Assembly: GCA_947567625.1 (NCBI GenBank)
Contig: CANONN010000001.1
Location: 124,001-188,000 of the forward strand
Origin: an uncultured Roseburia sp.
GTDB lineage: Bacteria > Bacillota > Clostridia > Lachnospirales > Lachnospiraceae
Direction of reading: 5' to 3'
DNA: 64,000 nucleotides
In this document: piece by piece, positions 1 to 64,000 of the stretch
How positions within the stretch are numbered: position 1 is the first letter of the stretch
Layout of the letters: each line of letters begins with the position of its first letter
Notes under the pieces: model-generated
Databases searched by the model: none
What the model was told of the DNA's origin: nothing
The model's input: only the letters and a program-made list of their open reading frames with translations
Position numbers and translations under genes: made by a program

Positions 1-916
1 CCTCGCCGTAGATCTCGGAGCCTGACCCGATAATACATCGCTCCACCACGGATTCCGCGGACAAATACTGCGGTTCAATAATATCGCTCTTTGTGTAGAT
101 CTTCCAGTATTCCTCGTAAAGATTGAACTCCGGAATCAGATGAATCAGCTCCATATTGGCTTCCCAGTAAGAGCCGAGCGTGCCGACGTCCTTCCAGTAT
201 CCGTTGTACTCATAGGCAAACAGCCGTTGTCCCTTTTCATGGCAATAGGGAATGATATGCTTGCCGAAATCGCACCCGCTCTGATCTTTCATCGCGTAGA
301 GCGCTTCTTTGAGCACATCCCAGCTAAAGATGTAAATACCCATGGATGCCAGATTACTGCGGGGATGTTCCGGCTTTTCCTCAAACTCCTCGATCTTTTT
401 ATTCTCATCTGCAATCACAATGCCGAAACGGCCCGCCTCCTCAAGCGGTACGGGCATGGTCGCAATCGTCACGTCGGCGTTGTTCTCCTTGTGAGAGTCA
501 AGCATGACCTCATAATCCATCTTGTATATGTGATCGCCCGACAAAATAAGCACATACTCCGGGTGGTAGCTCTCCATGTAATCCATGTTCTGAAAAATCG
601 CATTGGCCGTGCCGGTGTACCACTCGCTGTTTACGCTCCTCTCATACGGCGGAAGCACCGACACGCCTCCGCTGTTACGGTCCAAATCCCAGGGAATCCC
701 GATACCGATATGGGAATTGAGCCTAAGGGGCTGATACTGCGTCAACACGCCGACTGTATCTATACCGGAATTGATACAATTGCTCAGCGGAAAATCTATG
801 ATACGGTATTTTCCTCCAAAAGCAACCGCCGGTTTAGCGACTTTCGCTGTAAGCACGCCCAGGCGGCTGCCCTGCCCCCCTGCCAACAACATCGCTATCA
901 TTTCTTTTCTAACCAC
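1..916 (-). CDS. glgC: Glucose-1-phosphate adenylyltransferase, 3' part cut by window edge
   Basis: Makes ADP-glucose from glucose-1-phosphate and ATP, the committed step of bacterial glycogen synthesis. Reading the minus strand gives [20 protein letters not shown], then [20 protein letters not shown], the GlgC nucleotide-binding signature. Further on are the sugar-phosphate site region ([10 protein letters not shown]) and the start of the left-handed beta-helix ([11 protein letters not shown]) at the edge. About 305 of a usual ~400 or more residues are visible. I prefer the GTG start at 916: GAGAGG lies 8 nt upstream, whereas the in-frame ATG at 922 is only 2 nt from it. It is divergent from murC. 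Other glg genes would lie beyond the left edge. Confidence 0.95.
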
Positions 917-962
917 GTCCATCACCTCTCGTCATGTTCTCGTTATCTCTATTTGTATATCC

Positions 963-991
963 ATTATAGCATATACTTACCCGGCTGTATA
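963..991 (-). promoter_or_regulatory. Predicted sigma-A promoter of glgC
   Basis: On the minus strand, TATACA (991-986), a 17-nt spacer, then an extended -10, TGC-TATAAT (968-963). It faces glgC about 40 nt downstream. Confidence 0.6.
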
Positions 992-1155
992 TCATTTTTT
1001 CACAATATAGCGCATCTTTTTTCCTATTTTTCGTCAATTTAGACAAATTTTCGACAGCATGACAAACTTTTTGCCAGCGCCCGCTTTTATTTTCCTGTTA
1101 CACAAAGGCTGTCGAAAGAGTAGGAAAAAACCAATTAATTTTTGCGCAAAACAAT

Positions 1156-1183
1156 TTGCAAATACCACTGTGAAATGTATAAT
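1156..1183 (+). promoter_or_regulatory. Predicted sigma-A promoter of murC
   Basis: TTGCAA (1156-1161), 16-nt spacer, TATAAT (1178-1183). The leader to the murC start is about 70 nt. The rest of the 343-nt glgC-murC gap shows no other clear structure. Confidence 0.55.
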
Positions 1184-1259
1184 AGACTATATAAGTTGGA
1201 TAATATTGCAATTTGTTTGAACGAAAGCCAGACATATTTTAGCAGAAACGGAGATCACC

Positions 1260-2639
1260 ATGTATCAGATTCAATTTCAACATCCCATACATATTCACTT
1301 TATCGGTATCGGCGGCATCAGTATGAGCGGGCTCGCAGAGATCCTGCTCGCCGAACATTTTATCGTCCAGGGTTCCGATTCCAGGGAAACCGAACTGACG
1401 CGCCGCCTCGCGCAAAAAGGCATAACCGTTTTTTACGGGCAGAGCGCCTCAAATATCACCGACGAGATCGAGCTTGTCGTCTACACCGCGGCCATTCATG
1501 AGGATAACCCGGAGTTCGTTAAAGCCAGAGCGCAAAACATTCCTCTGATGAGCCGGGCCGAGCTTTTAGGCCAGATCATGGACAATTATAACAACTCCAT
1601 CGCCGTCGCCGGCACGCACGGCAAGACGACCACGACTTCGATGATCTCCCATATTCTCCTCGCCGCGGATTGTGACCCCACAATCACGGTCGGCGGCATT
1701 TTAAAAGCGCTGGACGGCAATCTGCGCGTGGGTTCCTCCGATATTTTTGTATCGGAAGCCTGTGAATACACCAACAGTTTCCTACATTTTTATCCCAGAT
1801 ACAGCATCATTCTCAATATAGAAGCAGAACATCTCGATTTTTTCCACGATCTGGAGGATATCCGCGCATCATTTCGCCGCTTTGCCGCAAACACCAAGGA
1901 GGGCGGCGTCATTTTTATCAACGGGGACGTGGAGCGCCACAAAGAGCTGCTTGACGGCCTTCCCGCCCGCACTGTGACGTTCGGGCTGACCGACGGCTGC
2001 GAGTACCATCCGGCGGACATTACCTTTGATGGGCAGGCATGTCCGACATTCACCGCAATGCACGGGGACAAAGCGCTTTTTACCGTCTCCCTGCAGGTTC
2101 CCGGCATGCACAATGTATGCAACGCCCTGTCCGCCATCGCGCTTGCCGCAGAGCTTGCCCTTCCCCAAGAAGCCATCACAGACGGGCTGCATCGTTTTGG
2201 GGGAGCCGACCGGCGTTTTCAGCGAAAAGGCGTCTGGAACGGCGTCACGGTCGTGGACGATTATGCGCACCATCCGACGGAAATCGCCGCTACTTTGGCG
2301 GCGGCCCAAAAATATCCCCACCAGCGGCTTATTCTGGTATTCCAGCCGCATACCTACTCGAGAACCGCGGCTTTTCTCGATGATTTTGCCCGCGTGCTCT
2401 CCGCGGCTGATCTCATTGTACTGACCGATATCTACGCAGCGCGGGAACAGAACACTTACGGCATCCACTCACTCGATCTTTTGCACAAGCTAAAGGAACG
2501 AGAAAAAGACTGTTACTATTTTCCTACTTTTGAGGAGATTGAAACATTTTTAAGAAAAAAATGTATGCACGGTGACCTGTTGATAACTATGGGAGCCGGA
2601 GACATTGTAAACGTGGGCGAACATCTGCTTACCCACTGA
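1260..2639 (+). CDS. murC: UDP-N-acetylmuramate--L-alanine ligase
   Basis: Cytoplasmic Mur ligase that adds L-Ala to UDP-MurNAc using ATP, the first amino-acid step of peptidoglycan synthesis. The 459 residues are a normal MurC length. The N-terminal Rossmann motif FIGIGGISMSG is at about residues 14-24. The ATP loop GTHGKTTTT is at about 118-126. The Mur central-domain motif SEACEY and the C-terminal-domain motif VVDDYAHHPTEI are both present. GGAG lies 6 nt before the ATG. The stop codon overlaps the first DnaA box of the downstream cluster, so the replication genes follow closely. Confidence 0.97.
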   Translation: MYQIQFQHPIHIHFIGIGGISMSGLAEILLAEHFIVQGSDSRETELTRRLAQKGITVFYGQSASNITDEIELVVYTAAIHEDNPEFVKARAQNIPLMSRAELLGQIMDNYNNSIAVAGTHGKTTTTSMISHILLAADCDPTITVGGILKALDGNLRVGSSDIFVSEACEYTNSFLHFYPRYSIILNIEAEHLDFFHDLEDIRASFRRFAANTKEGGVIFINGDVERHKELLDGLPARTVTFGLTDGCEYHPADITFDGQACPTFTAMHGDKALFTVSLQVPGMHNVCNALSAIALAAELALPQEAITDGLHRFGGADRRFQRKGVWNGVTVVDDYAHHPTEIAATLAAAQKYPHQRLILVFQPHTYSRTAAFLDDFARVLSAADLIVLTDIYAAREQNTYGIHSLDLLHKLKEREKDCYYFPTFEEIETFLRKKCMHGDLLITMGAGDIVNVGEHLLTH

Positions 2640-2640
2640 G

Positions 2641-2745
2641 TTATCCACATTATCCACATTTGCGCTGGAAAAGACTTCCACCGTCTAATGTGGATTTTTG
2701 TTTCAACAGCGGCACGGTTTTTTCGTTTTATCCACATTATCCACA
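2641..2745 (+). promoter_or_regulatory. Cluster of four perfect DnaA boxes in two abutting pairs
   Basis: TTATCCACA, the DnaA-box consensus, occurs at 2641-2649, 2650-2658, 2728-2736 and 2737-2745, all in the same orientation. Each pair makes the 18-mer TTATCCACATTATCCACA, and the two pairs are 87 bp apart. A weaker inverted match (TGTGGATTT, 2689-2697) lies between them. The cluster is just upstream of the dnaB/dnaD-like gene promoter, so DnaA control of the primosome genes or DnaA titration is plausible. It is not an obvious oriC: there is no dnaA or dnaN in the window. Confidence 0.8.
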
Positions 2746-2801
2746 GAGCGCCAGACGCCGTTTTTTCTCCCGTGTGGACGGGATATTTCAAAAAATATCT
2801 C

Positions 2802-2830
2802 TTCTCAATTTGCCAAAGCTGTGCTATAAT
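2802..2830 (+). promoter_or_regulatory. Predicted extended -10 promoter of the dnaB/dnaD-like gene
   Basis: TTCTCA (2802-2807), 17-nt spacer, TGC-TATAAT (2822-2830). The nearer DnaA-box pair ends about 57 bp upstream of the -35. Confidence 0.55.
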
Positions 2831-2897
2831 TTCACCGAGTTTGAATCGGGCGAATCACGATTTCACCAAAAACTTAAAGGTAGGAAGGTAACCAATC

Positions 2898-3965
2898 ATG
2901 GGAGAGATTACTCTGCGCAGTGACAGCCAAACATCTGTCACCAGCGTTTCCAATATTTTTATTGACAACTATATGGCGGACGCCAACGGGGAATTTGTAA
3001 AAATCTATCTCTATCTGCTGCGCTTGATGGGAAAGCCGTCCCCGACCTTCTCTCTCTCCTCGATTGCGGACAAGTTTGAGCACACGGAGAAAGATGTCAA
3101 GCGCGCGCTCAGTTACTGGGAGCGGATGCATCTGCTGCGGTTAGAGTACGACGATAAGGAAACGCTCGTCGGCATACGGCTGCTCGAATCCTGCGACAAG
3201 CCTGATGCACCGCCGGCAGCGGACATACCCATTCCGGAGATGCAAACGACAATCGCACTGGGACCCGGCGCCAAAGAGCATACGGCTCCCTCGAAGAAAC
3301 AATATACACCCGACGATATCGCCATGTTCCGGGGACAGGATACGGTAGCCGAGCTTCTATTTATCACGGAGCGTTATCTGGGCCGCACACTCAGTTCCAC
3401 GGACGTCAACACCCTGCTCTATCTCTACGACGGACTTCATTTTTCCGCCGAGCTGATCGAGTATCTGATCGAATACTGCGTCTCCAAGGGGCGCACCAGT
3501 ATTCATTACATAGAAAAAACGGCCTTAAACTGGGCGGACAGCAACATCCGCACAGTGGAGGAGGCAAAGCAAAACAGCGCCTCCCACAGCCAGACCTATT
3601 TTTCCGTGCAGAAGGCTTTCGGCATCAGCGGAAGAAATCTCGTTCCCACTGAGACGGCCTTTATCAGCAAATGGAAAACGACCTACGGCTTTACAAACGA
3701 ATTGATACAGGCGGCGTGTAAGCGCACGATGAGCGCCATACATCAACCCAGTTTTGAATACACGGACTCTATTTTAACCAACTGGAAAAAGCACGCCGTG
3801 CACTCCTTAGACGACGTCACAAAGCTGGACGCGGCTTTTACGAACCGCAAAAAGTCCGCTCCGACCGTCACGGCCGCGCCCAAAAACCGTTTTAACAATT
3901 TTCCGCAGCGCTCCTATGATTATGAGCAGTTGGAGAAAATGCTCCTGACAACGGAAGCGCATTGA
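2898..3965 (+). CDS. DnaB/DnaD-type primosome (helicase-loading) protein
   Basis: 355 residues. The N-terminal ~80 residues look like a winged helix (FVKIYLYLLRLMG, then SSIADKFEHTEKDVKRALSYW). A low-complexity linker follows, then two DnaD-family (DDBH2) repeats at roughly 145-215 and 225-305, ending in the family-type motifs IHYIEKTALNW and FEYTDSILTNWKK. One winged helix plus two such repeats resembles the architecture of B. subtilis DnaB more than DnaD. AGGAAGG lies 9 nt before the ATG. The next gene is dnaC, so the pair probably loads the replicative helicase at origins or stalled forks. The C-terminal tail is basic and Asn/Gln-rich. Confidence 0.88.
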   Translation: MGEITLRSDSQTSVTSVSNIFIDNYMADANGEFVKIYLYLLRLMGKPSPTFSLSSIADKFEHTEKDVKRALSYWERMHLLRLEYDDKETLVGIRLLESCDKPDAPPAADIPIPEMQTTIALGPGAKEHTAPSKKQYTPDDIAMFRGQDTVAELLFITERYLGRTLSSTDVNTLLYLYDGLHFSAELIEYLIEYCVSKGRTSIHYIEKTALNWADSNIRTVEEAKQNSASHSQTYFSVQKAFGISGRNLVPTETAFISKWKTTYGFTNELIQAACKRTMSAIHQPSFEYTDSILTNWKKHAVHSLDDVTKLDAAFTNRKKSAPTVTAAPKNRFNNFPQRSYDYEQLEKMLLTTEAH

Positions 3966-4000
3966 GTATTTTGCGCGATGTGCCAGAAACGAGGTAACCT

Positions 4001-4981
4001 ATGCCGCTAAGCAATTCACAATATGACGCGATCATGCAAGGGTACGATGCCCGGCGGATGCGCGCCAACCAACTTCAGAAAAAGCGTTTTGACGAGGTGT
4101 GCGCCAGATATCCGCGGCTGCGCGAGATAGAAGACAATATCGCTTCTCTGTCTGTCAGACAGGCAAGGCTGCTTCTCGACGGGGATCGCACGGCGCTTCA
4201 CTCACTGAAAGAACAGTTGGCCCTCTGCCGCAAAGAGCGCAGCGCGCTGTTGGCCGCGTCGGATATCCCTGCCGGCTACCTGGAGGTGCCCTATACCTGT
4301 CCTGACTGCAAGGACAGGGGATTGATCGAGGGAAAGCGCTGCCACTGTTTCGTACAGGCGGAGATCGACCTGGTGTATACCCAGTCCAACATACGCGAAA
4401 TACTGGAGACCGAGAACTTCAGGGCGTTGACGTTCGACTATTATTCCGACACCGACGTCAACCCGGCGAACGGCATGTCCTCGCTCGCTACGGCCAAAGA
4501 GGCGGTTGCCAAATGCTTGGATTTCATCAAAAGCTTTGACGTCCACTTTTCCAACCTCTATTTTTACGGGGACACCGGAACCGGCAAAACCTTTCTGTCC
4601 AATTGTGTCGCAAAGGAGCTTTTGGAGAGCGGACATTCCGTTATCTACTTTACGGCGTTCCAATTATTTGATATATTAAGCAGGGGTGTATTTGATAAGG
4701 AGGCAGAGGCGATCGCCGCCCACAAGAACATTTTTGACTGCGATCTTTTGATCATCGACGATTTGGGAACAGAAGTTTCCAATTCATTTACGACCTCGCA
4801 ATTGTTTTTGTGTATCAATGAGCGGATTTTGCGAAAGAAGTCCACGATTATTTCCACCAATCTGGGCATGAACCAGTTGGCCGGCCTGTACTCGGAACGG
4901 ATCCTATCGCGCATATCCAGCAATTATACGCTCATCAAGCTTTTCGGCGCCGATATCCGCATCTTAAAGCGCCATTCCTGA
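4001..4981 (+). CDS. dnaC: DnaC/IstB-type AAA+ helicase loader
   Basis: 326 residues. The N-terminal ~95 residues are helical and coiled-coil-like. A Cys cluster follows (Cys100, 103, 114, 116: CPDC...CHC), probably a zinc knuckle as in DnaI-type loaders. The AAA+ core has Walker A GDTGTGKT (190-197), Walker B LLIIDDLG (about 249-256), and sensor/arginine-finger residues near ISTNLG and ERILSRI. The role inferred from the family is ATP-dependent loading of the DnaB-type replicative helicase. It starts 35 nt after the dnaB/dnaD-like stop, consistent with one operon. An IS-borne IstB is unlikely because no transposase is near. Confidence 0.9.
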   Translation: MPLSNSQYDAIMQGYDARRMRANQLQKKRFDEVCARYPRLREIEDNIASLSVRQARLLLDGDRTALHSLKEQLALCRKERSALLAASDIPAGYLEVPYTCPDCKDRGLIEGKRCHCFVQAEIDLVYTQSNIREILETENFRALTFDYYSDTDVNPANGMSSLATAKEAVAKCLDFIKSFDVHFSNLYFYGDTGTGKTFLSNCVAKELLESGHSVIYFTAFQLFDILSRGVFDKEAEAIAAHKNIFDCDLLIIDDLGTEVSNSFTTSQLFLCINERILRKKSTIISTNLGMNQLAGLYSERILSRISSNYTLIKLFGADIRILKRHS

Positions 4982-5079
4982 TGCATGGTTTTCCTGTGAA
5001 TTCAATCAGAGCAATCTGTTGAACATAAGATACATAAACGAACTGGTAAGCTCATTACAAATTATGGAGGATTTTATTC

Positions 5080-6261
5080 ATGCCAAATGATGAAATGAAA
5101 CTGGAAACACTTCCCGATGGGGTCCTTGGTCTGATTCCGCTCAAAAGCTGTCAGGAGCTCGGTCAAAAAGTTGACCGCTACCTGGTCGGCTGGCGTGAAA
5201 AAAGGCAGCACCAGCACGCAGACGATTTTGCGTTCAAGGATTACCGGCGCGACTCTTATATTATTGAGACTTCTGTTCCACGTTTCGGAACCGGTGAGGC
5301 CAAAGGCGTAATCAAAGAGTCCGTGCGCGGCAGTGACCTGTATCTGATGGTGGACGTCACCAATTACAGCCTCACATACACGGTATGCGGCCATGAGAAC
5401 CATATGTCTCCAGACGACCATTACGCGGATTTAAAACGCATTATCGCGGCCGTAGGCGGAAAGGCAAAACGCATCACCGTCATTATACCGTTCCTGTACG
5501 AAAGCCGCCAGCACAAGCGCTCCGCGCGGGAGTCCTTAGACTGTGCGCTCGCGCTTCAGGAGCTGATCAATATGGGCGTGGAAAACATTATTACCTTTGA
5601 CGCCCACGACCCGCGTGTTTCCAACGCCATTCCGCTCAAGAGCTTCGAGACGGTACAGCCGGTCTACCAATTTGTCAAAGGCATTTTAAACAGCGTCAAG
5701 GATTTAACGATCGACGCCGAACATATGATGATCATCAGCCCCGACGAGGGAGGCACCAACCGCGCCATCTATCTGGCCAATGTGCTCGGCCTCGATATGG
5801 GAATGTTCTACAAGCGCCGCGATTTCAGCAAGATCGTGGATGGAAGAAACCCCATCGTGGCTCATGAATTTTTGGGCGCTTCCGTGGAGGGCAAAGATGT
5901 CATTATCATTGACGATATGATTTCTTCCGGTGAGAGTATGATCGACGTGGCCACCGAACTGAAAAAGAGAAAGGCAGGCCGCATCTTTGTCGTGGCAACA
6001 TTCGGCCTGTTTACAAACGGCTTTGCCGCCTTTGATCAGGCAGTCAAAGACGGCATCATCTACAAGGTCGTCACCACAAACCTCACCTACCAGACGCCGG
6101 AACTTTTGTCCAAGCCGTATTACATCAGCTGTGATATGAGTAAATATATTGCATATATCATTGACACTTTAAACCATGACACTTCGATCAGCAACCTGCT
6201 CGACCCCTATGACAGGATTCAGCGATTTGTCACCCGGTACAAGGCCGAACAGCAGTCTTAA
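5080..6261 (+). CDS. prs: Ribose-phosphate pyrophosphokinase, long form
   Basis: Forms PRPP from ribose-5-phosphate and ATP for nucleotide, His and Trp synthesis. It has the PRPP-binding loop VIIIDDMISSGESM, the ATP-loop region FLYESRQHKRSARES and the motif FDAHDPRVSNAIP. At 393 residues it is longer than the common ~315-residue class I enzyme. The N-terminus is extended, and segments around PDEGGTNRAIYLANVLG differ from canonical Prs. Similar long forms are typical of clostridia, by my recollection. GGAGG precedes the ATG. A strong terminator follows, so it is probably the last gene of its transcript. Confidence 0.93.
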   Translation: MPNDEMKLETLPDGVLGLIPLKSCQELGQKVDRYLVGWREKRQHQHADDFAFKDYRRDSYIIETSVPRFGTGEAKGVIKESVRGSDLYLMVDVTNYSLTYTVCGHENHMSPDDHYADLKRIIAAVGGKAKRITVIIPFLYESRQHKRSARESLDCALALQELINMGVENIITFDAHDPRVSNAIPLKSFETVQPVYQFVKGILNSVKDLTIDAEHMMIISPDEGGTNRAIYLANVLGLDMGMFYKRRDFSKIVDGRNPIVAHEFLGASVEGKDVIIIDDMISSGESMIDVATELKKRKAGRIFVVATFGLFTNGFAAFDQAVKDGIIYKVVTTNLTYQTPELLSKPYYISCDMSKYIAYIIDTLNHDTSISNLLDPYDRIQRFVTRYKAEQQS

Positions 6262-6331
6262 AGCTGCTTGGCCTAAGCCGCTTTGCGCCCGGGTAAGGGA
6301 GCCGCATACCCAACCCGCCGCGCAGGGCGCG

Positions 6332-6369
6332 AAAAAGGGAGAGGAACATAATGTTCGTCTCCCTTTTTT
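6332..6369 (+). terminator. Rho-independent terminator after prs
   Basis: Stem AAAAAGGGAGA / TCTCCCTTTTTT with a 15-nt loop. The A and T runs let it work in both directions, so it could also end the minus-strand DUF6465 transcript. Confidence 0.8.
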
Positions 6370-6432
6370 ACACCGAAACGGCCGGCAGCAAAAGCGCCGC
6401 TGTCTGCGGTATTGCGTCGGATGCGATGTGCC

Positions 6433-6840
6433 TTAAAACAACTTCACTTTACCTGCAAATTTTTGATTAATGACATAGTATGCGGCATTTTCTTCGGGCT
6501 TAAAGTATACCTGAAGTGATTTGATAGAAGAAACTCTGTGCCCCGCTGCAACATACTGATCTTTGGCCGCCTGGATAGCATCCTCCATAACAGCCTCTTT
6601 ATTCTGGAACTGAAGAAAAAGCTCCGGCTTCAACTCGCCTTTTGTCTCTTTTGCGGTCGTCTTCCCGGCCGGTCTGCCTGGTTTCTTTTTCTCGGCTGTA
6701 GATTTCGCCGCCGTCTTTTTCTCTGCCGCTGCCGCCTGCTCAGTTACTGCCTCTGTTGACTCTGCAAGCGATGGCTCTGCATTGGCTGTTACAATTGCTG
6801 TTTCGTTTTCTGCTGCGTTTGCAGTTGTTTTCTTTCTCAT
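6433..6840 (-). CDS. DUF6465-family protein with basic Ala/Lys-rich N-terminus
   Basis: 135 residues. Residues 1-75 are low-complexity Ala/Glu/Thr/Lys and include an AT-hook-like KPGRPAGK. Residues 75-135 form the conserved domain, with KPELFLQFQNKEA and a C-terminal LQVYFKPEENAAYYVINQKF, which I recognise as DUF6465. The function is unknown; the basic tail suggests nucleic-acid binding, which is only an inference. AGGAGG precedes the ATG. It lies 25 nt downstream of the HPr-like gene, so the two are probably co-transcribed. Confidence 0.75.
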   Translation of the reverse strand: MRKKTTANAAENETAIVTANAEPSLAESTEAVTEQAAAAEKKTAAKSTAEKKKPGRPAGKTTAKETKGELKPELFLQFQNKEAVMEDAIQAAKDQYVAAGHRVSSIKSLQVYFKPEENAAYYVINQKFAGKVKLF

Positions 6841-6865
6841 TATGAGACCTCCTAAAATTTAACTA

Positions 6866-7117
6866 TTAACATACTAAAAACTTTTCCATTGCCATTAACG
6901 CTTCCTGCTCATCGCTTCCGTCTGCAATAATATTCACTGTCATTCCCATAGAAGGATTAAAAGCCATAATACCCATAATGCTCTTGGCATTTATTCTTCT
7001 GTTGTCACTCTCTAAGGTAATATCACTGTCAAAATGACAGGCTACCTGAACTAATTCAGCAATCGGATTATTGTGCTTCTCGGAAACATTTGAAATAATT
7101 ACTTCTTTTTTACTCAT
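6866..7117 (-). CDS. HPr-family phosphocarrier-like protein with altered active site
   Basis: 83 residues with the full HPr fold signature: INAKSIMGIM around the regulatory Ser46 position and DEQEALMAMEKFL at the end. The catalytic loop, usually GLHARPA, reads EKHNNPIA. His15 is kept but Arg17 is Asn and the preceding Gly-Leu is Glu-Lys. PTS phosphotransfer may therefore be weak or absent, while the Ser46-type region could still act as a regulator, compare Crh. I chose the start MSKKEVII (7117) because AGAAGGAAG lies upstream; the frame opens at 7144 without a good RBS. It is probably the first gene of a pair with the DUF6465 gene. Confidence 0.85.
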   Translation of the reverse strand: MSKKEVIISNVSEKHNNPIAELVQVACHFDSDITLESDNRRINAKSIMGIMAFNPSMGMTVNIIADGSDEQEALMAMEKFLVC

Positions 7118-7158
7118 CTTATTCCACTTCCTTCTATCAAACAAAAATCATCTAACAA

Positions 7159-7187
7159 AATATACCCCATAAATCTATATTTTGCAA
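7159..7187 (-). promoter_or_regulatory. Predicted sigma-A promoter of the HPr-like gene
   Basis: Minus strand TTGCAA (7187-7182), 17-nt spacer, TATATT (7164-7159). Confidence 0.6.
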
Positions 7188-7254
7188 TACCCTGAAGTAA
7201 AATATGTTAAACTTGGACAAAAAAACATTAATTTCCCGCGGTTTTTATGCACTT

Positions 7255-9780
7255 TTATTTAGTTATATAAGTGAAATAAATATTTCCCGCCGCCTCAAAT
7301 TCTTCCCTCGCGCTCTCGATGGATTTGCGGTAAACACTTTCGCGGCCAGGATCGTACACGATGATATTGCTCGCATCGTAACCCAAAATCAGCATCGGTT
7401 CCTGGGCTCCCTTCATGGCAAACACCGGGCTGCCGCAGCTCACATAATATAATACCTCCTCGACGTCACAGCCCGTTAAATCAAAAACGACCGCATCTTT
7501 CATCGTATTATTGAGAATGGACTTTGGCGTCTCACCGCCTGCGATCAGGGCATCCACATTGATATTAATCCCCTCGTTTTGCAGCATGGTATTCAGGCAG
7601 AGCGCAATGCCGCCCACCGAGGCGTCTTCCCCGTGCGCCACCTCCATAATCTGCGCCTGCGCGGCTTTCCTGGAGCGCTTCCAGACATACGATAAGTCTT
7701 CTGCGATCACAACGCCCATATTGTCGTTTGCCTCTTTAATCGCCTCGGTGACGTTGTCCGTCGCACAGATGACGTCTCCCTTGACATACACATAGTAGCG
7801 CCGCAGGGCTTTGTCCTCCTTGAGCGCAACCGTCCTGTCATTCTCCAGAATGGTTTCCTTTGGTGTCAGCAGCTTTGGCGCTTTCGTCTGAGCAGTCTCC
7901 GGCAAAATGATCTTGTGGATTGTTTCTTTCACGTCCACCGCCACGGTGGAAACGGAAACCATGGGACTGCCGTCGCCCTCGCGGTTCATAATCATATCAA
8001 GTTCCGCTTCCACATAGGATACCCCGTTAAACTGGATGCGATCGAGATACATCGTATAACCGTCAATTTGAATCCCTGCTATAAAGTAACCGTTCTTCTG
8101 ATATGACTTTAACAGCGTCGGTTCATCTTCCGTCACATCCATAATGCGCACCTGATACATCGGGACAATGCGGTTGCCCGCAGCGTCAATGGCGATGTCG
8201 CTTACATGCGCGATACCATAGACAAAATCCTCTCCCATAAATCCCAGGGGCTGCACTTCTTCTTTGCTTGCGGCCGCGATCTCGCTTGTCGTCCCATCGG
8301 AAAGCCGCATGATATGGATGACAGAAGCGCCGCCTTCCTCTTCTTTTTTGCACCAGGCAGCCACCCCGTTTGACCCGGATATCGCATACTCATCATCGCG
8401 CAGACCTTTTACCAGCTCCCGCACCTTTAAGCTTTGCAGATGGATGCCGTAGATACTGCCGTCCACCATCAAAAACAGCTCCCCGGCTTCATTGACATAC
8501 ATCAACTGCCCCAGCTCCGAACGCATGACCTCATATGAGCGGGTAGAAGGGATGAAGACCTCCTCCTCATTGGTGTTGGCAGTGCTGTCGTAGTGATAGA
8601 CCATGATGCCCACCTGCCCCTCATGAATCCCGCGATTCATGTAACCATACACAATATAGTCCACGCTTCCGTTTTCGTCCACACGCACAATTTTGATGTC
8701 GTGCTCACCGTAATTTTCACGTCCTTCTATGCCCTCATAGCCGCGAAAACTAAAGACCTTGGCCAGCGTGGCCTCGCTCTGGTTGTAAGACCACAGCTCC
8801 CCCTCCTGCACAAAAGCCACGCAGGTGCCTGTCTCATTAGATTTATATTCAATGTCGTCGGAACGTATTCCTAAAAATAACTGGTTTTCAAAAATGTGAT
8901 TGTTTTCTCCCCGGAAAATCTGCTCCATCGTCCGCTCAAAATTCAGCAGATACATGCGGTTTTCCGTGTAGCGGACCCGATAGTATTCCTCCACATTGTA
9001 ATACTCGATCTCGCCGTTCTCCCCGATACTCGACAGCACATATTCCAAACAAATCACGTTGTAGGTATCTGTCATTTCTTTGATCGAGGGCACCGGTTCC
9101 GTCCTCTTCTCGCCCTTAAAGTCCGCCCAGCCGATCTGCTTTAAGGATGAATGCAGCGATACAAAATGCAGCGAGGTATTGTCGTCCGTCATCTTCTCCA
9201 TATAAGTAGCCAGCGTGCCGACTGTCTCATCGTTAAAGGTTGTCCTGTTAAAATCCAGCGCAAACTGCACACATTCGGCCACATTCCCCCGCGTGGATTC
9301 CATAATCCTTGTATAGTAATAGACCGTCTTATCGCCGATCTCCAGCTTGATAATCAGCAGATACTCCTTGTCCTCCTCGAGAAGATTTTGAATCTTGAGC
9401 TCTGCACTGACCTGCCCCTTTTTGACCTCAAAAGACGCCGTCTTGGCATCCGCAATCAGACGCACGGCGTCAAGGCTCCTGATCTCGTATGTGATTCCGT
9501 CCACATGCGCATCGTAAGTCTGCACGGTAACAGGCAGTATCCGGTCCTCGGCAATGGGCGTGATCGTATCGCGCATAAACGCCGCGTCCATCTCCACCGA
9601 ATACCCGTGCAGCTCATTGACGGCTGTCCCATTTTCATACAGCGTAATCACCGGAAGCGTCGCTTCCGCCATCTCAGTCGTCAGATCTTCGTTGGAATGA
9701 TTCATCATCCCTGTAAAAATAATGATTGAAAACACAAAAATAAGCGCCAAAACGGCTGCTTTGATAATTCCTTTAGACAA
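7255..9780 (-). CDS. Large membrane-anchored protein with C-terminal C39-like domain
   Basis: 841 residues. One N-terminal membrane segment (AAVLALIFVFSIIIFTGMM, about 8-26) and no lipobox suggest a type II anchored extracellular protein. The middle ~600 residues look like a beta-rich repeat region and match no family I can name. The last ~130 residues resemble a papain-like C39 peptidase domain (GGIALCLNTMLQNEGI ... MLILGYDASNIIVYDP). The usual catalytic Cys position is Asp/Ser and the His before GYD is Met, so it is probably not a protease. It lies downstream of two spore-type genes on the same strand, separated from them by a GC-rich hairpin. Function unknown. Confidence 0.75.
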   Translation of the reverse strand: MSKGIIKAAVLALIFVFSIIIFTGMMNHSNEDLTTEMAEATLPVITLYENGTAVNELHGYSVEMDAAFMRDTITPIAEDRILPVTVQTYDAHVDGITYEIRSLDAVRLIADAKTASFEVKKGQVSAELKIQNLLEEDKEYLLIIKLEIGDKTVYYYTRIMESTRGNVAECVQFALDFNRTTFNDETVGTLATYMEKMTDDNTSLHFVSLHSSLKQIGWADFKGEKRTEPVPSIKEMTDTYNVICLEYVLSSIGENGEIEYYNVEEYYRVRYTENRMYLLNFERTMEQIFRGENNHIFENQLFLGIRSDDIEYKSNETGTCVAFVQEGELWSYNQSEATLAKVFSFRGYEGIEGRENYGEHDIKIVRVDENGSVDYIVYGYMNRGIHEGQVGIMVYHYDSTANTNEEEVFIPSTRSYEVMRSELGQLMYVNEAGELFLMVDGSIYGIHLQSLKVRELVKGLRDDEYAISGSNGVAAWCKKEEEGGASVIHIMRLSDGTTSEIAAASKEEVQPLGFMGEDFVYGIAHVSDIAIDAAGNRIVPMYQVRIMDVTEDEPTLLKSYQKNGYFIAGIQIDGYTMYLDRIQFNGVSYVEAELDMIMNREGDGSPMVSVSTVAVDVKETIHKIILPETAQTKAPKLLTPKETILENDRTVALKEDKALRRYYVYVKGDVICATDNVTEAIKEANDNMGVVIAEDLSYVWKRSRKAAQAQIMEVAHGEDASVGGIALCLNTMLQNEGININVDALIAGGETPKSILNNTMKDAVVFDLTGCDVEEVLYYVSCGSPVFAMKGAQEPMLILGYDASNIIVYDPGRESVYRKSIESAREEFEAAGNIYFTYITK

Positions 9781-9806
9781 CTACTGCCTCCCAACCTTAA
9801 TGTTCA

Positions 9807-9847
9807 CATGACCCGGCCGGCCCATAACTGCGCCGGCCGGGGTCATG
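9807..9847 (-). terminator. Strong GC-rich hairpin between the coat-like gene and the C39-like gene
   Basis: Stem CATGACCCGGCCGGC / GCCGGCCGGGGTCATG (one bulged base) around a 9-10 nt loop. There is no U-run on either strand, so it may be an attenuator or mRNA stabiliser rather than a full terminator. Confidence 0.5.
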
Positions 9848-9874
9848 TCGTACTCTATATCGTAGAAATTTTAT

Positions 9875-10366
9875 TTACCACCAACGTCTACATCTTCTGT
9901 GCCGGCATCTTCTCCGGTACATTTCGTTATTTAACAGGACACCGATTAACGACCGCATCGGATCCTGCCTTGGAGGCGGCGGGGGCGGCGGTCTGTGTCC
10001 TGGCGGCGGGGGCGGGGGCGGATTATTCCCCGGCGGCTGCATGCCGCCCCAAAATTGCTCCGCTTCCAACTCCGGTTCTTTCCCCGCCACGTTCTGATAA
10101 ATCCGGTCTATCACCATATCTAACATCAGGCGGTCAGGATACTCGTCAAACATGAGGCTTCCCTCATATTCCATCTTGTCACATTCCTCTTCTACCACCT
10201 CTAATATCTGACGTGTTTCCCTTGGATACAATTCTTTCATTCGCTCCATATCTTTTTCGTATTCCATTTCCGTCAGATAAAGATTCTGCATGGGATAACT
10301 CATATAAAAAGGCATTTTCGGGATTTCAAGCTGCGCCCGAAAAAGTTGTTCCTGATTATAATCCAA
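9875..10366 (-). CDS. Spore coat-like protein with poly-Pro tract and Arg/Cys-rich tail
   Basis: The core, FYMSYPMQNLYLTEMEYEKD ... EECDKMEYEGSLMFDEYPDR, resembles small proteins common in spore-forming Lachnospiraceae. I cannot name a family. Two seven-proline runs separated by GHR follow, then a C-terminal tail MYRRRCRHRRCRRWW. The frame opens at an ATG at 10429 (184 residues). I prefer the TTG at 10366 (163 residues) because AGGAG lies 9 nt upstream and no RBS precedes the ATG. The neighbour is a SleC-like spore protein. A coat or cortex structural role is an inference. Confidence 0.6.
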   Translation of the reverse strand: MDYNQEQLFRAQLEIPKMPFYMSYPMQNLYLTEMEYEKDMERMKELYPRETRQILEVVEEECDKMEYEGSLMFDEYPDRLMLDMVIDRIYQNVAGKEPELEAEQFWGGMQPPGNNPPPPPPPGHRPPPPPPPRQDPMRSLIGVLLNNEMYRRRCRHRRCRRWW

Positions 10367-10487
10367 CGCTCTCCACTCCTTAGAGATAACTTCACTCTTA
10401 GCATATGCAAATGCCGAAAAATGTTGCATGGGCGATCTCTTTTCGCGTCAATTTCTGTTGTGCCGCCGCAAACGGTGCCTTCCCGGC

Positions 10488-11750
10488 CTAAACCAATTCC
10501 GCGATTCTTGTCACCGCCACATAGATCTCGGATATTTTGTACCAGGTCCGATAGTCCACGACTCCCGTCACCGGCAGCCCGAACACCGCTTGAAACTTCT
10601 CCACCGCTTCTCTGGTAGCCGGCCCGTAAATGCCGTCCGGGGTGATGGTCGGAATCGCGGGGTAAGAGCGCGAAATCCGCGCCAGCTGCTCCTGCATCTG
10701 CATGACCTTCTCGCCCGTCGAGCCCACCGTCAGATCTACGCGCGGCCAGGAAGCCGGCACGCCGGAAATCTCCTCGGCCGTGTTGATATACATATTGCTG
10801 CCATAGTAATAGCGCAGGATATCGATCGTGCTGTAGCCCTGGTCTCCGAGATATTTGCTGCCCCACTGGCTCAGCCAATTGCTACAGGTCACACGCTGCC
10901 CGTCACAGTACTGTGTCAAGATCGGCTGTCTGACATTGGGCCTGGATAGATAATTTTGAAAGATTTCATCCACTATATTGGAAATACTCTGAAAAATATT
11001 TCTGCCATAGACAAACTTCTGGTCAAATGCCGTGGACGTGGTGATCGTAAAGGAATACCCCATATTGCGATACCATTCCGTATAGACCCGGTTCAGGGTA
11101 AACGACATGATCGCCAAAATATTGGCCCGCTTGGTGGCGTCCGGCCATGTCGCGTAAATCTCGCTGGAGGCTACATTTTTAATGTAATCCCGATAGCGGA
11201 TATAATAGTCCCTCGCCGCGCTGTCAGAGGGCGGCCCGTCGTGTACGATCACATATTCGGGAATCACCACACGGCTGAGCACGATCTCCCCGGTCTCGTC
11301 GATCGGTTTGATCTCCGACTCGGCAATCTTAGGCGGGAAATCGCCAAACAGTGTATTAAACGGTATCACGATGTCATTGTTGGCGTTCGTCACCGCCTCG
11401 TCCTGTTCCATGCGGATCGGTTGTAAGGCAAGCTGCCCTGAAAACAGCTCGGCGCCCGTCACGGATACAGGGCGATAGCCCTCGGCCCTGACCTGTATCG
11501 TGTACTGCGAGAACGGCTGATTCTCGCTTGGTTCCATCGAATATTCCAGGGGCGGCGTCGCGAGGGTCACGTTGTCCGTCATGCCGGACGAATTGCTCTC
11601 CACCTCTTCTATCGTACTCTGCGGATCACCGGTGTACGAAATCGAAATCCGCGCATTTGGAATGGGCTGGTTGTTTGACCTCTGCGTCACCAGTACTTTT
11701 AATTCCCCCTGATCGACGTTGTCCGATTGTGCATATCTTAGATTCTGCAT
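10488..11750 (-). CDS. SleC-like spore protein with peptidoglycan-binding domain
   Basis: About 420 residues. The N-terminal domain (GELKVLVTQRSNNQPIPNARISISY ... ENQPFSQYTIQVRAEGY, given here in part) matches the prepeptide-like domain of clostridial SleC. The centre contains YIKNVASSEIYATWP and LTLNRVYTEWYR-type motifs typical of the same group. The C-terminal ~75 residues are a PG_binding_1 domain (ITPDGIYGPATREAVEKFQ). A role in spore cortex assembly or lysis is inferred. The frame is open from a TTG at 11816. I take the ATG at 11750 because homologous proteins start just before this domain, though neither start has a strong RBS. Confidence 0.75.
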   Translation of the reverse strand: MQNLRYAQSDNVDQGELKVLVTQRSNNQPIPNARISISYTGDPQSTIEEVESNSSGMTDNVTLATPPLEYSMEPSENQPFSQYTIQVRAEGYRPVSVTGAELFSGQLALQPIRMEQDEAVTNANNDIVIPFNTLFGDFPPKIAESEIKPIDETGEIVLSRVVIPEYVIVHDGPPSDSAARDYYIRYRDYIKNVASSEIYATWPDATKRANILAIMSFTLNRVYTEWYRNMGYSFTITTSTAFDQKFVYGRNIFQSISNIVDEIFQNYLSRPNVRQPILTQYCDGQRVTCSNWLSQWGSKYLGDQGYSTIDILRYYYGSNMYINTAEEISGVPASWPRVDLTVGSTGEKVMQMQEQLARISRSYPAIPTITPDGIYGPATREAVEKFQAVFGLPVTGVVDYRTWYKISEIYVAVTRIAELV

Positions 11751-11839
11751 ATTATGAATAGACTTTCTTATGATTCTTCTTAATAGAATATGCAAGAAAG
11801 CCCGGAAATTTGACAACTATTTCAATCTTTACGCCCCTG

Positions 11840-13654
11840 TCATTCCACCGTTACCACTTTTGCCAGATTTCTTGGCTTATCGACATCAAAACCTTTATCG
11901 GAAGAAACATAGTAGGCCAATAACTGCAATGCCACCGACGCAGGCATTACCATGTACTCATCTCTCATATCCGGCAGAATAAAGGTCGGATATTCCCCCT
12001 GCAAGCTCTCTGCGACGGCTCCCTTGATAAATACGACCACATCCGCCCCGCGTGACTTGACTTCTTTGATATTGGAAATCTCCTTGGCCATCAGTTTTTC
12101 CTGTGTCACTGCGGCCACTACCGGCGTATTCTGTGTGATCAGTGCGATCGGGCCGTGCTTTAGCTCACCGGACGCGTACGCTTCCGAGTGGATATATGAC
12201 ACTTCCTTGAGCTTTAAGGAACCCTCCAGCAAAATCGAGTGGTCTAAGCCCCGTCCAATCATAAATAAATCTTTGGCGTCCAACACCCTGCCCGCCAGCA
12301 CATGAATCTCCCTGCGCTTCTCGAGAACTTTTTTGATCGCATCCGGCGTGCGCTGCAATTCGCGCACAAAGCTCTGCGTATCCTCGGTGCCAAAGACGCC
12401 TCTGCTGTGCGCCATCTTGGCCACCAGCAGATAAAATACCGCCAGCTGCGTGGTGTAGGCTTTCGTGCTCGCCACCGCGATCTCCGGCCCCGCATCGGTA
12501 TAGAGCACATAATCGCTCTCGCGGGCGATCGAGGAACCCTTGACGTTGATAATCGAAAGGCATTTCGCCCCCCGCCGCTTGGCATATTTCAGCGCCTCCA
12601 GCGTATCGATGGTCTCCCCCGACTGTGAAACCGCGATGACCAGTGTCTTTTTGTCGATCACCGGGTCGGAATACATAAACTCCGACGCCATCTCCACCTC
12701 GATATGCATATGGAGTATGGATTTGACCAGCGCCTGCGCCACCAGCCCCGCATGCATAGCCGTTCCGCAGGCAACGATCGTGATGCGCTCGCAGTCCGTA
12801 AACAGACTGTCGGGTATCCCCTCGGCGCTAAAATCCGGCAGCCCGCCCGTGATTCTGCTCTCGATCGTCCGGGTAATGGCATCCGGCTGCTCCATGATTT
12901 CTTTTTCCATATAAAACGGATATCCGTTTTTGCCCGCACTGTTTAATTCCCAGTCGACGGTCAAAAACTCCGGCTCCACTTCGTGTCCGCATAAGTCCGT
13001 GAGCGTCAGCTTCGTCTTTTCAAGCTTTAAGATATGGTTTTCCGGCACGACAAAATAGCGGTTGGTAAACCGGCAAAGGGCAGTGAGATCGGACGCGAGC
13101 ATAGCCCCCTCGTCGCAGATCGTCGCCACGATAGGGCTGACGTTGCGGACCGAATAGATCACGCCCGGCTGATCTTCAAACAGAATGACCAGTGCATAGG
13201 TTCCTTTCAGCTTGGTTACGACTTCTCTGACCGTCTCCTCCGGCCGCCCCTCGTAATAGCGGTTGAGCAGAGCCGCCACGACTTCGCTGTCCGTCTCAGA
13301 CTTTAACTGCTCCTGCAATTCGTAGTGTGCGGCAAGCTCCCTGTAATTTTCGATAATACCGTTGTGCACCAGCGTCACCCGGCCCACGCGGTGCGGGTGG
13401 GCGTTCGCTCCCGTGACGCCGCCGTGCGTAGCCCAACGGGTATGGCCGATGCCGCATCCTGACAGGAACTTTTCTGACGCACAGATCAGACGCAGGTCTT
13501 TCACCCGGCCCGCACACTTGTAAATTTTCGTCTGCGCATCCTCTCTCACCGCAATACCGGCGCTGTCATAACCGCGGTATTCCAATAATTCCAAGGCATT
13601 TAACAACACCTCTTTCACGTCCTCCGTCCCCGTGTAACCAATAATTCCACACAT
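11840..13654 (-). CDS. glmS: Glutamine--fructose-6-phosphate aminotransferase (isomerizing)
   Basis: Makes glucosamine-6-phosphate from Fru-6-P and Gln, the entry to UDP-GlcNAc and the cell wall. 604 residues, normal length. Cys2 of MCGIIGYTG is the glutaminase nucleophile, followed by ALELLEYRGYDSAGIAV. Two SIS domains follow with CGTAMHAG, SQSGETIDTLEAL and the C-terminal DKPRNLAKVVTVE. GGGGAAAAGG lies just before the ATG. The ~90-nt leader has no glmS ribozyme that I can recognise, unlike many Firmicutes. Confidence 0.97.
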   Translation of the reverse strand: MCGIIGYTGTEDVKEVLLNALELLEYRGYDSAGIAVREDAQTKIYKCAGRVKDLRLICASEKFLSGCGIGHTRWATHGGVTGANAHPHRVGRVTLVHNGIIENYRELAAHYELQEQLKSETDSEVVAALLNRYYEGRPEETVREVVTKLKGTYALVILFEDQPGVIYSVRNVSPIVATICDEGAMLASDLTALCRFTNRYFVVPENHILKLEKTKLTLTDLCGHEVEPEFLTVDWELNSAGKNGYPFYMEKEIMEQPDAITRTIESRITGGLPDFSAEGIPDSLFTDCERITIVACGTAMHAGLVAQALVKSILHMHIEVEMASEFMYSDPVIDKKTLVIAVSQSGETIDTLEALKYAKRRGAKCLSIINVKGSSIARESDYVLYTDAGPEIAVASTKAYTTQLAVFYLLVAKMAHSRGVFGTEDTQSFVRELQRTPDAIKKVLEKRREIHVLAGRVLDAKDLFMIGRGLDHSILLEGSLKLKEVSYIHSEAYASGELKHGPIALITQNTPVVAAVTQEKLMAKEISNIKEVKSRGADVVVFIKGAVAESLQGEYPTFILPDMRDEYMVMPASVALQLLAYYVSSDKGFDVDKPRNLAKVVTVE

Positions 13655-13742
13655 ACCTTTTCCCCGCTTTATTATAATATGATTTGCTTTCCTGCAACGT
13701 ATTCGTCCTTACGTTTACCTGCTTATCACAGGTACTGTTTCC

Positions 13743-13771
13743 ACTATACAATTTTATGCAAAAAATGTAAA
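13743..13771 (-). promoter_or_regulatory. Predicted sigma-A promoter of glmS
   Basis: Minus strand TTTACA (13771-13766), 17-nt spacer, TATAGT (13748-13743). A small ACCTG/CAGGT hairpin follows in the leader (about 13717-13733). Confidence 0.65.
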
Positions 13772-13818
13772 CACTAAACTTGTCCAACTTAAATAAATTA
13801 AGCGGGGAAACGGTCAAA

Positions 13819-13868
13819 AAAGCGCCGCCGCACGAAGAAGATTTTATCTCCATGCAGCGGCGCTTTTG
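13819..13868 (-). terminator. Terminator after ilvE
   Basis: Minus strand stem AAAAGCGCCGCTGC / GCGGCGGCGCTTTTTT, ending in a U-run. It separates ilvE from glmS. Confidence 0.8.
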
Positions 13869-13886
13869 AGCGGCCATAAACCGTAT

Positions 13887-14951
13887 TTATTTTACTTCCT
13901 GCGTCCAGCCATATTTGTCCTCCATCTTGCCCCACTGGATACCGGTCAGGGTGTCATACAGTTTTTGCGTCAGCTCGCCGATCTTAAAATCGTTGACTGT
14001 GACAACATCATCTTTATAGCGCAGCTCGCCGACCGGGGAGATGACCGCCGCCGTTCCCGTGCCAAAAACCTCCTCGAGCGTTCCGTCATGTCCGGCTTTC
14101 ATTAAATCATCAATAGAAAGTCTTGTCTCGTTTACCTGATAGCCCCAATCCCTCAGCAGATGAATCATGGAATCCCTGGTAACGCCCGCCAGCACAGTGC
14201 CTTCGATCGGCGCGGTGTAGATCTCGCCCGCTATCTTAAACATGATGTTCATGGTTCCGACTTCCTCCACATATTTGCGCTGTTCGCCGTCGAGCCACAA
14301 AACCTGGGAGTACCCCATTTTCTCTGCTTTTACCTGGCCTAAGATCGAGCCCGCGTAATTGCCGCCGCACTTGGTAAACCCGGTGCCTCCCTTGACAGCG
14401 CGCACCAGCTCATCCTCTACGAGAATCTTCACCGGATTGATACCCTCCGCATAGTATGCGCCAACCGGGCAGCAGATCACCATAAACTTGTACGCAGACG
14501 CCATGTGAACGCCGAGCGCCGCCTCCGTCGCAAACATAAACGGCCGGATATAAAGCGAGGTCTCCGGCTCAGAAGGAACCCACGCCTCCTCCACTTTCAC
14601 CAGCGCCTTGACTGCCTCCACAAACATGTCGACCGGAAATGCCGGCATACACAGTCTCTCGTTGGATATAATCATACGCTTCGCGTTCATCTCGGGGCGG
14701 AATAACTGGATTTTGCCCTCCGCTGTGCGGTACGCTTTCAAGCCCTCAAACGTCTCCTGGGCATAATGCAGCGTCACGCAGGACGGTTCTAATGTAATCG
14801 GCTCATGGGGAACGATTCTCGCGTCTTTCCAGCCTTCATCCTTTGTCCAGTCCATCACGAACATATAATCTGTCATATACTTGCCAAATCCGAGATTCTT
14901 TTGATCTGGTTTTTCTTTTAACACGTCTCTTTTTACAAATCTGATATCCAT
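13887..14951 (-). CDS. ilvE: Branched-chain amino acid aminotransferase
   Basis: PLP enzyme for the last step of Val, Leu and Ile synthesis. 354 residues from MDIRFVKRD. It has the fold-type IV signature EEVGTMNIMFKI ... LAGVTRDSMIHLLRDWGY and the PLP-Lys region KGGTGFTKCGGNYAGS. The frame continues to 15002, but AAGGAAGG lies about 9-13 nt before the ATG at 14951, and family members begin here. It has its own promoter and terminator, so it is a single-gene unit. Confidence 0.95.
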   Translation of the reverse strand: MDIRFVKRDVLKEKPDQKNLGFGKYMTDYMFVMDWTKDEGWKDARIVPHEPITLEPSCVTLHYAQETFEGLKAYRTAEGKIQLFRPEMNAKRMIISNERLCMPAFPVDMFVEAVKALVKVEEAWVPSEPETSLYIRPFMFATEAALGVHMASAYKFMVICCPVGAYYAEGINPVKILVEDELVRAVKGGTGFTKCGGNYAGSILGQVKAEKMGYSQVLWLDGEQRKYVEEVGTMNIMFKIAGEIYTAPIEGTVLAGVTRDSMIHLLRDWGYQVNETRLSIDDLMKAGHDGTLEEVFGTGTAAVISPVGELRYKDDVVTVNDFKIGELTQKLYDTLTGIQWGKMEDKYGWTQEVK

Positions 14952-15004
14952 CACAACACGTCCTTCCTTTCGTCTCTTTTGAGCCTGATTTTTCATCTGC
15001 AATC

Positions 15005-15033
15005 ATTATGATACTTTCTTTTTTCCGTGTCAA
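15005..15033 (-). promoter_or_regulatory. Predicted sigma-A promoter of ilvE
   Basis: Minus strand TTGACA (15033-15028), 17-nt spacer, CATAAT (15010-15005). Confidence 0.7.
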
Positions 15034-15102
15034 GATTATTCCGGCGGCTTATCAATGCTATATGTACAGGTTATGGTCTCTGATTATTTTCATGAAAATT
15101 TG

Positions 15103-16572
15103 TTATTGCATGAGATAGAGGTCCGCCGCGGCTTCCTTTGCCACCCACACGGAAACCGAACCGCCCGCCACCGTAAATTCGCCGGCTCCCGCTCCGTCGA
15201 GCGTCATGATATTGCTGCCGCCGTGTAAGACCTCCACCATTGCCCTGCCCGCGAGACGTGGGCCGGCGCACATTTTTTTCGTTCCGGCCGCACTGTCTGT
15301 CATCAATACCACAACGCCGGAATTCTCATGTTCCTCGTCACCGGCTCTGGTAAACCCGACCACGGAAGAATGGTCAAAATACATTTGCTCTGCGCCGTAG
15401 GCATAGTTTTTGCGTATTTTTAACAATGTCAGAAGCCCCGTCACCGGCGCCACGTTGTCGTGGGGTATCCCGTAATAATCCCCGTAGAACACGCAGGGAA
15501 TCCCGGCGTCCCGCAATAAAATTACGGCGTAGGCAAGCGGCTTAAACCATGCCGGAATAAAAGATACCAGCGCCTGCCCGGGCTGGGTATCATGATTGTC
15601 CACAAAGGTCACGGCATGAGTGGGATCGATACCGGTGAGCGTGTCCGCAAACAAGCGCGCCATATCGTAATTGCCGTTTGAGGTCGCCGCCTGATAAAAG
15701 TGAAAATGAAGCGGAACATCAAACAGCGAGAGACGGCGTTTCGTCACATCCAGATAATGCGTCAGCCTCGCCACCTCTTTGCTCCAGTACTCTCCAACCA
15801 TAAACAGATCTCTGCCACGGTGCGCGCACATTTTTTCCATCCAGTTTCGGTAAAAGTCAAAGCCGATGTGCTTGACTGCGTCCAGACGGAACCCGTCCAC
15901 GCCCGTAGTGTCCAAGTACCACTCTCCCCATCGCCTGGTCTCCTCGATCACTTCGGCGTTGTCCGTGTCCAAATCCGCTCCCATCAGATAGTCATAGTTG
16001 CCGTTCTCCGTGTCTGTCTCGCGGTTCCACGTCTTTCCTTCAAAGCGGAAGATGCCGCCCCTCTTTCCCGCGTCATCCCAGTCGGTGCCGCTAAAATGGC
16101 TGCTGTTCCAGCAAAAATCAGAATATTTTCCCGCCCGCGCCGCAAAGTCAAACTTTGTCCACGCCGCAATCTGCTGGACCCCGGAAATATCGCGGTTTCT
16201 GTCGTTGCTTTGCTGCAGGATGGCGCCGACCGTCTCCGTCCCATCCGCTCCCATGCGGTGATTGAGCACCACGTCGGCCAGCACTTCAATGCCGCACGCT
16301 TTAAGCGCGCTGATAGCAGCCAAATACTCCTCTCTGGTGCCGTATTTGGTGGCAACAGCGCCTTTTTGCTCAAACTCTCCCAAATCGTACATATCGTAGA
16401 CGTCATAGCCCACGCTCTGATCTCCCGCAGCCCCCTTGTAGGCCGGCGGCAGCCAGGCCATCGTAATTCCCGCCTCCCCGAGAGCCTTAGCCTGCGCCTG
16501 CGTGCGCCGCCAGTGCAGCCCGTTGGCCGGCAGATACCATTCAAAATACTGCATCATCGTTTTGTTCGTCAT
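15103..16572 (-). CDS. Alpha-amylase, glycoside hydrolase family 13
   Basis: Hydrolyses alpha-1,4-glucan. 489 residues, no signal peptide, so probably cytoplasmic and acting on glycogen or imported maltodextrin. The GH13 regions are in order: DVVLNHR, GFRLDAVKH (nucleophile Asp), FMVGEYW (acid/base Glu) and FVDNHDTQ (transition-state Asp). The opening MMQYFEWYLPANG is typical of the GH13_5 liquefying-amylase group. I set the start at MTNKTMM because GGAG lies 6 nt upstream; the frame is open much further, into non-conserved sequence. glgC lies 14 kb away, so a glycogen link is possible but not shown by operon structure. Confidence 0.93.
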   Translation of the reverse strand: MTNKTMMQYFEWYLPANGLHWRRTQAQAKALGEAGITMAWLPPAYKGAAGDQSVGYDVYDMYDLGEFEQKGAVATKYGTREEYLAAISALKACGIEVLADVVLNHRMGADGTETVGAILQQSNDRNRDISGVQQIAAWTKFDFAARAGKYSDFCWNSSHFSGTDWDDAGKRGGIFRFEGKTWNRETDTENGNYDYLMGADLDTDNAEVIEETRRWGEWYLDTTGVDGFRLDAVKHIGFDFYRNWMEKMCAHRGRDLFMVGEYWSKEVARLTHYLDVTKRRLSLFDVPLHFHFYQAATSNGNYDMARLFADTLTGIDPTHAVTFVDNHDTQPGQALVSFIPAWFKPLAYAVILLRDAGIPCVFYGDYYGIPHDNVAPVTGLLTLLKIRKNYAYGAEQMYFDHSSVVGFTRAGDEEHENSGVVVLMTDSAAGTKKMCAGPRLAGRAMVEVLHGGSNIMTLDGAGAGEFTVAGGSVSVWVAKEAAADLYLMQ

Positions 16573-16678
16573 ATTTTTCTCCATTTCTTCTTTGTAAACT
16601 GCGTTCCCATCCGCTGCAAACGCATGACAATTACAGGACAAGCCATCTATGACTTTCAAGTGCACAGACGCATAGGAA

Positions 16679-16718
16679 AACACCTTATTTCCGCTCTCTG
16701 TAACAGAAATAAGGTGTT
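16679..16718 (-). terminator. Terminator after the rhamnogalacturonan lyase gene
   Basis: Perfect 13-bp inverted repeat AACACCTTATTTC / GAAATAAGGTGTT with a 14-nt loop and a short T-run on the minus strand. Confidence 0.65.
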
Positions 16719-16814
16719 GCCTGTAACATGTCAAATGAATACGATTGACAACCGATTTGTCCCTGCCATCATTACGGCTGTGCATCGCAATGCCAATGAC
16801 AGGAATCGCACATG

Positions 16815-19800
16815 CTAATTGACTGTAACCGTAACTTTTTTAAACAGACCGCTCTGTGCATATACATAGATCGTACATTTGCCCTTTGCCACCGCAGTAA
16901 TCTTGCCTGTTGTCGACACTTTGGCCACTTTGGGATTGGTTGACTCATAAGCAATTTTCCTGTGCGGCTTCTTTGGCCCTTTTTGAACAGAGGCTTTGAG
17001 AGTCGTACTCTTTCCTCTCTTCAGAGTCATCTTTGTCTTGTTTACCTTGACCGATTTCTCATTGACATTCTTGCCGCCGCTCGTAACGAAATGAATCGTC
17101 TTGGAAGCGCCGATCGTCACTTTGTGTCCGTCTACCTCTTTGTACGCACGCACAATATATTTGTAGAACGTTCCTTTCTTCAATTTTTTCTGCGTATATG
17201 AAGTGGTGCCGCTCTTCTTAATCGTCTGTACTAATTTGTACTTATTTTTATTGCCGCACTTATTTCCATAAATCAGATAGCCGTCCGCACCTTTTACCTT
17301 GGCCCACTTGAGCGTAATCTGATTCGATTTTGCTTTCGTCGCCCGCGCCTGAAGCGTTGCGAAAGACGAACCCTTGATATCTGCATCTGATTTTTGGCCC
17401 GTGATCGTCTTGTCAGTAATCAATAGCGTTGCTTCCGGAACATTGTACTTCTCTCCGACCTGCTGAATCTTGATCGCAGTCTCCTCCGAAACGCCAAGCT
17501 TCTTTGTCAGCGTCGCCACCTGCTTTTTCTGGCTGTCTGTGAGATTACTGCCTGTCGTCTGACTGTTTCCCGTTGTCTCGCTGCTGCTTGGCGCCTGGCT
17601 GCTTCCCGGCTGGCTGTCTCCCGTTGTCTCGCTATTGTTTGGTGCCTGGCTGCTTCCCGGCTGGCTGTCTCCCGTTGTCTCGCTGCTGTTTGGTGCCTGG
17701 CTGTTTCCCGGCTGGCTGTCCCCGGTTGCCTGACTGCTTCCCGGCTGGCTGTCCCCGGTTGTCTCGCTGCCTCCCGGCTGGCTGTCTCCCGTTGTCTCGC
17801 TGCTTCCCGGCTGGCTGTCTCCCGTTGTCTCGCTGCCTCCTGGCTGGCTGTCTCCCGTTGTCTCGCTATTGTTTGGTGCCTGGCTGCTTCCCGGCTGGCT
17901 GTCTCCCGTTGTCTCGCTGTCTCCCGGCTGTTCATCCAGCTCAATCAAACGGACAATCATCGCATTGGTACGGCAGCTGCTGCCGGTCCATTTAAACGTG
18001 ATCTGGCCGTCCGTCACTCTGACAACCGCCTCGCGCATTTCATAGACAGACGGTTTGCTGGTCAGGCTTAATTTCGTACCATCCTGGAAGATACCGGATA
18101 CCACGTTATTATTTCCCTGCGACGAACCTCCGACTACCGTAACCTCATAGGTACCGTTGGGCACATCCACCGCAAAGGTCTGACCGTCGCCCAGCACAAA
18201 ATCGGTGTACACGCTCTGCGGAAGCACGCCGTCCATCTGGTAGCTCTCCTGTCTTCCCTCCACGACATTGGACTCGCCAAGGAATCCGTAGCCCAGTTCT
18301 TTCGTATAGGCAATTCCAAGTTCTTTCATCGTCTTCGTGCCCTTTTTCACATTGACCTGAACACCGGTCCATCCCTCGGCCTGCGGCGAACCCTCGATGC
18401 CAAAGTCAAAACGTTTCACCAGCGGATACGTTACGCTCACCTTTGCTTGCTGCGCCTGATATCCGTCGGCCTGATATGTCGCCGTCCCTGTATAGTAACC
18501 CAATACGGAGGTATCTACTTTGATATCAGACCATGTAATGTCTGCCTTCTTCTTTCCGCCTTTCTTATACGTTACTTCCGCCTGGGCAGGCAGCGCCTCC
18601 GCGATCTTCCCCGCAGGTGTATTAAGCGCAACTTCCGGGAAAAGATTTTCCATGGCAATAATATAGTCATCTTCTACCGTAATTTTTGCCGTAACAATAA
18701 AATCCTGGCTGCCATAATCGGCCTTTGCACAGGTACCGTGAATCGTAACCGGCTCCGCCGTGTGCTGTGCGTTGTTGATCGCTTTGATCTCATCCTCATT
18801 CCAGACAACCGGCACAGAGCCTGTTGTCCCGTTCAAATATTGCAGTTCCACCGTTGACGGCAGATAACTTGCAACACTGGTATTGATTACGACACGAATC
18901 TTCAAATCTTCTTTCAGTCCTACTACCGTGTTTGGCAACACCTTTACGTCGGCCTCCATCGGTGTGATGTAGGACAAAATGGCGGCTGTCGCCTTGTAAT
19001 CTCCCGGTACCCTGATATTAATGCCTGCATAATTGCTCCACGTCACCGGCGTCTTTACGGTCTCGCCGCTGGCATTGACAACATCCATCTCCTTGGGCAA
19101 AAGGCCAAGCACCGTGCTTGAACCTGCCGGCAGAGGCGTGTTCTGAACCAGTTCAATCGGGTCCCACTTAGGAATCGACGCAATGGAAACGGAAGTGCGG
19201 ACAGAAGCCGCTCTCGACATAAACGAGTTTTTTCCGTCAACGATCGCTGTCATCTTATAGTGGTAAACCTTATTTTCCTCCAGATTTGTATCATGGAATA
19301 CATACCAGTTCTGACTGTCATCGCCCGTGCGCGCCGCAAGCTCTGCCGGCGTCGAGCCGGCCGGACCATAGATGGGCTCCAGCTTTTGGATGACGATCGC
19401 ATTCATATATGCCCTGCTGTTCGGATTGCTGGCCGTGATCGATACCTGGCCTCTGTTTTCCAGCGTAACAACCGTTTCTTTCTTAAAGGAACTGATCTGA
19501 TAGTCGGTTCCGCAGCAAGTAGTTCCCAGATCTTTTCCGTCTACAATAATCCGATTGGTGCGGTAAGTACCGTTATTTTCCGGACCGCCGGCATAGACCT
19601 GCACACGATAAGTTCCGGCATCGAGATCTACTTTAAACGGTATCTCATTTTTCGCGAGCGCCGTATCCGAACAAGCCGCGAGCAGTCCTGAGGCGTCGCC
19701 CGTAGATCCGACCGCAGCACAGCTTACTCTGCTCCAGCCATCATCTAATGGATCTGGAGTCACTGCCGTCATAAAACCATATCCGGTCGATATGTTATAA

Positions 19801-22361
19801 AGGGTATCCGGTTTGACTTCCACAAACCCGTACCCAGTTCCCGACTTACTGCCAAAATCATATCTGCCGACGATCTCTCCGTCCTCATAACCGATCACGA
19901 CGTCTCCCTGCTCTTCCGGCGTCTCCGTCGGCAGCGTTCCGGTAAAACTTTCCATCTGCTCTACCGGTATGGTGGCAATCTCTTTATAATCGCCTTTGTC
20001 CTCCGCGCGCAACACTTTATAACCTGTAATCTCATGACCGTATGTGCCGTCGCTTGCCGCCGTATAGAGCACATCCGCGGTATTGGCCGTCACATCGCCG
20101 CCTAAAAGCTGTGCGGTCACAACGCCCTCGGACAAAAGATAATCGAGGTTTGCCGGCTGGTTGTAACCGACATTCTGCCATGCGACACCCTCCTTGTATG
20201 CCAGGTTCTGCAGCAGGCAAGGGACTACATAATCCGTCTGAATCGTCGACATATAGATGCGGACGGTATTATTGGGCTTTCCGGCCGCGTCCGATGTGCG
20301 CGCGATGATCTCTTCACGCCAGTCACCGAGAATATCAGCTACCAGCCCTGCGTTACCCTTTGTTCCATTGTTTGTCCAGATCTCCGAAGAATCCAGAAGC
20401 GGTACCGTCTTTTCTTTTTCGTAATCCCATTTTAAGACCGTCAGACTTCTCGGCACATAATCTTTTTTATTAAAGTTATGGTCCTGAAGCTCACTGAGCA
20501 GATCGCCGTCCCAGAACAAGGTAAAGTTCGCCGGCGGGTTATTATCAGCAAGTTTAATCAACTGATCCATGGTCGAGTGGGAGGAGTACACCTCGCCGCC
20601 CGTGGAATCCCACTCCGGCTCGTCGTTCGCCTCGTAAGTCGGGCTGGCAATCGACCACCATTCGCCGCCCTCTGCCGTCGGGTCAATATCTGCCGCAACG
20701 CCGCGGCCGGTGTCCTTACCGGTATAGTAACCCATCAGCATCTCACCGGTCTTAGCGTCGTGGATTTCCACATGATAGGGCACATTGTCGTGCTCGTGTA
20801 CGCACATGATCTCTAGGCCGTCGTTCCAGGAAACCCAGTCTGACACATGCATGGCATCGCCGTGTCCTAGAGCGGTACTGTACAATCCGGTACCGTCGTC
20901 ATCCACAACGACAGAGCCGTAGATGATCTCATCCTTGCCATCGCCGTCCACATCATTGACCGACAGGCCGTGATTTCCCTGCGAGCGATAATTTTTCTCT
21001 TCCGTCGGATCTTCGATATTGTCGGTATCGAACTTCCAGAAAATATCGATCGTATCACCGACACCGTCAGCGTTGGTATCTTTGAGATAATATGCCGTCA
21101 GTGTCATTCTCTCATAATAACCGCGGCAGAATACCGCGTATGGATTTTGTCCGTCCAAATAGGCGGTGGCCGAAAGATAACGCTCCGAGCGGTTTCCGTA
21201 GGAATCGCTGGAATTTCCATCTCCCCAGTTGTTTACCATATCCTGGCCTGTGCCGCCGCGCTCCGGCTCATAGGCAACATCGGGCGCCGCCTTTGTGCCG
21301 TCGTCGAGATTGAAAACAGAAAAATACTCTTTCCCGACAATGACATGGCCGGCGGTATTGCGGTAATCATACTCCGCCTCCGTCTTTTTGACATCCGGCG
21401 GAAGCTGCGTATTGTCCACGGCGCCCACATGATCTACCTTCGTCAGAGTCTGATCGGTGCCGTCCTCACTCCGGTAAGAGGTCGTGCCGTCGGACGTCTT
21501 CACTGCGACTTCCGCCTTGCCGTCATGGTCAAAATCCCACACCTGAAACTGTGTATAATGCGCGCCGGAGCGAATATTGATTCCCATATTAATACGGCTA
21601 AGCAGTCTGACTGCTCCCGTATTGTAATCAACATCATAGGTATCCAAAAATGTCTCGCCGGTGTAGCCGCTGCCGGAATTATCCTGCGCATTGGACGGAT
21701 ACCATTTTACGATCAGCTCTAACTGACCGTCGCCGTCCACATCACCGACCGACATGTCGTTTGCACTGTATGTACATGTCGCCTGATAACCGTCCGCATC
21801 CGCCGGCATCGTCTCACCGTCCGGCGCATACAAGGAGAGCTCCAGATACTTATCGCCCCACGGATTGATCTCCGGCTGGTTTGTCACACCGATGGCGGCG
21901 TCATTGCTTCCGACTACTTTATATTTGTCGGTCTTGCTGCCCGCCGGGTCAATCAGGTTCGTCACGGCGAGATCTGCCCGCAATACCTGACCGTTTTTAT
22001 AAACGGTAAACTTTGTTGTCAATTTGTGATTCGCGTCGAAATCAGCGTCGTAGCTTCTCCAGCTCAGATACACACCACTGGTGTATTCGTTGCCGTCCTC
22101 ATCCGTCGCTGTGACTAGCGTCTCGGCCCCGTCTCTTCCGGCCAGATCGACACCGATCAACGACCTGTCGGTATATGTTTCCATTCCCTTCATCGCGGTA
22201 TCCTCAGGCGCAGTCGTATCTTCCGCTTTCCCTGAATCCTCTGCCACAATACGCGCCCCGTCATCGGGGACCTGCGCGGCGCCGACGAGGACGTCGGTCG
22301 AGCCGAGACTGGTACACACCATAGCAGCCGCCATTAAGTACGCTAATACCCGTCTTTTCAT
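16815..22361 (-). CDS. Secreted multidomain rhamnogalacturonan lyase (PL11-like)
   Basis: 1848 residues. A signal peptide (VLAYLMAAAMVCTSLGSTDV) is followed by a PL11-type catalytic region at about 55-800, with repeated calcium-type loops such as DVDGDGQLE, DFDHDGKAE and DVDGDGKDE, as in YesW/YesX propeller lyases. It should cleave the rhamnogalacturonan I backbone of pectin outside the cell. Downstream are two carbohydrate-binding-like domains (GRYDFGSKSG..., KRFDFGIEGS...) flanking Big_4-type Ig domains. A Ser/Gly/Thr linker with ETTGDSQPGSS repeats follows, then a short helical segment, an Fn3 domain and a C-terminal Big_2 domain (TNPKVAKVSTTGKITAVAKG). No sortase motif is seen; attachment may be through the C-terminal modules. 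AGGAGG precedes the ATG. Confidence 0.88.
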   Translation of the reverse strand: MKRRVLAYLMAAAMVCTSLGSTDVLVGAAQVPDDGARIVAEDSGKAEDTTAPEDTAMKGMETYTDRSLIGVDLAGRDGAETLVTATDEDGNEYTSGVYLSWRSYDADFDANHKLTTKFTVYKNGQVLRADLAVTNLIDPAGSKTDKYKVVGSNDAAIGVTNQPEINPWGDKYLELSLYAPDGETMPADADGYQATCTYSANDMSVGDVDGDGQLELIVKWYPSNAQDNSGSGYTGETFLDTYDVDYNTGAVRLLSRINMGINIRSGAHYTQFQVWDFDHDGKAEVAVKTSDGTTSYRSEDGTDQTLTKVDHVGAVDNTQLPPDVKKTEAEYDYRNTAGHVIVGKEYFSVFNLDDGTKAAPDVAYEPERGGTGQDMVNNWGDGNSSDSYGNRSERYLSATAYLDGQNPYAVFCRGYYERMTLTAYYLKDTNADGVGDTIDIFWKFDTDNIEDPTEEKNYRSQGNHGLSVNDVDGDGKDEIIYGSVVVDDDGTGLYSTALGHGDAMHVSDWVSWNDGLEIMCVHEHDNVPYHVEIHDAKTGEMLMGYYTGKDTGRGVAADIDPTAEGGEWWSIASPTYEANDEPEWDSTGGEVYSSHSTMDQLIKLADNNPPANFTLFWDGDLLSELQDHNFNKKDYVPRSLTVLKWDYEKEKTVPLLDSSEIWTNNGTKGNAGLVADILGDWREEIIARTSDAAGKPNNTVRIYMSTIQTDYVVPCLLQNLAYKEGVAWQNVGYNQPANLDYLLSEGVVTAQLLGGDVTANTADVLYTAASDGTYGHEITGYKVLRAEDKGDYKEIATIPVEQMESFTGTLPTETPEEQGDVVIGYEDGEIVGRYDFGSKSGTGYGFVEVKPDTLYNISTGYGFMTAVTPDPLDDGWSRVSCAAVGSTGDASGLLAACSDTALAKNEIPFKVDLDAGTYRVQVYAGGPENNGTYRTNRIIVDGKDLGTTCCGTDYQISSFKKETVVTLENRGQVSITASNPNSRAYMNAIVIQKLEPIYGPAGSTPAELAARTGDDSQNWYVFHDTNLEENKVYHYKMTAIVDGKNSFMSRAASVRTSVSIASIPKWDPIELVQNTPLPAGSSTVLGLLPKEMDVVNASGETVKTPVTWSNYAGINIRVPGDYKATAAILSYITPMEADVKVLPNTVVGLKEDLKIRVVINTSVASYLPSTVELQYLNGTTGSVPVVWNEDEIKAINNAQHTAEPVTIHGTCAKADYGSQDFIVTAKITVEDDYIIAMENLFPEVALNTPAGKIAEALPAQAEVTYKKGGKKKADITWSDIKVDTSVLGYYTGTATYQADGYQAQQAKVSVTYPLVKRFDFGIEGSPQAEGWTGVQVNVKKGTKTMKELGIAYTKELGYGFLGESNVVEGRQESYQMDGVLPQSVYTDFVLGDGQTFAVDVPNGTYEVTVVGGSSQGNNNVVSGIFQDGTKLSLTSKPSVYEMREAVVRVTDGQITFKWTGSSCRTNAMIVRLIELDEQPGDSETTGDSQPGSSQAPNNSETTGDSQPGGSETTGDSQPGSSETTGDSQPGGSETTGDSQPGSSQATGDSQPGNSQAPNSSETTGDSQPGSSQAPNNSETTGDSQPGSSQAPSSSETTGNSQTTGSNLTDSQKKQVATLTKKLGVSEETAIKIQQVGEKYNVPEATLLITDKTITGQKSDADIKGSSFATLQARATKAKSNQITLKWAKVKGADGYLIYGNKCGNKNKYKLVQTIKKSGTTSYTQKKLKKGTFYKYIVRAYKEVDGHKVTIGASKTIHFVTSGGKNVNEKSVKVNKTKMTLKRGKSTTLKASVQKGPKKPHRKIAYESTNPKVAKVSTTGKITAVAKGKCTIYVYAQSGLFKKVTVTVN
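17555..17935. repeat. Coding tandem repeat (ETTGDSQPGSS linker)
   Basis: About nine near-identical units, mostly 33 nt (11 residues) or 48 nt when QAPNN is inserted. The DNA copies match closely, for example repeated CTGGCTGTCTCCCGTTGTC. The tract encodes the flexible linker of the lyase. Such DNA identity allows slippage or recombination, so its length may vary between strains or be mis-assembled. Confidence 0.9.
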
Positions 22362-22431
22362 TCTTCTTCCTCCTTCTCATTCTACTTGACAGTACTTTCG
22401 TCCTATAAGCCAAAAGTACATTGTTAAATAT

Positions 22432-22460
22432 AGTATATCACTTCATCAGAGCTTTGCCAA
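22432..22460 (-). promoter_or_regulatory. Predicted sigma-A promoter of the rhamnogalacturonan lyase
   Basis: Minus strand TTGGCA (22460-22455), 17-nt spacer, TATACT (22437-22432). The 340-nt gap holds only this and the upstream terminator; I see no gene in it. Confidence 0.65.
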
Positions 22461-22655
22461 CATAATTTGCCGAAAAATCCTCGCGCAGCGCCCGTATCAT
22501 TGTATGCTTCACCAAATAATTCTGTGCACAGGCCGTTTTTTTCTTCAATTTGCCAAAAACTGTCTGCCGCGCCGGATTTCTCATGTGTACTTTGCCATAC
22601 TCCGATCATACCGCCCGCACATGAAAAACTCATGAAAAAGAAAAACTTATAAAAT

Positions 22656-22693
22656 AGAAAAATTCCCGGACGATCTGTCATGATCATCCGGGA
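22656..22693 (-). terminator. Terminator after the Na/Pi cotransporter gene
   Basis: Minus strand TTCCCGGATGATC / GATCGTCCGGGAA followed by TTTTTC. Confidence 0.8.
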
Positions 22694-22702
22694 ACTGCTG
22701 AC

Positions 22703-24340
22703 TTAGCTTCTCGCCTCAATCAGTGAAAATGCAATGTTGATCGCATGGTCCGCCACACGCTCGAGCCCCGACACCACATCGGAAAAATAGATACCGGCCT
22801 GCGCGCTGCATTTTCCTTCATTCAAACGCAGGATATGCGTTCTTTGCAGGCTGCGCTCCATCTGGTCGATGGTGTTTTCGATATCCGAGATCTCCTGCAT
22901 ATGCACGGTGTCGCCCGTCACAAACATCTCCACGGACTCCCGCAGAATCTTGTTGATGAGCTTCATCATCTCCTCGAGTTCCCTCGCACTGTCCTCGCTC
23001 AGCGTCAGACCGTTCTCATAGAGCTGGGGGATGATCTCTACAATGCTCTCCGCGTGGTCGCCAATGCGCTCGATATCGCTGACCACATGAAAGTAGGCGG
23101 CGATCATGTTGGCATCCGCAATCGGCAGGGTATTTTGATTGATTTTTACCAGGTAATTGCTGACCTGTTCATCCAGGTAGTCGATGTAGCGCTCCGTCTC
23201 TAGGACCTGTTTGCTCTTTTCCACATCATGGTCGATCAGGCAATTCACCGCGAGATTTAAGTTGTCGATCGCCATATTCGCCATGCGCTCCATCTCCTGC
23301 ACCGCCATGAGTATAGCGACGGCCGGATTGGGCAGCTTACCGCTGATAAACTGCACCTTGAAATTGCCTCCGGTCTCTGCCGCATCCTCGCCGGGCACCA
23401 GCTTGTAGGTACAGCGCACGATCAGATTCATAAACGGATAAAAAACGATCACCTGGAACACCTTAAACAGAAAATGCGCCATGGCAATATTTCTTCCCAG
23501 GCTGCCGGCGTCCGTTCCGTGTCCGCTGAAAAAATAGATGATCTGCTCGATCTGCCGCCCGAACAACAGCAACAGGACAAACATCAGGACGGTTCCGTAA
23601 ATATTAAACAACAGATGTATGAGCGCCGCGCGCTTCGCGTTCTTTGTGCCGCCCAAAGAGGCGAGCAGGGCCGACGTACAGGCGCCGATATTGCAGCCCA
23701 AAATCACAAACATACAGATATGTAAGTCGACCAGTCCCTGCGACGCCATCACCACGAGAATACTGACCGTGACAGAGGAGCTTTGCACGACGGACGTCAG
23801 CAAAAGCCCCAGCAGTACGCCAAGAAGCGGATTGGTAAAATTGCCCAGCAGGTCGATCACGGCGGGAATCTCTTTTAAGGCTCCCATGGCGGAAGACATT
23901 GTGCTGATGCCCATAAAAAGCAGGCCAAACCCAAGCACAATCTCCCCGGATTTCTTGATCGTCGGCTTTTTGATAAAATTGAGCATGATCATGCCGGCAA
24001 ACACAAAGAGCGGCGCGACCGTACTCAGCCGGAATGCCACCAGCATAGCCGTGACGGTCGTACCGATATTGGCGCCCAAAATCACGCCGCAAGCCTCCCC
24101 GAGCGTCATGAGGCCGGAATTGACAAATCCCACTACCATCACCGTAGCGGCGGAGGAGGACTGTATCACCGCGGTAAAAAACAGACCGACGATCAGCCCC
24201 AGAAATTTATTCTTTGTAAACGCTTCCAATATACCGCGCAGTTTATTTCCCGCTACTTTCTCGATTCCGCGGCTCATCAGATTCATGCCAAAAACGAAAA
24301 GCCCCAGCCCGCCGAGCAGTTGTATCACGATTGTACCCAT
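22703..24340 (-). CDS. Na+/phosphate cotransporter with C-terminal PhoU-like domain
   Basis: 545 residues. About eight membrane segments contain the two inverted NptA/SLC34 repeats, seen as AVIQSSSAATVMVVGFVNSG and SVVQSSSVTVSILVVMASQG. The last ~200 residues are helical and PhoU-like (DIERIGDHAESIVEI ... GLERVADHAINIAFSLIEA). It probably imports phosphate with sodium, with the PhoU-like tail regulating it. I chose MGTIVIQLLGG (24340) because AGGAG lies about 8 nt upstream; the frame opens at 24397. Monocistronic by its flanking terminator. Confidence 0.92.
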   Translation of the reverse strand: MGTIVIQLLGGLGLFVFGMNLMSRGIEKVAGNKLRGILEAFTKNKFLGLIVGLFFTAVIQSSSAATVMVVGFVNSGLMTLGEACGVILGANIGTTVTAMLVAFRLSTVAPLFVFAGMIMLNFIKKPTIKKSGEIVLGFGLLFMGISTMSSAMGALKEIPAVIDLLGNFTNPLLGVLLGLLLTSVVQSSSVTVSILVVMASQGLVDLHICMFVILGCNIGACTSALLASLGGTKNAKRAALIHLLFNIYGTVLMFVLLLLFGRQIEQIIYFFSGHGTDAGSLGRNIAMAHFLFKVFQVIVFYPFMNLIVRCTYKLVPGEDAAETGGNFKVQFISGKLPNPAVAILMAVQEMERMANMAIDNLNLAVNCLIDHDVEKSKQVLETERYIDYLDEQVSNYLVKINQNTLPIADANMIAAYFHVVSDIERIGDHAESIVEIIPQLYENGLTLSEDSARELEEMMKLINKILRESVEMFVTGDTVHMQEISDIENTIDQMERSLQRTHILRLNEGKCSAQAGIYFSDVVSGLERVADHAINIAFSLIEARS

Positions 24341-24517
24341 ATGGTTTCTCCTGTATGTAAGGTCCAAAAAATTTCTGTTAAATAATACCAAACGCAATGT
24401 GCATATTATAACACACCTGCCGACAGAATCTCAATCTATTTTTTTGGACATCTGCAAGCGCCGGCACCGTCCTTTTGCAACCGTTCAGACAAGCCGGCCT
24501 GTTAGCGCTTTCTTCCG

Positions 24518-25468
24518 TCAGGTGCCGCTCTTCTCAAAATGCTGGTAATCTTTCACACTGCTCCAGTCGCCGCCCCAGGTGAAGCCATGTTCCACAAACA
24601 GGTTGTAGCACAGCCCGCCGCGCTCGATTTTATACGGAAAATCCGTTTCCCTGTCCGCATACCGGCTTCCGCTCTGTGGGCTTACCATGACACTCCCGTC
24701 AGACCTTACTTTCACATAGGGATTATAGAGAGGATTGATATCAATCGCCATCCCGTAACTGTGATTGGAACGTTTGTCTGTGCCCGCGATCGCGCGGTAA
24801 TTGAAAGCGGACGTATTATTATCCTCCATCGACTTCACATCGTCCCCCTCATAGTATTCCACCAATCTCATCTTCTCAATCGGATATCCGGCCCAATAGA
24901 GCGCCTCCATAATCTCTAAAATATCCTGGCTGACGGATTCATGGACGATGAGTTCCCCCACACGGGTCTCTCCGTCCATCCCCATGTGAAGGACCCGCAG
25001 ATAGCGCAGCTCGCTCAAGGCAATGTCTTCATTCTGCCGGTACGAACAGCCATTGATCTTTGCATATATTTCATCCGAAATCTCCTGTGCATAAAACAAT
25101 GCATGAACCGACGTCTCATCCCATCCCGCCATATCGACTATACTGTAAGACGGCAGCTCCTTGATCTCGGCGATCTTTGATGACGCTCCCGCCAATGCCG
25201 TCTGCGCATCCTGGTCTGCTGCCGTCTCCTCCTGGCAGCGCAAATCTTCAAGCCCCTGCTCCGCCGGCTTATCCTGGCGCCCGTCTGCTTGCCCTTGTTC
25301 TTCCGACGGGCCTCCTGCCGCATCTTCCGGTTCTTTCGCCAGCTCTCCCGGTTGGCTTCCTGCTCTTTCTTCCTGCCCTTTCGCCGAATGTTTCCCGCAG
25401 GACGTACCAAATGCGGCCGCACACAGACATAAGCTCAAAATCATACCTGTGCCTTTTTTCCATCGCAT
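24518..25468 (-). CDS. M15-family D,D-carboxypeptidase-like lipoprotein
   Basis: About 316 residues. The N-terminus (MILSLCLCAAAFGTSCGK) is a lipoprotein signal with the lipid Cys after FGTS. An Ala/Glu/Gln-rich spacer follows. The C-terminal ~200 residues are an M15 peptidase domain with the zinc motifs SNHSYGMAIDINP (HxxxxxxD) and DYQHFE. The expected role is trimming D-Ala or endopeptidase action on peptidoglycan outside the membrane. The frame also has a GTG start at 25483, but GAGG is better placed for the ATG at 25468. It lies only 29 nt after the S8 protease stop, so it was probably co-transcribed with that gene before the gene was split. Confidence 0.85.
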   Translation of the reverse strand: MRWKKGTGMILSLCLCAAAFGTSCGKHSAKGQEERAGSQPGELAKEPEDAAGGPSEEQGQADGRQDKPAEQGLEDLRCQEETAADQDAQTALAGASSKIAEIKELPSYSIVDMAGWDETSVHALFYAQEISDEIYAKINGCSYRQNEDIALSELRYLRVLHMGMDGETRVGELIVHESVSQDILEIMEALYWAGYPIEKMRLVEYYEGDDVKSMEDNNTSAFNYRAIAGTDKRSNHSYGMAIDINPLYNPYVKVRSDGSVMVSPQSGSRYADRETDFPYKIERGGLCYNLFVEHGFTWGGDWSSVKDYQHFEKSGT

Positions 25469-25497
25469 CCTCTGTTTCCTCACATTTCTTCAATCAT

Positions 25498-26868
25498 TTA
25501 TTGACGCAGCTTCTCAAACGACTGGTAGACATCCAAAATTCCATAGCCCCACTCGCGGTTCGGATAACTGCGGTCTACTGACTTTTGCGCGCCCCGAATC
25601 AGCATATTTTTAATGCCGGCGTTCGACAGCGTCGGCTGTTTCTGCTCTACGATCGCCCACTGCATCACCTGGGCCACCGCGCCGGCGGTGATTGCGGCCG
25701 CGGCGCTGGTGCCCGTAAAGGTCAGATAATTGCCGCGCAGCCCGGGTCCGTATATGTCGACGGCCGGAGCGACAAAATCGGGTTTGATCTCCCCTGCCGT
25801 CGTGTACCCTCTCCCGGAGTCCGCAAAAATACTGCGGTTTGCCACGCGGTATCCGCCCGCTGTAATCACCTGGCGCGCCGTCCCCGGCATCGTGATCGTC
25901 ATATCGGGGTTGGAGCGCAGGAAAAAGACATTGCCCCCCGTCATCTGCTGCATGGGCAGCCACATATTATAGAGCCCGGTCACAACGCTCTCGGGAAATA
26001 CCCGTATAATCCAAAGGCCCTTCCTGGGCTTGACAAAACGGATATAAATGAGCTGGCTTGCCGATGACTGCGCCTCAATCCGGTAATCGACCGCCACCGT
26101 CGTCCCCTCAAAGATAAACTCAAATATTTCCGAGCCCTTGCGCACCGGAATTTTGGGCACCTGCTCTCCCGTGGGAGAGATAATGGAAACGGCGTAAAGC
26201 TCCGGCTGGTCTGCCCACATCTCGATAAAAAAGCCGTCCATGTCATCCTCCACGGTGATCTCCACATCCTCATACTCCATCTCGCCCGTAATCCGCCCCT
26301 GAAAATGATGCCTGGTATTGGCCTCGTTGCCTGTGGCTGTCACGACCGATTTCTTCCTCCTGCTGCAAATAAAATTGAGATAGGAAGAGAGCGGGCCGTC
26401 TTTGCCGTGGCTCCCGGAACTGCTGCCCAGCGCGAGACAAATCACCAGCGGAACATTCATGTAATTTGCCAGATTGCTCAGATAGGTCACGCCCATCATG
26501 ATATCGTTTTCCTGAAAGGCTTCGACGCCGTCGGGAATAAAGTAAAAATCGCGCAGGTACTGCTTTGCCTCCTTGAGCTTGACGACACCGATATACGCCT
26601 CCGGCACTGCCCCGATAAAGCCGTTTTCCACATCCTCCCCGCCACAGGCCACGCCGGCCAAAAATGTACCGTGCCCGTTTTCATCCTGCTGCGGCACAAT
26701 CTCGTATGGATTGTCGCTTGCAAGCGCCCGGTCGATATCCAGCTTGGTATACTCTGCGCCATAGAGGATGCCGGTGGGCGGCGTCCCGTCCCGTATCGTC
26801 TGATCCCAGATACAGGCAATGCGCGACGTTCCGTCGGCATAGCGAAACAGCGGGTTGGTATAGTCTAT
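25498..26868 (-). CDS. S8 (Csp-like) protease, C-terminal 456 residues of a split gene
   Basis: Carries the catalytic His (DENGHGTFLAG) and Ser (TFTGTSAAAAITAGAV) but not the Asp. The open frame runs upstream of the GTG at 26697 as IDYTNPLFRYADGTSRIACI and stops being protease-like exactly at the GGGG core at 26869-26872. The missing 104 N-terminal residues are at 36438-36749. Joined, they give 560 residues, the usual size of clostridial CspB/CspBA-type subtilisins, which process the cortex hydrolase SleC during spore germination. A truncated product could start at the GTG, but would lack Asp. A 5'-linked M15 gene follows. Both halves are free of stops and frameshifts. Confidence 0.9.
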   Translation of the reverse strand: MDYTNPLFRYADGTSRIACIWDQTIRDGTPPTGILYGAEYTKLDIDRALASDNPYEIVPQQDENGHGTFLAGVACGGEDVENGFIGAVPEAYIGVVKLKEAKQYLRDFYFIPDGVEAFQENDIMMGVTYLSNLANYMNVPLVICLALGSSSGSHGKDGPLSSYLNFICSRRKKSVVTATGNEANTRHHFQGRITGEMEYEDVEITVEDDMDGFFIEMWADQPELYAVSIISPTGEQVPKIPVRKGSEIFEFIFEGTTVAVDYRIEAQSSASQLIYIRFVKPRKGLWIIRVFPESVVTGLYNMWLPMQQMTGGNVFFLRSNPDMTITMPGTARQVITAGGYRVANRSIFADSGRGYTTAGEIKPDFVAPAVDIYGPGLRGNYLTFTGTSAAAAITAGAVAQVMQWAIVEQKQPTLSNAGIKNMLIRGAQKSVDRSYPNREWGYGILDVYQSFEKLRQ

Positions 26869-26895
26869 CCCCTCTGGCGTTAAGCAAATGCAAAA
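26869..26895. other. Left attachment site (element-host junction)
   Basis: CCCC core followed by TCTG and the arm GCGTTAAGCAAATGCAA. The arm is an imperfect inverted copy of the right-end arm TTGCAATCTTTTAACACGC. Host sequence TATAGTCTAT lies on the left. Confidence 0.75.
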
Positions 26896-26931
26896 CTCTG
26901 GCCGCTATTTTTTCTCTATATTTTTGAAACA

Positions 26932-28440
26932 CTATTCCTTCCACCGGACCACAATCTCTTCTTCACTGTAGATCACTACCTCTTTAAGATACCGCCCGAC
27001 CTTCTCTGCTGTCAACATGACATCTTTGCCGGAAGACAATTTTTCATGGGGAAACGCCTGAATCTGTTCCTCTGTTTCCACAATCTGCTCCCGCAGCTCC
27101 CGTATCACTTGCCGCTGTTTTTCGATTTTTAATTGGAGAGAATTAAACTCCTTCCCGCCGTCTTTTGCATAGCGCTCGTAACGTTCGTATTGTTCCCGCT
27201 TTAGTCTGTCATATTTCGTTTGCGCCTGTTTTTGTTTTGCCAAAAGTTTCGCGCGCCTTGCCCAAGAGTCGTCGTCATGCCCGCAAATATCTTCTGCCGC
27301 GATGCCTCTCTCTTCCAGATACGACGAAAGCCGCTGCCGCACTACCCGTTCTACAGACAAGACGCTGGCCTTGCCCACACAAGCCTGCCGTCCGGTCACA
27401 TAACGATTTCCACAGGTAAAATACGGACTGCGCCCCTCCACGATGCGCAGGCTGCGCTCACAGCACCCGCACACAACCCGGCCCGCCAGCGGGTTGCTGT
27501 TTCCTGCCGTCTTCCTGCCGCGGCTTACGCCCCTGCTCTTTTGCACTTCATCAAAAATCTCCCGCGCGACGATGGGGGCGTGATGGTCCAAAATGATCTG
27601 CCAATTTGCCCTCGCTTTTAAAATACTGCGGCCCCCGACCTGATCTTTTTCCGTTTTGCCGTATGCGATATCCCCGGCGTACACCGGATTTCGCAAAATA
27701 CTGCAAACCGTGCTGCCACTCCAGCAAAACCGGCCCCCTTTGGGCGGCCGGACAGTCCCTCCTTTTCGGCTCTTAAACTCCATCGGCGTCGGGATATGCT
27801 CCTGATTCAGCTTCCTCGCTGTCTGCGTGGAAGTCACCCCTTTTACCGCAAGCGCAAATATCTTTCGCACCACCGCCGCCTCCTCCTCACAGATGACGAG
27901 CATATGCCTGTCATCCGCGGCTTTTTCATAGCCAAAGGGGGCGTTGGCGCTGATATACTGCCCGCTCTCTTTTTTTGCCAGCAGCGAAGATTTTACCTTC
28001 TGTGAGATGTCTTTGCTGTAAAGATCACAGAGAAGATTCTTAAAATTCACTGTCAAGTCGCTGCCCGCTTTGGCAGATACCGCGCTGTCGTAACGGTCGT
28101 TGATCGAGATGAAGCGGATTCCCAAAAAAGGAAAGATCTGCTCCAGATAATCCCCCACCTCCAGATAGTTCCTGCCAAATCGGGAAAAATCTTTTACCAC
28201 GATACAATCCAGTCTCCCGCCCCTCGCATCCTCCAAAAGCCTTTGTATGCCCGGGCGCAGAAAATGAGTCCCCGTATAACCGTCATCCTGATATTCCGTG
28301 ATCTGACAGTCCGCAAAATGAGCATCCACATACTCGCGGATTAACAGGCGCTGCATGGATATGCTGTTGCTCTCCGTCTGCGCCGTTTCGTCTGCCTTGG
28401 ACAGCCGCATGTAAGCGGCAACCCGTAACGTCTGTTCCAT
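26932..28440 (-). CDS. Large serine recombinase 1 (nearest the left end)
   Basis: 502 residues. N-terminal resolvase domain with YMRLSK (Ser14 as nucleophile), SNSISMQRLLI and DFSRFGRNYLEVG. A recombinase domain follows (AVKGVTSTQTARKLNQEHIPTP), then a zinc ribbon (CGCCERS ... CGNRYVTGRQAC), then a coiled coil (about 400-460) of the kind that controls integration versus excision. GGAGGGATGG precedes the ATG. Last gene of the recombinase operon, ending 37 nt inside the arm region. It should act on the two attachment sites, alone or with its two paralogues. Confidence 0.93.
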   Translation of the reverse strand: MEQTLRVAAYMRLSKADETAQTESNSISMQRLLIREYVDAHFADCQITEYQDDGYTGTHFLRPGIQRLLEDARGGRLDCIVVKDFSRFGRNYLEVGDYLEQIFPFLGIRFISINDRYDSAVSAKAGSDLTVNFKNLLCDLYSKDISQKVKSSLLAKKESGQYISANAPFGYEKAADDRHMLVICEEEAAVVRKIFALAVKGVTSTQTARKLNQEHIPTPMEFKSRKGGTVRPPKGGRFCWSGSTVCSILRNPVYAGDIAYGKTEKDQVGGRSILKARANWQIILDHHAPIVAREIFDEVQKSRGVSRGRKTAGNSNPLAGRVVCGCCERSLRIVEGRSPYFTCGNRYVTGRQACVGKASVLSVERVVRQRLSSYLEERGIAAEDICGHDDDSWARRAKLLAKQKQAQTKYDRLKREQYERYERYAKDGGKEFNSLQLKIEKQRQVIRELREQIVETEEQIQAFPHEKLSSGKDVMLTAEKVGRYLKEVVIYSEEEIVVRWKE

Positions 28441-28506
28441 ATTCCATCCCTCCCGGCCGTCCTTCTCGGATGAAATCTGCCTGCACGGCGCCTGCAGCGC
28501 CCCGCA

Positions 28507-30192
28507 CTACAAATCGCTCCCGCGAAATGCGAACATGATCTTCACCCGGTGGTCTGCGCACACCTCCATCCGGTCGATTAAGACACGGAGCACCTCCTCC
28601 CGCAGAACCGCTTCCCCGCTGCACTGCGCCAGGTCTCCTAAAAATTTGCACCGCTCTTTCTCCTCCCGCTTCAGATCGTCCACTCTGCGCTGCCAGCCCG
28701 CTTTTGCCATCGACACTTGGCGAAGCGACTGTTCGTTCTCCTGTCTGCGGCGCAAAAAATCATCCAGCGGCAGATTTCCTGTGCGATAGGCCAGATACAG
28801 CTCGCTTCCACGCCTCTTTCCCATCTCGATCTGCCGCCCGAGGCGAGCCAGCTTTTGCCCCGCCCTATTTCTGCGCGTCCTGGCCGCCCTCTGATATTCC
28901 GCGATGAGCCTCTCTGCCCGCACATCCGTCAAGGCAATTTCCCGGCGCAGGGCGGCTATTACCAGCTCATCCACTCTCTCCCTGGCGATGCTCTGTGCCG
29001 GGCAATGCAGATCGTCCAGCCTGCGGGCGGCAGAACAGCAGTATCGGTACCGGCAAGTCTCCTCCCCGGTCGCCGTCCGGCCTGCCTTTGCCACCCGCAC
29101 CATCGGCCGCCCGCATCGCCCGCAGAACAGCAACCCGGCATATCTATCATTCTCCCCGGTCGCCGTTTTGCACACACGTTCCGGCGACTGGCGGTATTGG
29201 GCCGCGGACAAAGCCAGCATGTCAGCCGCCCGGAAAAACGTATCCGCGCTGACAATCGGCTCATGCGTTTCGCACCGCATACGGCAATCCGCACCGCACG
29301 GCTCCCGGCGCTTTGCGGCGTTCGATTGTGTGCCGTCCGGTGTCTCCGGCAGCATCCCCCCCATATAAACGGGGTTCGTCAAAATAAACCGGAGCGTCGG
29401 TGTGGTCCACTGTTCGAGGGCATCCCCCGTCCGGCAGTACACCCGCCCGGTCTTTCGATAGACGCCAGGCCGCTGCACCCCCCGCTCAAACAGCGCTCCG
29501 GCAATTTGACGCATGTTTTTCCCGGCCAAAAACAGAGTGAAAATATCTTTTACGATCTCCGCCGGGCCGCAGGCGGCCGCAAGGGCCCGCTTCCCGTTCA
29601 CCCACTGAATCCGGTAGCCATAGGGCGCAATCCCCCCGGTATAATGCCCCTGTTCTTTGCGGCTGCGCCTTTCGGCCCTCACCTTTTGGGCAATGTCCCG
29701 CGCATACAGTTCATTAACCAGATTTTTTAAGTTGACTGTCAATTCATCGGCGGCTGCGCTCCCGAAGGTATCTATCCCATCTGCAAGAGCGATAAAACGG
29801 ACCCCGAGAAAGGGAAATATTTTCTGAATATAGTTTCCGGTCTCAATATGATCGCGTCCAAAACGGGATAAGTCTTTGACGATCACGCAGTCAATGCGCT
29901 TGTTTTTCACGTCCTCCATCATCCGCTCAAAGCCCTCCCGTTTAAAATTGGTGCCCGTTGTGCCCAGATCAAGGTAGCACTCACAGAGTTCCATCTCCGG
30001 GTGTTCGCTCAGATACTGCTTGGCGATAGCAATCTGGGTTTCAATCGATTCATTTTTGCGGGCTCTGCGACCGTCTTTCTCTCCGCAGGCTTTGGCCGCG
30101 TCCACCGAGAGCCTGGCATAAATTCCCACATGAAACTGCCTGTCACAAGAACCTCGCTCCGTATTTTTTTGTTTTGATGTGCGTGCCATCAC
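28507..30192 (-). CDS. Large serine recombinase 2
   Basis: 561 residues. Resolvase domain with IYARLSV (Ser29), an insertion after it (DAAKACGEKDGRRARKNES), then VKDLSRFGRDHIETGNYIQK. The zinc-ribbon region is CGRCGRPMVR ... YRYCCSAARR, followed by a basic coiled coil. Its ATG overlaps the stop of recombinase 3 in an ATGA (30189-30192), which implies translational coupling and perhaps a fixed protein ratio. Divergent enough from its neighbours not to be a recent duplicate. Confidence 0.93.
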   Translation of the reverse strand: MMARTSKQKNTERGSCDRQFHVGIYARLSVDAAKACGEKDGRRARKNESIETQIAIAKQYLSEHPEMELCECYLDLGTTGTNFKREGFERMMEDVKNKRIDCVIVKDLSRFGRDHIETGNYIQKIFPFLGVRFIALADGIDTFGSAAADELTVNLKNLVNELYARDIAQKVRAERRSRKEQGHYTGGIAPYGYRIQWVNGKRALAAACGPAEIVKDIFTLFLAGKNMRQIAGALFERGVQRPGVYRKTGRVYCRTGDALEQWTTPTLRFILTNPVYMGGMLPETPDGTQSNAAKRREPCGADCRMRCETHEPIVSADTFFRAADMLALSAAQYRQSPERVCKTATGENDRYAGLLFCGRCGRPMVRVAKAGRTATGEETCRYRYCCSAARRLDDLHCPAQSIARERVDELVIAALRREIALTDVRAERLIAEYQRAARTRRNRAGQKLARLGRQIEMGKRRGSELYLAYRTGNLPLDDFLRRRQENEQSLRQVSMAKAGWQRRVDDLKREEKERCKFLGDLAQCSGEAVLREEVLRVLIDRMEVCADHRVKIMFAFRGSDL

Positions 30193-31799
30193 GTTCCCTC
30201 CTGCCTTTTGTCTCCATATGGATTCTTCACGCGCAGTTCCAAAAGCACGCGTTTATCCTCATACACAAGGATACGGTTTATGAATGTCACCAGAACATCC
30301 CGGCTCAGTTTGGCGATCTTGGGCGCGGTTTGCATCTGTCTTAGCCTTGCCTGCGCCCCAGCCGCCGCACGCATCGTCTGCCGCATCGTCTGCTCCTGAC
30401 ATTCTATGGCCTCCCCTGCCGCCTGATACTGTGCCCGATATATCTCGCCAAACTCCTTATACTCTTCCTCCGTGAGGATGCCCCGCCTGAAATCTTCATA
30501 CAATCCGGCGCTTAGGGATTGATATTTTTTCCGCTCCCTCTTTTGTCTCTCGATTTCCCCCGCCAAAGACGCCGTCCCGTCCACATGCACCCGCAGATTG
30601 CGGATTTCCCGCCGCACATGTTCCAAATCCGCAAAGAGCGCCAGCTGCCGCCCAAGACCGGTGGACACTAGATGTATTAACCGCTCCTCGCAAATGCTGT
30701 GTCTCGTACAGCCAAGCCCCCTGTTTCTCGAAGCGCAGACAAAGCAAACCCTCTCGCTCCCCCGGTAGCGGTTTACCCTGCGAATCATCGGCTGCCCACA
30801 GTCCCCGCAGTAGAGGTATCCGGCAAACATATGATTTCTGTTTTTGCCGGCAGACGCCCGCGCGTCTACCTCAAGCAGCCTCTGCACCGTCAAAAAGTCC
30901 TCCGCAGACACCAAAGCCTCATGGGTATCTGCCACGCGCACCCACGCTTCCCTTGGCTTTTGCCGCGTGTGTTTCACTTTATGGCTGACCTTTTCGGTTT
31001 TTCCCTGCACCATCACGCCCGTGTACAGCTCGCTCGTCAAAATGCGTTTTACCGCCACCGCCGACCACCTGGCTTTTATATGGGTCGCAAACCCGGTATC
31101 ATATGTTTCTCCCAGTGATTTTTTGTATTCCAGCGGGGAGAGGACGCCCAGCGCGTTTAATTGTTCCGCTATGGCGATATTGCTAACTCCCGCGATTTTC
31201 CAGGCAAATATTTTTTTTACAATCCACGCCGCATACGGGTCCACCAGCAGGCGATGCCTTTTCATCGGGTCTTTGCGGTAGCCGTAGGCGGCAAAAGCGC
31301 CGATATATTCTCCCCGCTCCCGCTTCAGCTGCTGCTGACTTTTTACCTTTTTTGAAATATCGCTGCAATAGGCGTCATTGATAAAATTTTTCACCGGCAG
31401 CACCAGTGTTTTCTCATGAAAATCTGCGGTCAAAGAATCAAAATTGTCATTAATTGCGATAAAGCGCACGCAAAAAGCCGGGAAGGTCTTTTGAATCAAC
31501 CGCCCGGCCTCAATATAATCCCGCCCCAATCTCGACAGGTCCTTTACCATCACACAGTCAATGTGCCCCTGTGCGATGTCCTCCATCATCCGCCGAAACG
31601 AAGGTCTGTCAAAATTGGCCCCCGACCACCCGTCATCCACATAGATATCGTACAGTTCCATGTCGTCGTGCCTGCGAATGTAGGAGCAGATCAAATCTCT
31701 CTGGGAACCGATGCTGTTGCTTTCGGCGCCGCCGTCAGACACATCATCCCGGCTCAGCCGCAGATAGACGGCCACACGATAGAACGTTTTCGCTTCCAT
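30189..31799 (-). CDS. Large serine recombinase 3 (first of the trio)
   Basis: 536 residues. Resolvase domain with VYLRLSRDD (Ser16), SNSIGSQRDLICSYI and VKDLSRLGRDYIEAG. The recombinase domain includes YGYRKDPMKRHRLLVDP. The zinc ribbon is YCGDCGQPMIR ... CFVCASRNRGLGC, followed by a coiled coil. GAGGAGG precedes the ATG. It lies 48 nt after the DUF6870 gene and overlaps recombinase 2 by four bases. Confidence 0.93.
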   Translation of the reverse strand: MEAKTFYRVAVYLRLSRDDVSDGGAESNSIGSQRDLICSYIRRHDDMELYDIYVDDGWSGANFDRPSFRRMMEDIAQGHIDCVMVKDLSRLGRDYIEAGRLIQKTFPAFCVRFIAINDNFDSLTADFHEKTLVLPVKNFINDAYCSDISKKVKSQQQLKRERGEYIGAFAAYGYRKDPMKRHRLLVDPYAAWIVKKIFAWKIAGVSNIAIAEQLNALGVLSPLEYKKSLGETYDTGFATHIKARWSAVAVKRILTSELYTGVMVQGKTEKVSHKVKHTRQKPREAWVRVADTHEALVSAEDFLTVQRLLEVDARASAGKNRNHMFAGYLYCGDCGQPMIRRVNRYRGSERVCFVCASRNRGLGCTRHSICEERLIHLVSTGLGRQLALFADLEHVRREIRNLRVHVDGTASLAGEIERQKRERKKYQSLSAGLYEDFRRGILTEEEYKEFGEIYRAQYQAAGEAIECQEQTMRQTMRAAAGAQARLRQMQTAPKIAKLSRDVLVTFINRILVYEDKRVLLELRVKNPYGDKRQEGT

Positions 31800-31847
31800 G
31801 CTGTATTCCTCCTCTATATCTCTGACATTTTGCGCCCGCCGGTCAGC

Positions 31848-32111
31848 TCACAAAACCTCCGCCTGTTTTCTGGCCAGCGTAACCATGCGCTCCTCCAATG
31901 TCTCCTGTGCGCCATCCATATAGCCAACCTGTAAAATATACTCCCCCACATTCTGCGCATACGGATTGTTCACCTGCTCCAAAAATGACCGCACTCGTTC
32001 CCGTGGGCTCTCAGACGGGTCGATCACAATCTCATCCATATCTGTCAAATCTTCCCGCCGCAGCTCAGTGATCGGAATCTTCTGCAATTCGGCCAACCGT
32101 TCCTCTGTCAT
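31848..32111 (-). CDS. DUF6870-family small protein
   Basis: 87 residues from MTEERLAELQKI. The motifs LTDMDEIVIDP, ERVRSFLEQVNNPYAQNVGEY and ETLEERMVTLARKQ match the small DUF6870 proteins that I associate with serine-recombinase loci in Lachnospiraceae. The frame opens at 32201, but the conserved part starts here. Function unknown. As leader of the recombinase operon it might be a recombination directionality factor or a regulator; both are guesses. Confidence 0.75.
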   Translation of the reverse strand: MTEERLAELQKIPITELRREDLTDMDEIVIDPSESPRERVRSFLEQVNNPYAQNVGEYILQVGYMDGAQETLEERMVTLARKQAEVL

Positions 32112-32251
32112 ACAAGCGCCGCTTTCTTTTTTTCTATAATTTATGCGAAATACCGCCCGTCCCATGACTTCCGTGCATAAAACGGCGGAAAGACCGCACA
32201 CAGATCAAGAAGCGCCGCAAAATTGTCTCTTTTAAAAAATGGAACGGATGA

Positions 32252-32281
32252 TTGACAAGATGCGCACGGTCTGCTTATGAT
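32252..32281 (+). promoter_or_regulatory. Predicted promoter of the phosphopantetheinyl transferase gene
   Basis: TTGACA (32252-32257), 18-nt spacer, TATGAT (32276-32281). The 275-nt gap to the divergent DUF6870 gene holds nothing else that I can identify. Confidence 0.6.
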
Positions 32282-32386
32282 AACACTGACAGACAAACAT
32301 GCACGCCGCCAGAGCGCGAAAATGATTTCTGCGGCAAACGCCAGGGCGTTTCGTGTGAGATTTGAGATCAGAAATGTGAGGAAAAA

Positions 32387-33031
32387 ATGATACAGTTATA
32401 TGCCATAGACGTTCAGCGTCTGCCGGACCCAAAAGAGGAGCCCGGGATGCTCCGATATTTGCACGGCGAGCGCAAAATCCAAACCATGAAATATTTACAG
32501 ACAGATGACCGCAAAAGAAGTCTCGGGGCCGGTATCCTGCTCGGAGAAGTCCTGCCCCGCCACGGGGCCAGCCCGGAGGAGATCACGCGAAGCCCGCAGG
32601 GAAAGCCGCAGGCTGCGGGCATCTGTTTTAACCTCTCTCACTCGGGCCATCTGGCAATCTGTGCCGTGGGGCACAGGCCGGTCGGCTGCGATATCGAAAA
32701 AATTGCCCCAGAACCGGCTAAAGTGGGGGAACATTTTTTTCATCCGGGAGAAATCGCCCTCCTCAATCGGTGCGAAAAAGAGATGCGCGGCGAACTTTTT
32801 TTCCGCCTCTGGACCATCAAGGAGAGTTATCTAAAGATGACCGGGGAGGGGCTGCGCCGTCCGCTGAACAGTTTTGAAATTCTCATAGACCGGCAAGACG
32901 TGCAGGTGCGCCGCGGCGAAGAAATACTTCCCTGCCACATCAGGGAATACCCCGTTCCCGGATACCGAGTATCCGTGTGTGCACTGGAACAAAGCTTTGC
33001 CCCAAACATAGTATATATCAATCCTTCTTGA
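32387..33031 (+). CDS. Sfp-type 4'-phosphopantetheinyl transferase
   Basis: 214 residues. It has the family motifs FNLSHSGHLAICAVG, VGCDIE (Mg-binding Asp/Glu) and FFRLWTIKESYLKMTGEGL. It transfers phosphopantetheine from CoA to a Ser of carrier proteins, usually in NRPS, PKS or fatty-acid synthesis. No carrier protein or synthase is present in the element or elsewhere in the window, so its partner must be elsewhere. AGGAAAAA precedes the ATG. It is the only plus-strand gene in the element. Confidence 0.9.
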   Translation: MIQLYAIDVQRLPDPKEEPGMLRYLHGERKIQTMKYLQTDDRKRSLGAGILLGEVLPRHGASPEEITRSPQGKPQAAGICFNLSHSGHLAICAVGHRPVGCDIEKIAPEPAKVGEHFFHPGEIALLNRCEKEMRGELFFRLWTIKESYLKMTGEGLRRPLNSFEILIDRQDVQVRRGEEILPCHIREYPVPGYRVSVCALEQSFAPNIVYINPS

Positions 33032-33113
33032 GAAGGATCGGTTTTCGAGCACACTGACAAGGGCTCCCGACACAGGAAATACCGGTCGAAAGCCCCTCGC
33101 GCAGCAGCGCACG

Positions 33114-34211
33114 CTATTCATCACAATATTTTTTTACAATGGCCTCAAATTCCTGCCTTGATTCCGTAAACGCTTTTAACAGCTTGGGAGAAAAGACTCC
33201 GCTCTGTCCGTTTATAATCATCTGATAGGCTTTCTCTGTGTCATAAGCCGCCTTATATACCCTTTTTGAAGTGAGCGCATCATATACGTCGACCAGAGAT
33301 ACGATCTGCGCCGCTATGCTGATCGCCTCTCCCCGAAGGCCGTCCGGATAGCCGTTGCCGTCATATTTTTCATGGTGATGCCTGGCGATATCGTAGGCGT
33401 AGGAACAAAACTCTTCGTTGTCCAGGCGAATCACCTTCTCAATAATCTCCGCTCCCTTGGTCGTGTGCGATTTGATGACTTCATACTCATCATTCGTCAG
33501 TTTGCCGGCCTTTAAGATGATGCTGTCCGGTATGACAATCTTTCCGATATCATGAAGGGAAGATGCCCAGCCGATGGTTTCGATCTTTTCCTCTGACAGC
33601 TGATACTCGGGGAAGAGCCTGCTGACACTTTTTCCAAGACATAGGGTAAATTCGCGAATTCTCTTTACATGCTGTTCGGATTCGAGATTTCGGAATTCTA
33701 CAATGTTGCTCAAAGACTCGATCAGCACTTCTTTCATGTGCTTTTGCTTATCAGCCATCAGCTTTAACATGGCGTTTTGTTTCCGCAGCTTTTCGTTTTG
33801 ATTTTTAACGGTAAGCTCAAGCTGCACTTTATTTTGAAACACTTCGATCACATTTTCAACCAGCAGCCGCACGGCGTCGAGATGAAACGGCTTTCTGATA
33901 TAACTGACAATGCCATACTGATATCCGATTTTCTCATATTCTGTCGCCTGTTCACCGGTCAGCATGATAAACGGTATCTGATCTAAAAAATTCTTTTCAC
34001 TCAGGCGCTTTAACACCTGAAAATTATTCCTGGCCGGTATCATAAGATTGACCAGAATGACCGCAAGCTTTGACGCATGCTGCCTTAATATATCGATTCC
34101 TTCCTTTTCTGTAGCAACCTCAATAATTTTATATTTATCCCGAAAGATTTCGACCAGCTTTTTGCGGCTGTCCTCCTCATGTTCAAGTATCAAAATGGTA
34201 TCACGCAACAT
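33114..34211 (-). CDS. HD-GYP domain protein with degenerate receiver domain
   Basis: 365 residues. Residues 1-125 are a CheY-like receiver, but the acidic pair is altered (ILILEHEED) and the phosphoacceptor Asp is Asn55 (VILVNLMIP); Lys107 (RKPF) is kept. A coiled-coil linker spans about 125-165. The C-terminal HD-GYP domain has SLHDIGK (His220-Asp221) and HHHEKYDGNGYPDGLRG, so it could hydrolyse cyclic di-GMP or another cyclic dinucleotide. Phosphorylation control looks lost. It lies 22 nt downstream of the DUF342 gene, in one operon. Confidence 0.9.
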   Translation of the reverse strand: MLRDTILILEHEEDSRKKLVEIFRDKYKIIEVATEKEGIDILRQHASKLAVILVNLMIPARNNFQVLKRLSEKNFLDQIPFIMLTGEQATEYEKIGYQYGIVSYIRKPFHLDAVRLLVENVIEVFQNKVQLELTVKNQNEKLRKQNAMLKLMADKQKHMKEVLIESLSNIVEFRNLESEQHVKRIREFTLCLGKSVSRLFPEYQLSEEKIETIGWASSLHDIGKIVIPDSIILKAGKLTNDEYEVIKSHTTKGAEIIEKVIRLDNEEFCSYAYDIARHHHEKYDGNGYPDGLRGEAISIAAQIVSLVDVYDALTSKRVYKAAYDTEKAYQMIINGQSGVFSPKLLKAFTESRQEFEAIVKKYCDE

Positions 34212-34233
34212 CTCCTGTTATCCCTCTTCTTAT

Positions 34234-36306
34234 TTATAATTTCACCATTACTACATTCTTATTTCTAAGTTTAAAAACAACTCTGCTCACATGTGACGGC
34301 AGCACATATTTTACGGTATTGATCTCAATCAAGCTTCCCTCGTATGCGTTGCCCCTGACGATCACCGCCTTCATATCCTGTTCCGTCAGACTGGCGAGTT
34401 TGGAAACCTCGGCGTCCAGATCGGCCAGCTCCTTGTCCTTAGCGACAATCGCTGCATTTAACTTCTTGATGAGCGCCTCTGCCTGTTCCTTGTCGGGCGG
34501 CAGCGCCTGCAAAATATGATTCCACTGCCCTTCTAACATCCTAAGCTCTTCCAAAATCTGCTCTCTCTGCTGGGCAAACATCGCCTGTTTGCGATGGTAC
34601 AAGGCATTCTGCCCAATCTCGAGATATGTTTTAATACTGGACCGGTTGCCAAGATTATAGGTATCGACTCCCTTAACCGCACGCACCTTACCACCAAGAA
34701 GCATTCCCTTGCTGCCGGACACGATCACTTTCCCCATCGCGTTAATATTACTGTTCATAATATAATTGGCTCTTATGTCGCCCTCAGCGTCGATGTTAGC
34801 CGCTTCAAAAAAGCTGCCTGAGACATCGCCCTTGGCCTCGATGAAGCAGTCGTTCTTGGAACAGCTTCCCTTTTTAATCATGACACTGCCCCCGGCAACG
34901 AGCCTTCCAGCCTCCACATTGTGCTCGATGATAATATCTCCGGTAGCCGATATATAACCTCCCGAATAGACACTGCCGATCACATAGACCGAGCCGTCAA
35001 CCTCAAGCTTACCGGTGACAGCCGTCACATCCTCGCGCACGATGATCATGTTGGATATGATAACCAGGCCGTTGTGATACTCGAACTTTCCGCTTAACTT
35101 AGAACGATAAGTCACCCCGTCCTCGTCAATGGCAAATCCCTTTCCCTTCAGCGGCTTCTTTTCAGCCCCCTCACTGGCCTGAAGTATCTCGCCAAAGACA
35201 TTATGCCCGTCCACTCCCTTTTGCGCCGGATGGTAAAGAGCAATTTTTTGTCCTTCCTCCACCATCTCAAATGCCTCGATATTGACATAATCAACGCCTC
35301 CGTCTGGAAGCGGCGCCGGAATTCGGGGTAAGTCAAGACGCACAAAAAACTCATACCAGCCGTTCTTACCGTCCTTAGCGGGTACGCCCTCAGCAATCAA
35401 AATCTTTTCATTCATGCGCTTTTTCGTGATCATGTCGGTGATGGCTTCGCGCTTGATTCCTGTCACAATCCCTTTCTTTTTCAGCGCATCATAGATATCG
35501 TCTTCCGTGACCACATTGCCGGCAACCCATTGAATCAAAGCATACACTTTATTGCCGTCCTCTTCCACAGAAATCGTAAATTCTTTTTTGGTATACGCCG
35601 CGAGATCAATCCCCAGCTTGTCAGGCGTCATATAAGGACGTGTCTTTTCCTGCAACAGACGTTCGCGCTTCTCTTTCATATCCGAGCCGGAAAAAATCAG
35701 CTTGGCGTAAGAGGCCACATCCAGCCCCGCTTCCAGCCCCAGCCGTATTTCTTTCATCTGCCAGTGGCTGAACAGATAATTGGCGTAAAGCGACACGTTC
35801 CGTTTGTTCTCCAAACCCAGACGAATCTCCCGCATCTGCATCCAGTTGTACTTGGAATCGGCATACAAAGAAACCTTAAGTCCACCGAGCAACCCCATTC
35901 TAATCTCATAGATCTGCTGCATATACATATCGTCCGTGAGCCAGGCATTGATCGGAAGATTGTCCTCAAGCGCAAGACGAATCTGTTCCAATTCGTCATC
36001 TACAAATCCTCTGTCCAAATAAGGAGTCAGATCGATAGAAGAATAAATGGAAAGACGAATCTGTTTCATTGTCTCGTAACTGTAGGACGGGTCCGCATAA
36101 ACGGAAATATCCACCTTATCCTTAAGACCCATCTGAATCTGTTCCATCTGAAGCCTGTTAAGCTCAGAATGGGTATAATTTGAGACGTCCAGCCCCTCCT
36201 CTTTTCCAAAAGGAATCTCCTGATGCGGTTCTGTCATATATGCGATCTGTTCCATTGAAGTCAACTCCGGGTTCCGTGGCAGAGCTCCACCAGTCTTCAT
36301 AAACAA
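34234..36306 (-). CDS. DUF342/FapA-family protein with seven 26-residue N-terminal repeats
   Basis: 690 residues. After a 38-residue leader, residues 39-220 are seven tandem repeats of exactly 26 residues with the pattern (L)DVS-YAD-x(5)-QM-EIRLGLE, for example LKVSLYADSKYNWMQMREIR. Residues ~225-560 form the DUF342 (FapA) domain with a right-handed beta-helix core (GSVYSGGYISATGDIIIEHN). A coiled coil spans about 590-640. The C-terminal ~50 residues end in RNKNVVMVKL. No signal peptide. FapA proteins are poorly understood and affect cell-envelope or flagellar signalling. AGGAGG precedes the ATG. It heads the operon with the HD-GYP gene. Confidence 0.85.
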   Translation of the reverse strand: MFMKTGGALPRNPELTSMEQIAYMTEPHQEIPFGKEEGLDVSNYTHSELNRLQMEQIQMGLKDKVDISVYADPSYSYETMKQIRLSIYSSIDLTPYLDRGFVDDELEQIRLALEDNLPINAWLTDDMYMQQIYEIRMGLLGGLKVSLYADSKYNWMQMREIRLGLENKRNVSLYANYLFSHWQMKEIRLGLEAGLDVASYAKLIFSGSDMKEKRERLLQEKTRPYMTPDKLGIDLAAYTKKEFTISVEEDGNKVYALIQWVAGNVVTEDDIYDALKKKGIVTGIKREAITDMITKKRMNEKILIAEGVPAKDGKNGWYEFFVRLDLPRIPAPLPDGGVDYVNIEAFEMVEEGQKIALYHPAQKGVDGHNVFGEILQASEGAEKKPLKGKGFAIDEDGVTYRSKLSGKFEYHNGLVIISNMIIVREDVTAVTGKLEVDGSVYVIGSVYSGGYISATGDIIIEHNVEAGRLVAGGSVMIKKGSCSKNDCFIEAKGDVSGSFFEAANIDAEGDIRANYIMNSNINAMGKVIVSGSKGMLLGGKVRAVKGVDTYNLGNRSSIKTYLEIGQNALYHRKQAMFAQQREQILEELRMLEGQWNHILQALPPDKEQAEALIKKLNAAIVAKDKELADLDAEVSKLASLTEQDMKAVIVRGNAYEGSLIEINTVKYVLPSHVSRVVFKLRNKNVVMVKL

Positions 36307-36386
36307 CCGTCCTCCTAATTCCGCGATAATCTATAATATTATACTATATTCAGGCTCAAAAGTCTACATTTTTGCCTTTCCAGCTT

Positions 36387-36749
36387 TTAGAAGATATTGC
36401 AAGCGCGCACATTTTTTTGCAATCTTTTAACACGCTCCCCCGTATCGATAAAACCGACCAGCACACCGCTTCCCTTCAGCGACAGGACCGGCTGGTTTTG
36501 CAGCCGGATAATCCCGGACGCCTCCAGAGCCGCCGTATCCAAAAGGCCGTAACACTTTGGTATACCCGTATAGGTATAATTTGCAATAGCGATCGGCGCT
36601 AAGCCGGCTCTTGGGAAGAAAAAGATGTCGTAATCCTCCGACACGCGCTGCACACATCCCTGCAGCTCCCATGGCCCCTCCTGCACGCCGAACGGCACAA
36701 TAAAATCATAGTACTCTTCCGAGTACACTTCATCTCTGCAATCCGCCAT
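36387..36749 (-). CDS. S8 (Csp-like) protease, N-terminal fragment of the split gene
   Basis: The first 104 residues (36749-36438) are protease: an acidic N-terminus, FIVPFGVQEGP, and the catalytic Asp motif GSGVLVGFIDTG. The last 16 residues (ERVKRLQKNVRACNIF) are encoded by the element. As it stands it makes at most a 120-residue stub. The start ATG is directly preceded by seven T's and a hairpin that contains the only candidate RBS, GAGAGAG. The upstream gene is clpX. See the C-terminal fragment at 25498-26868. Confidence 0.88.
   Translation of the reverse strand: MADCRDEVYSEEYYDFIVPFGVQEGPWELQGCVQRVSEDYDIFFFPRAGLAPIAIANYTYTGIPKCYGLLDTAALEASGIIRLQNQPVLSLKGSGVLVGFIDTGERVKRLQKNVRACNIF
36417..36441. 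other. Right attachment site (element-host junction)
   Basis: Arm TTGCAATCTTTTAACACGC (36417-36435), then TC and the CCCC core (36438-36441), then host sequence GTATCGATAAAACC, which encodes GFIDT of the S8 protease on the minus strand. Confidence 0.75.
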
Positions 36750-36795
36750 AAAAAAACTCTCTCATCTATTTTGTCTATACTAATAAATGAGAGAG
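36750..36795 (-). terminator. Terminator-like hairpin abutting the S8 protease start codon
   Basis: Minus strand CTCTCTCAT / ATGAGAGAG (36795-36787 and 36765-36757, 21-nt loop) followed by seven T's and then the ATG at 36749. It may end the clpX transcript and also hide the S8 gene RBS. Confidence 0.65.
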
Positions 36796-36819
36796 CTGCA
36801 TGTTCTATTCTGAAAAATT

Positions 36820-36901
36820 GTAACTATTCAGCCTTCGTCTTCACAGTTACGCGTTCTTACAGACTTTGCAGCGAGTGCAAAGTCCTGGGCTGAATAGTTA
36901 C
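36820..36901. repeat. Structured intergenic repeat, full copy
   Basis: Outer perfect 14-bp inverted repeat GTAACTATTCAGCC (36820-36833) / GGCTGAATAGTTAC (36888-36901). Inner hairpin GACTTTGCA-gcgag-TGCAAAGTC (36862-36884). The 39-nt segment 36849-36887 recurs at 57325-57363 with one mismatch. It could be a REP- or MITE-like element, or a structured RNA downstream of clpX. Confidence 0.7.
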
Positions 36902-36938
36902 GAAAAATTACAAAGTAATCTGATTTGCAGGAGGGCGC

Positions 36939-38450
36939 TTAAGGGAGCGCCGGCTGTAAATGATCGGCCGCTATGCCAAAGCTTCCGCGCAGGTTTATGA
37001 GCGGCCCGCCGGTTTTCTCTACATAATCCCTGGTGATCGTCACCATACCGATATTGTCGTCTTTGGGTATTTCATACATGATATCGAGCATCAATTCCTC
37101 GATGACTGCACGCAGCGCACGGGCTCCGACTTTCTTCTCCTTCGCCTTCTCGGCAATCGCATAGAGGGCCTCGTCCTCAAATACCAGCTTTACCTCATCC
37201 ATGGCAAGCAGCTTGGTATATTGCTTGACGATCGCATTCTTAGGCTCCTTTAAGATCTGTACCAGCGTGTCTATGGTCAGGGCTTCGAGCGTAAACAGAA
37301 TCGGCAGACGCCCCAAAAACTCGGGAATCATGCCAAATTTGCGCACGTCCTCGACCGTCACCTTGGACAATAGGTTCTCGTCCTTGTCGTATTCGTCCTT
37401 TAAGGTCGAGCCAAACCCGATTGAAGACTGCTTGTTGAGCCGCTCCTTGATGATCTCCGACAGCTCGGGAAATGCGCCGCCGCAGATAAAGAGGATATTT
37501 TTGGTGTTGATCGTCGTCATCGGCACCATGGCGTTTTTGCTGCTTGCCCCGACAGGCACTTCGACCTCGGCGCCCTCGAGCAGCTTTAACATTCCCTGCT
37601 GTACGGATTCGCCGCTGACGTCGCGCTGGTTGGCGTTGCGCTTTTTGGCAATCTTGTCGATCTCGTCGATAAATATGATGCCCTGCTCCGCGCGGTCCAC
37701 GTCATTCCCCGCCGCCGCGAGCAGCTTGCTCACCACGCTCTCGATATCGTCCCCGATATACCCGGCCTCCGTCAGCGACGTGGCGTCCGTGATGGCGAGC
37801 GGCACATCCAAAAGCTTTGCCAGCGTCTTCACCATATAAGTCTTGCCGCAGCCCGTCGGGCCGATCATCAGCATATTGGACTTCTCGATCTCGACGTCGT
37901 CTTTGCGGTCGGACGCGATACGCTTGTAGTGGTTATAGACCGCCACGGACATGACTTTTTTGGCCTGCTCCTGCCCGACGATGTACTCATCGAGCGACGC
38001 CTTGATCTTATGCGGAGCGGGAATCTTTTTCAGGTCAAAAAGCGGCTGTGCCTCCTCGCTCTTTTTTTTCTTTTTGACGCGCTGGCTCCCCGGTATCATG
38101 CCCTGTAAATCCGACAGGTTGATCATGCTGATATTGGGGATTTTATTTCCCCTGCCAAAAGGCGGCATCCCCATGACATCATCCATGGAAAAACCGCTGC
38201 CGTTCATACCGTCAAAGGTCTTTTGCATACAATCCTGGCAGATGCAGATATCGCTCGGTATTTTTATCATTTTTCCCGCCACATGTTCCGGCCTGCGGCA
38301 TATGTAGCATATATCCTCGTACTCTTCTTCCTTTTCTGTGCCCTTCTCTTCCTTGACCTCCTGGGAGACTAACGTAAATTCTTCGGCTTCCCCCGATGAT
38401 GACGCATCCTTTTTATCACTGTCGTCAATGACTTCCCTAAAATCATTCAT
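36939..38450 (-). CDS. clpX: ATP-dependent Clp protease ATP-binding subunit ClpX
   Basis: AAA+ unfoldase that feeds proteins to ClpP. 503 residues, longer than the usual ~420; the extra length is an acidic N-terminal ~45 residues and a linker rich in Gly, Met and Lys. Zinc finger Cys48/51/71/74. Walker A GPTGCGKT (197-204), Walker B GIIFIDEIDKI (about 257-267), pore loop GYIGDD. The start is taken at MNDFREV (38450), with GGAG 11 nt upstream; the frame opens further at 38585. clpP is not adjacent, so this may be a second, divergent ClpX. Confidence 0.92.
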   Translation of the reverse strand: MNDFREVIDDSDKKDASSSGEAEEFTLVSQEVKEEKGTEKEEEYEDICYICRRPEHVAGKMIKIPSDICICQDCMQKTFDGMNGSGFSMDDVMGMPPFGRGNKIPNISMINLSDLQGMIPGSQRVKKKKKSEEAQPLFDLKKIPAPHKIKASLDEYIVGQEQAKKVMSVAVYNHYKRIASDRKDDVEIEKSNMLMIGPTGCGKTYMVKTLAKLLDVPLAITDATSLTEAGYIGDDIESVVSKLLAAAGNDVDRAEQGIIFIDEIDKIAKKRNANQRDVSGESVQQGMLKLLEGAEVEVPVGASSKNAMVPMTTINTKNILFICGGAFPELSEIIKERLNKQSSIGFGSTLKDEYDKDENLLSKVTVEDVRKFGMIPEFLGRLPILFTLEALTIDTLVQILKEPKNAIVKQYTKLLAMDEVKLVFEDEALYAIAEKAKEKKVGARALRAVIEELMLDIMYEIPKDDNIGMVTITRDYVEKTGGPLINLRGSFGIAADHLQPALP

Positions 38451-38544
38451 GCGCAAAAATCTCCGTTCTGTTCTCATACATTGTATCGTCAGGCGGCATC
38501 CTTCGACTGTCACGAATCCTGACTGACCGCTACTCACTGGTTCT

Positions 38545-38573
38545 ATTATAAAACAACAAAGATTATCCCACAA
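38545..38573 (-). promoter_or_regulatory. Predicted sigma-A promoter of clpX
   Basis: Minus strand TTGTGG (38573-38568), 17-nt spacer, TATAAT (38550-38545). Confidence 0.6.
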
Positions 38574-38616
38574 GAACATTATCACTTTTTATATTTTTTT
38601 CATCTTTACGGCAAAA

Positions 38617-38644
38617 GAACCGCCGTAGCTTCCTACAGCGGTTC
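38617..38644 (-). terminator. Terminator after the Asn-rich lipoprotein gene
   Basis: Minus strand GAACCGCTGTAG / CTACGGCGGTTC with a 4-nt loop, followed by TTTTG. Confidence 0.8.
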
Positions 38645-38659
38645 CGGGATTTCACCTGC

Positions 38660-39115
38660 TTACCGGTTAGAGCTTGTGGTATCACCATTGGTTGTCGCAT
38701 CATTGACTGCGTTTGATTCCGTACCATTCGTCAGATCATCCACGCCGTTCTCCACACCGTCAATCACGTCTTTACCGGCATCACCGACACCGTCCACAAC
38801 ATCATCCACCATATTTCCTGCGCCTGTGCCATTATTCTCATTGTTATTCACATTATTGTCAATGGCGCCGTCACCGTTATTGTTGCCATTGTTGACATTA
38901 TTGGCATTGTTGTTTTCGGTGTTGGTATCTAATACGTTGTTTTCGGTATTGCCGACCGCGTTGTTATTCACATCATTGACATTATTTTCGGTTGCGTTCT
39001 GCGTGTTGTTCGTGTTGTCCGAATTCTTGTCGCTGGTTTTCGTTCCGCAGGCGGTCATCGTGGCGAGTGACATGGTAAGTAACAGTCCTGCCGTAATTAC
39101 ACCCATTTTCTTCAT
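38660..39115 (-). CDS. Asn-rich putative lipoprotein
   Basis: 151 residues. Lipoprotein signal MKKMGVITAGLLLTMSLATMTACG, with the lipid Cys in MTAC. The mature part is almost entirely Asn, Asp, Thr and Gly in degenerate NNVNDVNNN-type repeats, then DDVVDGVGDAGKDVIDGVEN. No folded domain is visible. It is probably surface-attached and disordered; function unknown. It stands alone between clpX and the IclR operon. Confidence 0.75.
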   Translation of the reverse strand: MKKMGVITAGLLLTMSLATMTACGTKTSDKNSDNTNNTQNATENNVNDVNNNAVGNTENNVLDTNTENNNANNVNNGNNNGDGAIDNNVNNNENNGTGAGNMVDDVVDGVGDAGKDVIDGVENGVDDLTNGTESNAVNDATTNGDTTSSNR

Positions 39116-39225
39116 GGTCGTACTCTCCTTTTTTCTTTTTGCCAGTGTAGAAACGATGGAGACCGTCTTACACTTTAAAGATAGTATGACCTGAATTGTA
39201 GATATTATTCCGCCCGTTTTTGTAT

Positions 39226-40014
39226 TTATTTGGCAAAATTGCCTCGATAGCCGAGCTCGCGCGACAGTTCTTTTTGCACGCGCAGCACCGACGCCGACAG
39301 CTCCTTGAGATACTCTTTTGTCATGCGGCTGGCGGGACCGGAAACGCTGAACGCATATTTTACTTCTTTTTGATAGCTCCTAAGACAGGCGGCAATGCAG
39401 CGCACGCTCGCTTCATTCTCCTCGTCATCCAACGCATAGCCGGCTTCTTTTACGGTCTCCATCTCCCGGATAAACCGATGCAGATCTGTGATGGTATGTT
39501 CCGTTCGCTTCTCAATACAGCTCTCCTGCCATATTCTTTCGATTTCCTCGTCCGGCAGCGTCGCCATGATCGCTTTGCCGACGCCCGAGCAGTACATCGG
39601 CCGCACCATGCCGATATGGGAGACCATGCGTATGGTTCCGACCCTGGCCTCTATTTTGTCGATATAGAGGATATGCCCGCCCTCCCGCCGCACTAAGTGC
39701 ACCGCTTCCCCGGAAATCTCCGAGAGCTGCTTTAGGTAGGGCCTTGCCATCTGCAAAATATCGGTGTGCTCAAGTATTTTGCCCGCCATATTGACAATCT
39801 TATAGGAAAGCCTGTATTTTTGCGTCGTCTCATCCTGTCTCGCATAGCCCATATAAATCAGTGACATCAAAAGCCTGTGAACGGTGCTTTTGTGCAGCCC
39901 GAGAGATGCGCTGATCTCCATCAGACCCATGGCGCCGTTGTCCGCCAGCATCTCCACCACCTGAAAGATGCGCTCGGCCGACTGAATCGGATTCTTATTG
40001 TCTTTTTCTTCCAT
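39226..40014 (-). CDS. IclR-family transcriptional regulator
   Basis: 262 residues. N-terminal winged helix (SAERIFQVVEMLAD ... LGLHKSTVHRLLMSL) and a C-terminal effector-binding domain with GVGKAIMATLPDEE and CIAACLRSY. It is the last gene of an operon with KDPG aldolase and a HIT protein, so a KdgR-like role sensing KDG/KDPG is likely by context. The palindrome at 41525-41539 in the operon leader is a candidate operator. It starts 15 nt after the HIT stop. Confidence 0.92.
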   Translation of the reverse strand: MEEKDNKNPIQSAERIFQVVEMLADNGAMGLMEISASLGLHKSTVHRLLMSLIYMGYARQDETTQKYRLSYKIVNMAGKILEHTDILQMARPYLKQLSEISGEAVHLVRREGGHILYIDKIEARVGTIRMVSHIGMVRPMYCSGVGKAIMATLPDEEIERIWQESCIEKRTEHTITDLHRFIREMETVKEAGYALDDEENEASVRCIAACLRSYQKEVKYAFSVSGPASRMTKEYLKELSASVLRVQKELSRELGYRGNFAK

Positions 40015-40029
40015 GCAAAAAACCTGTTC

Positions 40030-40446
40030 CTATAAGTATTTGCTGATTTCCGCGATCAATGCCGCATATTCGTCCTGTGTCAGGAATTTCTGCTGCGGAT
40101 TCATGGCAAACACGCCGCCCCACTCAAACTCGTCCGCGTATTTGGGCACCAGATGAAAGTGCAGATGATGCCCGGTATCGCCGTATGCGCCGTAATTGAT
40201 CTTCTGCGGCGCGAACGCACGGTGCAGTGCCTCTGCCACATGTGCGATATCCTCCATGTACGCCGCACGCTCCTCTGCCGAGAGCTCGACGATCTCACTG
40301 ACATGCTTTTTGTGCGCCACGATCACACGCCCTCTGTGGCTCTGCTCTTTGAATAAGTATACTTTCGATTCGGGAAGCTCACAGATTTTGATGCCAAACG
40401 CCTCCACAAGTTCCCCCTCCGCACAGTATGCACAATTGTGGTCCAT
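40030..40446 (-). CDS. HIT-family nucleotide hydrolase/transferase
   Basis: 138 residues. It has the histidine triad GHHLHFHLVPK near the C-terminus and an N-terminal CAYCAEGELVEAFG pair of Cys. The family hydrolyses nucleoside phosphoramidates or dinucleotides. The start at MDHNCAYC (40446) follows AAGGAGG at 8 nt; the frame is open to 40500. Middle gene of the eda operon. Confidence 0.9.
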   Translation of the reverse strand: MDHNCAYCAEGELVEAFGIKICELPESKVYLFKEQSHRGRVIVAHKKHVSEIVELSAEERAAYMEDIAHVAEALHRAFAPQKINYGAYGDTGHHLHFHLVPKYADEFEWGGVFAMNPQQKFLTQDEYAALIAEISKYL

Positions 40447-40530
40447 CTCCTTTTCCTCCTTCGGATAATCAAAAGGAGGCTGCCGCACCGGCCCCGCCAT
40501 GCAACAACCTCCCGTCTTTACGATCTTTGA

Positions 40531-41493
40531 TTATTTCTGGTTAAAGTGAATCGCAAATCCCGCGATCTCGCCCTTTAAGTAGGCAACCTTCAGCTCGCCC
40601 TTGTCGTTATAGACAAATCCTGACTCGTCGAACTCAAAGCCGCGTTTCTCCAGATGATACATAGCGCGCTCCAGGTAATTGGTCTGGATTGCAATATGGC
40701 CGTGCGTACCGCGGCCCTGCATTTTCATCATCTCGATCAGTGTTCCCACGAATACAGAGCTGTTGCCGTTCTTCGTCTCCTCGCCAAACAGCGCCGCCAG
40801 CTTCTCGGAGTCGGCCATCGCCGAAGCCTCATCGGCGTTGTTGATGCCGACATGGAGCAGTTTAAAGCCAAGCATGGTGCCTACTGCCTCTTTCGTGAGC
40901 GCCGTGATGCCCGCCCAGTCTTTGGCCGCGATCATGTCTTTGTTGACCATCCAGGAACCGCCGCAGGCGATGATTTTCTTGAAATCAAGATAATTGCAGA
41001 TATTCTTGGCATTGATGCCGCCGGTCGGCATAAACTTCATCTTAGTGTAAGGCGCAGCCATGGATTTGATCATATTTAATCCGCCTGCCGCCTCCGCCGG
41101 GAAAAACTTGACAACGTCAAGCCCAAGCTCAATGGCAACCTCCACGTCGCTGGGGTTCGAGCAGCCCGGCGTCACCGGAATCCCCTTGTCCACACAGTAC
41201 TTTACAACCTTGGGATTTAAGCCAGGGCTGACAATAAACTTCGCGCCCGCTCCGACTGCGCGGTCCACCTGCTCGGTGGTGAGAACCGTTCCGGCTCCGA
41301 CAAGCATCTGCGGGAACTTCTCCGCCATGATGCGGATGGACTCCTCCGCCGCCGCCGTGCGGAATGTCACCTCGGCGCACGGAAGTCCGCCGTCGATTAA
41401 CGCCTTTGCCAGCGGCTCTGCGTCCTCCACATTGTCGAGCGCGATCACCGGAATAATACCGATCTTAGAAAACTCTTCCAATACTTTGTTCAT
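40531..41493 (-). CDS. eda: KDPG/KHG aldolase fused to a C-terminal VOC-like domain
   Basis: 320 residues. Residues 1-210 are the aldolase: CAEVTFRT, VGAGTVLTTEQV, the Schiff-base Lys region DVVKFFPAEAAGG and MPTGGI. It splits 2-keto-3-deoxy-6-phosphogluconate to pyruvate and glyceraldehyde-3-phosphate. Residues ~215-320 (FKLLHVGINN ... HGHIAIQTNYLERAMYHLEKRGF) look like a glyoxalase/VOC fold absent from classical Eda (~210 residues). This would place it in uronate/gluconate breakdown, fitting the pectin lyase in the window. Confidence 0.9.
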   Translation of the reverse strand: MNKVLEEFSKIGIIPVIALDNVEDAEPLAKALIDGGLPCAEVTFRTAAAEESIRIMAEKFPQMLVGAGTVLTTEQVDRAVGAGAKFIVSPGLNPKVVKYCVDKGIPVTPGCSNPSDVEVAIELGLDVVKFFPAEAAGGLNMIKSMAAPYTKMKFMPTGGINAKNICNYLDFKKIIACGGSWMVNKDMIAAKDWAGITALTKEAVGTMLGFKLLHVGINNADEASAMADSEKLAALFGEETKNGNSSVFVGTLIEMMKMQGRGTHGHIAIQTNYLERAMYHLEKRGFEFDESGFVYNDKGELKVAYLKGEIAGFAIHFNQK

Positions 41494-41524
41494 AGTCTCT
41501 TCTCCTTTATGTTATAATTTAAAT

Positions 41525-41539
41525 TTTCATATTATGAAA
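41525..41539. promoter_or_regulatory. Candidate operator palindrome in the eda leader
   Basis: TTTCATATTATGAAA, a perfect 7+1+7 palindrome lying about 25-40 nt downstream of the predicted -10. It is well placed to be bound by the IclR regulator of the same operon. Confidence 0.55.
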
Positions 41540-41566
41540 CCGTTTTTCACCATACGATACAATTTG

Positions 41567-41594
41567 ATTATAACATTTCAGGTGTTCTTGTCAA
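41567..41594 (-). promoter_or_regulatory. Predicted promoter of the eda operon
   Basis: Minus strand TTGACA (41594-41589), 16-nt spacer, TGT-TATAAT (-10 at 41572-41567). It overlaps the end of spoVAE. Confidence 0.7.
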
Positions 41595-41599
41595 CCAGT

Positions 41600-41956
41600 T
41601 TATTTTTTTGTCTGCGGCTGGAAGACGAGACTGGCAATATAAGAAAAGATCAGCGCGGCGGATATCCCGATGGCGCTTGCCTTAAATCCGCCCATAAAGA
41701 TGCCGATAAAGCCCTCGTTGTCAATCGCCTCTTTCACACCTTTCCAGAGCGTGTTGCCAAAGCCCAGAAGCGGCACCGTCGCCCCGGCGCCCGCAAAATC
41801 CGCGAACGGCTGGTAGATCTGAAGTGCGCCGAGCACCGCTCCAAGGCAAACCAGCATCACCATAATCCTGCCGGGCATCATCTTTGTTTTTTCCATTAAA
41901 ATCTGGACCAAGGCGCAGATCAGACCTCCCACCCAGAAAGCATTTACATAATCCAT
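41600..41956 (-). CDS. spoVAE: Stage V sporulation protein AE
   Basis: 118 residues with three or four membrane segments (AFWVGGLICALVQILME, IMVMLVCLGAVLGAL, GISAALIFSYIASLVF). The motifs GAGATVPLLGFGNTLWKG and FMGGFKASAIGISAAL are diagnostic of SpoVAE. Part of the inner spore membrane channel for Ca-dipicolinate. It starts 77 nt after spoVAD, in the same orientation. Confidence 0.92.
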   Translation of the reverse strand: MDYVNAFWVGGLICALVQILMEKTKMMPGRIMVMLVCLGAVLGALQIYQPFADFAGAGATVPLLGFGNTLWKGVKEAIDNEGFIGIFMGGFKASAIGISAALIFSYIASLVFQPQTKK

Positions 41957-42033
41957 ATCGTTCCACTTACCCTTTCTCTTTTTTCCATCGGCGGCTCTTT
42001 TAACTGCGTACCTTTCGACGCCATGCCGCCTTT

Positions 42034-43047
42034 CTAACTGGCATGTTCGATTACGACCGCATGCGCAATTCCCGGCACAGTCATGCCCTCGTTGAAAGAT
42101 ACCGTGGATAGCAGCGCCCCCGTCGGCACAAACAGGATTTTGTGCAGACGCGCCTCCTCCACCTGTTTTAAAAAGTAGGCGCTCAGCGTAGCGGCGGAAC
42201 AGCCGCACCCGCTGCCGCCGGCCCCGGTTCCCTGCCGTTTGCCGTCATAAATTTCAATCCCGCAGTCCGTGTGGATGCCGCTCAGGTCGTAACCCTGCTG
42301 TTTGGCCAGATCTATGAGTATCTCCTGCCCGATCGTCCCCAAATCCCCGGTGATGATCTTGTCGTAATAGTCCGGCTGCCGGTCAAAATCCTTAAAATGC
42401 GAACAGATGACGTCGGAAGCCGCGGGAGCCATCGCCGCCCCCATATTCATGGAGTCTTTGATTCCGTAGTCCACGATCTTTCCCGTGGTAATCCCCGTGA
42501 TGCGCGATTTGCTCCTCCGTTTGCCGAGCACATAGGCGCCGCTGCCCGTGACTGTCCAGGTCGCGGACTTCGGCCTCTGATTGGCGTATTCGAGCGGAAA
42601 CCGAAACTGCTTTTCCGCGCTCGCAAAATGACTCGAGGTCATAGACACGACATAATCGGCGTATCCGGCCGCCACGCACATTGCCCCCAGTGAGAGCGCC
42701 TCGCCGCAGGTGCTGCAGGCGCCGTACAGCCCGAACAGCGGCACCTGATAGTCCATCAGGCCGAACGATGTGGCGATATTCTGCCCCAGCAGATCGCCGG
42801 AAAACAAGTAGCGGATATCTTCTTTTTTTAGTCCCGCCTTGCCGACCGCCATCTGAAAGGCTTCCTTTTGCAGTGTGCTCTCGGCCTCCTCCCAGGTATC
42901 CTGTCCAAATTTATCATCCTCTCCCACAACATCAAAATAATTGCCCAGAGGCCCTTCGCTCTCTTTTTTTCCCACGATGCTGGCGCTGGCAATAATATAG
43001 GGCGCCTCGTCAAATTGCAGGCTCTGTTTTCCTATCTGCATATTCAT
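42034..43047 (-). CDS. spoVAD: Stage V sporulation protein AD
   Basis: 337 residues, thiolase-like fold without catalysis; SpoVAD binds dipicolinic acid for uptake into the forespore. Motifs: FSGDLLGQNIATSFGL, LYGACSTCGEALSLGA, GSGCGCSAATLSAYFL. GGAGG lies before the ATG. spoVAC, which usually precedes it, is not in the window; the upstream neighbour is a chromate transporter. A weak sigma-G-like sequence (GGTATA, 17 nt, CAAAATA) lies upstream on the minus strand. Confidence 0.95.
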   Translation of the reverse strand: MNMQIGKQSLQFDEAPYIIASASIVGKKESEGPLGNYFDVVGEDDKFGQDTWEEAESTLQKEAFQMAVGKAGLKKEDIRYLFSGDLLGQNIATSFGLMDYQVPLFGLYGACSTCGEALSLGAMCVAAGYADYVVSMTSSHFASAEKQFRFPLEYANQRPKSATWTVTGSGAYVLGKRRSKSRITGITTGKIVDYGIKDSMNMGAAMAPAASDVICSHFKDFDRQPDYYDKIITGDLGTIGQEILIDLAKQQGYDLSGIHTDCGIEIYDGKRQGTGAGGSGCGCSAATLSAYFLKQVEEARLHKILFVPTGALLSTVSFNEGMTVPGIAHAVVIEHAS

Positions 43048-43179
43048 CCTCCATTCTCTGACCGGATTCTTTTTCTATTATTTTGTACCATATACCGCAA
43101 TCTATACCTGACTTTAAAAAATTGGATCCACAGAATAAACGACGCAACTTGCAGGAAAGTTTAAGCATTGTCTATATGC

Positions 43180-43215
43180 GAAAAAGCCGCCGCACTATCA
43201 TGCGGCAGCTTTTTC
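43180..43215 (-). terminator. Terminator after the chromate transporter gene
   Basis: Stem GAAAAAGCCGCCGCA / TGCGGCAGCTTTTTC with a 6-nt loop. It overlaps the stop codon and can work in both directions. Confidence 0.8.
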
Positions 43216-44663
43216 TATGAGAAAAGTACCAATGCAAATGCGGCGACCGCGGCCAGATTAAACAGCAGCAGCCACATGGACTTTACTTTTGTTTTGCTGC
43301 CAAGCAGCAGATCAAGCGCGGCCAGTCCCAGCATACCAAACATCAGCAGGTTGCCGTTCACCGCCGGCGCAAGGTTTATTTGCCGCACCTGATTGCACAA
43401 CGACAATACCAGGTTGATGAGCAGCCCTGCAAAAATCGGGCGGAACCAGCGCTCAAACAGCTTTACCGTGGAGAACGAGCGCACGCCGTCGTAAATGTGA
43501 TAGACCATGCCGTACACGCCGCAGGAGGCCGCCACGCCCGCTGCGACGCCGGCCACGGCAAGAAGGACGCCGGACAACACGCGGCCGTCGGTCCCGTAGC
43601 CGATATAATAGCCGACGCCCGCGAGTACCTTACAGAGTATCGACCCCGGCAGGATATTTACCACTACGCTGACCTGCCCGTAAAAGACCTCCTCCGGCAG
43701 CATACCGCTCTCGACAAAAAGGCCGTCGGCGATAACGAGAAAGGCGTCTCCTCCGCCGTAGGACATGAACGAGGACAGCACGCCCCTGGCGACGAACAGC
43801 AGTCCGTCCTTGACAAGCAGTAATGCCGGTGCCGACAGCAGCAATAAAAACAGGAACCACAAAACGGCCTCCTTCGCCATCTCGCGCCGCTTAAGACGCG
43901 GCACCTTCCAGCCCTCCCGCTTTGCGCTCACAGACAAACCGTACAGCGCCAGCGCCAGCATGAGTATCTCAATCCCCCAGATCAGCGGCTGTTGCCTGAT
44001 GACGTGCTCTTTGCCATGGCTGAGCAAAAAAAGCACGGAGACGGCCAAAGAGACCAGGATATTTTTCCAGTTGTATGTGCCGCCGGTGTAAAAGACAAAG
44101 AAAAAAGCTACGATCAGCACATGAACCGTGGACGCCTGAAATATGGCGGCGCCGCCCAAGCCAAAGAGTTTGGATATATTGCTGCCGCAGACCATGACGC
44201 ATACGGCCGCAATCACCAGAAGCGCTTTTAAAAACCGCCCCCGGCTTTCCTTTTTGCATCCCGCCAAAAGTTTTCCCACATACCCCAGCAGCAGGTAGAT
44301 AATAAAAGCGGACGCCGCGATCGACGCCAGCTCCATCCATTCCAAGATACCCGACTCGGCCACGGAGAGAACGGTAAAAAGCGCGATCGTGGCCGCCACG
44401 CCGGGCAATGCCATCGCAAGCGGCGCCGCGAGCATCCCCCTTTTTCCGTAAGCCTTTTTCCCGATCGCCGCCGCGAGTTCCACCGGCAGCGCACCCGGCG
44501 TAAGGCCGGCCACAATCACGTCTTTATCGAACTTTTGTTTTGATTCCAGCTTTTGCCGCTTGACAAACTCCTCCTCTATGACAGGTATCAGCGCCGTTCC
44601 ACCCCCGAACCCGATACTGCCGATCCGCATCATGCGCAATAAAAATTTAATAAAATCTTTCAT
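43215..44663 (-). CDS. ChrA-type chromate transporter, two CHR domains
   Basis: 482 residues, about ten membrane segments. The N-terminal CHR half has IGSIGFGGGTALIPVIEEEF and GLTPGALPVELAAAIGKKA. The C-terminal half repeats the pattern as FMSYGGGDAFLVIADGLFV and VSVVVNILPGSILCKV. The family exports chromate or a related anion; the physiological substrate here is unknown. It is followed by its own terminator. Confidence 0.85.
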   Translation of the reverse strand: MKDFIKFLLRMMRIGSIGFGGGTALIPVIEEEFVKRQKLESKQKFDKDVIVAGLTPGALPVELAAAIGKKAYGKRGMLAAPLAMALPGVAATIALFTVLSVAESGILEWMELASIAASAFIIYLLLGYVGKLLAGCKKESRGRFLKALLVIAAVCVMVCGSNISKLFGLGGAAIFQASTVHVLIVAFFFVFYTGGTYNWKNILVSLAVSVLFLLSHGKEHVIRQQPLIWGIEILMLALALYGLSVSAKREGWKVPRLKRREMAKEAVLWFLFLLLLSAPALLLVKDGLLFVARGVLSSFMSYGGGDAFLVIADGLFVESGMLPEEVFYGQVSVVVNILPGSILCKVLAGVGYYIGYGTDGRVLSGVLLAVAGVAAGVAASCGVYGMVYHIYDGVRSFSTVKLFERWFRPIFAGLLINLVLSLCNQVRQINLAPAVNGNLLMFGMLGLAALDLLLGSKTKVKSMWLLLFNLAAVAAFALVLFS

Positions 44664-44672
44664 CAGGAAGCG

Positions 44673-45797
44673 TTAGCTCCGCAGCTTTGACCATATGGTC
44701 TTTGCGGGGTGCATCATCTTATTTTTCAATTGTTCATATTCCTTTCTAAGTTTGTAATTTTCCTGCATTAACATCCTTGTACATAACGCGGTAAATCGTA
44801 TCGCATCATCGATCATATATTCATTGCGGCGCTCATATTTGGGCAATTCCGCTATGGTGTCGTCAAAGAGAGGCTCTCCGTCCTTAATATACTCCTCCGC
44901 AATCCTGCGGTTTCCCTCCTCATACTGCGCAAGGAACTTTTTTGTATCCTCCTTGGAGAATACGCATGTCTTATAATACCGGCTGCTAAGTTCCGCGTCC
45001 TGATACAGCGCCTGGCGGAAAAATACGCGCTCCTCCTCATCCAATATTTCGATCTCGTTGAGCAGCCGCATAATCTCAAGTGTATTTCCCGGCAGGCTCT
45101 GATTGATTTCAGACAGTTTTTGCTGGTACTCGTCCGTATATTCCAGACCGACCACGTGCAAAAACTCGGCCTGAAGAGAACCCCGGTAAAAATATTTTTT
45201 GTCAAACCGCCGCACGATTATCGCGTCCCTGCCCAGGACGGCGCGGATGCTCTCCAATCTCCCATAATAATCGTAAGACCTTTCCTTCGGATACGGCGGC
45301 TTCATATATTGTTCCCATGTCTTTGTCAGCCCAGCGCAGTGCGTCCTGGTATTTACTTTGACATTCTGGTTGTAGAGGGAAGCTGCGAACAAGTCCTGCC
45401 GCCGCAAAAATACAATCACTTTGACCGCAAAGCCGTACCGCTCCCCTTCCTCCAGCAGCTGTTGCCACAAATTACTCCTGCGTTTATAAGTCGCACGAAA
45501 GATTGCTTCGTTGGATAGTATCACATGGTCGTATACCGTAAACAGGGCAATGACTCTCTCCATACCCTCCCGGTAGAGCCTCTGCTCCTCTTTTATGCTG
45601 TCCACACCGTCTTTCTGCGGCACAGCCTGTACCAAAAAGCGCCCGTTTACCGACGTCGAATAGCCGGGGTAGAGATCGCTGAAATCAGGGTAACAATAGC
45701 CTTGTTTTTCCAATACACTGCGATTGCGGCACAGCAGATGCTGTATTGAAGTCGTTCCTGTCTTAGGTGTGCCAATGTGTACAAATAATGTCTTCAA
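44673..45797 (-). CDS. Sulfotransferase-like protein
   Basis: 374 residues. The N-terminus KTLFVHIGTPKTGTTSIQHL is the 5'-PSB (PAPS-binding) loop of sulfotransferases. The 3'-phosphate site may be around VIVFLRRQDLFAAS. The rest is poorly conserved, and the C-terminus ends in a coiled coil (MLMQENYKLRKEYEQLKNKM). I chose the TTG at 45797 because GAGGAG lies 9 nt upstream; the in-frame ATG at 45839 has no RBS. The sulfated target is unknown: a surface glycan, lipid or protein. Confidence 0.7.
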   Translation of the reverse strand: MKTLFVHIGTPKTGTTSIQHLLCRNRSVLEKQGYCYPDFSDLYPGYSTSVNGRFLVQAVPQKDGVDSIKEEQRLYREGMERVIALFTVYDHVILSNEAIFRATYKRRSNLWQQLLEEGERYGFAVKVIVFLRRQDLFAASLYNQNVKVNTRTHCAGLTKTWEQYMKPPYPKERSYDYYGRLESIRAVLGRDAIIVRRFDKKYFYRGSLQAEFLHVVGLEYTDEYQQKLSEINQSLPGNTLEIMRLLNEIEILDEEERVFFRQALYQDAELSSRYYKTCVFSKEDTKKFLAQYEEGNRRIAEEYIKDGEPLFDDTIAELPKYERRNEYMIDDAIRFTALCTRMLMQENYKLRKEYEQLKNKMMHPAKTIWSKLRS

Positions 45798-45883
45798 TTT
45801 GCTTTTCTCCTCAAGTTTATTTGATAAGCTCGTGCACATTTCTTATGTTGGCATCATCGTACCGCCGCATAATTAAAACAGGA

Positions 45884-47323
45884 TTAAAAACCTTTTATGT
45901 TATTGTCTGTAATTTTTTCTGATTCATTCTGTGAATTTTTTGCCAGTGGCTGAAACCACAGGGTAAACACACTGCCCTCCCCCACCTTGCTCTCTGCGGT
46001 CACCTCTCCCTGGCACAGTTCCATGATTTTCCTGGCAATGGACAGGCCGAGTCCAAACCCTTCCGAATTGCGCGCTTTATCCTCCTTATAGAAGCGCTCA
46101 AAAATATTGTCGAGCTCCTCGGCTGCAATCCCCCGGCCGTGATCGCGCACAGAGAGAAACACCCGAGCGCCCTGCCGTCCGGTCGCCACCTCCACCGGCT
46201 TTCCCTGGGCGTATTTTATGGCGTTGCCCAGCAGATTTTTCAGTACAATCATAATCAGGCTGATATCTCCCATCGTCTCCGCCGGGGCCAGATTCTTTCG
46301 GATTTCCACCATATCCTCGAGGCTGTCAGCCTCATCTTCGATGACGGATTCCGCTACTTCCTGCAAATCGATCTCCTCGAGATGCAAAATTGCCCTCCCC
46401 TGCTCGAGGCGGGACAGATACAACAGCTGCGTAATAATCTCATTTATTTTTCCCGACTGACGGTAGATCACCTGAAAGGCATTGTCCACCTCCTCCTGAT
46501 TGTCGAGATGCTTCTGGGCATACTCACACTGCGCCAGCGTCACAGACGCCGGCGTCCGAAGCTCATGCGCGACATCGGAATTAAACTGTTCCTGCTGCTT
46601 TAAAATATGCTCCATGCGGTCCAACATACGGTTGTTGGCCTCGTTTAACACATCGATCTCATAAATATTTCCCTCATAGGTGATGCGCTTGGAAATATTG
46701 AAATCTTTGCCTATATTCTCTGCCGATCGGCACATGGCATCCATCGACCGCTTTATTCTCCGGCAAAAGAAAACGGCGGTCACCAAAACAGCGCCGCACA
46801 AAAGAAGAATACTGCAATAGGCAAACACAGCCATGCTCTCGTATTCGCTCGATACGTCTTTCTTGTTGACGATCGTGCGAATATATATTTTCCTCTTCTT
46901 TCCGCTCTCAGGATCGATCAGCCGTCCCTTAAAACGGTCGCGCACATACCACAGCTCGCCTCCCCACCTCACACTCTGTGCATGCAGCAGATAGAGCTCC
47001 GTGAACTCCGGCGCCCCTCGCGGATAGTCGCCGTAGAGCGCTTCTCCTTTTTTATTGATCACCAGCGCGGTAATATTTCCTTCGTGCTCATCAAAGCCGT
47101 CTTTTACTGTGAGTTTTCCCTTTTTTAACGAAACATATTTTGATTTTGCCGCAGCCGCCTCGGTCACAGTTCTTTGTATATCATAGTTAATGGCTATCTT
47201 CGCGAAAAAATATACATAGATCAGCATCACCACAGAGAGCGCGAGCGTGGCTGCCACTAACAGCCCTACTATATATTGGGCAAGCGTCCATTTATTTGCC
47301 GGTTTTTTCATAGGAATAACCAT
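45884..47323 (-). CDS. Two-component sensor histidine kinase
   Basis: 479 residues. Two membrane segments (about 17-40 and 170-192) flank an extracellular sensing domain of ~130 residues. HAMP linker, then HisKA with the phosphoacceptor His in DVAHELRTPASVTLAQ. HATPase with N box NLLGNAIKYAQ, G1 DHGRGIA and G2 GFGLGLSIA. It lies 145 nt downstream of its response regulator. The gap contains two hairpins. Confidence 0.93.
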   Translation of the reverse strand: MVIPMKKPANKWTLAQYIVGLLVAATLALSVVMLIYVYFFAKIAINYDIQRTVTEAAAAKSKYVSLKKGKLTVKDGFDEHEGNITALVINKKGEALYGDYPRGAPEFTELYLLHAQSVRWGGELWYVRDRFKGRLIDPESGKKRKIYIRTIVNKKDVSSEYESMAVFAYCSILLLCGAVLVTAVFFCRRIKRSMDAMCRSAENIGKDFNISKRITYEGNIYEIDVLNEANNRMLDRMEHILKQQEQFNSDVAHELRTPASVTLAQCEYAQKHLDNQEEVDNAFQVIYRQSGKINEIITQLLYLSRLEQGRAILHLEEIDLQEVAESVIEDEADSLEDMVEIRKNLAPAETMGDISLIMIVLKNLLGNAIKYAQGKPVEVATGRQGARVFLSVRDHGRGIAAEELDNIFERFYKEDKARNSEGFGLGLSIARKIMELCQGEVTAESKVGEGSVFTLWFQPLAKNSQNESEKITDNNIKGF

Positions 47324-47394
47324 GCCTTTCTCACAGCCTGCGACATTTGAGCCGCAGGTACAAAGCTATTTGTAACGCTCCAGCACAATATAGC

Positions 47395-47444
47395 CAACGT
47401 GAACAAGTTCACGTGTGATAAAATCAGCTATCAAGCTGATTTTT
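47395..47444 (-). other. Two hairpins between response regulator and kinase genes
   Basis: Minus strand order: a nested stem GTGTGA-AATCAGC / GCTGATT-TCACAC, then CGTGAAC-TT-GTTCACG. They may be an attenuator or processing signal lowering kinase expression relative to the regulator. Confidence 0.45.
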
Positions 47445-47468
47445 CACACTACCCCGTCTTGGCGTATC

Positions 47469-48143
47469 TTACGATTGGCTCTTTAAAATGTATCCCACGC
47501 CGCGCACCGTCTGTATCATTTTAAACGCCTCGTCGCGGTCAATCTTTTTGCGCAGATAGCGTATATAGACATCAATTACGTTGGAATACCCGCCCTGCTC
47601 ACTGTCCCAGATATTGGCTTCAATCTGGCTGCGCGTTAGCACGATATTCTGATTGCGTATCAAATACAACAGGACGGCGTACTCCTTGGGTGAGAGCTCG
47701 ATCTCGCGCTCCCCGCGCCAGACCTTATGCAGATTGCAGTCCATGACCAGATCGCCGCAACGGTATACATTTTCGTGCACATCCGCTTTCTTGCGCACCA
47801 TGACGCGCACGCGGGCCAGCAGTTCCTGAAAATGAAACGGCTTTACCATATAATCATCCGCACCGATATCGAGACCGTTGACGATATCTTTAATCTCTCC
47901 CTTGGCGCTGAGGAATAAAACCGGGATGGATACCCCGTCTTTTCTTGCCCGCCGCAGCACCTCAAAACCGTCCATCCCCGGCAGCATGACGTCGAGGATC
48001 GCGCCGTCGTAATCTTCGAGCGTCAGATAATCGTAGGCGCTCATCCCGTCAAAACAACGGTCCACCAAATATCCGTCCGATTCCAGTTCCTTACAGATCA
48101 ACCGATTCAGGTCTTTTTCATCTTCTACTACCAGTATCTTCAT
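47469..48143 (-). CDS. OmpR/PhoB-family response regulator
   Basis: 224 residues. Receiver with VVEDEKDLNR, the phosphoacceptor Asp in GAILDVMLPGMDG and the Lys in MVKPFHFQ. C-terminal winged helix with ELSPKEYAVLLYLIRNQ and VIDVYIRYLRKKID. Upstream partner of the histidine kinase. Targets are unknown. Confidence 0.95.
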   Translation of the reverse strand: MKILVVEDEKDLNRLICKELESDGYLVDRCFDGMSAYDYLTLEDYDGAILDVMLPGMDGFEVLRRARKDGVSIPVLFLSAKGEIKDIVNGLDIGADDYMVKPFHFQELLARVRVMVRKKADVHENVYRCGDLVMDCNLHKVWRGEREIELSPKEYAVLLYLIRNQNIVLTRSQIEANIWDSEQGGYSNVIDVYIRYLRKKIDRDEAFKMIQTVRGVGYILKSQS

Positions 48144-48277
48144 ATCAGCTATCCCTTGCTCTAATGTTATTATGGGAAAACGTCACAAAAATTATATGGC
48201 GTTTACTATAAAATACCCCTTTATAGCACATGGTAGTTGATCATCATTAAAAACACATGAAAGTAATATACAATTTT

Positions 48278-49042
48278 TCACATATTTTTACATTTTTTTA
48301 TTTTTTTGCGTGCGATGCGATGCAACTGCGGCTTTAGCGCAAGCTCCGTACAAACCATCCCGTCGCGCCGGGATATCGCAAACCGCACGGCCTCCGCCAC
48401 CTCCATGGGCTCAAGGCGGGCGCGCGGCTCCCCGTCCGCCGCAAAATCGGCGTTGCGGTAGAGCTCTGTCGCCGTCATGTCCGGCAGGATGCTCACCACC
48501 TTTACCCCGTATTTGCGCGCCTCCTCAAAAAGGCTCTGCGAAAAGCTTAACAGTCCCGCCTTGGTGGCGCCGTACGCGCACCCGTGCGGATTGAACGCTC
48601 TGGCGGTGACCGAACAGATATTGATTATATAGCCCTCTGTGCGCTTGAGATCGCGCAGCAAAAGGCTGCTGAGCACGAGCGGCGCCTCGAGATTGGTCCG
48701 CACCATGGCTTTGATTTTCGCCGCGTTTAACTCCTCGTGCAGCCCATAGTACCCGCAGCCGGCGTTGTTGACCAACACCTCGATCGCGGCCTCTTTCCTG
48801 ATCTGCCCGACGGCACGACAGAGCGCGTCGGCGTCCGTCACATCACAGCATATCGGCCGAAATTCCGCGGGCATCGGTTTCTGCCGCGAAAAATCCCTGC
48901 CAATCCCGTACACCTGATACCCCTGCTCACACAGCATACGGCTGATGGCCTCCCCGATGCCGGAGGAGGCGCCTGTCACCAGCGCGCCACTCTTTTTAGG
49001 CGCAGCGGCCTTTTCTACTGCCTGCTCTCTCCACTGTTCCAT
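48278..49042 (-). CDS. Short-chain dehydrogenase/reductase
   Basis: 254 residues. NAD(P)-binding GALVTGASSGIGEAISRML, then LVNNAGCGYYG and the catalytic YGATKAG with Ser upstream (ICSVTARA). The last gene of a four-gene operon. Its start overlaps the spore photoproduct lyase gene by 28 nt. The substrate is unknown. Confidence 0.9.
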   Translation of the reverse strand: MEQWREQAVEKAAAPKKSGALVTGASSGIGEAISRMLCEQGYQVYGIGRDFSRQKPMPAEFRPICCDVTDADALCRAVGQIRKEAAIEVLVNNAGCGYYGLHEELNAAKIKAMVRTNLEAPLVLSSLLLRDLKRTEGYIINICSVTARAFNPHGCAYGATKAGLLSFSQSLFEEARKYGVKVVSILPDMTATELYRNADFAADGEPRARLEPMEVAEAVRFAISRRDGMVCTELALKPQLHRIARKKIKKCKNM

Positions 49043-50049
49043 CTGAATATTTTGTCCTCCCCCACCGTCTGTTTTAACCGCCCGGTCAAAAACTGCTCCA
49101 TCTCCTCGAGCAGCGCCTGCGGATATTGGTAATATCCCGCCTTATTCTCGTAAGGGAACCACACCGCAGGTTCCCCCGGCGCAATCTTGCGCATTTTCTT
49201 CAGATAATCCTGTGAGATGCGAAAACTGCCCACCGAGACATCCAGCAGTTTTTCCATCGGAATCGCGTCCTCGATTTGTGCGAGCATTTCCCCGTACTGC
49301 GCGCGCCAATCCGAGACAAACAACATCGGGTCAAAGCAGAGCCGCACCGCAAAGCCCCGCTCGATGGCCTCTTTTACACACAGGATGCGCTGCTTTAACG
49401 AGGGCGTGCCCCGCTCCAAACGCGCCGCAATCCGCTCCGGCGAGAGGGTGAACGCAAAAATCAGCCTGCGGTTTGGCTCCATCTCTTTTAAGAGGTCGCG
49501 GTTCGCACACTTCGTGCGCACCTCCACGACAAGCTGCGGATGTTTTTGGACAAACGCGTTCCACGCCGCCACATAACCGGTCAAATGTTCCAGGGCATAC
49601 AAGTCCGTGTCATAGGATACGCACAGATACAGCGGCTGCTGTCGCAGCATGCGCTCCGTCTCTGCAAATATGTCCTCCAGATTGACAAAGACCACGAGAT
49701 TGCCCGAGGGGTACATGCCCCGCAAATAGCAGTAGCCGCAGTCATAAATACAGTTCATAACACAGGAGGTATAGTAGAACGCACTGTTTCCGAAATCCTG
49801 GCAGACCGGGGCGCCCGCATAGAGCAGACTGCCCTGTTTGGCCGCCAGAATCAGTTTCTGGCTTTGATGCTGCAGGGCCGCATCCTGTCCCCTGCGGCAG
49901 AATATGTCTTTATAATGTGCGATTCTAACGACATGTGCGCCGTCAAATTTGGCCAAAATCGCGCGCGTGCGCGGATGGCTCAAAATCTTCTCCTCCACAT
50001 AGATGTGCGAAAATGAATTAGTATAGTAATCTTGCTTTAAGTTCCTCAA
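49015..50049 (-). CDS. splB: Spore photoproduct lyase-family radical SAM protein
   Basis: Repairs the 5-thyminyl-5,6-dihydrothymine lesion of spore DNA using SAM. The N-terminus SHIYVEEKILSHPRTRAIL is typical. The radical SAM cluster is CIYDCGYC (CxxxCxxC), preceded by an extra Cys, and the C-terminal half has VEVRTKCANRDLL and AVRLCFDPML. The frame is open to an ATG at 50148, but that would overlap the upstream gene by 131 nt. I place the start near the TTG at 50049; this is uncertain. Spore-forming genes elsewhere in the window support the call. Confidence 0.85.
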   Translation of the reverse strand: MRNLKQDYYTNSFSHIYVEEKILSHPRTRAILAKFDGAHVVRIAHYKDIFCRRGQDAALQHQSQKLILAAKQGSLLYAGAPVCQDFGNSAFYYTSCVMNCIYDCGYCYLRGMYPSGNLVVFVNLEDIFAETERMLRQQPLYLCVSYDTDLYALEHLTGYVAAWNAFVQKHPQLVVEVRTKCANRDLLKEMEPNRRLIFAFTLSPERIAARLERGTPSLKQRILCVKEAIERGFAVRLCFDPMLFVSDWRAQYGEMLAQIEDAIPMEKLLDVSVGSFRISQDYLKKMRKIAPGEPAVWFPYENKAGYYQYPQALLEEMEQFLTGRLKQTVGEDKIFRWNSGESRQ

Positions 50050-50857
50050 GTCGCTCTTTCCCCTCGCGCCTGTCTTTGCAGGGAAGCCTGCCCTCCCCAT
50101 AAAGCTCCTGCTCTGCCTGCCTGATGTCCCTGCCTGTGAGTTTTGCATATGTCAGCATTACGCGCAGCGCTCCCTCCATTGTTTTGGAACAGCACAGCGC
50201 CGCGGAAAACCGCCCTACCACGTCCTCCGGCAGCCGCACCGCCTCGTGCCAACCCCTGGCGCGCTCTGTCACGGCCAACAACTGGCGGACATGATCTGCC
50301 ACCGTATCCGCCCGGCTCTCGATCGCCGCTCTCACCTGCTCTGTGGCAATCCGCCCGTTGGCGCCGCCGTCGGAGACGATTTTGATAAACTGCATCTGGT
50401 GCGGCCCTAAAAAGCGCGCGCCCGCCTGATACAGCGCCGCGCCCTCCATATCGTAGAGCAGGCCGCGCGCGCCCGAAGATACATCCCCGGCCGTCACCGG
50501 CCCCGAAACCGTCACCAGCTCCCCCTCCAAAAACGGATGCCGGTAAACCATATCGGGATAATAGCTCCTGCCCGTGGCCGCGTCTGTCAGCTTATGGCAG
50601 AGATAGGCCCCCGGGCTCTCTCCCGCACAACTGCCCACATTTACCAGCAGATCGTGTTTCTCTGGCGGATATTTGGCGAACATCCATCCCGCCGCCGTGG
50701 CCGCTGCCACTGCCCCCGCCCCGGTTATCACCAGGCGAATGGTTTTCGCCTCATCACAAAATTCCTGAAAACAAAAGTTCTCAGGAATTTTTTTCAGGGA
50801 TAACCGTTCCGTCAGAGGTCCCGCCTCCCAGTACAATGCACTGAATATATATATCAT
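50018..50857 (-). CDS. Nucleoside phosphorylase/MTA-SAH nucleosidase-like protein
   Basis: 279 residues. A PNP/UDP-type fold: ITGAGAVAAATAAGW, LLVNVGSCAG, YDMEGAALYQAG (the conserved Met-Glu of the active site) and KIVSDGG. The C-terminal ~100 residues are extra helices. The family cleaves adenosyl compounds or nucleosides. The next gene is a spore photoproduct lyase, a radical SAM enzyme, so removal of 5'-deoxyadenosine or SAM breakdown products is a reasonable inference. Starts 26 nt after the FAD gene. Confidence 0.8.
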   Translation of the reverse strand: MIYIFSALYWEAGPLTERLSLKKIPENFCFQEFCDEAKTIRLVITGAGAVAAATAAGWMFAKYPPEKHDLLVNVGSCAGESPGAYLCHKLTDAATGRSYYPDMVYRHPFLEGELVTVSGPVTAGDVSSGARGLLYDMEGAALYQAGARFLGPHQMQFIKIVSDGGANGRIATEQVRAAIESRADTVADHVRQLLAVTERARGWHEAVRLPEDVVGRFSAALCCSKTMEGALRVMLTYAKLTGRDIRQAEQELYGEGRLPCKDRREGKERLEELKARLLY

Positions 50858-50883
50858 AGCAATCCTTCCGCGCCGACTTTCTT

Positions 50884-52263
50884 TTATGCTTCCGCGATGC
50901 CCTGCGCAATACGCCCCGCCACATAGACGCCGCTGGCCGACGCGTGTGAGAGCGAATGGGTCACGCCGCTGCCGTCGCCGATCACATAAAGTCCCGGATA
51001 ACGCGTCTGCAAATTCTCGTCAATATCCACTTCCATGTTGTAAAACTTGACTTCCACGCCGTAGAGCAGCGTGTCGTCATTTGCCGTGCCGGGCGCAATC
51101 TTATCGAGCGCATAGATCATCTCGATAATGCCGTCCAAAATACGCTTTGGCAGCACGAGGCTTAAATCGCCTGGCGTCGCGGCCAAAGTCGCCCGGACGG
51201 TGCCCTCCTCGATGCGCTTTACCGTGCTCCTTCTGCCGCGCACCAGATCGCCGAACCGCTGCACGATGACACCGCCGCCCAACATATTGGAAAGTCTGGC
51301 GATGCTCTCCCCGTATCCGTTGCTGTCCTTAAACGGTTCCGAAAAATGTTTCGCCACCAGCAGAGCGAAATTGGTATTCTCCGTCTGCATCTCGGGGTCT
51401 TCGTAGCTGTGGCCGTTGGCGGTCACGATGCCGTTGGTGTTTTCATTTACCACAATGCCGTAAGGGTTCATGCAAAACGTGCGCACTCTGTCCTCAAATT
51501 TCTCGGTGCGGTAGACGATCTTGCTCTCGTAGAGCTCGTCCGTCAGATGTGAAAATATCACGGCCGGCAGCTCAACGCGCACACCGATATCCACGCGGTT
51601 GGATTTGGTGGGAATCTCAAGTTCCTGGCAGACCTGTTCCATCCATTTGCTGCCGCTTCTCCCGACCGAAATGATACACTGCCTGCATGAATAGCTCTCT
51701 CCCTTGCAATACACCCGGTATCCGCCGGATATGACTTCGATCTTCTCCACCGGCGCATTAAAATGAAATCTGACTTTATCTTTTAGTTCGCTGTAAAGAT
51801 TTTCCAGTACTACATAGTTGATGTCGGTTCCAAGGTGGCGAACGGAGGCGTCCAAAAGCGTCAGCTTGTTCTGCATACAGAGTTTTTTAAACCGGGTGCC
51901 CGCCGTCGAATACATGCGCGTTTGCGCGCCGCCGTGCGAGACGTTGATCTCATCCACATAGCGCATCAGCTCTAAGGCTTTATCTTTGCCGATATGCTCA
52001 TACAGCGTGCCGCCAAAGTCGTTGGTGATATTGTACTTGCCGTCCGAAAACGCCCCCGCGCCGCCAAAGCCGCTCATGATCGCACAGGTATTGCAGCGGA
52101 TACATGCCTTTACTTTATCCCCGTCGATCGGACAACGCCGCCCATCCAACGGATTCCCTGCCTCAAACACCGCTGTTTTTAATTCCGGTTTCTGTTTTGC
52201 CAGCTCGTAGGCGCTAAAAATGCCGCCCGGTCCGGCGCCAATGATAATCACATCAAAATCCAT
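50884..52263 (-). CDS. FAD-dependent oxidoreductase (NAD(P)/FAD family)
   Basis: 459 residues. N-terminal dinucleotide site DVIIIGAGPGGIFSAYELA. A Cys cluster, CPIDGDKVKACIRCNTCAIM, suggests a metal or Fe-S site. A second motif GLYVIGDGSGVTHSLSHA lies near the C-terminus. It resembles the uncharacterised FAD proteins annotated as dehydrogenases in clostridia. The start is taken at MDFDVII (52263) because GGAGGGG precedes it. First gene of the operon with the nucleosidase, the lyase and the SDR. Confidence 0.85.
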   Translation of the reverse strand: MDFDVIIIGAGPGGIFSAYELAKQKPELKTAVFEAGNPLDGRRCPIDGDKVKACIRCNTCAIMSGFGGAGAFSDGKYNITNDFGGTLYEHIGKDKALELMRYVDEINVSHGGAQTRMYSTAGTRFKKLCMQNKLTLLDASVRHLGTDINYVVLENLYSELKDKVRFHFNAPVEKIEVISGGYRVYCKGESYSCRQCIISVGRSGSKWMEQVCQELEIPTKSNRVDIGVRVELPAVIFSHLTDELYESKIVYRTEKFEDRVRTFCMNPYGIVVNENTNGIVTANGHSYEDPEMQTENTNFALLVAKHFSEPFKDSNGYGESIARLSNMLGGGVIVQRFGDLVRGRRSTVKRIEEGTVRATLAATPGDLSLVLPKRILDGIIEMIYALDKIAPGTANDDTLLYGVEVKFYNMEVDIDENLQTRYPGLYVIGDGSGVTHSLSHASASGVYVAGRIAQGIAEA

Positions 52264-52292
52264 AATCCCCTCCATATTGCATGTCCTGTACG

Positions 52293-52371
52293 CCTGGTGT
52301 ACCGACCTGTTCCCAGTACTAGTGTACTGACCCGTTCATGTAGCTGAAAATGAACGGGTCGGTACACCAGT
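52293..52371. repeat. Inverted-repeat cluster able to form two alternative hairpins
   Basis: GAACGGGTCGGTACACCAG (52353-52371) can pair with TAGTGTACTGACCCGTTC (52320-52337) or with CTGGTGTACCGACCTGTTC (52293-52311). It lies in the gap between the NlpC/P60 terminator and the FAD operon, where it would be in the leader of the latter. Confidence 0.6.
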
Positions 52372-52423
52372 TTGCACGATTGGTTTCCGGTCACAGGAAA
52401 CAGCGCACCGTTTCCTATGATGG

Positions 52424-52453
52424 AAAAACCGCTACACATATCTTGTGCAGCGG
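52424..52453 (-). terminator. Terminator after the NlpC/P60 gene
   Basis: Minus strand CCGCTGCACA / TGTGTAGCGG followed by TTTTTCC. Confidence 0.8.
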
Positions 52454-52507
52454 CCTCTGTATTCATAAGGACAGTTTGCAGCGCATCCTGTCCTCTGTGC
52501 GTATGCC

Positions 52508-53653
52508 TTAGAATATTCTTCTCACACAAATCGGCGAGCGGTAATTTACGTTGGAAAACTTAATGCCCGTAGACGGCGTGCTCGCATGGACGATCGTACC
52601 CCCGCCCACATAGATGGCAACATGTCCACTGTAGCAAACGATATCACCCGGCTGCGCGTCTGCAAGGCTCACCTCGTAGCCGCAGCTTCTCATTCCACTG
52701 GAGGAATGTGGCAGGCCGATGCCGAAATTCGCATAGACGCTCATGACAAAACCGGAGCAATCCGCACCGCCGGTCAGGCTGGTGCCGCCGTACACATAGG
52801 GATAGCCGACAAACTGGCTGGCAAAATTAGCGACAGCCTGTCCATTCGAGCTGGTCGGCGCACTGTATGTGGGCGCTCCCGCGGAAGCGCTCTCGGCGCT
52901 CTTTGCCTTTTTCTTCTTGGCCGCTGCGGCCGCCGCCGCTGCCGCCTCTCTCTCCGCCTCTTCCTTGGCAAGCCTTGCCTCCTCCTCGGCCTTGGACTCG
53001 GCATGTACAAACTCCGTGGACAGCGTCACATAGTCGGTGGAAACATATCCTTCCCCCTCCTCGGTGTTGACCTTTACCCAGCCGTCGACGGACTCGTCCG
53101 TGACAACCAAATCGTCATCCAACGGCAGCATATGTATGATCGTCGCCTCGGTGGACGGCTCCTGTCTCACATAAAGCGTTGTGGTCGTAACCTTAGCGTA
53201 ACGGGTGCTGACTCTCTTTGCCAGCTCCTCATCTCCGGTCACCACATACTCACATTTCACATATCCGGTTACATTGCCGGAAGTAATCTTATACCAACCA
53301 TCCGGAGTCGTCTCTAATACGGTTGCGGCAGAGTTATTGTAAAGCTTACCCACCACTTCGCTCTCCGTATTGGACTCCGCGCGGACATTCACAAAATTAT
53401 CGACCTGTGCGATCGCGATATCTTCGTACTCGGAAGTAACAACCGGAACATCTTTCTCGCTGACGATACTGTCTGACATCAGATAATCCGTCATCGTCAT
53501 CGATACGCCTGCCATCGGCCTGCTGCCGGAATCCGATACCATAATATCGGACACGCCTGCCACCGGTGCCGCGCATACATTAACTGCCGGTGCTCCGATT
53601 AACAACGCACCCGTTAAAATACCTCCTGTAACTCGAATCACTACCTTATTCAT
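52508..53653 (-). CDS. Secreted NlpC/P60 endopeptidase with two SH3 domains
   Basis: 381 residues. Signal peptide VVIRVTGGILTGALLIGAPAVNVCAA. Two bacterial SH3 domains at about 75-130 and 145-210 (VNVRAESNTESEVVGKLYN, LYVRQEPSTEATIIHMLP). An Ala/Lys/Glu-rich helical linker follows. The catalytic NlpC/P60 domain has GGADCSGFVMSVY (Cys), GHVAIYVGGG (His) and a third polar residue after it. It cuts peptide bonds of peptidoglycan stems, probably in cell separation. GGAGG precedes the ATG at 53653. Confidence 0.93.
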   Translation of the reverse strand: MNKVVIRVTGGILTGALLIGAPAVNVCAAPVAGVSDIMVSDSGSRPMAGVSMTMTDYLMSDSIVSEKDVPVVTSEYEDIAIAQVDNFVNVRAESNTESEVVGKLYNNSAATVLETTPDGWYKITSGNVTGYVKCEYVVTGDEELAKRVSTRYAKVTTTTLYVRQEPSTEATIIHMLPLDDDLVVTDESVDGWVKVNTEEGEGYVSTDYVTLSTEFVHAESKAEEEARLAKEEAEREAAAAAAAAAKKKKAKSAESASAGAPTYSAPTSSNGQAVANFASQFVGYPYVYGGTSLTGGADCSGFVMSVYANFGIGLPHSSSGMRSCGYEVSLADAQPGDIVCYSGHVAIYVGGGTIVHASTPSTGIKFSNVNYRSPICVRRIF

Positions 53654-53720
53654 GAATGCCTCCATAGGATTTTTATCTTTGCCATATTTGTTACAAGTTT
53701 GTTACATTTATTACGCGTTT

Positions 53721-53749
53721 ATTATAACAAAGCCTTTTCCTCCTGTCAA
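53721..53749 (-). promoter_or_regulatory. Consensus sigma-A promoter of the NlpC/P60 gene
   Basis: Minus strand TTGACA (53749-53744), 17-nt spacer, TATAAT (53726-53721): a perfect match. Confidence 0.8.
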
Positions 53750-53824
53750 CCGCTAATTCCGCCGCCTTTGCAATGCTCACAATATTTACATATTTCTGCA
53801 ACATTTTTACATATAAAAATTGTC

Positions 53825-53853
53825 TTGTATTTCCTTATCCGCCATAGTACAAT
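53825..53853 (+). promoter_or_regulatory. Predicted promoter of the yjfB-like gene
   Basis: TTGTAT (53825-53830), 17-nt spacer, TACAAT (53848-53853). Confidence 0.5.
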
Positions 53854-53917
53854 AATACTATCTCTATATGTTATATTCTGGAGGTATTCAAATCAGAGAC
53901 AGAAAGGTGGGATTTTT

Positions 53918-54130
53918 ATGGAACTTGGCAACCTGAATCTGGCGCTCGGTACATTAACTGCCTATGATGCAGATTCTTCCGTGAGCACAGGCAGCCTTGC
54001 CTACGCAGTCGGCACCGAGATGCTCGGAAAAGAGCTCGATACGGTACAGGATATGGGCGCTGCCATGATACAGATGATGGAACGTTCCGTGACACCGGAA
54101 CTCGGGGGCAATATCGACGTCTACGTTTAG
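53918..54130 (+). CDS. YjfB-like putative motility protein
   Basis: 70 residues from MELGNLNLALGT. It ends MMERSVTPELGGNIDVYV, matching the C-terminus of B. subtilis YjfB-type proteins. The family is annotated as putative motility proteins but is not well characterised. AAAGGTGGG lies about 7 nt before the ATG. No flagellar gene is in the window. The gene stands alone and is followed by a bidirectional terminator. Confidence 0.75.
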   Translation: MELGNLNLALGTLTAYDADSSVSTGSLAYAVGTEMLGKELDTVQDMGAAMIQMMERSVTPELGGNIDVYV

Positions 54131-54160
54131 ATCACGCAGCGCACCCTAAAAATCACAAGT

Positions 54161-54205
54161 AAAAAACCAGGCCACACCGGATATGACCCGGATGGCCTGG
54201 TTTTT
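54161..54205. terminator. Bidirectional terminator between yjfB-like and ridA genes
   Basis: AAAAAACCAGGCCA / TGGCCTGGTTTTT around an 18-nt loop that can pair further (ACCGG/CCGG). Confidence 0.85.
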
Positions 54206-54232
54206 CTCGTTTCATACGTCACACGATATCCT

Positions 54233-54607
54233 TCACTTTAAGGCAACCGCCTCGATCTCAAGCATCACGTCTTTGGGCAGACGCGCCACCTCCACGCAGC
54301 TTCTGGCCGGGTAATCTCCGGCAAAAAACGTCTGATACACTTCGTTGATCGCGGTGAAATCATTCATCTCCTTGATAAAAACGGTTGTCTTGATGACGTT
54401 TGCCATGGAAGTGCCCGCCGCCTCCAATAAGTGCGACAGGTTTTTAAGCGCCTGCGCGGCCTGCGCGGCGGAACCCTCCGGTATCTCTCCGGTTTCCGGC
54501 ACCACCGGGATAATGCCGGAGGTATACACCATTCCGTTTACTTCAATCGCCTGTGAATACGGCCCGATCGCTGCCGGAGCCTTGTCTGTACGGATCACTT
54601 TCTTCAT
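54233..54607 (-). CDS. ridA: RidA-family enamine/imine deaminase
   Basis: 124 residues with AIGPYSQAIEVNGMVYTSG, AGTSMANVIKTTVFI and the conserved Arg in FFAGDYPARSCVEVARLPKD. It hydrolyses reactive 2-aminoacrylate formed by PLP enzymes. Third gene of the thioesterase-cvfB-ridA operon, 29 nt after cvfB. Confidence 0.95.
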   Translation of the reverse strand: MKKVIRTDKAPAAIGPYSQAIEVNGMVYTSGIIPVVPETGEIPEGSAAQAAQALKNLSHLLEAAGTSMANVIKTTVFIKEMNDFTAINEVYQTFFAGDYPARSCVEVARLPKDVMLEIEAVALK

Positions 54608-54636
54608 AATCTGTCTCTCATCCTTTCTTAATTTGA

Positions 54637-55476
54637 CTATACGTTCAATTTGCGGATCGCACGCTCTGTGATCTCGATTCTGCGCTCCTTGTAGAGCCTG
54701 CCCACCGCGCGCTTAAAGGCATTCTTGCTGAGCCCGGTTTCCCGCATGATCACCTCGGGGGACGCTTTGTCCGTAAACGGCAGCACCCCGGCGAACTCCT
54801 CGATCACCTGCATGACCTTTTGGGCGTCCGCATCCATCTGCAAATAAGCCCTCTCCCGCAAGGTGATATCGAGCTTGCCATCCGGCTTTACTCGGGTGAC
54901 TTTGGTCTCGATCACATCTCCGATATGCAGCTTGCTGCAATCTTCATGGGCCGGAATCATCGCCGAGTATTTGTCGTCCACCGCCACAAAAGTGCCAAAG
55001 TCGTGTCCGAACTCGTAGACTCTTCCCTCCACGACATCCCCCTCTTGATACGGGGAATCCGTGCGCAGCAGATGATAGAGCTTCTTCATGCTGGCACAGA
55101 GACGTCTGCTCTTGTCAATATAAAGGGTGACCAAAATCTCGTCTCCGGGGGAGAGCCTGGCCGTCATCTCTTTATATGGAAGAAACAAGTCTTTCTCCAG
55201 TCCCCAGTCGAGAAAAGCTCCGATCTTTCCCGTCTCGGCTACCTTAAGGGCGGCCAGCCCGCCGAGCGTGAGCGCCGGCTCATTGGTCGTGGCGATTAGC
55301 CTGTCCTTAGAATCCTTGTACAAAAAAACGTTTATCGCATCTCCCGGCGAGGCATCTTTGGGCACCTGCTTTGCCGGCAGCAGCACTCTCCCTTCAGCGC
55401 CCCCCTGCTCGGTCAGATAGACGCCGAAGTCTACCTGCTTTTCGATGTATAATGTCTGATATTCGCCTAACTTCAC
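54637..55476 (-). CDS. S1-like RNA-binding protein, CvfB family
   Basis: 279 residues. Three S1-like beta barrels at about 1-65, 70-130 and 143-210 (DVVEGRVYEFGHDFGTFVAV ... DGKLDITLRER). A C-terminal winged helix (SPEVIMRETGLSKNAFKRAV) follows. CvfB-type proteins bind RNA and affect virulence gene expression in staphylococci; the role here is unknown. It starts 31 nt after the thioesterase gene. Confidence 0.9.
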   Translation of the reverse strand: MKLGEYQTLYIEKQVDFGVYLTEQGGAEGRVLLPAKQVPKDASPGDAINVFLYKDSKDRLIATTNEPALTLGGLAALKVAETGKIGAFLDWGLEKDLFLPYKEMTARLSPGDEILVTLYIDKSRRLCASMKKLYHLLRTDSPYQEGDVVEGRVYEFGHDFGTFVAVDDKYSAMIPAHEDCSKLHIGDVIETKVTRVKPDGKLDITLRERAYLQMDADAQKVMQVIEEFAGVLPFTDKASPEVIMRETGLSKNAFKRAVGRLYKERRIEITERAIRKLNV

Positions 55477-55507
55477 TTTAATCTCCGTTCTAAAAAATCA
55501 CTTCCGG

Positions 55508-56230
55508 TTACTGTACAAAATCAACAATCGCATAGGTCTGCCCTGCCCCGTCCGTCAGCGCGCAGGTCATGTCGCCGTCGCCTTTTATGAGGTGCGGATA
55601 TAACACATCCCCCAGCGCAGCCGCCTTTTTGTACTCCACTCTAAGCCTGCGCACGCGAAAGTCGTCGGGCAGATACTGCTCTGCCACCTGAACATATCTG
55701 CCGTTATTCACATGGTGATTGGTATCGATAAACCCTTTCGTCACGGGAACACCAGGCAGCGCCTCGGCCGCCTCCATCTGCCCAGGAGCAATTTTTAATC
55801 TTCCTTTGGCCCAATCGCCCGAAAGCGCATCCCCGAACTCACTCCGGTAAGCCTCTATCATCTCCTCCGAAATGCGCACCGGGTGCATACGCTCCAAATC
55901 CATATATACCCATACGGAATTCGCCTTCACGAGAAGCTCCCCCGCCGCATCGACGGCAGAAAAATTGCGGTATCCGTAAAAACCTTTAAAACCGTAGGGC
56001 CATGTATTGACACAGATTTGTTCCCCCATCCCGGGGTAGCGCAAAATCTCGATCTCCCAGGAGGCCAATACCCAGCTGATCTTATGGCGCGCCAGGTAGT
56101 CCACGCCGATTTCCATGTCCTCGGCCTCAAAAGAGCTGCAGTCCTGCAAATAATCCAGCAAAGACGTAAGCGTCAGCTTTTTTTCACTGTTGACTTCACT
56201 ATACCGCACGCGGCTTTTGAATTGATACAT
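55508..56230 (-). CDS. Acyl-ACP thioesterase (double hot-dog)
   Basis: 240 residues, two hot-dog units. The N-terminal unit is FKSRVRYSEVNSEKKLTLTSL ... ISWVLASWEIEILRYP (given in part). The C-terminal unit has FIDTNHHVNNGRYV, the Asn/His catalytic motif. It releases fatty acids from acyl-ACP and so sets chain length or free fatty-acid supply. First gene of a three-gene operon. Confidence 0.92.
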   Translation of the reverse strand: MYQFKSRVRYSEVNSEKKLTLTSLLDYLQDCSSFEAEDMEIGVDYLARHKISWVLASWEIEILRYPGMGEQICVNTWPYGFKGFYGYRNFSAVDAAGELLVKANSVWVYMDLERMHPVRISEEMIEAYRSEFGDALSGDWAKGRLKIAPGQMEAAEALPGVPVTKGFIDTNHHVNNGRYVQVAEQYLPDDFRVRRLRVEYKKAAALGDVLYPHLIKGDGDMTCALTDGAGQTYAIVDFVQ

Positions 56231-56351
56231 AATTACCTCGATGAAAATAATTTGGAGAGGAAATCATATCCCACATTTTCCGGTTCCATTTCATCATTAT
56301 ACCCTTATCGCCGCGATACCACAAGAACAATTTTATTGACTGACGGGCGCA

Positions 56352-56385
56352 AAAATCCCGGTAGAAACTCTACCGGGATTTTTTG
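56352..56385 (-). terminator. Terminator after tRNA-Gln
   Basis: Minus strand AAATCCCGGTAGA / TCTACCGGGATTTTT, tight loop and U-run, starting 2 nt after the tRNA. Confidence 0.85.
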
Positions 56386-56386
56386 A

Positions 56387-56458
56387 CAGGGCTACAAGGA
56401 TTCGAACCTTGAAATGACGGAGTCAGAGTCCGTTGCCTTACCGTTTGGCGATAGCCCT
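56387..56458 (-). tRNA. tRNA-Gln (anticodon CUG)
   Basis: 72 nt on the minus strand. Acceptor AGGGCTA / TAGCCCT, anticodon stem ACGGA / TCCGT around loop CTCTGAC (anticodon CTG), T arm AGGTTCGAATCCT. The CCA end is not encoded. Reads CAG codons. Confidence 0.95.
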
Positions 56459-56523
56459 TTGTTCTGTGTCATACAGCTTATCGCTGTCAACAAAAAAGAT
56501 TATAATGCATGTACAAATAAAAA

Positions 56524-57195
56524 TCAAGCTTTTTTTTCAAAAATTTGCACTTTTTTATCAATTATGGCATACTCTACCTCTTCTTCCCAGGAAATACGGG
56601 CCTTTCCGCCGGTCGCCTCCACCATCTTCTTTTCTATTTCCGTCTGTCTCTCCGCCGGAACCATACATAAAAATTCCACCCGCTCCGTATAGAGCGTATC
56701 CATCCATGCAATCTCATTCTGTGCGATCAGATATTGCAGCTTGCCCAAAAGTGTATAATCAATTTCGGCCCTAAGCTTTCTCCCCGGTCTTTGATCAATG
56801 ATCGTACTGTTGCGAAGCCCCTCCTGCACGGCGCGCTGGTAAGCGCGCACAAGGCCGCCGGTGCCAAGCAGAACGCCGCCGAAATAGCGGGTCACGACCA
56901 CCGCCGTATTGTGAAGCTCTTCACCGAGCAGAACATCGAGCATCGGGCGCCCCGCTGTCTGCGGCGGCTCGCCGTCGTCGGAGCAGCGGCTGATCTCCTG
57001 ATTGTTTCCTATTATAAAGGCCGAGCAATTATGCCTGGCGTCCCAATACTTTTTTTTGGTTTCCGCAATAAACAGCGCCGCCTCTTCCTCGGAACCGACC
57101 GGGCGCACCGTAGCAATAAAGCGGGACTTCTTCTCAAGGATCTCCCCTTCTCCTCCGATATAGACTGTTTTCAAACGCTTCCTCATTTCCGCCAT
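56524..57195 (-). CDS. YigZ/IMPACT-family protein
   Basis: 223 residues. The N-terminal UPF0029 domain has KKSRFIATVRPVGSEEEA, DARHNCSAF, DDGEPPQTAGRPML and VVVTRYFGGVLLGTGGLVRAY. The C-terminal ferredoxin-like domain (DUF1949) follows. Related to IMPACT, which regulates the Gcn2 kinase in eukaryotes; the bacterial role is unclear, possibly with translation or ribosomes. Sits just upstream of tRNA-Gln on the same strand. Confidence 0.92.
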   Translation of the reverse strand: MAEMRKRLKTVYIGGEGEILEKKSRFIATVRPVGSEEEAALFIAETKKKYWDARHNCSAFIIGNNQEISRCSDDGEPPQTAGRPMLDVLLGEELHNTAVVVTRYFGGVLLGTGGLVRAYQRAVQEGLRNSTIIDQRPGRKLRAEIDYTLLGKLQYLIAQNEIAWMDTLYTERVEFLCMVPAERQTEIEKKMVEATGGKARISWEEEVEYAIIDKKVQIFEKKA

Positions 57196-57324
57196 ATCTT
57201 AAAACAATGGCCTTGTTGTTGATCTTACTACGCTAACTTTCACTCCTATTACAATACCATATGCGCCGCCGGTTCGGCAACAGCTACAGCAAATTCACAT
57301 ACGATTTTTGTCTTGGCCAGATAT

Positions 57325-57363
57325 ACGCGTTCTTACGGACTTTGCAGCGAGTGCAAAGTCCTG
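57325..57363. repeat. Structured intergenic repeat, partial copy
   Basis: 39 nt, ACGCGTTCTTAC then the hairpin GACTTTGCA-gcgag-TGCAAAGTC then CTG. One mismatch to 36849-36887. The outer 14-bp inverted repeat of the other copy is absent here. It lies in the 334-nt gap before the PBP gene. Confidence 0.7.
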
Positions 57364-57427
57364 AGCAAAACTGTCACCAATTTTTTGCAAGTATTTTCAG
57401 TTTTTTCTTCATTTTTGTAGATTTGTT

Positions 57428-57436
57428 TGTTATAAT
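57428..57436 (+). promoter_or_regulatory. Predicted extended -10 promoter of the PBP gene
   Basis: TGT-TATAAT at 57428-57436; no clear -35 at 17 nt. The start codon is about 95 nt downstream. Confidence 0.45.
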
Positions 57437-57529
57437 ATCCAGATAGTGGGAAAATATATATTTTAAATATGGAGGTTATTGTGAACAACAAAGCACTCAT
57501 TTGCTCTTCACATCCATGAAAGGAGTACT

Positions 57530-60172
57530 ATGAATTATGGCAAAAAGCACACCAGAAAGCGTGCACAGGAACTGACCTCAAAGGGCACTATGATACGCAA
57601 AAAGTGTAACGTCATTTTCTTGAAAGTATTATTAGTCTGCTTCTTTGCAGTCATTGTGATCGGCAGCTGCGCCGGCATCGGCGTTTTTCAGGGGATTATC
57701 GCATCCGCGCCATCCATTGAGGATATAGACGCCACACCTACCGGTTATCTCACCACAGTCTTAAACTGCGAAGGCAACCAGATCGCTACCTTAGTTGCCA
57801 CCGGTTCCAACCGAAAATATGTCACGATTGACGAGATCCCCATGAACCTGCAACATGCTTTCGTGGCAATTGAGGACGAACGTTTTTACGAACATAACGG
57901 CATCGACATAACGGGTATCATCCGCGCGGCGACAAGAGGCGTCGCCAAAGGATTCCATTTTAATGAGGGAGCCAGCACCATCACCCAGCAGCTCTTAAAA
58001 AATACCGTGTTTATCACTCTCTGGGCAAATGAATCTTCCTTTGCCGACAAAGTAGAGCGAAAGATTCAGGAACAGTACCTCGCCCTCGAGCTGGAAAAAA
58101 CGGTAGACAAGGACTGGATTCTCGAAAATTATCTCAATGTTATCAACCTGGGGCAAAATACGCTCGGCGTGGGCGTCGCCTCCGAACGCTATTTCGGCAA
58201 AGACGTCTCCCAGCTTACACTCTCGGAGAGCGCGGTGCTCGCCGCCATCACCAAGAGCCCTACCGGATACAACCCGATTTCCCACCCGGAAAAAAATAAA
58301 CAGCGCCAGACACTCGTATTAAACAACATGCTCGAGCAGGGCTATATCTCCCAGGAAGAATACGATGAAGCCATCAATGACAATGTGTATGACCGCATCC
58401 AGATTGTCAATGTCAATATCAGAAATGACAATGTCACGTCCTATTTCGTGGATGAGATGACCAATCAGATTATCGAAGATTTCATTGAGATCAAGGGCTA
58501 CACGGAGACACAGGCATACAAGGCGCTCTACCAGAGCGGTCTGACGATAGAGGCAACCCAGGACCCCAGGATTCAGACCATCTGCGACCAGGAGGTCAAT
58601 AACCAGGAAAACTACCCGGCCGAACCCAAAATATCTTTTTCCTACCGCTTGTCCATTCAATCGCCCGACGGCACCGTCAAAAATTACAGCGATCAGACGA
58701 TGCTCTCCTACTACCGCAATGCCAATGCCGATTACAATATCGACTTTGATACCAAGGAGGAGGCACAGGCGGCGATTGACGCCTACAAGGCAGAGCTGAT
58801 GCAGCCCGGGGACAAGGTGATCGAGGGCAGCGAAACGGTTGTCTTCACCTTGCAGCCGCAGGCGGCAATGACCATTATCGACCAGTCCACAGGGGAAGTA
58901 AAGGCTATCGTGGGCGGACGCGGTGACAAAACCGCCAGCCGCACGTTAAACCGTGCCGCCGATACGACCAGACAGCCGGGCTCTACTTTCAAAATCATCG
59001 CGGCCTATGCGGCAGCGCTTGATGCCGGCGGCATGACGCTGGCCACCGTGCAGGACGACGCACCGTACAATTACGGAACGGGCGAAAAGGGCTCCGTGAG
59101 CAATTACGACAACCGCTACCGCGGTTTCACTACGATCCGTGAGGCGATCACCAACTCCATCAACATTGTCACGGTAAAGACGCTGGCCGAAATCGGGCCG
59201 ACTCTCGGCTATGACTACATCACTAATTTTGGCATTACCACGGTCGGGACAGATGAGAGCGGCAATGAAACCCTGGCGCTTGGAGGACTGACACACGGCG
59301 TCACCAACCTGGAGCTGACAGCCGCTTACGCTGCCATAGCCAACCAGGGCACTTACATCAAACCAAAATTTTATAAACGCATCCTGGACCACGACGGCAA
59401 TGTGCTCATCGACAACACCGCACCGGAATCCCATTCCGTGTTAAAGGAGACCACGGCATGGCTTCTGACCGACGCTATGCAGGATGTTATGACGCAGGGA
59501 ACCGGAACACTGGCCTACTTTGGAAGCAGCATGACGCAGGCTGGCAAATCGGGCACCACCACAAAGAACCGTGACGCTCTGTTCGCAGGCTATACACCGT
59601 ACTATACCTGTGTGGTATGGGGCGGCTTTGACGACAATATCCCCCAGCAGGGCGGCCAGACCAGTTACCCGAAAAAAATATGGCACAAGGTCATGGAGCG
59701 CATCCATGAGGGCCTGGAGAACAAATCTTTTGAAAAACCGGACGGCATCGTGTCCGCCGCGGTCTGCCGCAAGTCCGGCAAACTGGCGATCGACGGCGTA
59801 TGCAGCAACGACCCGCGCGGCAGCATGGTCATCACCGAATATTTCGCAGAGAGCTCCGTGCCCACCGAGTATTGCGACCACCATATACGGGCCAGCATCT
59901 GTATGGATTCCGGGCTGCCGATCAACAACTACTGCCCGGAAACCTCCTATATCAGCGGCATCTACATCATAGGAGGAACGGCGGCCACAGACGACGGGCC
60001 GTACCTGTTAAGCCCTGATTTCACCACCAGTACCTGTTATTATCACAATGCCGGCAATTCCATGTACCATGATATCACCAACTATTCGCCGAATACCGCG
60101 CCGACCGCGCAGGAGGGCACCGGCGGAGGCGACGCACAACCGCCCGCCCAGGATAATCCGCCGCCGCAATAG
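57530..60172 (+). CDS. Class A penicillin-binding protein (PBP1A-type)
   Basis: 880 residues. N-terminal cytoplasmic tail and membrane segment (VIFLKVLLVCFFAVIVIGSC). Glycosyltransferase 51 domain with EDERFYEHNGID and GASTITQQLLKN. An OB-like linker region of ~130 residues follows. The transpeptidase domain has the nucleophile in RQPGSTFK, then SIN-type TNSINIV, and AGKSGTTTKNRDALFAGY. The C-terminal ~150 residues hold CxxSG-type Cys pairs and a Pro/Gly-rich tail. It polymerises and cross-links peptidoglycan. GGAG precedes the ATG; terminators flank it on the far side. Confidence 0.95.
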   Translation: MNYGKKHTRKRAQELTSKGTMIRKKCNVIFLKVLLVCFFAVIVIGSCAGIGVFQGIIASAPSIEDIDATPTGYLTTVLNCEGNQIATLVATGSNRKYVTIDEIPMNLQHAFVAIEDERFYEHNGIDITGIIRAATRGVAKGFHFNEGASTITQQLLKNTVFITLWANESSFADKVERKIQEQYLALELEKTVDKDWILENYLNVINLGQNTLGVGVASERYFGKDVSQLTLSESAVLAAITKSPTGYNPISHPEKNKQRQTLVLNNMLEQGYISQEEYDEAINDNVYDRIQIVNVNIRNDNVTSYFVDEMTNQIIEDFIEIKGYTETQAYKALYQSGLTIEATQDPRIQTICDQEVNNQENYPAEPKISFSYRLSIQSPDGTVKNYSDQTMLSYYRNANADYNIDFDTKEEAQAAIDAYKAELMQPGDKVIEGSETVVFTLQPQAAMTIIDQSTGEVKAIVGGRGDKTASRTLNRAADTTRQPGSTFKIIAAYAAALDAGGMTLATVQDDAPYNYGTGEKGSVSNYDNRYRGFTTIREAITNSINIVTVKTLAEIGPTLGYDYITNFGITTVGTDESGNETLALGGLTHGVTNLELTAAYAAIANQGTYIKPKFYKRILDHDGNVLIDNTAPESHSVLKETTAWLLTDAMQDVMTQGTGTLAYFGSSMTQAGKSGTTTKNRDALFAGYTPYYTCVVWGGFDDNIPQQGGQTSYPKKIWHKVMERIHEGLENKSFEKPDGIVSAAVCRKSGKLAIDGVCSNDPRGSMVITEYFAESSVPTEYCDHHIRASICMDSGLPINNYCPETSYISGIYIIGGTAATDDGPYLLSPDFTTSTCYYHNAGNSMYHDITNYSPNTAPTAQEGTGGGDAQPPAQDNPPPQ

Positions 60173-60203
60173 TCTTTAAGGCTGTCTAAAAAGGACAGTG
60201 TCA

Positions 60204-60246
60204 AAAAAAGACGGCCACATCAACATCGATGTGGCCGTCCTTTTTA
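60204..60246 (+). terminator. Terminator after the PBP gene
   Basis: GACGGCCACATC / GATGTGGCCGTC followed by CTTTTTATA. Confidence 0.85.
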
Positions 60247-60254
60247 TACACTTA

Positions 60255-60281
60255 AGGCCGGTTCGCAGTATGAACCGGCCA
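60255..60281 (-). terminator. Hairpin after the 60307-61200 gene
   Basis: GGCCGGTTC-GCAGTAT-GAACCGGCC, a perfect 9-bp stem. There is only a weak T-run, so it is a possible weak terminator for the minus-strand gene. Confidence 0.55.
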
Positions 60282-60306
60282 TTCTTCTATGTTCTGTTTC
60301 CTATGC

Positions 60307-61200
60307 TCAGGAATAGGCGGACCATTTGAGCGTATAATAACCGGATGACTTTTTATTGATCGGTTCTACTTTGACATAGTAGGTGCCGGCGGGAAGATTG
60401 TGCAGCGTACCATATTTCGCATCCCGCATGGTGATCGTCACGCTGTTTTTGGGCCTCAGCGGCGTCAAATCCGTCTTGGCCGTCCATTTGCCGTCTTTTG
60501 TATTCATTACAAACGTAAAGCGAAGTCCCGCCTCCTGATAACCATACTGTTTGGCATCGGCATATCCCATGGTCTTGGCGGTATATTCAATCTTTAGCTT
60601 GGCCCCTTTGGTCAATTTCACCTTATACCAGTCCGACTTTTTCTGCCCTGCAATCATAACGCCCTTCGCGGACTTTCCCATTGCCAGATTTTTCGCCTTT
60701 GCCTTGCTGTTTGCACTGCTTTTTGCCACTTTCACGACGTTGGCTGAAATCTTTACGCCGCCCCACGATTCCACTTTAAAATAATAGGTTTTCCCTTTCA
60801 AAACGCCGTAGGTCCTGGCATTGTCGCCGGTGTAGGCTTTCTTGCTGTACCACGCTTCCATCACGCCGATCGCATTTTTTTTGCTGTCACAGAGCGTAAT
60901 ATCGCCCTCCGCCTTGACCGGCTCACCTGTCTTGGCATTTAAAAGCTTAGAATCAGACACAAACTTAAGCGTGATATATCCGGTCACGCCCGCCTTAAAC
61001 TTTATGTAATGAGTGATCGGCTTTTGCAAGTCCATCTGATAACTCTCGTCATCGCTGATTGAAACGGTAGACTTTCCGGTCCCGCTAAAGCTCTTTTCCG
61101 CGGCGGCCAGCGCCGGCTGCGGCACTGTCACGGCAGCCAGGGCAAGCAGCGCCGCCAGCACGCCGCAAATGATATGTTTCTTCCTGTTTACCTTCTTCAT
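60307..61200 (-). CDS. Secreted protein with two pre-peptidase-like beta domains
   Basis: 297 residues from MKKVNRKKHIICG. Signal peptide with GVLAALLALAAVTVPQPALA. Two related beta-sandwich segments follow, each of the form THYIKFKAGVTGYITLKF and SDWYKVKLTKGAKLKIEY, ending in GTYYVKVEPINKKSSGYYTL. This is the pre-peptidase C-terminal (PPC)-like fold. The ATG at 61200 follows GAGAGGG; the frame is open to 61284. No catalytic domain is seen; it may bind a surface polymer. Confidence 0.75.
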   Translation of the reverse strand: MKKVNRKKHIICGVLAALLALAAVTVPQPALAAAEKSFSGTGKSTVSISDDESYQMDLQKPITHYIKFKAGVTGYITLKFVSDSKLLNAKTGEPVKAEGDITLCDSKKNAIGVMEAWYSKKAYTGDNARTYGVLKGKTYYFKVESWGGVKISANVVKVAKSSANSKAKAKNLAMGKSAKGVMIAGQKKSDWYKVKLTKGAKLKIEYTAKTMGYADAKQYGYQEAGLRFTFVMNTKDGKWTAKTDLTPLRPKNSVTITMRDAKYGTLHNLPAGTYYVKVEPINKKSSGYYTLKWSAYS

Positions 61201-61261
61201 CGCTTTTCCCTCTCGCTCACAATGTACACCCCGTATCTCCATCGGACTTCTCCTCTCTACG

Positions 61262-61290
61262 ATTATAGTGCAAATGCCATACATTTACAA
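61262..61290 (-). promoter_or_regulatory. Predicted sigma-A promoter of the 60307-61200 gene
   Basis: Minus strand TTGTAA (61290-61285), 17-nt spacer, TATAAT (61267-61262). Confidence 0.65.
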
Positions 61291-61462
61291 TGAGAATTGA
61301 CAAAAGTCAAATTTTCTTCCTATTTCCAATTATTTACATCTAAATAAGCAAATCCAAACAGGTAGATGACTGTCAAAAAATCCCATGTATTTGGATTATC
61401 CCCTTTGTCTATTTTAACAAAAAAGATGTGTCTTTTTTGTGATTTTTTATCCCCATATAGCC

Positions 61463-61492
61463 TTGACTTTTGCAAACTTTTGTCCCTATAAT
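61463..61492 (+). promoter_or_regulatory. Predicted sigma-A promoter of the 61598-62350 gene
   Basis: TTGACT (61463-61468), 18-nt spacer, TATAAT (61487-61492). The ~100-nt leader contains GC-rich, possibly structured sequence around 61540-61568. Confidence 0.65.
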
Positions 61493-61597
61493 AATAACGT
61501 TACCACTTTATTTTTGTAGCTTTCGGGCGTATTTGCGCATTGTATTACGACAGCGCCGGCGGCTACGCGATTTTTAGTTTAAACAGGAGGAAAATTC

Positions 61598-62350
61598 ATG
61601 AAAATCTCAAAATCACTCAGAAACACATTTTTAAAACTCATGGCAGTTGTTATGGTATTTACGGCTTTTGCTACCATTCCTGCCACTGAGACAAACGCAG
61701 CTGCCAATAAGGCACTAAAGATTACAGCATCGTTTGGCGGTGACACTCGCACTGAAACAGGACGTAATAAAAATACATACATTGTAGATGCCCTCTATAC
61801 CAAAAAGCAGGTAAAATTAAAGACAAACATGACTGCACAGGCAACTGTTTATATTCCAAAGTCTCTGCTTTCCGGTATGAACTGTCGTTTTTATCTCGCT
61901 CCGCAGGTGTCGATGTATGACAATATGCTCAAGTATGTTGGAACTGTTTATGATAAAACTTCCTATATTATGGTTTTAAACAATGGTTACAATGTAAAAG
62001 CTTATTCGTTGGGTTCCAACGGCAAGTATGATTTAAACAAAGCTACCTCTTATGCAAAAGTAACGACATCCGGCAAATATTACAAAGTCACTTTAAAAGT
62101 ACCAATGGACAAAGTATATTATAAGAGCGGTAAGAAATCTTCTATCAAAACAAACAAAGCCTACAATGTGGCAGTTGGTGTAGAGATCTTTGGTGCCGAA
62201 ACTGCAGGCAAAGGAACGATCTATGTGGACGACTTAAAGGTTAATTCAAAACCGAGCATTTCCATTAATTTCTCAAAGAAAGATTATAGTCCTGCTGCTT
62301 TCAATGGCGCTACCGGTAAAGTAAAAGTTTCCGCAGCAAAAGTCAAATAA
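61598..62350 (+). CDS. Secreted protein, possibly carbohydrate-binding
   Basis: 250 residues. Signal peptide LMAVVMVFTAFATIPATETNA. The mature part is Lys/Tyr/Thr-rich and all beta, with GYNVKAYSLGSNGKYDL and GVEIFGAETAGKGTIYVDDL, the latter resembling the end of CBM families that sit on glycan hydrolases. No catalytic residues are identifiable. The base composition is visibly AT-richer than its neighbours, so it may have a different history. AGGAGG lies upstream of the ATG. Confidence 0.7.
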   Translation: MKISKSLRNTFLKLMAVVMVFTAFATIPATETNAAANKALKITASFGGDTRTETGRNKNTYIVDALYTKKQVKLKTNMTAQATVYIPKSLLSGMNCRFYLAPQVSMYDNMLKYVGTVYDKTSYIMVLNNGYNVKAYSLGSNGKYDLNKATSYAKVTTSGKYYKVTLKVPMDKVYYKSGKKSSIKTNKAYNVAVGVEIFGAETAGKGTIYVDDLKVNSKPSISINFSKKDYSPAAFNGATGKVKVSAAKVK

Positions 62351-62388
62351 ATAACAAATCGGATAAGATCTATCCCATGTCATAAAAC

Positions 62389-62425
62389 AAATCCCCCAGG
62401 AGCTTTCCTGGGGGATTTATTTTTA
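62389..62425 (+). terminator. Terminator after the 61598-62350 gene
   Basis: AAATCCCCCAGGA / TCCTGGGGGATTT, 4-nt loop, followed by ATTTTTA. Confidence 0.85.
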
Positions 62426-62469
62426 ATACACAGGCGCAGTATCCTAGAGCCACATCTCCAAGTTTCGCT

Positions 62470-64000
62470 CTACTCCACATCCTGCAATGCCGCCGTACCG
62501 CTCTCACCCGTGCGGACCTTCACCACTTCGGCCACATCATACACAAAGATCTTGCCGTCTCCGATATGTCCGGTATAGAGCGTTTTCTTCGCGGCCTCGA
62601 TCACGGTTTCCACCGGAATCTTTCCGACTACCACCTCAACCTTCACCTTCGGCAGCAGGGTCGCGTCCACCTCGACGCCGCGGTATCTCTCACCCGCCCC
62701 TTTCTGAATTCCACAGCCCATCACCTGCGTCACTGTCATGCCGGTCACGCCGAGATCGTTCATCGCTCTCTTTAATTTGTCATAGCGTGAGAGCTTGGCG
62801 ATAATCACGACTTTGTAAATTCCGGTGCGCGTCAGCGCATTGCTGGCGCTCTCCACAGAAACTGCGGTGTCTTTCTGGAACTCGCTGGCCTGCTCGTATT
62901 CGGCAACGCCAAGGTCCGTGTTCTCATTGGCATCCATAATCATACCCGTCGCATCCATGATGGAAAAGCCCGCGTAGGCCGAAGACAGGCCATGCTCTGT
63001 CGCGTCGAGGCCCGTGATCTCTTCCTCCTCCGTGACGCGAAGCCCGATCGTCTTTTTAAGCACGAGGAATGTAATCGTGATGCAGACCGCCGCCCAGGCC
63101 GCTACCGCCGCAAAACCCAAAAGCTGGATTCCCAGCAGGTGGAAGCCGCCGCCATAGAACAAACCGGTAAATTCCTCGTTGCCCGGCGCGGAGGTCGTCG
63201 CAAACAGCCCCACCGCTATCGTACCCCAGATACCGTTCATCATATGTACCGCCACGGCTCCTACCGGATCGTCAATGTGAAGCTTATAATCCAAAAGCCA
63301 CACGCCAAACACGACCAGCAGACCTGCCACGGCGCCGATGATTAACGCGCCCAGGCCGTCTGTCACGTCACAGGCCGCCGTGATCGCCACAAGCCCTGCC
63401 AGCGAAGCGTTCAGACACATCGACACATCCGGTTTGCCGAATTTTACCCATGTAAAAATCATACACACCACCGTAGCTACCGCCGGAGCAATCGTAGTCG
63501 TCAGAAAAATGGAACCCAACTGCTCAATAGAGGTTGCCGCCGCACCGTTAAATCCATACCAGCCAAACCATAAGATAAAGCAGCCCAGCGCGCCGAGCGC
63601 TAAGTTGTGGCCGGGAAATGCGTTTACTTTCGTCACCTTCCCCGCCTTATCCCGCGTAAATTTTCCGATGCGCGGTCCAAGAATATAGGCGCCGATGATC
63701 GCGGAGATACCGCCCACCATATGAATACAGCAGGAGCCGGCAAAATCGTGAAATCCCATCTGTGACAGCCAGCCGCCGCCCCAGATCCAGTGCGCCTCGA
63801 TCGGATATATCAGCCCGGAAATCACAGCGGAATACACACAGTAGGACAAAAACTTCGTCCGCTCCGCCATGGCGCCCGATACTATAGTCGCCGTCGTCGC
63901 GCAGAATACCAGGTTAAACACAAAATTGGAAAAATCAAATTCTGCGTACGCCGTAAAAATATCAAATCCCGGTTTCCCAATAAATCCCAATAAATCCTCG
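62470..64000 (-). CDS. Ammonium transporter fused to a PII (GlnB) domain, 5' end cut
   Basis: At least 509 residues; the N-terminal ~60-80 of Amt lie past the right edge. The Amt part has PIEAHWIWGGGWLSQMGF, AGSCCIHMVGGISAI and the twin-His pore region (NGIWGTIAVGLFA). From about residue 390 the sequence is a PII protein: KVVIIAKLSRYDKLKRAMND, T-loop QKGAGERYRGVEV with the modifiable Tyr, then LLPKVKVEVVV. PII usually binds and blocks AmtB under nitrogen excess, so the fusion likely makes an internally gated ammonium channel. Confidence 0.93.
   Translation of the reverse strand, partial: EDLLGFIGKPGFDIFTAYAEFDFSNFVFNLVFCATTATIVSGAMAERTKFLSYCVYSAVISGLIYPIEAHWIWGGGWLSQMGFHDFAGSCCIHMVGGISAIIGAYILGPRIGKFTRDKAGKVTKVNAFPGHNLALGALGCFILWFGWYGFNGAAATSIEQLGSIFLTTTIAPAVATVVCMIFTWVKFGKPDVSMCLNASLAGLVAITAACDVTDGLGALIIGAVAGLLVVFGVWLLDYKLHIDDPVGAVAVHMMNGIWGTIAVGLFATTSAPGNEEFTGLFYGGGFHLLGIQLLGFAAVAAWAAVCITITFLVLKKTIGLRVTEEEEITGLDATEHGLSSAYAGFSIMDATGMIMDANENTDLGVAEYEQASEFQKDTAVSVESASNALTRTGIYKVVIIAKLSRYDKLKRAMNDLGVTGMTVTQVMGCGIQKGAGERYRGVEVDATLLPKVKVEVVVGKIPVETVIEAAKKTLYTGHIGDGKIFVYDVAEVVKVRTGESGTAALQDVE

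Follow-up and report, generated by a model that had tools for sequence, protein, structure and literature searches.

Recurrent insertion of serine recombinase elements at the active-site glycine codon of csp-type protease genes

DNA rearrangements during sporulation are known in sigK, spsM, gerE, spoVFB and yabG, and SPbeta provides the precedent of an element recruited to the sporulation programme. The gin element in gerE of Bacillus cereus ATCC10987 spans 28.6 kb, carries three serine recombinases and is described as having no phage genes; its excision is specific to sporulation and is carried out by GirC with the 42-residue GirX (PMC5595907). In C. difficile, excision of skin is described as limited to the mother cell by a small directionality factor that sigma-E and SpoIIID control (PMC5025042). 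Integrated and excised forms of the yin element have both been observed in culture (PMC10747680). We analyzed a csp gene that is split by an insert in DNA from an uncultured Roseburia sp.; the whole 64,000-nucleotide stretch is referred to as the window. The closest known system is the gin element in gerE, which a sequence-only reading of the window had left unnamed when it cited skin, spsM and spoVFB as precedents.

The interrupted csp gene and its element

The N-terminal half of csp ends in GSGVLVGFIDTG, and the translation of the C-terminal half (26868-25498) opens with IDYTNPLFRYADGTSR. Joining the flanks in silico produced a 560-residue frame with a single stop, located at its end. The halves meet at one glycine codon of the catalytic D-T/S-G motif, and the triad of the rejoined protein is made up of D102 from the first half and H170 and S492 from the second (Table 1). 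Against NCBIfam, the rejoined protein matched CspBA (E = 1.5e-84) and CspC (2.2e-74), both below the curated cut-offs of the models, and in the PDB it matched CspB (4i0w, 7.9e-54) as well as several newer Csp chains. By these matches the split gene is a Csp-type S8 subtilase with the triad of an active protease, and its putative role in germination is assigned from its family. Translation and scripted joining reproduced the coordinates, the frames and the uninterrupted 560-residue join of the sequence-only reading, whose placement of Asp in the first part and of His and Ser in the second was likewise recovered, and whose proposal of a split Csp germination protease accords with the family and structure matches. 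That reading had joined the halves at one GGGG; the join holds, but the shared bases are only the GG of the glycine codon, and the neighboring Gs are one-sided. The other spore genes it had placed in the region are present elsewhere in the window as spore photoproduct lyase and SpoVAC/SpoVAEB.

Table 1. Features of the split csp locus, in positions of the window.
Feature	Position	Strand	Description
csp N-half	36438..36749	-	104 codons, catalytic Asp102; ORF extends 16 codons into element
csp C-half	25498..26871	-	from Gly codon to natural stop; His170 and Ser492
clpX-like host gene	36939..38585	-	marks csp locus in relatives
Integrative element	26872..36440	-	9,569 bp, one GG core copy included
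attL	36415..36446	-	GATACGGG junction and left arm GCGTGTTAA...TTGCAAAA; core GG 36440-36439
attR	26863..26895	-	right arm TTTTGCA...TTAACGC, CAGAG, core GG 26871-26870, then csp
R1, large serine recombinase	26932..28440	-	502 aa
R2, large serine recombinase	28507..30192	-	561 aa
R3, large serine recombinase	30189..31799	-	536 aa
DUF6870 protein	31848..32111	-	likely start ATG 32111, 87 aa; precedes R3
Promoter-like motif	32138..32166	-	CATGGGAC-N13-CATAAATT, 26 nt before ATG 32111; degenerate copy
Cargo: 4'-phosphopantetheinyl transferase	32387..33031	+	
Cargo: response regulator with HD-GYP domain	33114..34211	-	
Cargo: FapA (DUF342) protein	34234..36306	-	

A hairpin at 36738-36800 on the minus strand (-19.2 kcal/mol, z -4.0), followed by seven T, adjoins the csp start codon. 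It covers the likely csp ribosome site, and a similar repeat was seen by eye in relatives.

The insert is almost certainly a site-specific element. R1, R2 and R3 are full length, each with Resolvase, Recombinase and zinc-ribbon domains by Pfam; in the PDB, residues 4-119 of R1 are closest to TnpX (2mhc, 9.3e-24). An imperfect inverted repeat, with arms read by eye as TTTTGCA..TTAACGC and GCGTGTTAA..TTGCAAAA, surrounds the crossover. None of seven element ORFs tested against Pfam belongs to a phage family, and by this measure the element is not a prophage. The DUF6870 protein, a name for which we found no paper in the literature, is a candidate directionality factor by position alone. A recombinase-bearing element able to excise precisely had been proposed from sequence, and the three serine recombinases, the GG core and the 9,569-bp insert agree with that proposal; we consider an ability to excise precisely probable. 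The same genome holds a second DUF6870 and recombinase trio (L075; G000:C31:25021-30487), with no csp match nearby.

Recurrence, target choice and spread

We searched for csp in 61 genomes, comprising its own, 36 of the same genus and 24 others of the order, and obtained a match in 50. A single alignment spans the insertion site in 27 of the 36 same-genus genomes, two of them with a flagged stop; the other nine include three without a match, two with broken contigs and four with pieces in one open frame. The csp pieces of G017 stop at residue 105 and restart at 164, yet lie 3 bases apart in one open frame. An insert at csp residue 104 was seen in none of the 36 genus relatives. Gene-by-gene comparison of G004, G035, G019 and G028 found none of the genes of the insert at the csp locus; the clpX-like gene adjoins csp in the first three and lies 0.9 kb before it in G028. 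The nonsynonymous rate dN on the split-csp branch was larger in six of seven comparisons, but slightly so (0.062-0.086 versus 0.046-0.071). Because dS is saturated in the csp comparisons, dN/dS cannot date the insertion.

The genome of the window also contains a second, intact csp with 35% identity to the split one. About 30 of the 36 genus relatives have this second type (~600 residues; some copies partial) as well, and the two genes therefore look non-redundant. Each of nine family carriers of an interrupted csp that were checked has a further csp, some of these being incomplete or having a flagged stop.

Scans for relatives of R1 returned 85 loci, 62 in a genome contig collection and 23 in IMG/VR. 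At two of them csp directly follows R1, starting in both from residue 104: L082, in the genome of an uncultured bacterium (G088), and L083, in Eubacterium sp. 14-2 (G087). Among 397 genomes of the family, 12 (own included) contain R1 relatives at E <= 1e-110, and seven (own included) contain R3 relatives at E <= 1e-180. A pattern built on attR matched 12 of the 397 genomes, compared with two for the reversed control; nine of these 12 are csp insertions and three are not. With G402, which was added separately, its site departing from the attR pattern further inside csp, interrupted csp genes number 10 in the 397 family genomes, and with G087 and G088 from another collection they total 12 genomes. 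We rejected G133, G196 and G167 as csp insertions, having found no csp or recombinase relative in a 40-kb stretch of each; in G133 the pattern bases fall in an unrelated frame. A second match in G361, to a shorter attR pattern, was attributed to chance, and IMG/VR yielded 60 raw matches of the attR pattern.

The recurrence of insertion at an active-site codon across genera is our main new result. In all 12 interrupted genes the C-half starts at the glycine codon of the D-T/S-G motif. N-halves ending at this codon were found in six (own, G361, G087, G426, G402 and G219), although in G402 and G219 they are on a different contig from the C-half. The attR side reads TTRACRNNAGAG followed by GG in 12 of 12, the pattern itself having served to find some of them, and the attL side reads GG followed by GGAGYGTGTTA in five of the six N-halves, the sixth (G219) reading GGGGAACGAGTTA. 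Because attR junctions differ in the third base of this codon, the crossover is placed at the GG, and rejoining yields glycine regardless. With the GG as the first two bases of the glycine codon, excision would leave no scar.

The catalytic His is retained in all 12 split genes and the catalytic Ser in 11, G402 having Cys; G328 aligns poorly at this position. Three reference rows (G004_A, G020_A and G426_A), read on the wrong strand, were left out of this active-site comparison. The alignment of the C-half extends at least to residue 545 in 10 of the 12, and the C-halves of G087 and G280 end early, the recombinases of G087 being open. Transposase-like ORFs were seen by eye past the truncated C-half of G087. 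In G280, a second csp (L327; G280:C171, 6870-11540, reversed stretch) is cut at the same glycine codon by a different insert of 4.7 kb, in which MoxR- and DUF58-like ORFs were named by eye and no recombinase was seen; the stretch contains 193 N.

These comparisons bear on several expectations of the sequence-only reading. It had called for a search of other Lachnospiraceae, which turned up intact copies without the element in the genus and insertions with related elements in others. Its suggestion that an intact paralog would make restoration of the gene unnecessary is right in that a second csp exists (35% identity), but carries little weight as a refutation, relatives keeping both types. Decayed halves in relatives, which it had counted against programmed excision, were found as truncation in two of 12 C-halves (G087 and G280), against 10 of 12 that reach at least residue 545.

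The cargo of the elements varies. G361, from another genus, has the identical locus order (clpX, then csp) and the same FapA/HD-GYP cargo pair, with 74% identity in FapA. Relatives of the HD-GYP cargo occur in the elements of G361 (75%), G426 (43%) and G066 (41%), HD-GYP regulators being the cargo of G426. The G087 element carries an NRPS with a reductase-type domain and STAS proteins, and that of G088 carries STAS, MatE, a SpoIIE-domain phosphatase and an anti-sigma-type ATPase. The phosphopantetheinyl transferase in the element of the window is the kind of enzyme that arms synthetases such as the NRPS of the G087 element (L083).

A tree was built from 41 R1 relatives, of which 15 were counted as inserted in S8 genes; the site was unreadable in G195, G466 and L084, and for G328, with csp and recombinases on separate contigs, linkage was assumed. 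The 15 S8-gene rows form one clade together with G195, G466 and L084 (100/99). Within it, 11 csp-inserted rows cluster with two unread rows at modest support (89/87), and four rows located in a second subtilase of ~300 residues cluster with G195 (95/89). G195 is an unexplained exception: csp was not found in its 25 kb, and a search with the ~300-residue subtilase gave no match. Outside the clade, no S8 match lies within 18 kb of three trios (G659, G110 and G402b), and the remaining R1 rows were compared against csp only. Because its phylogeny follows the target gene, we take R1 as the likely integrase.

Between G219 and G284, which belong to two genera, R1 is 87% and R3 93% identical, and the csp C-halves are 32% identical; between G219 and G328, the corresponding values are 96%, 98% and 39%. 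Recombinases 87-98% identical thus accompany csp genes only 32-39% alike, with linkage assumed for G328, on which ground vertical inheritance of the split was rejected, and sequence comparison indicates that the elements are horizontally mobile. Both csp types carry insertions, and the insertions are sporadic in the family (10 of 397 genomes). The sequence-only reading had offered programmed rearrangement and mobile insertion as a choice: the R1 and R3 identities, set against those of csp, bear out mobility, but the two options are not exclusive.

Several neighboring cases were noted. In G086 (L072, L337, L338; 7796-30737, reversed stretch), two insertions interrupt the ~300-residue subtilase gene, whose three pieces are all open: a two-recombinase element sits in the DTG motif, and a stretch that by eye resembles a prophage and has a serine recombinase of its own sits in the GHGTHV motif. 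An earlier contrast between csp and supposedly decayed subtilase C-halves in G086 and G084 was dropped, the gene of G086 being split twice with open pieces. G066 has an open subtilase C-half beyond 16 kb of DNA; its element (L074, L339; 13125-23325, reversed stretch), in the ~300-residue subtilase, carries by eye an apparent chemosensory gene set with HD-GYP regulators. Collagen-repeat (BclA-like) ORFs are found near five of 85 loci scanned, namely L085, L088, L092 and L124, which form one trio clade, and L146; they adjoin the element in the first three and lie about 5 kb away in L124.

Excision and its possible link to sporulation

A motif of the form [CA]ATARGACA-N-[CA]ATANNNT, derived from the very sequences counted, precedes DUF6870-R3-R2-R1 in 12 of 13 S8-gene elements, nine of which are in csp and four in the other subtilase. 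A loosened form is present in all 13, the copy of the window being weaker and degenerate. The SpoIIID box of B. subtilis has the consensus WWRRACARNY; the exact box is found in eight of 13 elements, versus 1.0 expected, and in five of nine csp members. For C. difficile, the SpoIIID box is given as KRTAACARK (PMC5025042). In that species, sigma-E promoters are described with ATA at -35, a CATA-type -10 and a spacing of about 16-18 bp, and csp as being under sigma-E control (PMC3789822). The upstream motif resembles these promoters. A loose sigma-E form, in which C or A is allowed as the first base of the -10, occurs in 12 of 13 S8-gene elements (0.67 expected), and the strict form in four of 13 regions (0.24 expected); the motif copies are homologous, and these counts are not independent. 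At the place of the motif itself the strict form occurs in three of 13, all in the other subtilase, the fourth case (G361) lying elsewhere in the region, and no csp member has it there (0 of 9). The copy in the window fits neither the loose sigma-E form nor the SpoIIID form, and the 190 nt upstream of csp show no sigma-E-like site in any of nine genomes checked. Among 30 DUF6870 loci that lack a csp match, the loose form occurs in 14, the strict form in six and the SpoIIID box in 12 (1.9 expected); sporulation control may extend to all elements of this kind, or else the motif is of another nature.

The best explanation overall, to which we assign a probability of about 0.45, is that a large serine recombinase, most likely R1, moves an integrative element that occupies the csp glycine codon and is excised in the sporulating mother cell. 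The recombinase would recognize the DNA that encodes the catalytic DTG motif of Csp proteases, and insertion would proceed by exchange at the GG. Recombination of attL with attR, aided by a directionality factor for which the DUF6870 protein is a candidate, would then restore csp scarlessly. Such excision would take place in the mother cell, where csp would be needed and loss of the element would be costless, as for gin and skin. We counted in favor of this explanation the intact orthologs of the genus, the recurrence at one codon, the shared att sequences with their imperfect inverted repeat, the grouping of R1 by target gene, the full-length recombinases, the retained His and Ser, the mostly complete C-halves, the upstream motifs, the sigma-E control of csp described in C. 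difficile (PMC3789822) and the spore genes of the window. Counted against it were the absence of attP, the failure of the strict sigma-E form, the poor fit of the copy in the window, the similar motifs at DUF6870 loci with no csp match, the lack of a sigma-E-like site before csp, the truncated C-halves, the sporadic distribution and the larger dN. The attP junction pattern is absent from the 397 family genomes and from IMG/VR, where assemblies would seldom show it. The odds that excision is tied to sporulation were lowered from 0.5 to 0.45 because in no csp member does the motif conform to the strict sigma-E form.

Programmed excision is a possibility about even with that of a plain selfish element, for which DTG codons would be a safe and widespread landing site, excision would occur at a low rate for transfer and independently of sporulation, and the host would lose one Csp or tolerate its loss. 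Horizontal spread and insertion into both csp types fit such an element, as do the insertion of elements with a sister branch of R1 into another subtilase, the sporadic presence in the family, the further csp of all nine carriers checked and of the genome of the window, and an ORF in the G402 element that by eye looks ParA-like. Relatives of R1 are also found on viral contigs, at 23 IMG/VR loci with identities of up to 42%. Plasmid records contribute 437 and phage records 532, every one of them below 60% identity; 80% of R1 is covered in 12 of the phage records and in none of the plasmid ones. A search with the R3 of L083 gave no relative on viral contigs. The open halves with active-site residues in most carriers speak against this reading, although a recent insertion would explain them too. 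The sigma-E- and SpoIIID-like motifs of many members also weigh against a purely selfish element, and gin, skin and SPbeta are precedents of elements drawn into the sporulation programme.

A recent dead insertion that has lost excision, leaving csp to become a pseudogene, is improbable. It would account for the truncated C-halves of G087, with its transposase-like ORFs beyond, and of G280, and for the degenerate motif before the recombinases in the window, but three full-length recombinases and two open csp halves are found there, and little extra amino acid change has accrued on the branch, where saturated dS would hide a very recent loss. An assembly artifact is in effect refuted: the genome is a draft in 110 contigs, but the split sits within a 201-kb contig and the same kind of insertion occurs at the same codon in 11 other genomes.

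A wider extension of the mother-cell explanation, which we regard as unlikely, is that elements with DUF6870 and a recombinase trio constitute, across Lachnospiraceae and their neighbors, a wide class of sporulation intervening elements. Integrase clades would be dedicated to different mother-cell genes (csp; a collagen-repeat BclA-like gene), the operon would be driven by sigma-E and SpoIIID, and signaling and peptide-synthesis cargo would be kept through growth and shed only in the dying mother cell. If this were true, programmed DNA rearrangement in germination genes would be common among these spore-formers.

Related integrases land repeatedly in the active-site codon of germination proteases, and do so in many genera of a single family. 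Should excision be tied to sporulation, a mobile element controls the ability to germinate in these bacteria, and the recurrent insertions into two csp types are natural replicates of mobile DNA joining a developmental programme. Even if it is not, a codon whose alteration would kill the protease offers a stable and scarless landing site.

Comparison with known systems

The literature searches brought up no paper whose title or abstract deals with the interruption of csp by an element, subscription papers being mostly beyond the reach of the search. The main text of a survey of serine recombinase targets, as far as it was available, has no word starting with peptidase (PMC10083194).

TnpX and other large serine recombinases provide a first comparison, TnpX being nearest in the PDB to the N-terminal domain of R1; here three recombinases are found together, with csp as the target. 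The yin element in yabG is likewise a serine recombinase element in the gene of a spore protease, but it is described as a prophage, from one isolate, and its target is a cysteine protease (PMC10747680). The skin element in C. difficile sigK shares with the csp element a serine recombinase and a position within a mother-cell gene, and differs in being prophage-like, with one recombinase described and sigK as the target (PMC5025042).

By its anatomy the csp element appears gin-like, splitting a putative spore gene in a frame that could be restored. As far as gin is described (PMC5595907), both are non-phage elements with three serine recombinase genes and an inverted-repeat att site, both split a spore gene whose frame is precisely restored in gin and restorable here, and both have variable cargo and occur in several strains. 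They differ in the crossover and in size, gin having a 9-bp overlap and 28.6 kb in gerE and the csp element a GG core and 9,569 bp. In gin, girC lies apart from girAB, whereas the recombinase genes of the csp element stand side by side behind DUF6870; the directionality factor of gin, GirX, has 42 aa, compared with 87 aa for the DUF6870 candidate. Excision during sporulation has been demonstrated for gin and is a possibility for the csp element. Finally, the csp element differs from gin in its target, which in several genera is the active-site codon of genes from one protease family.
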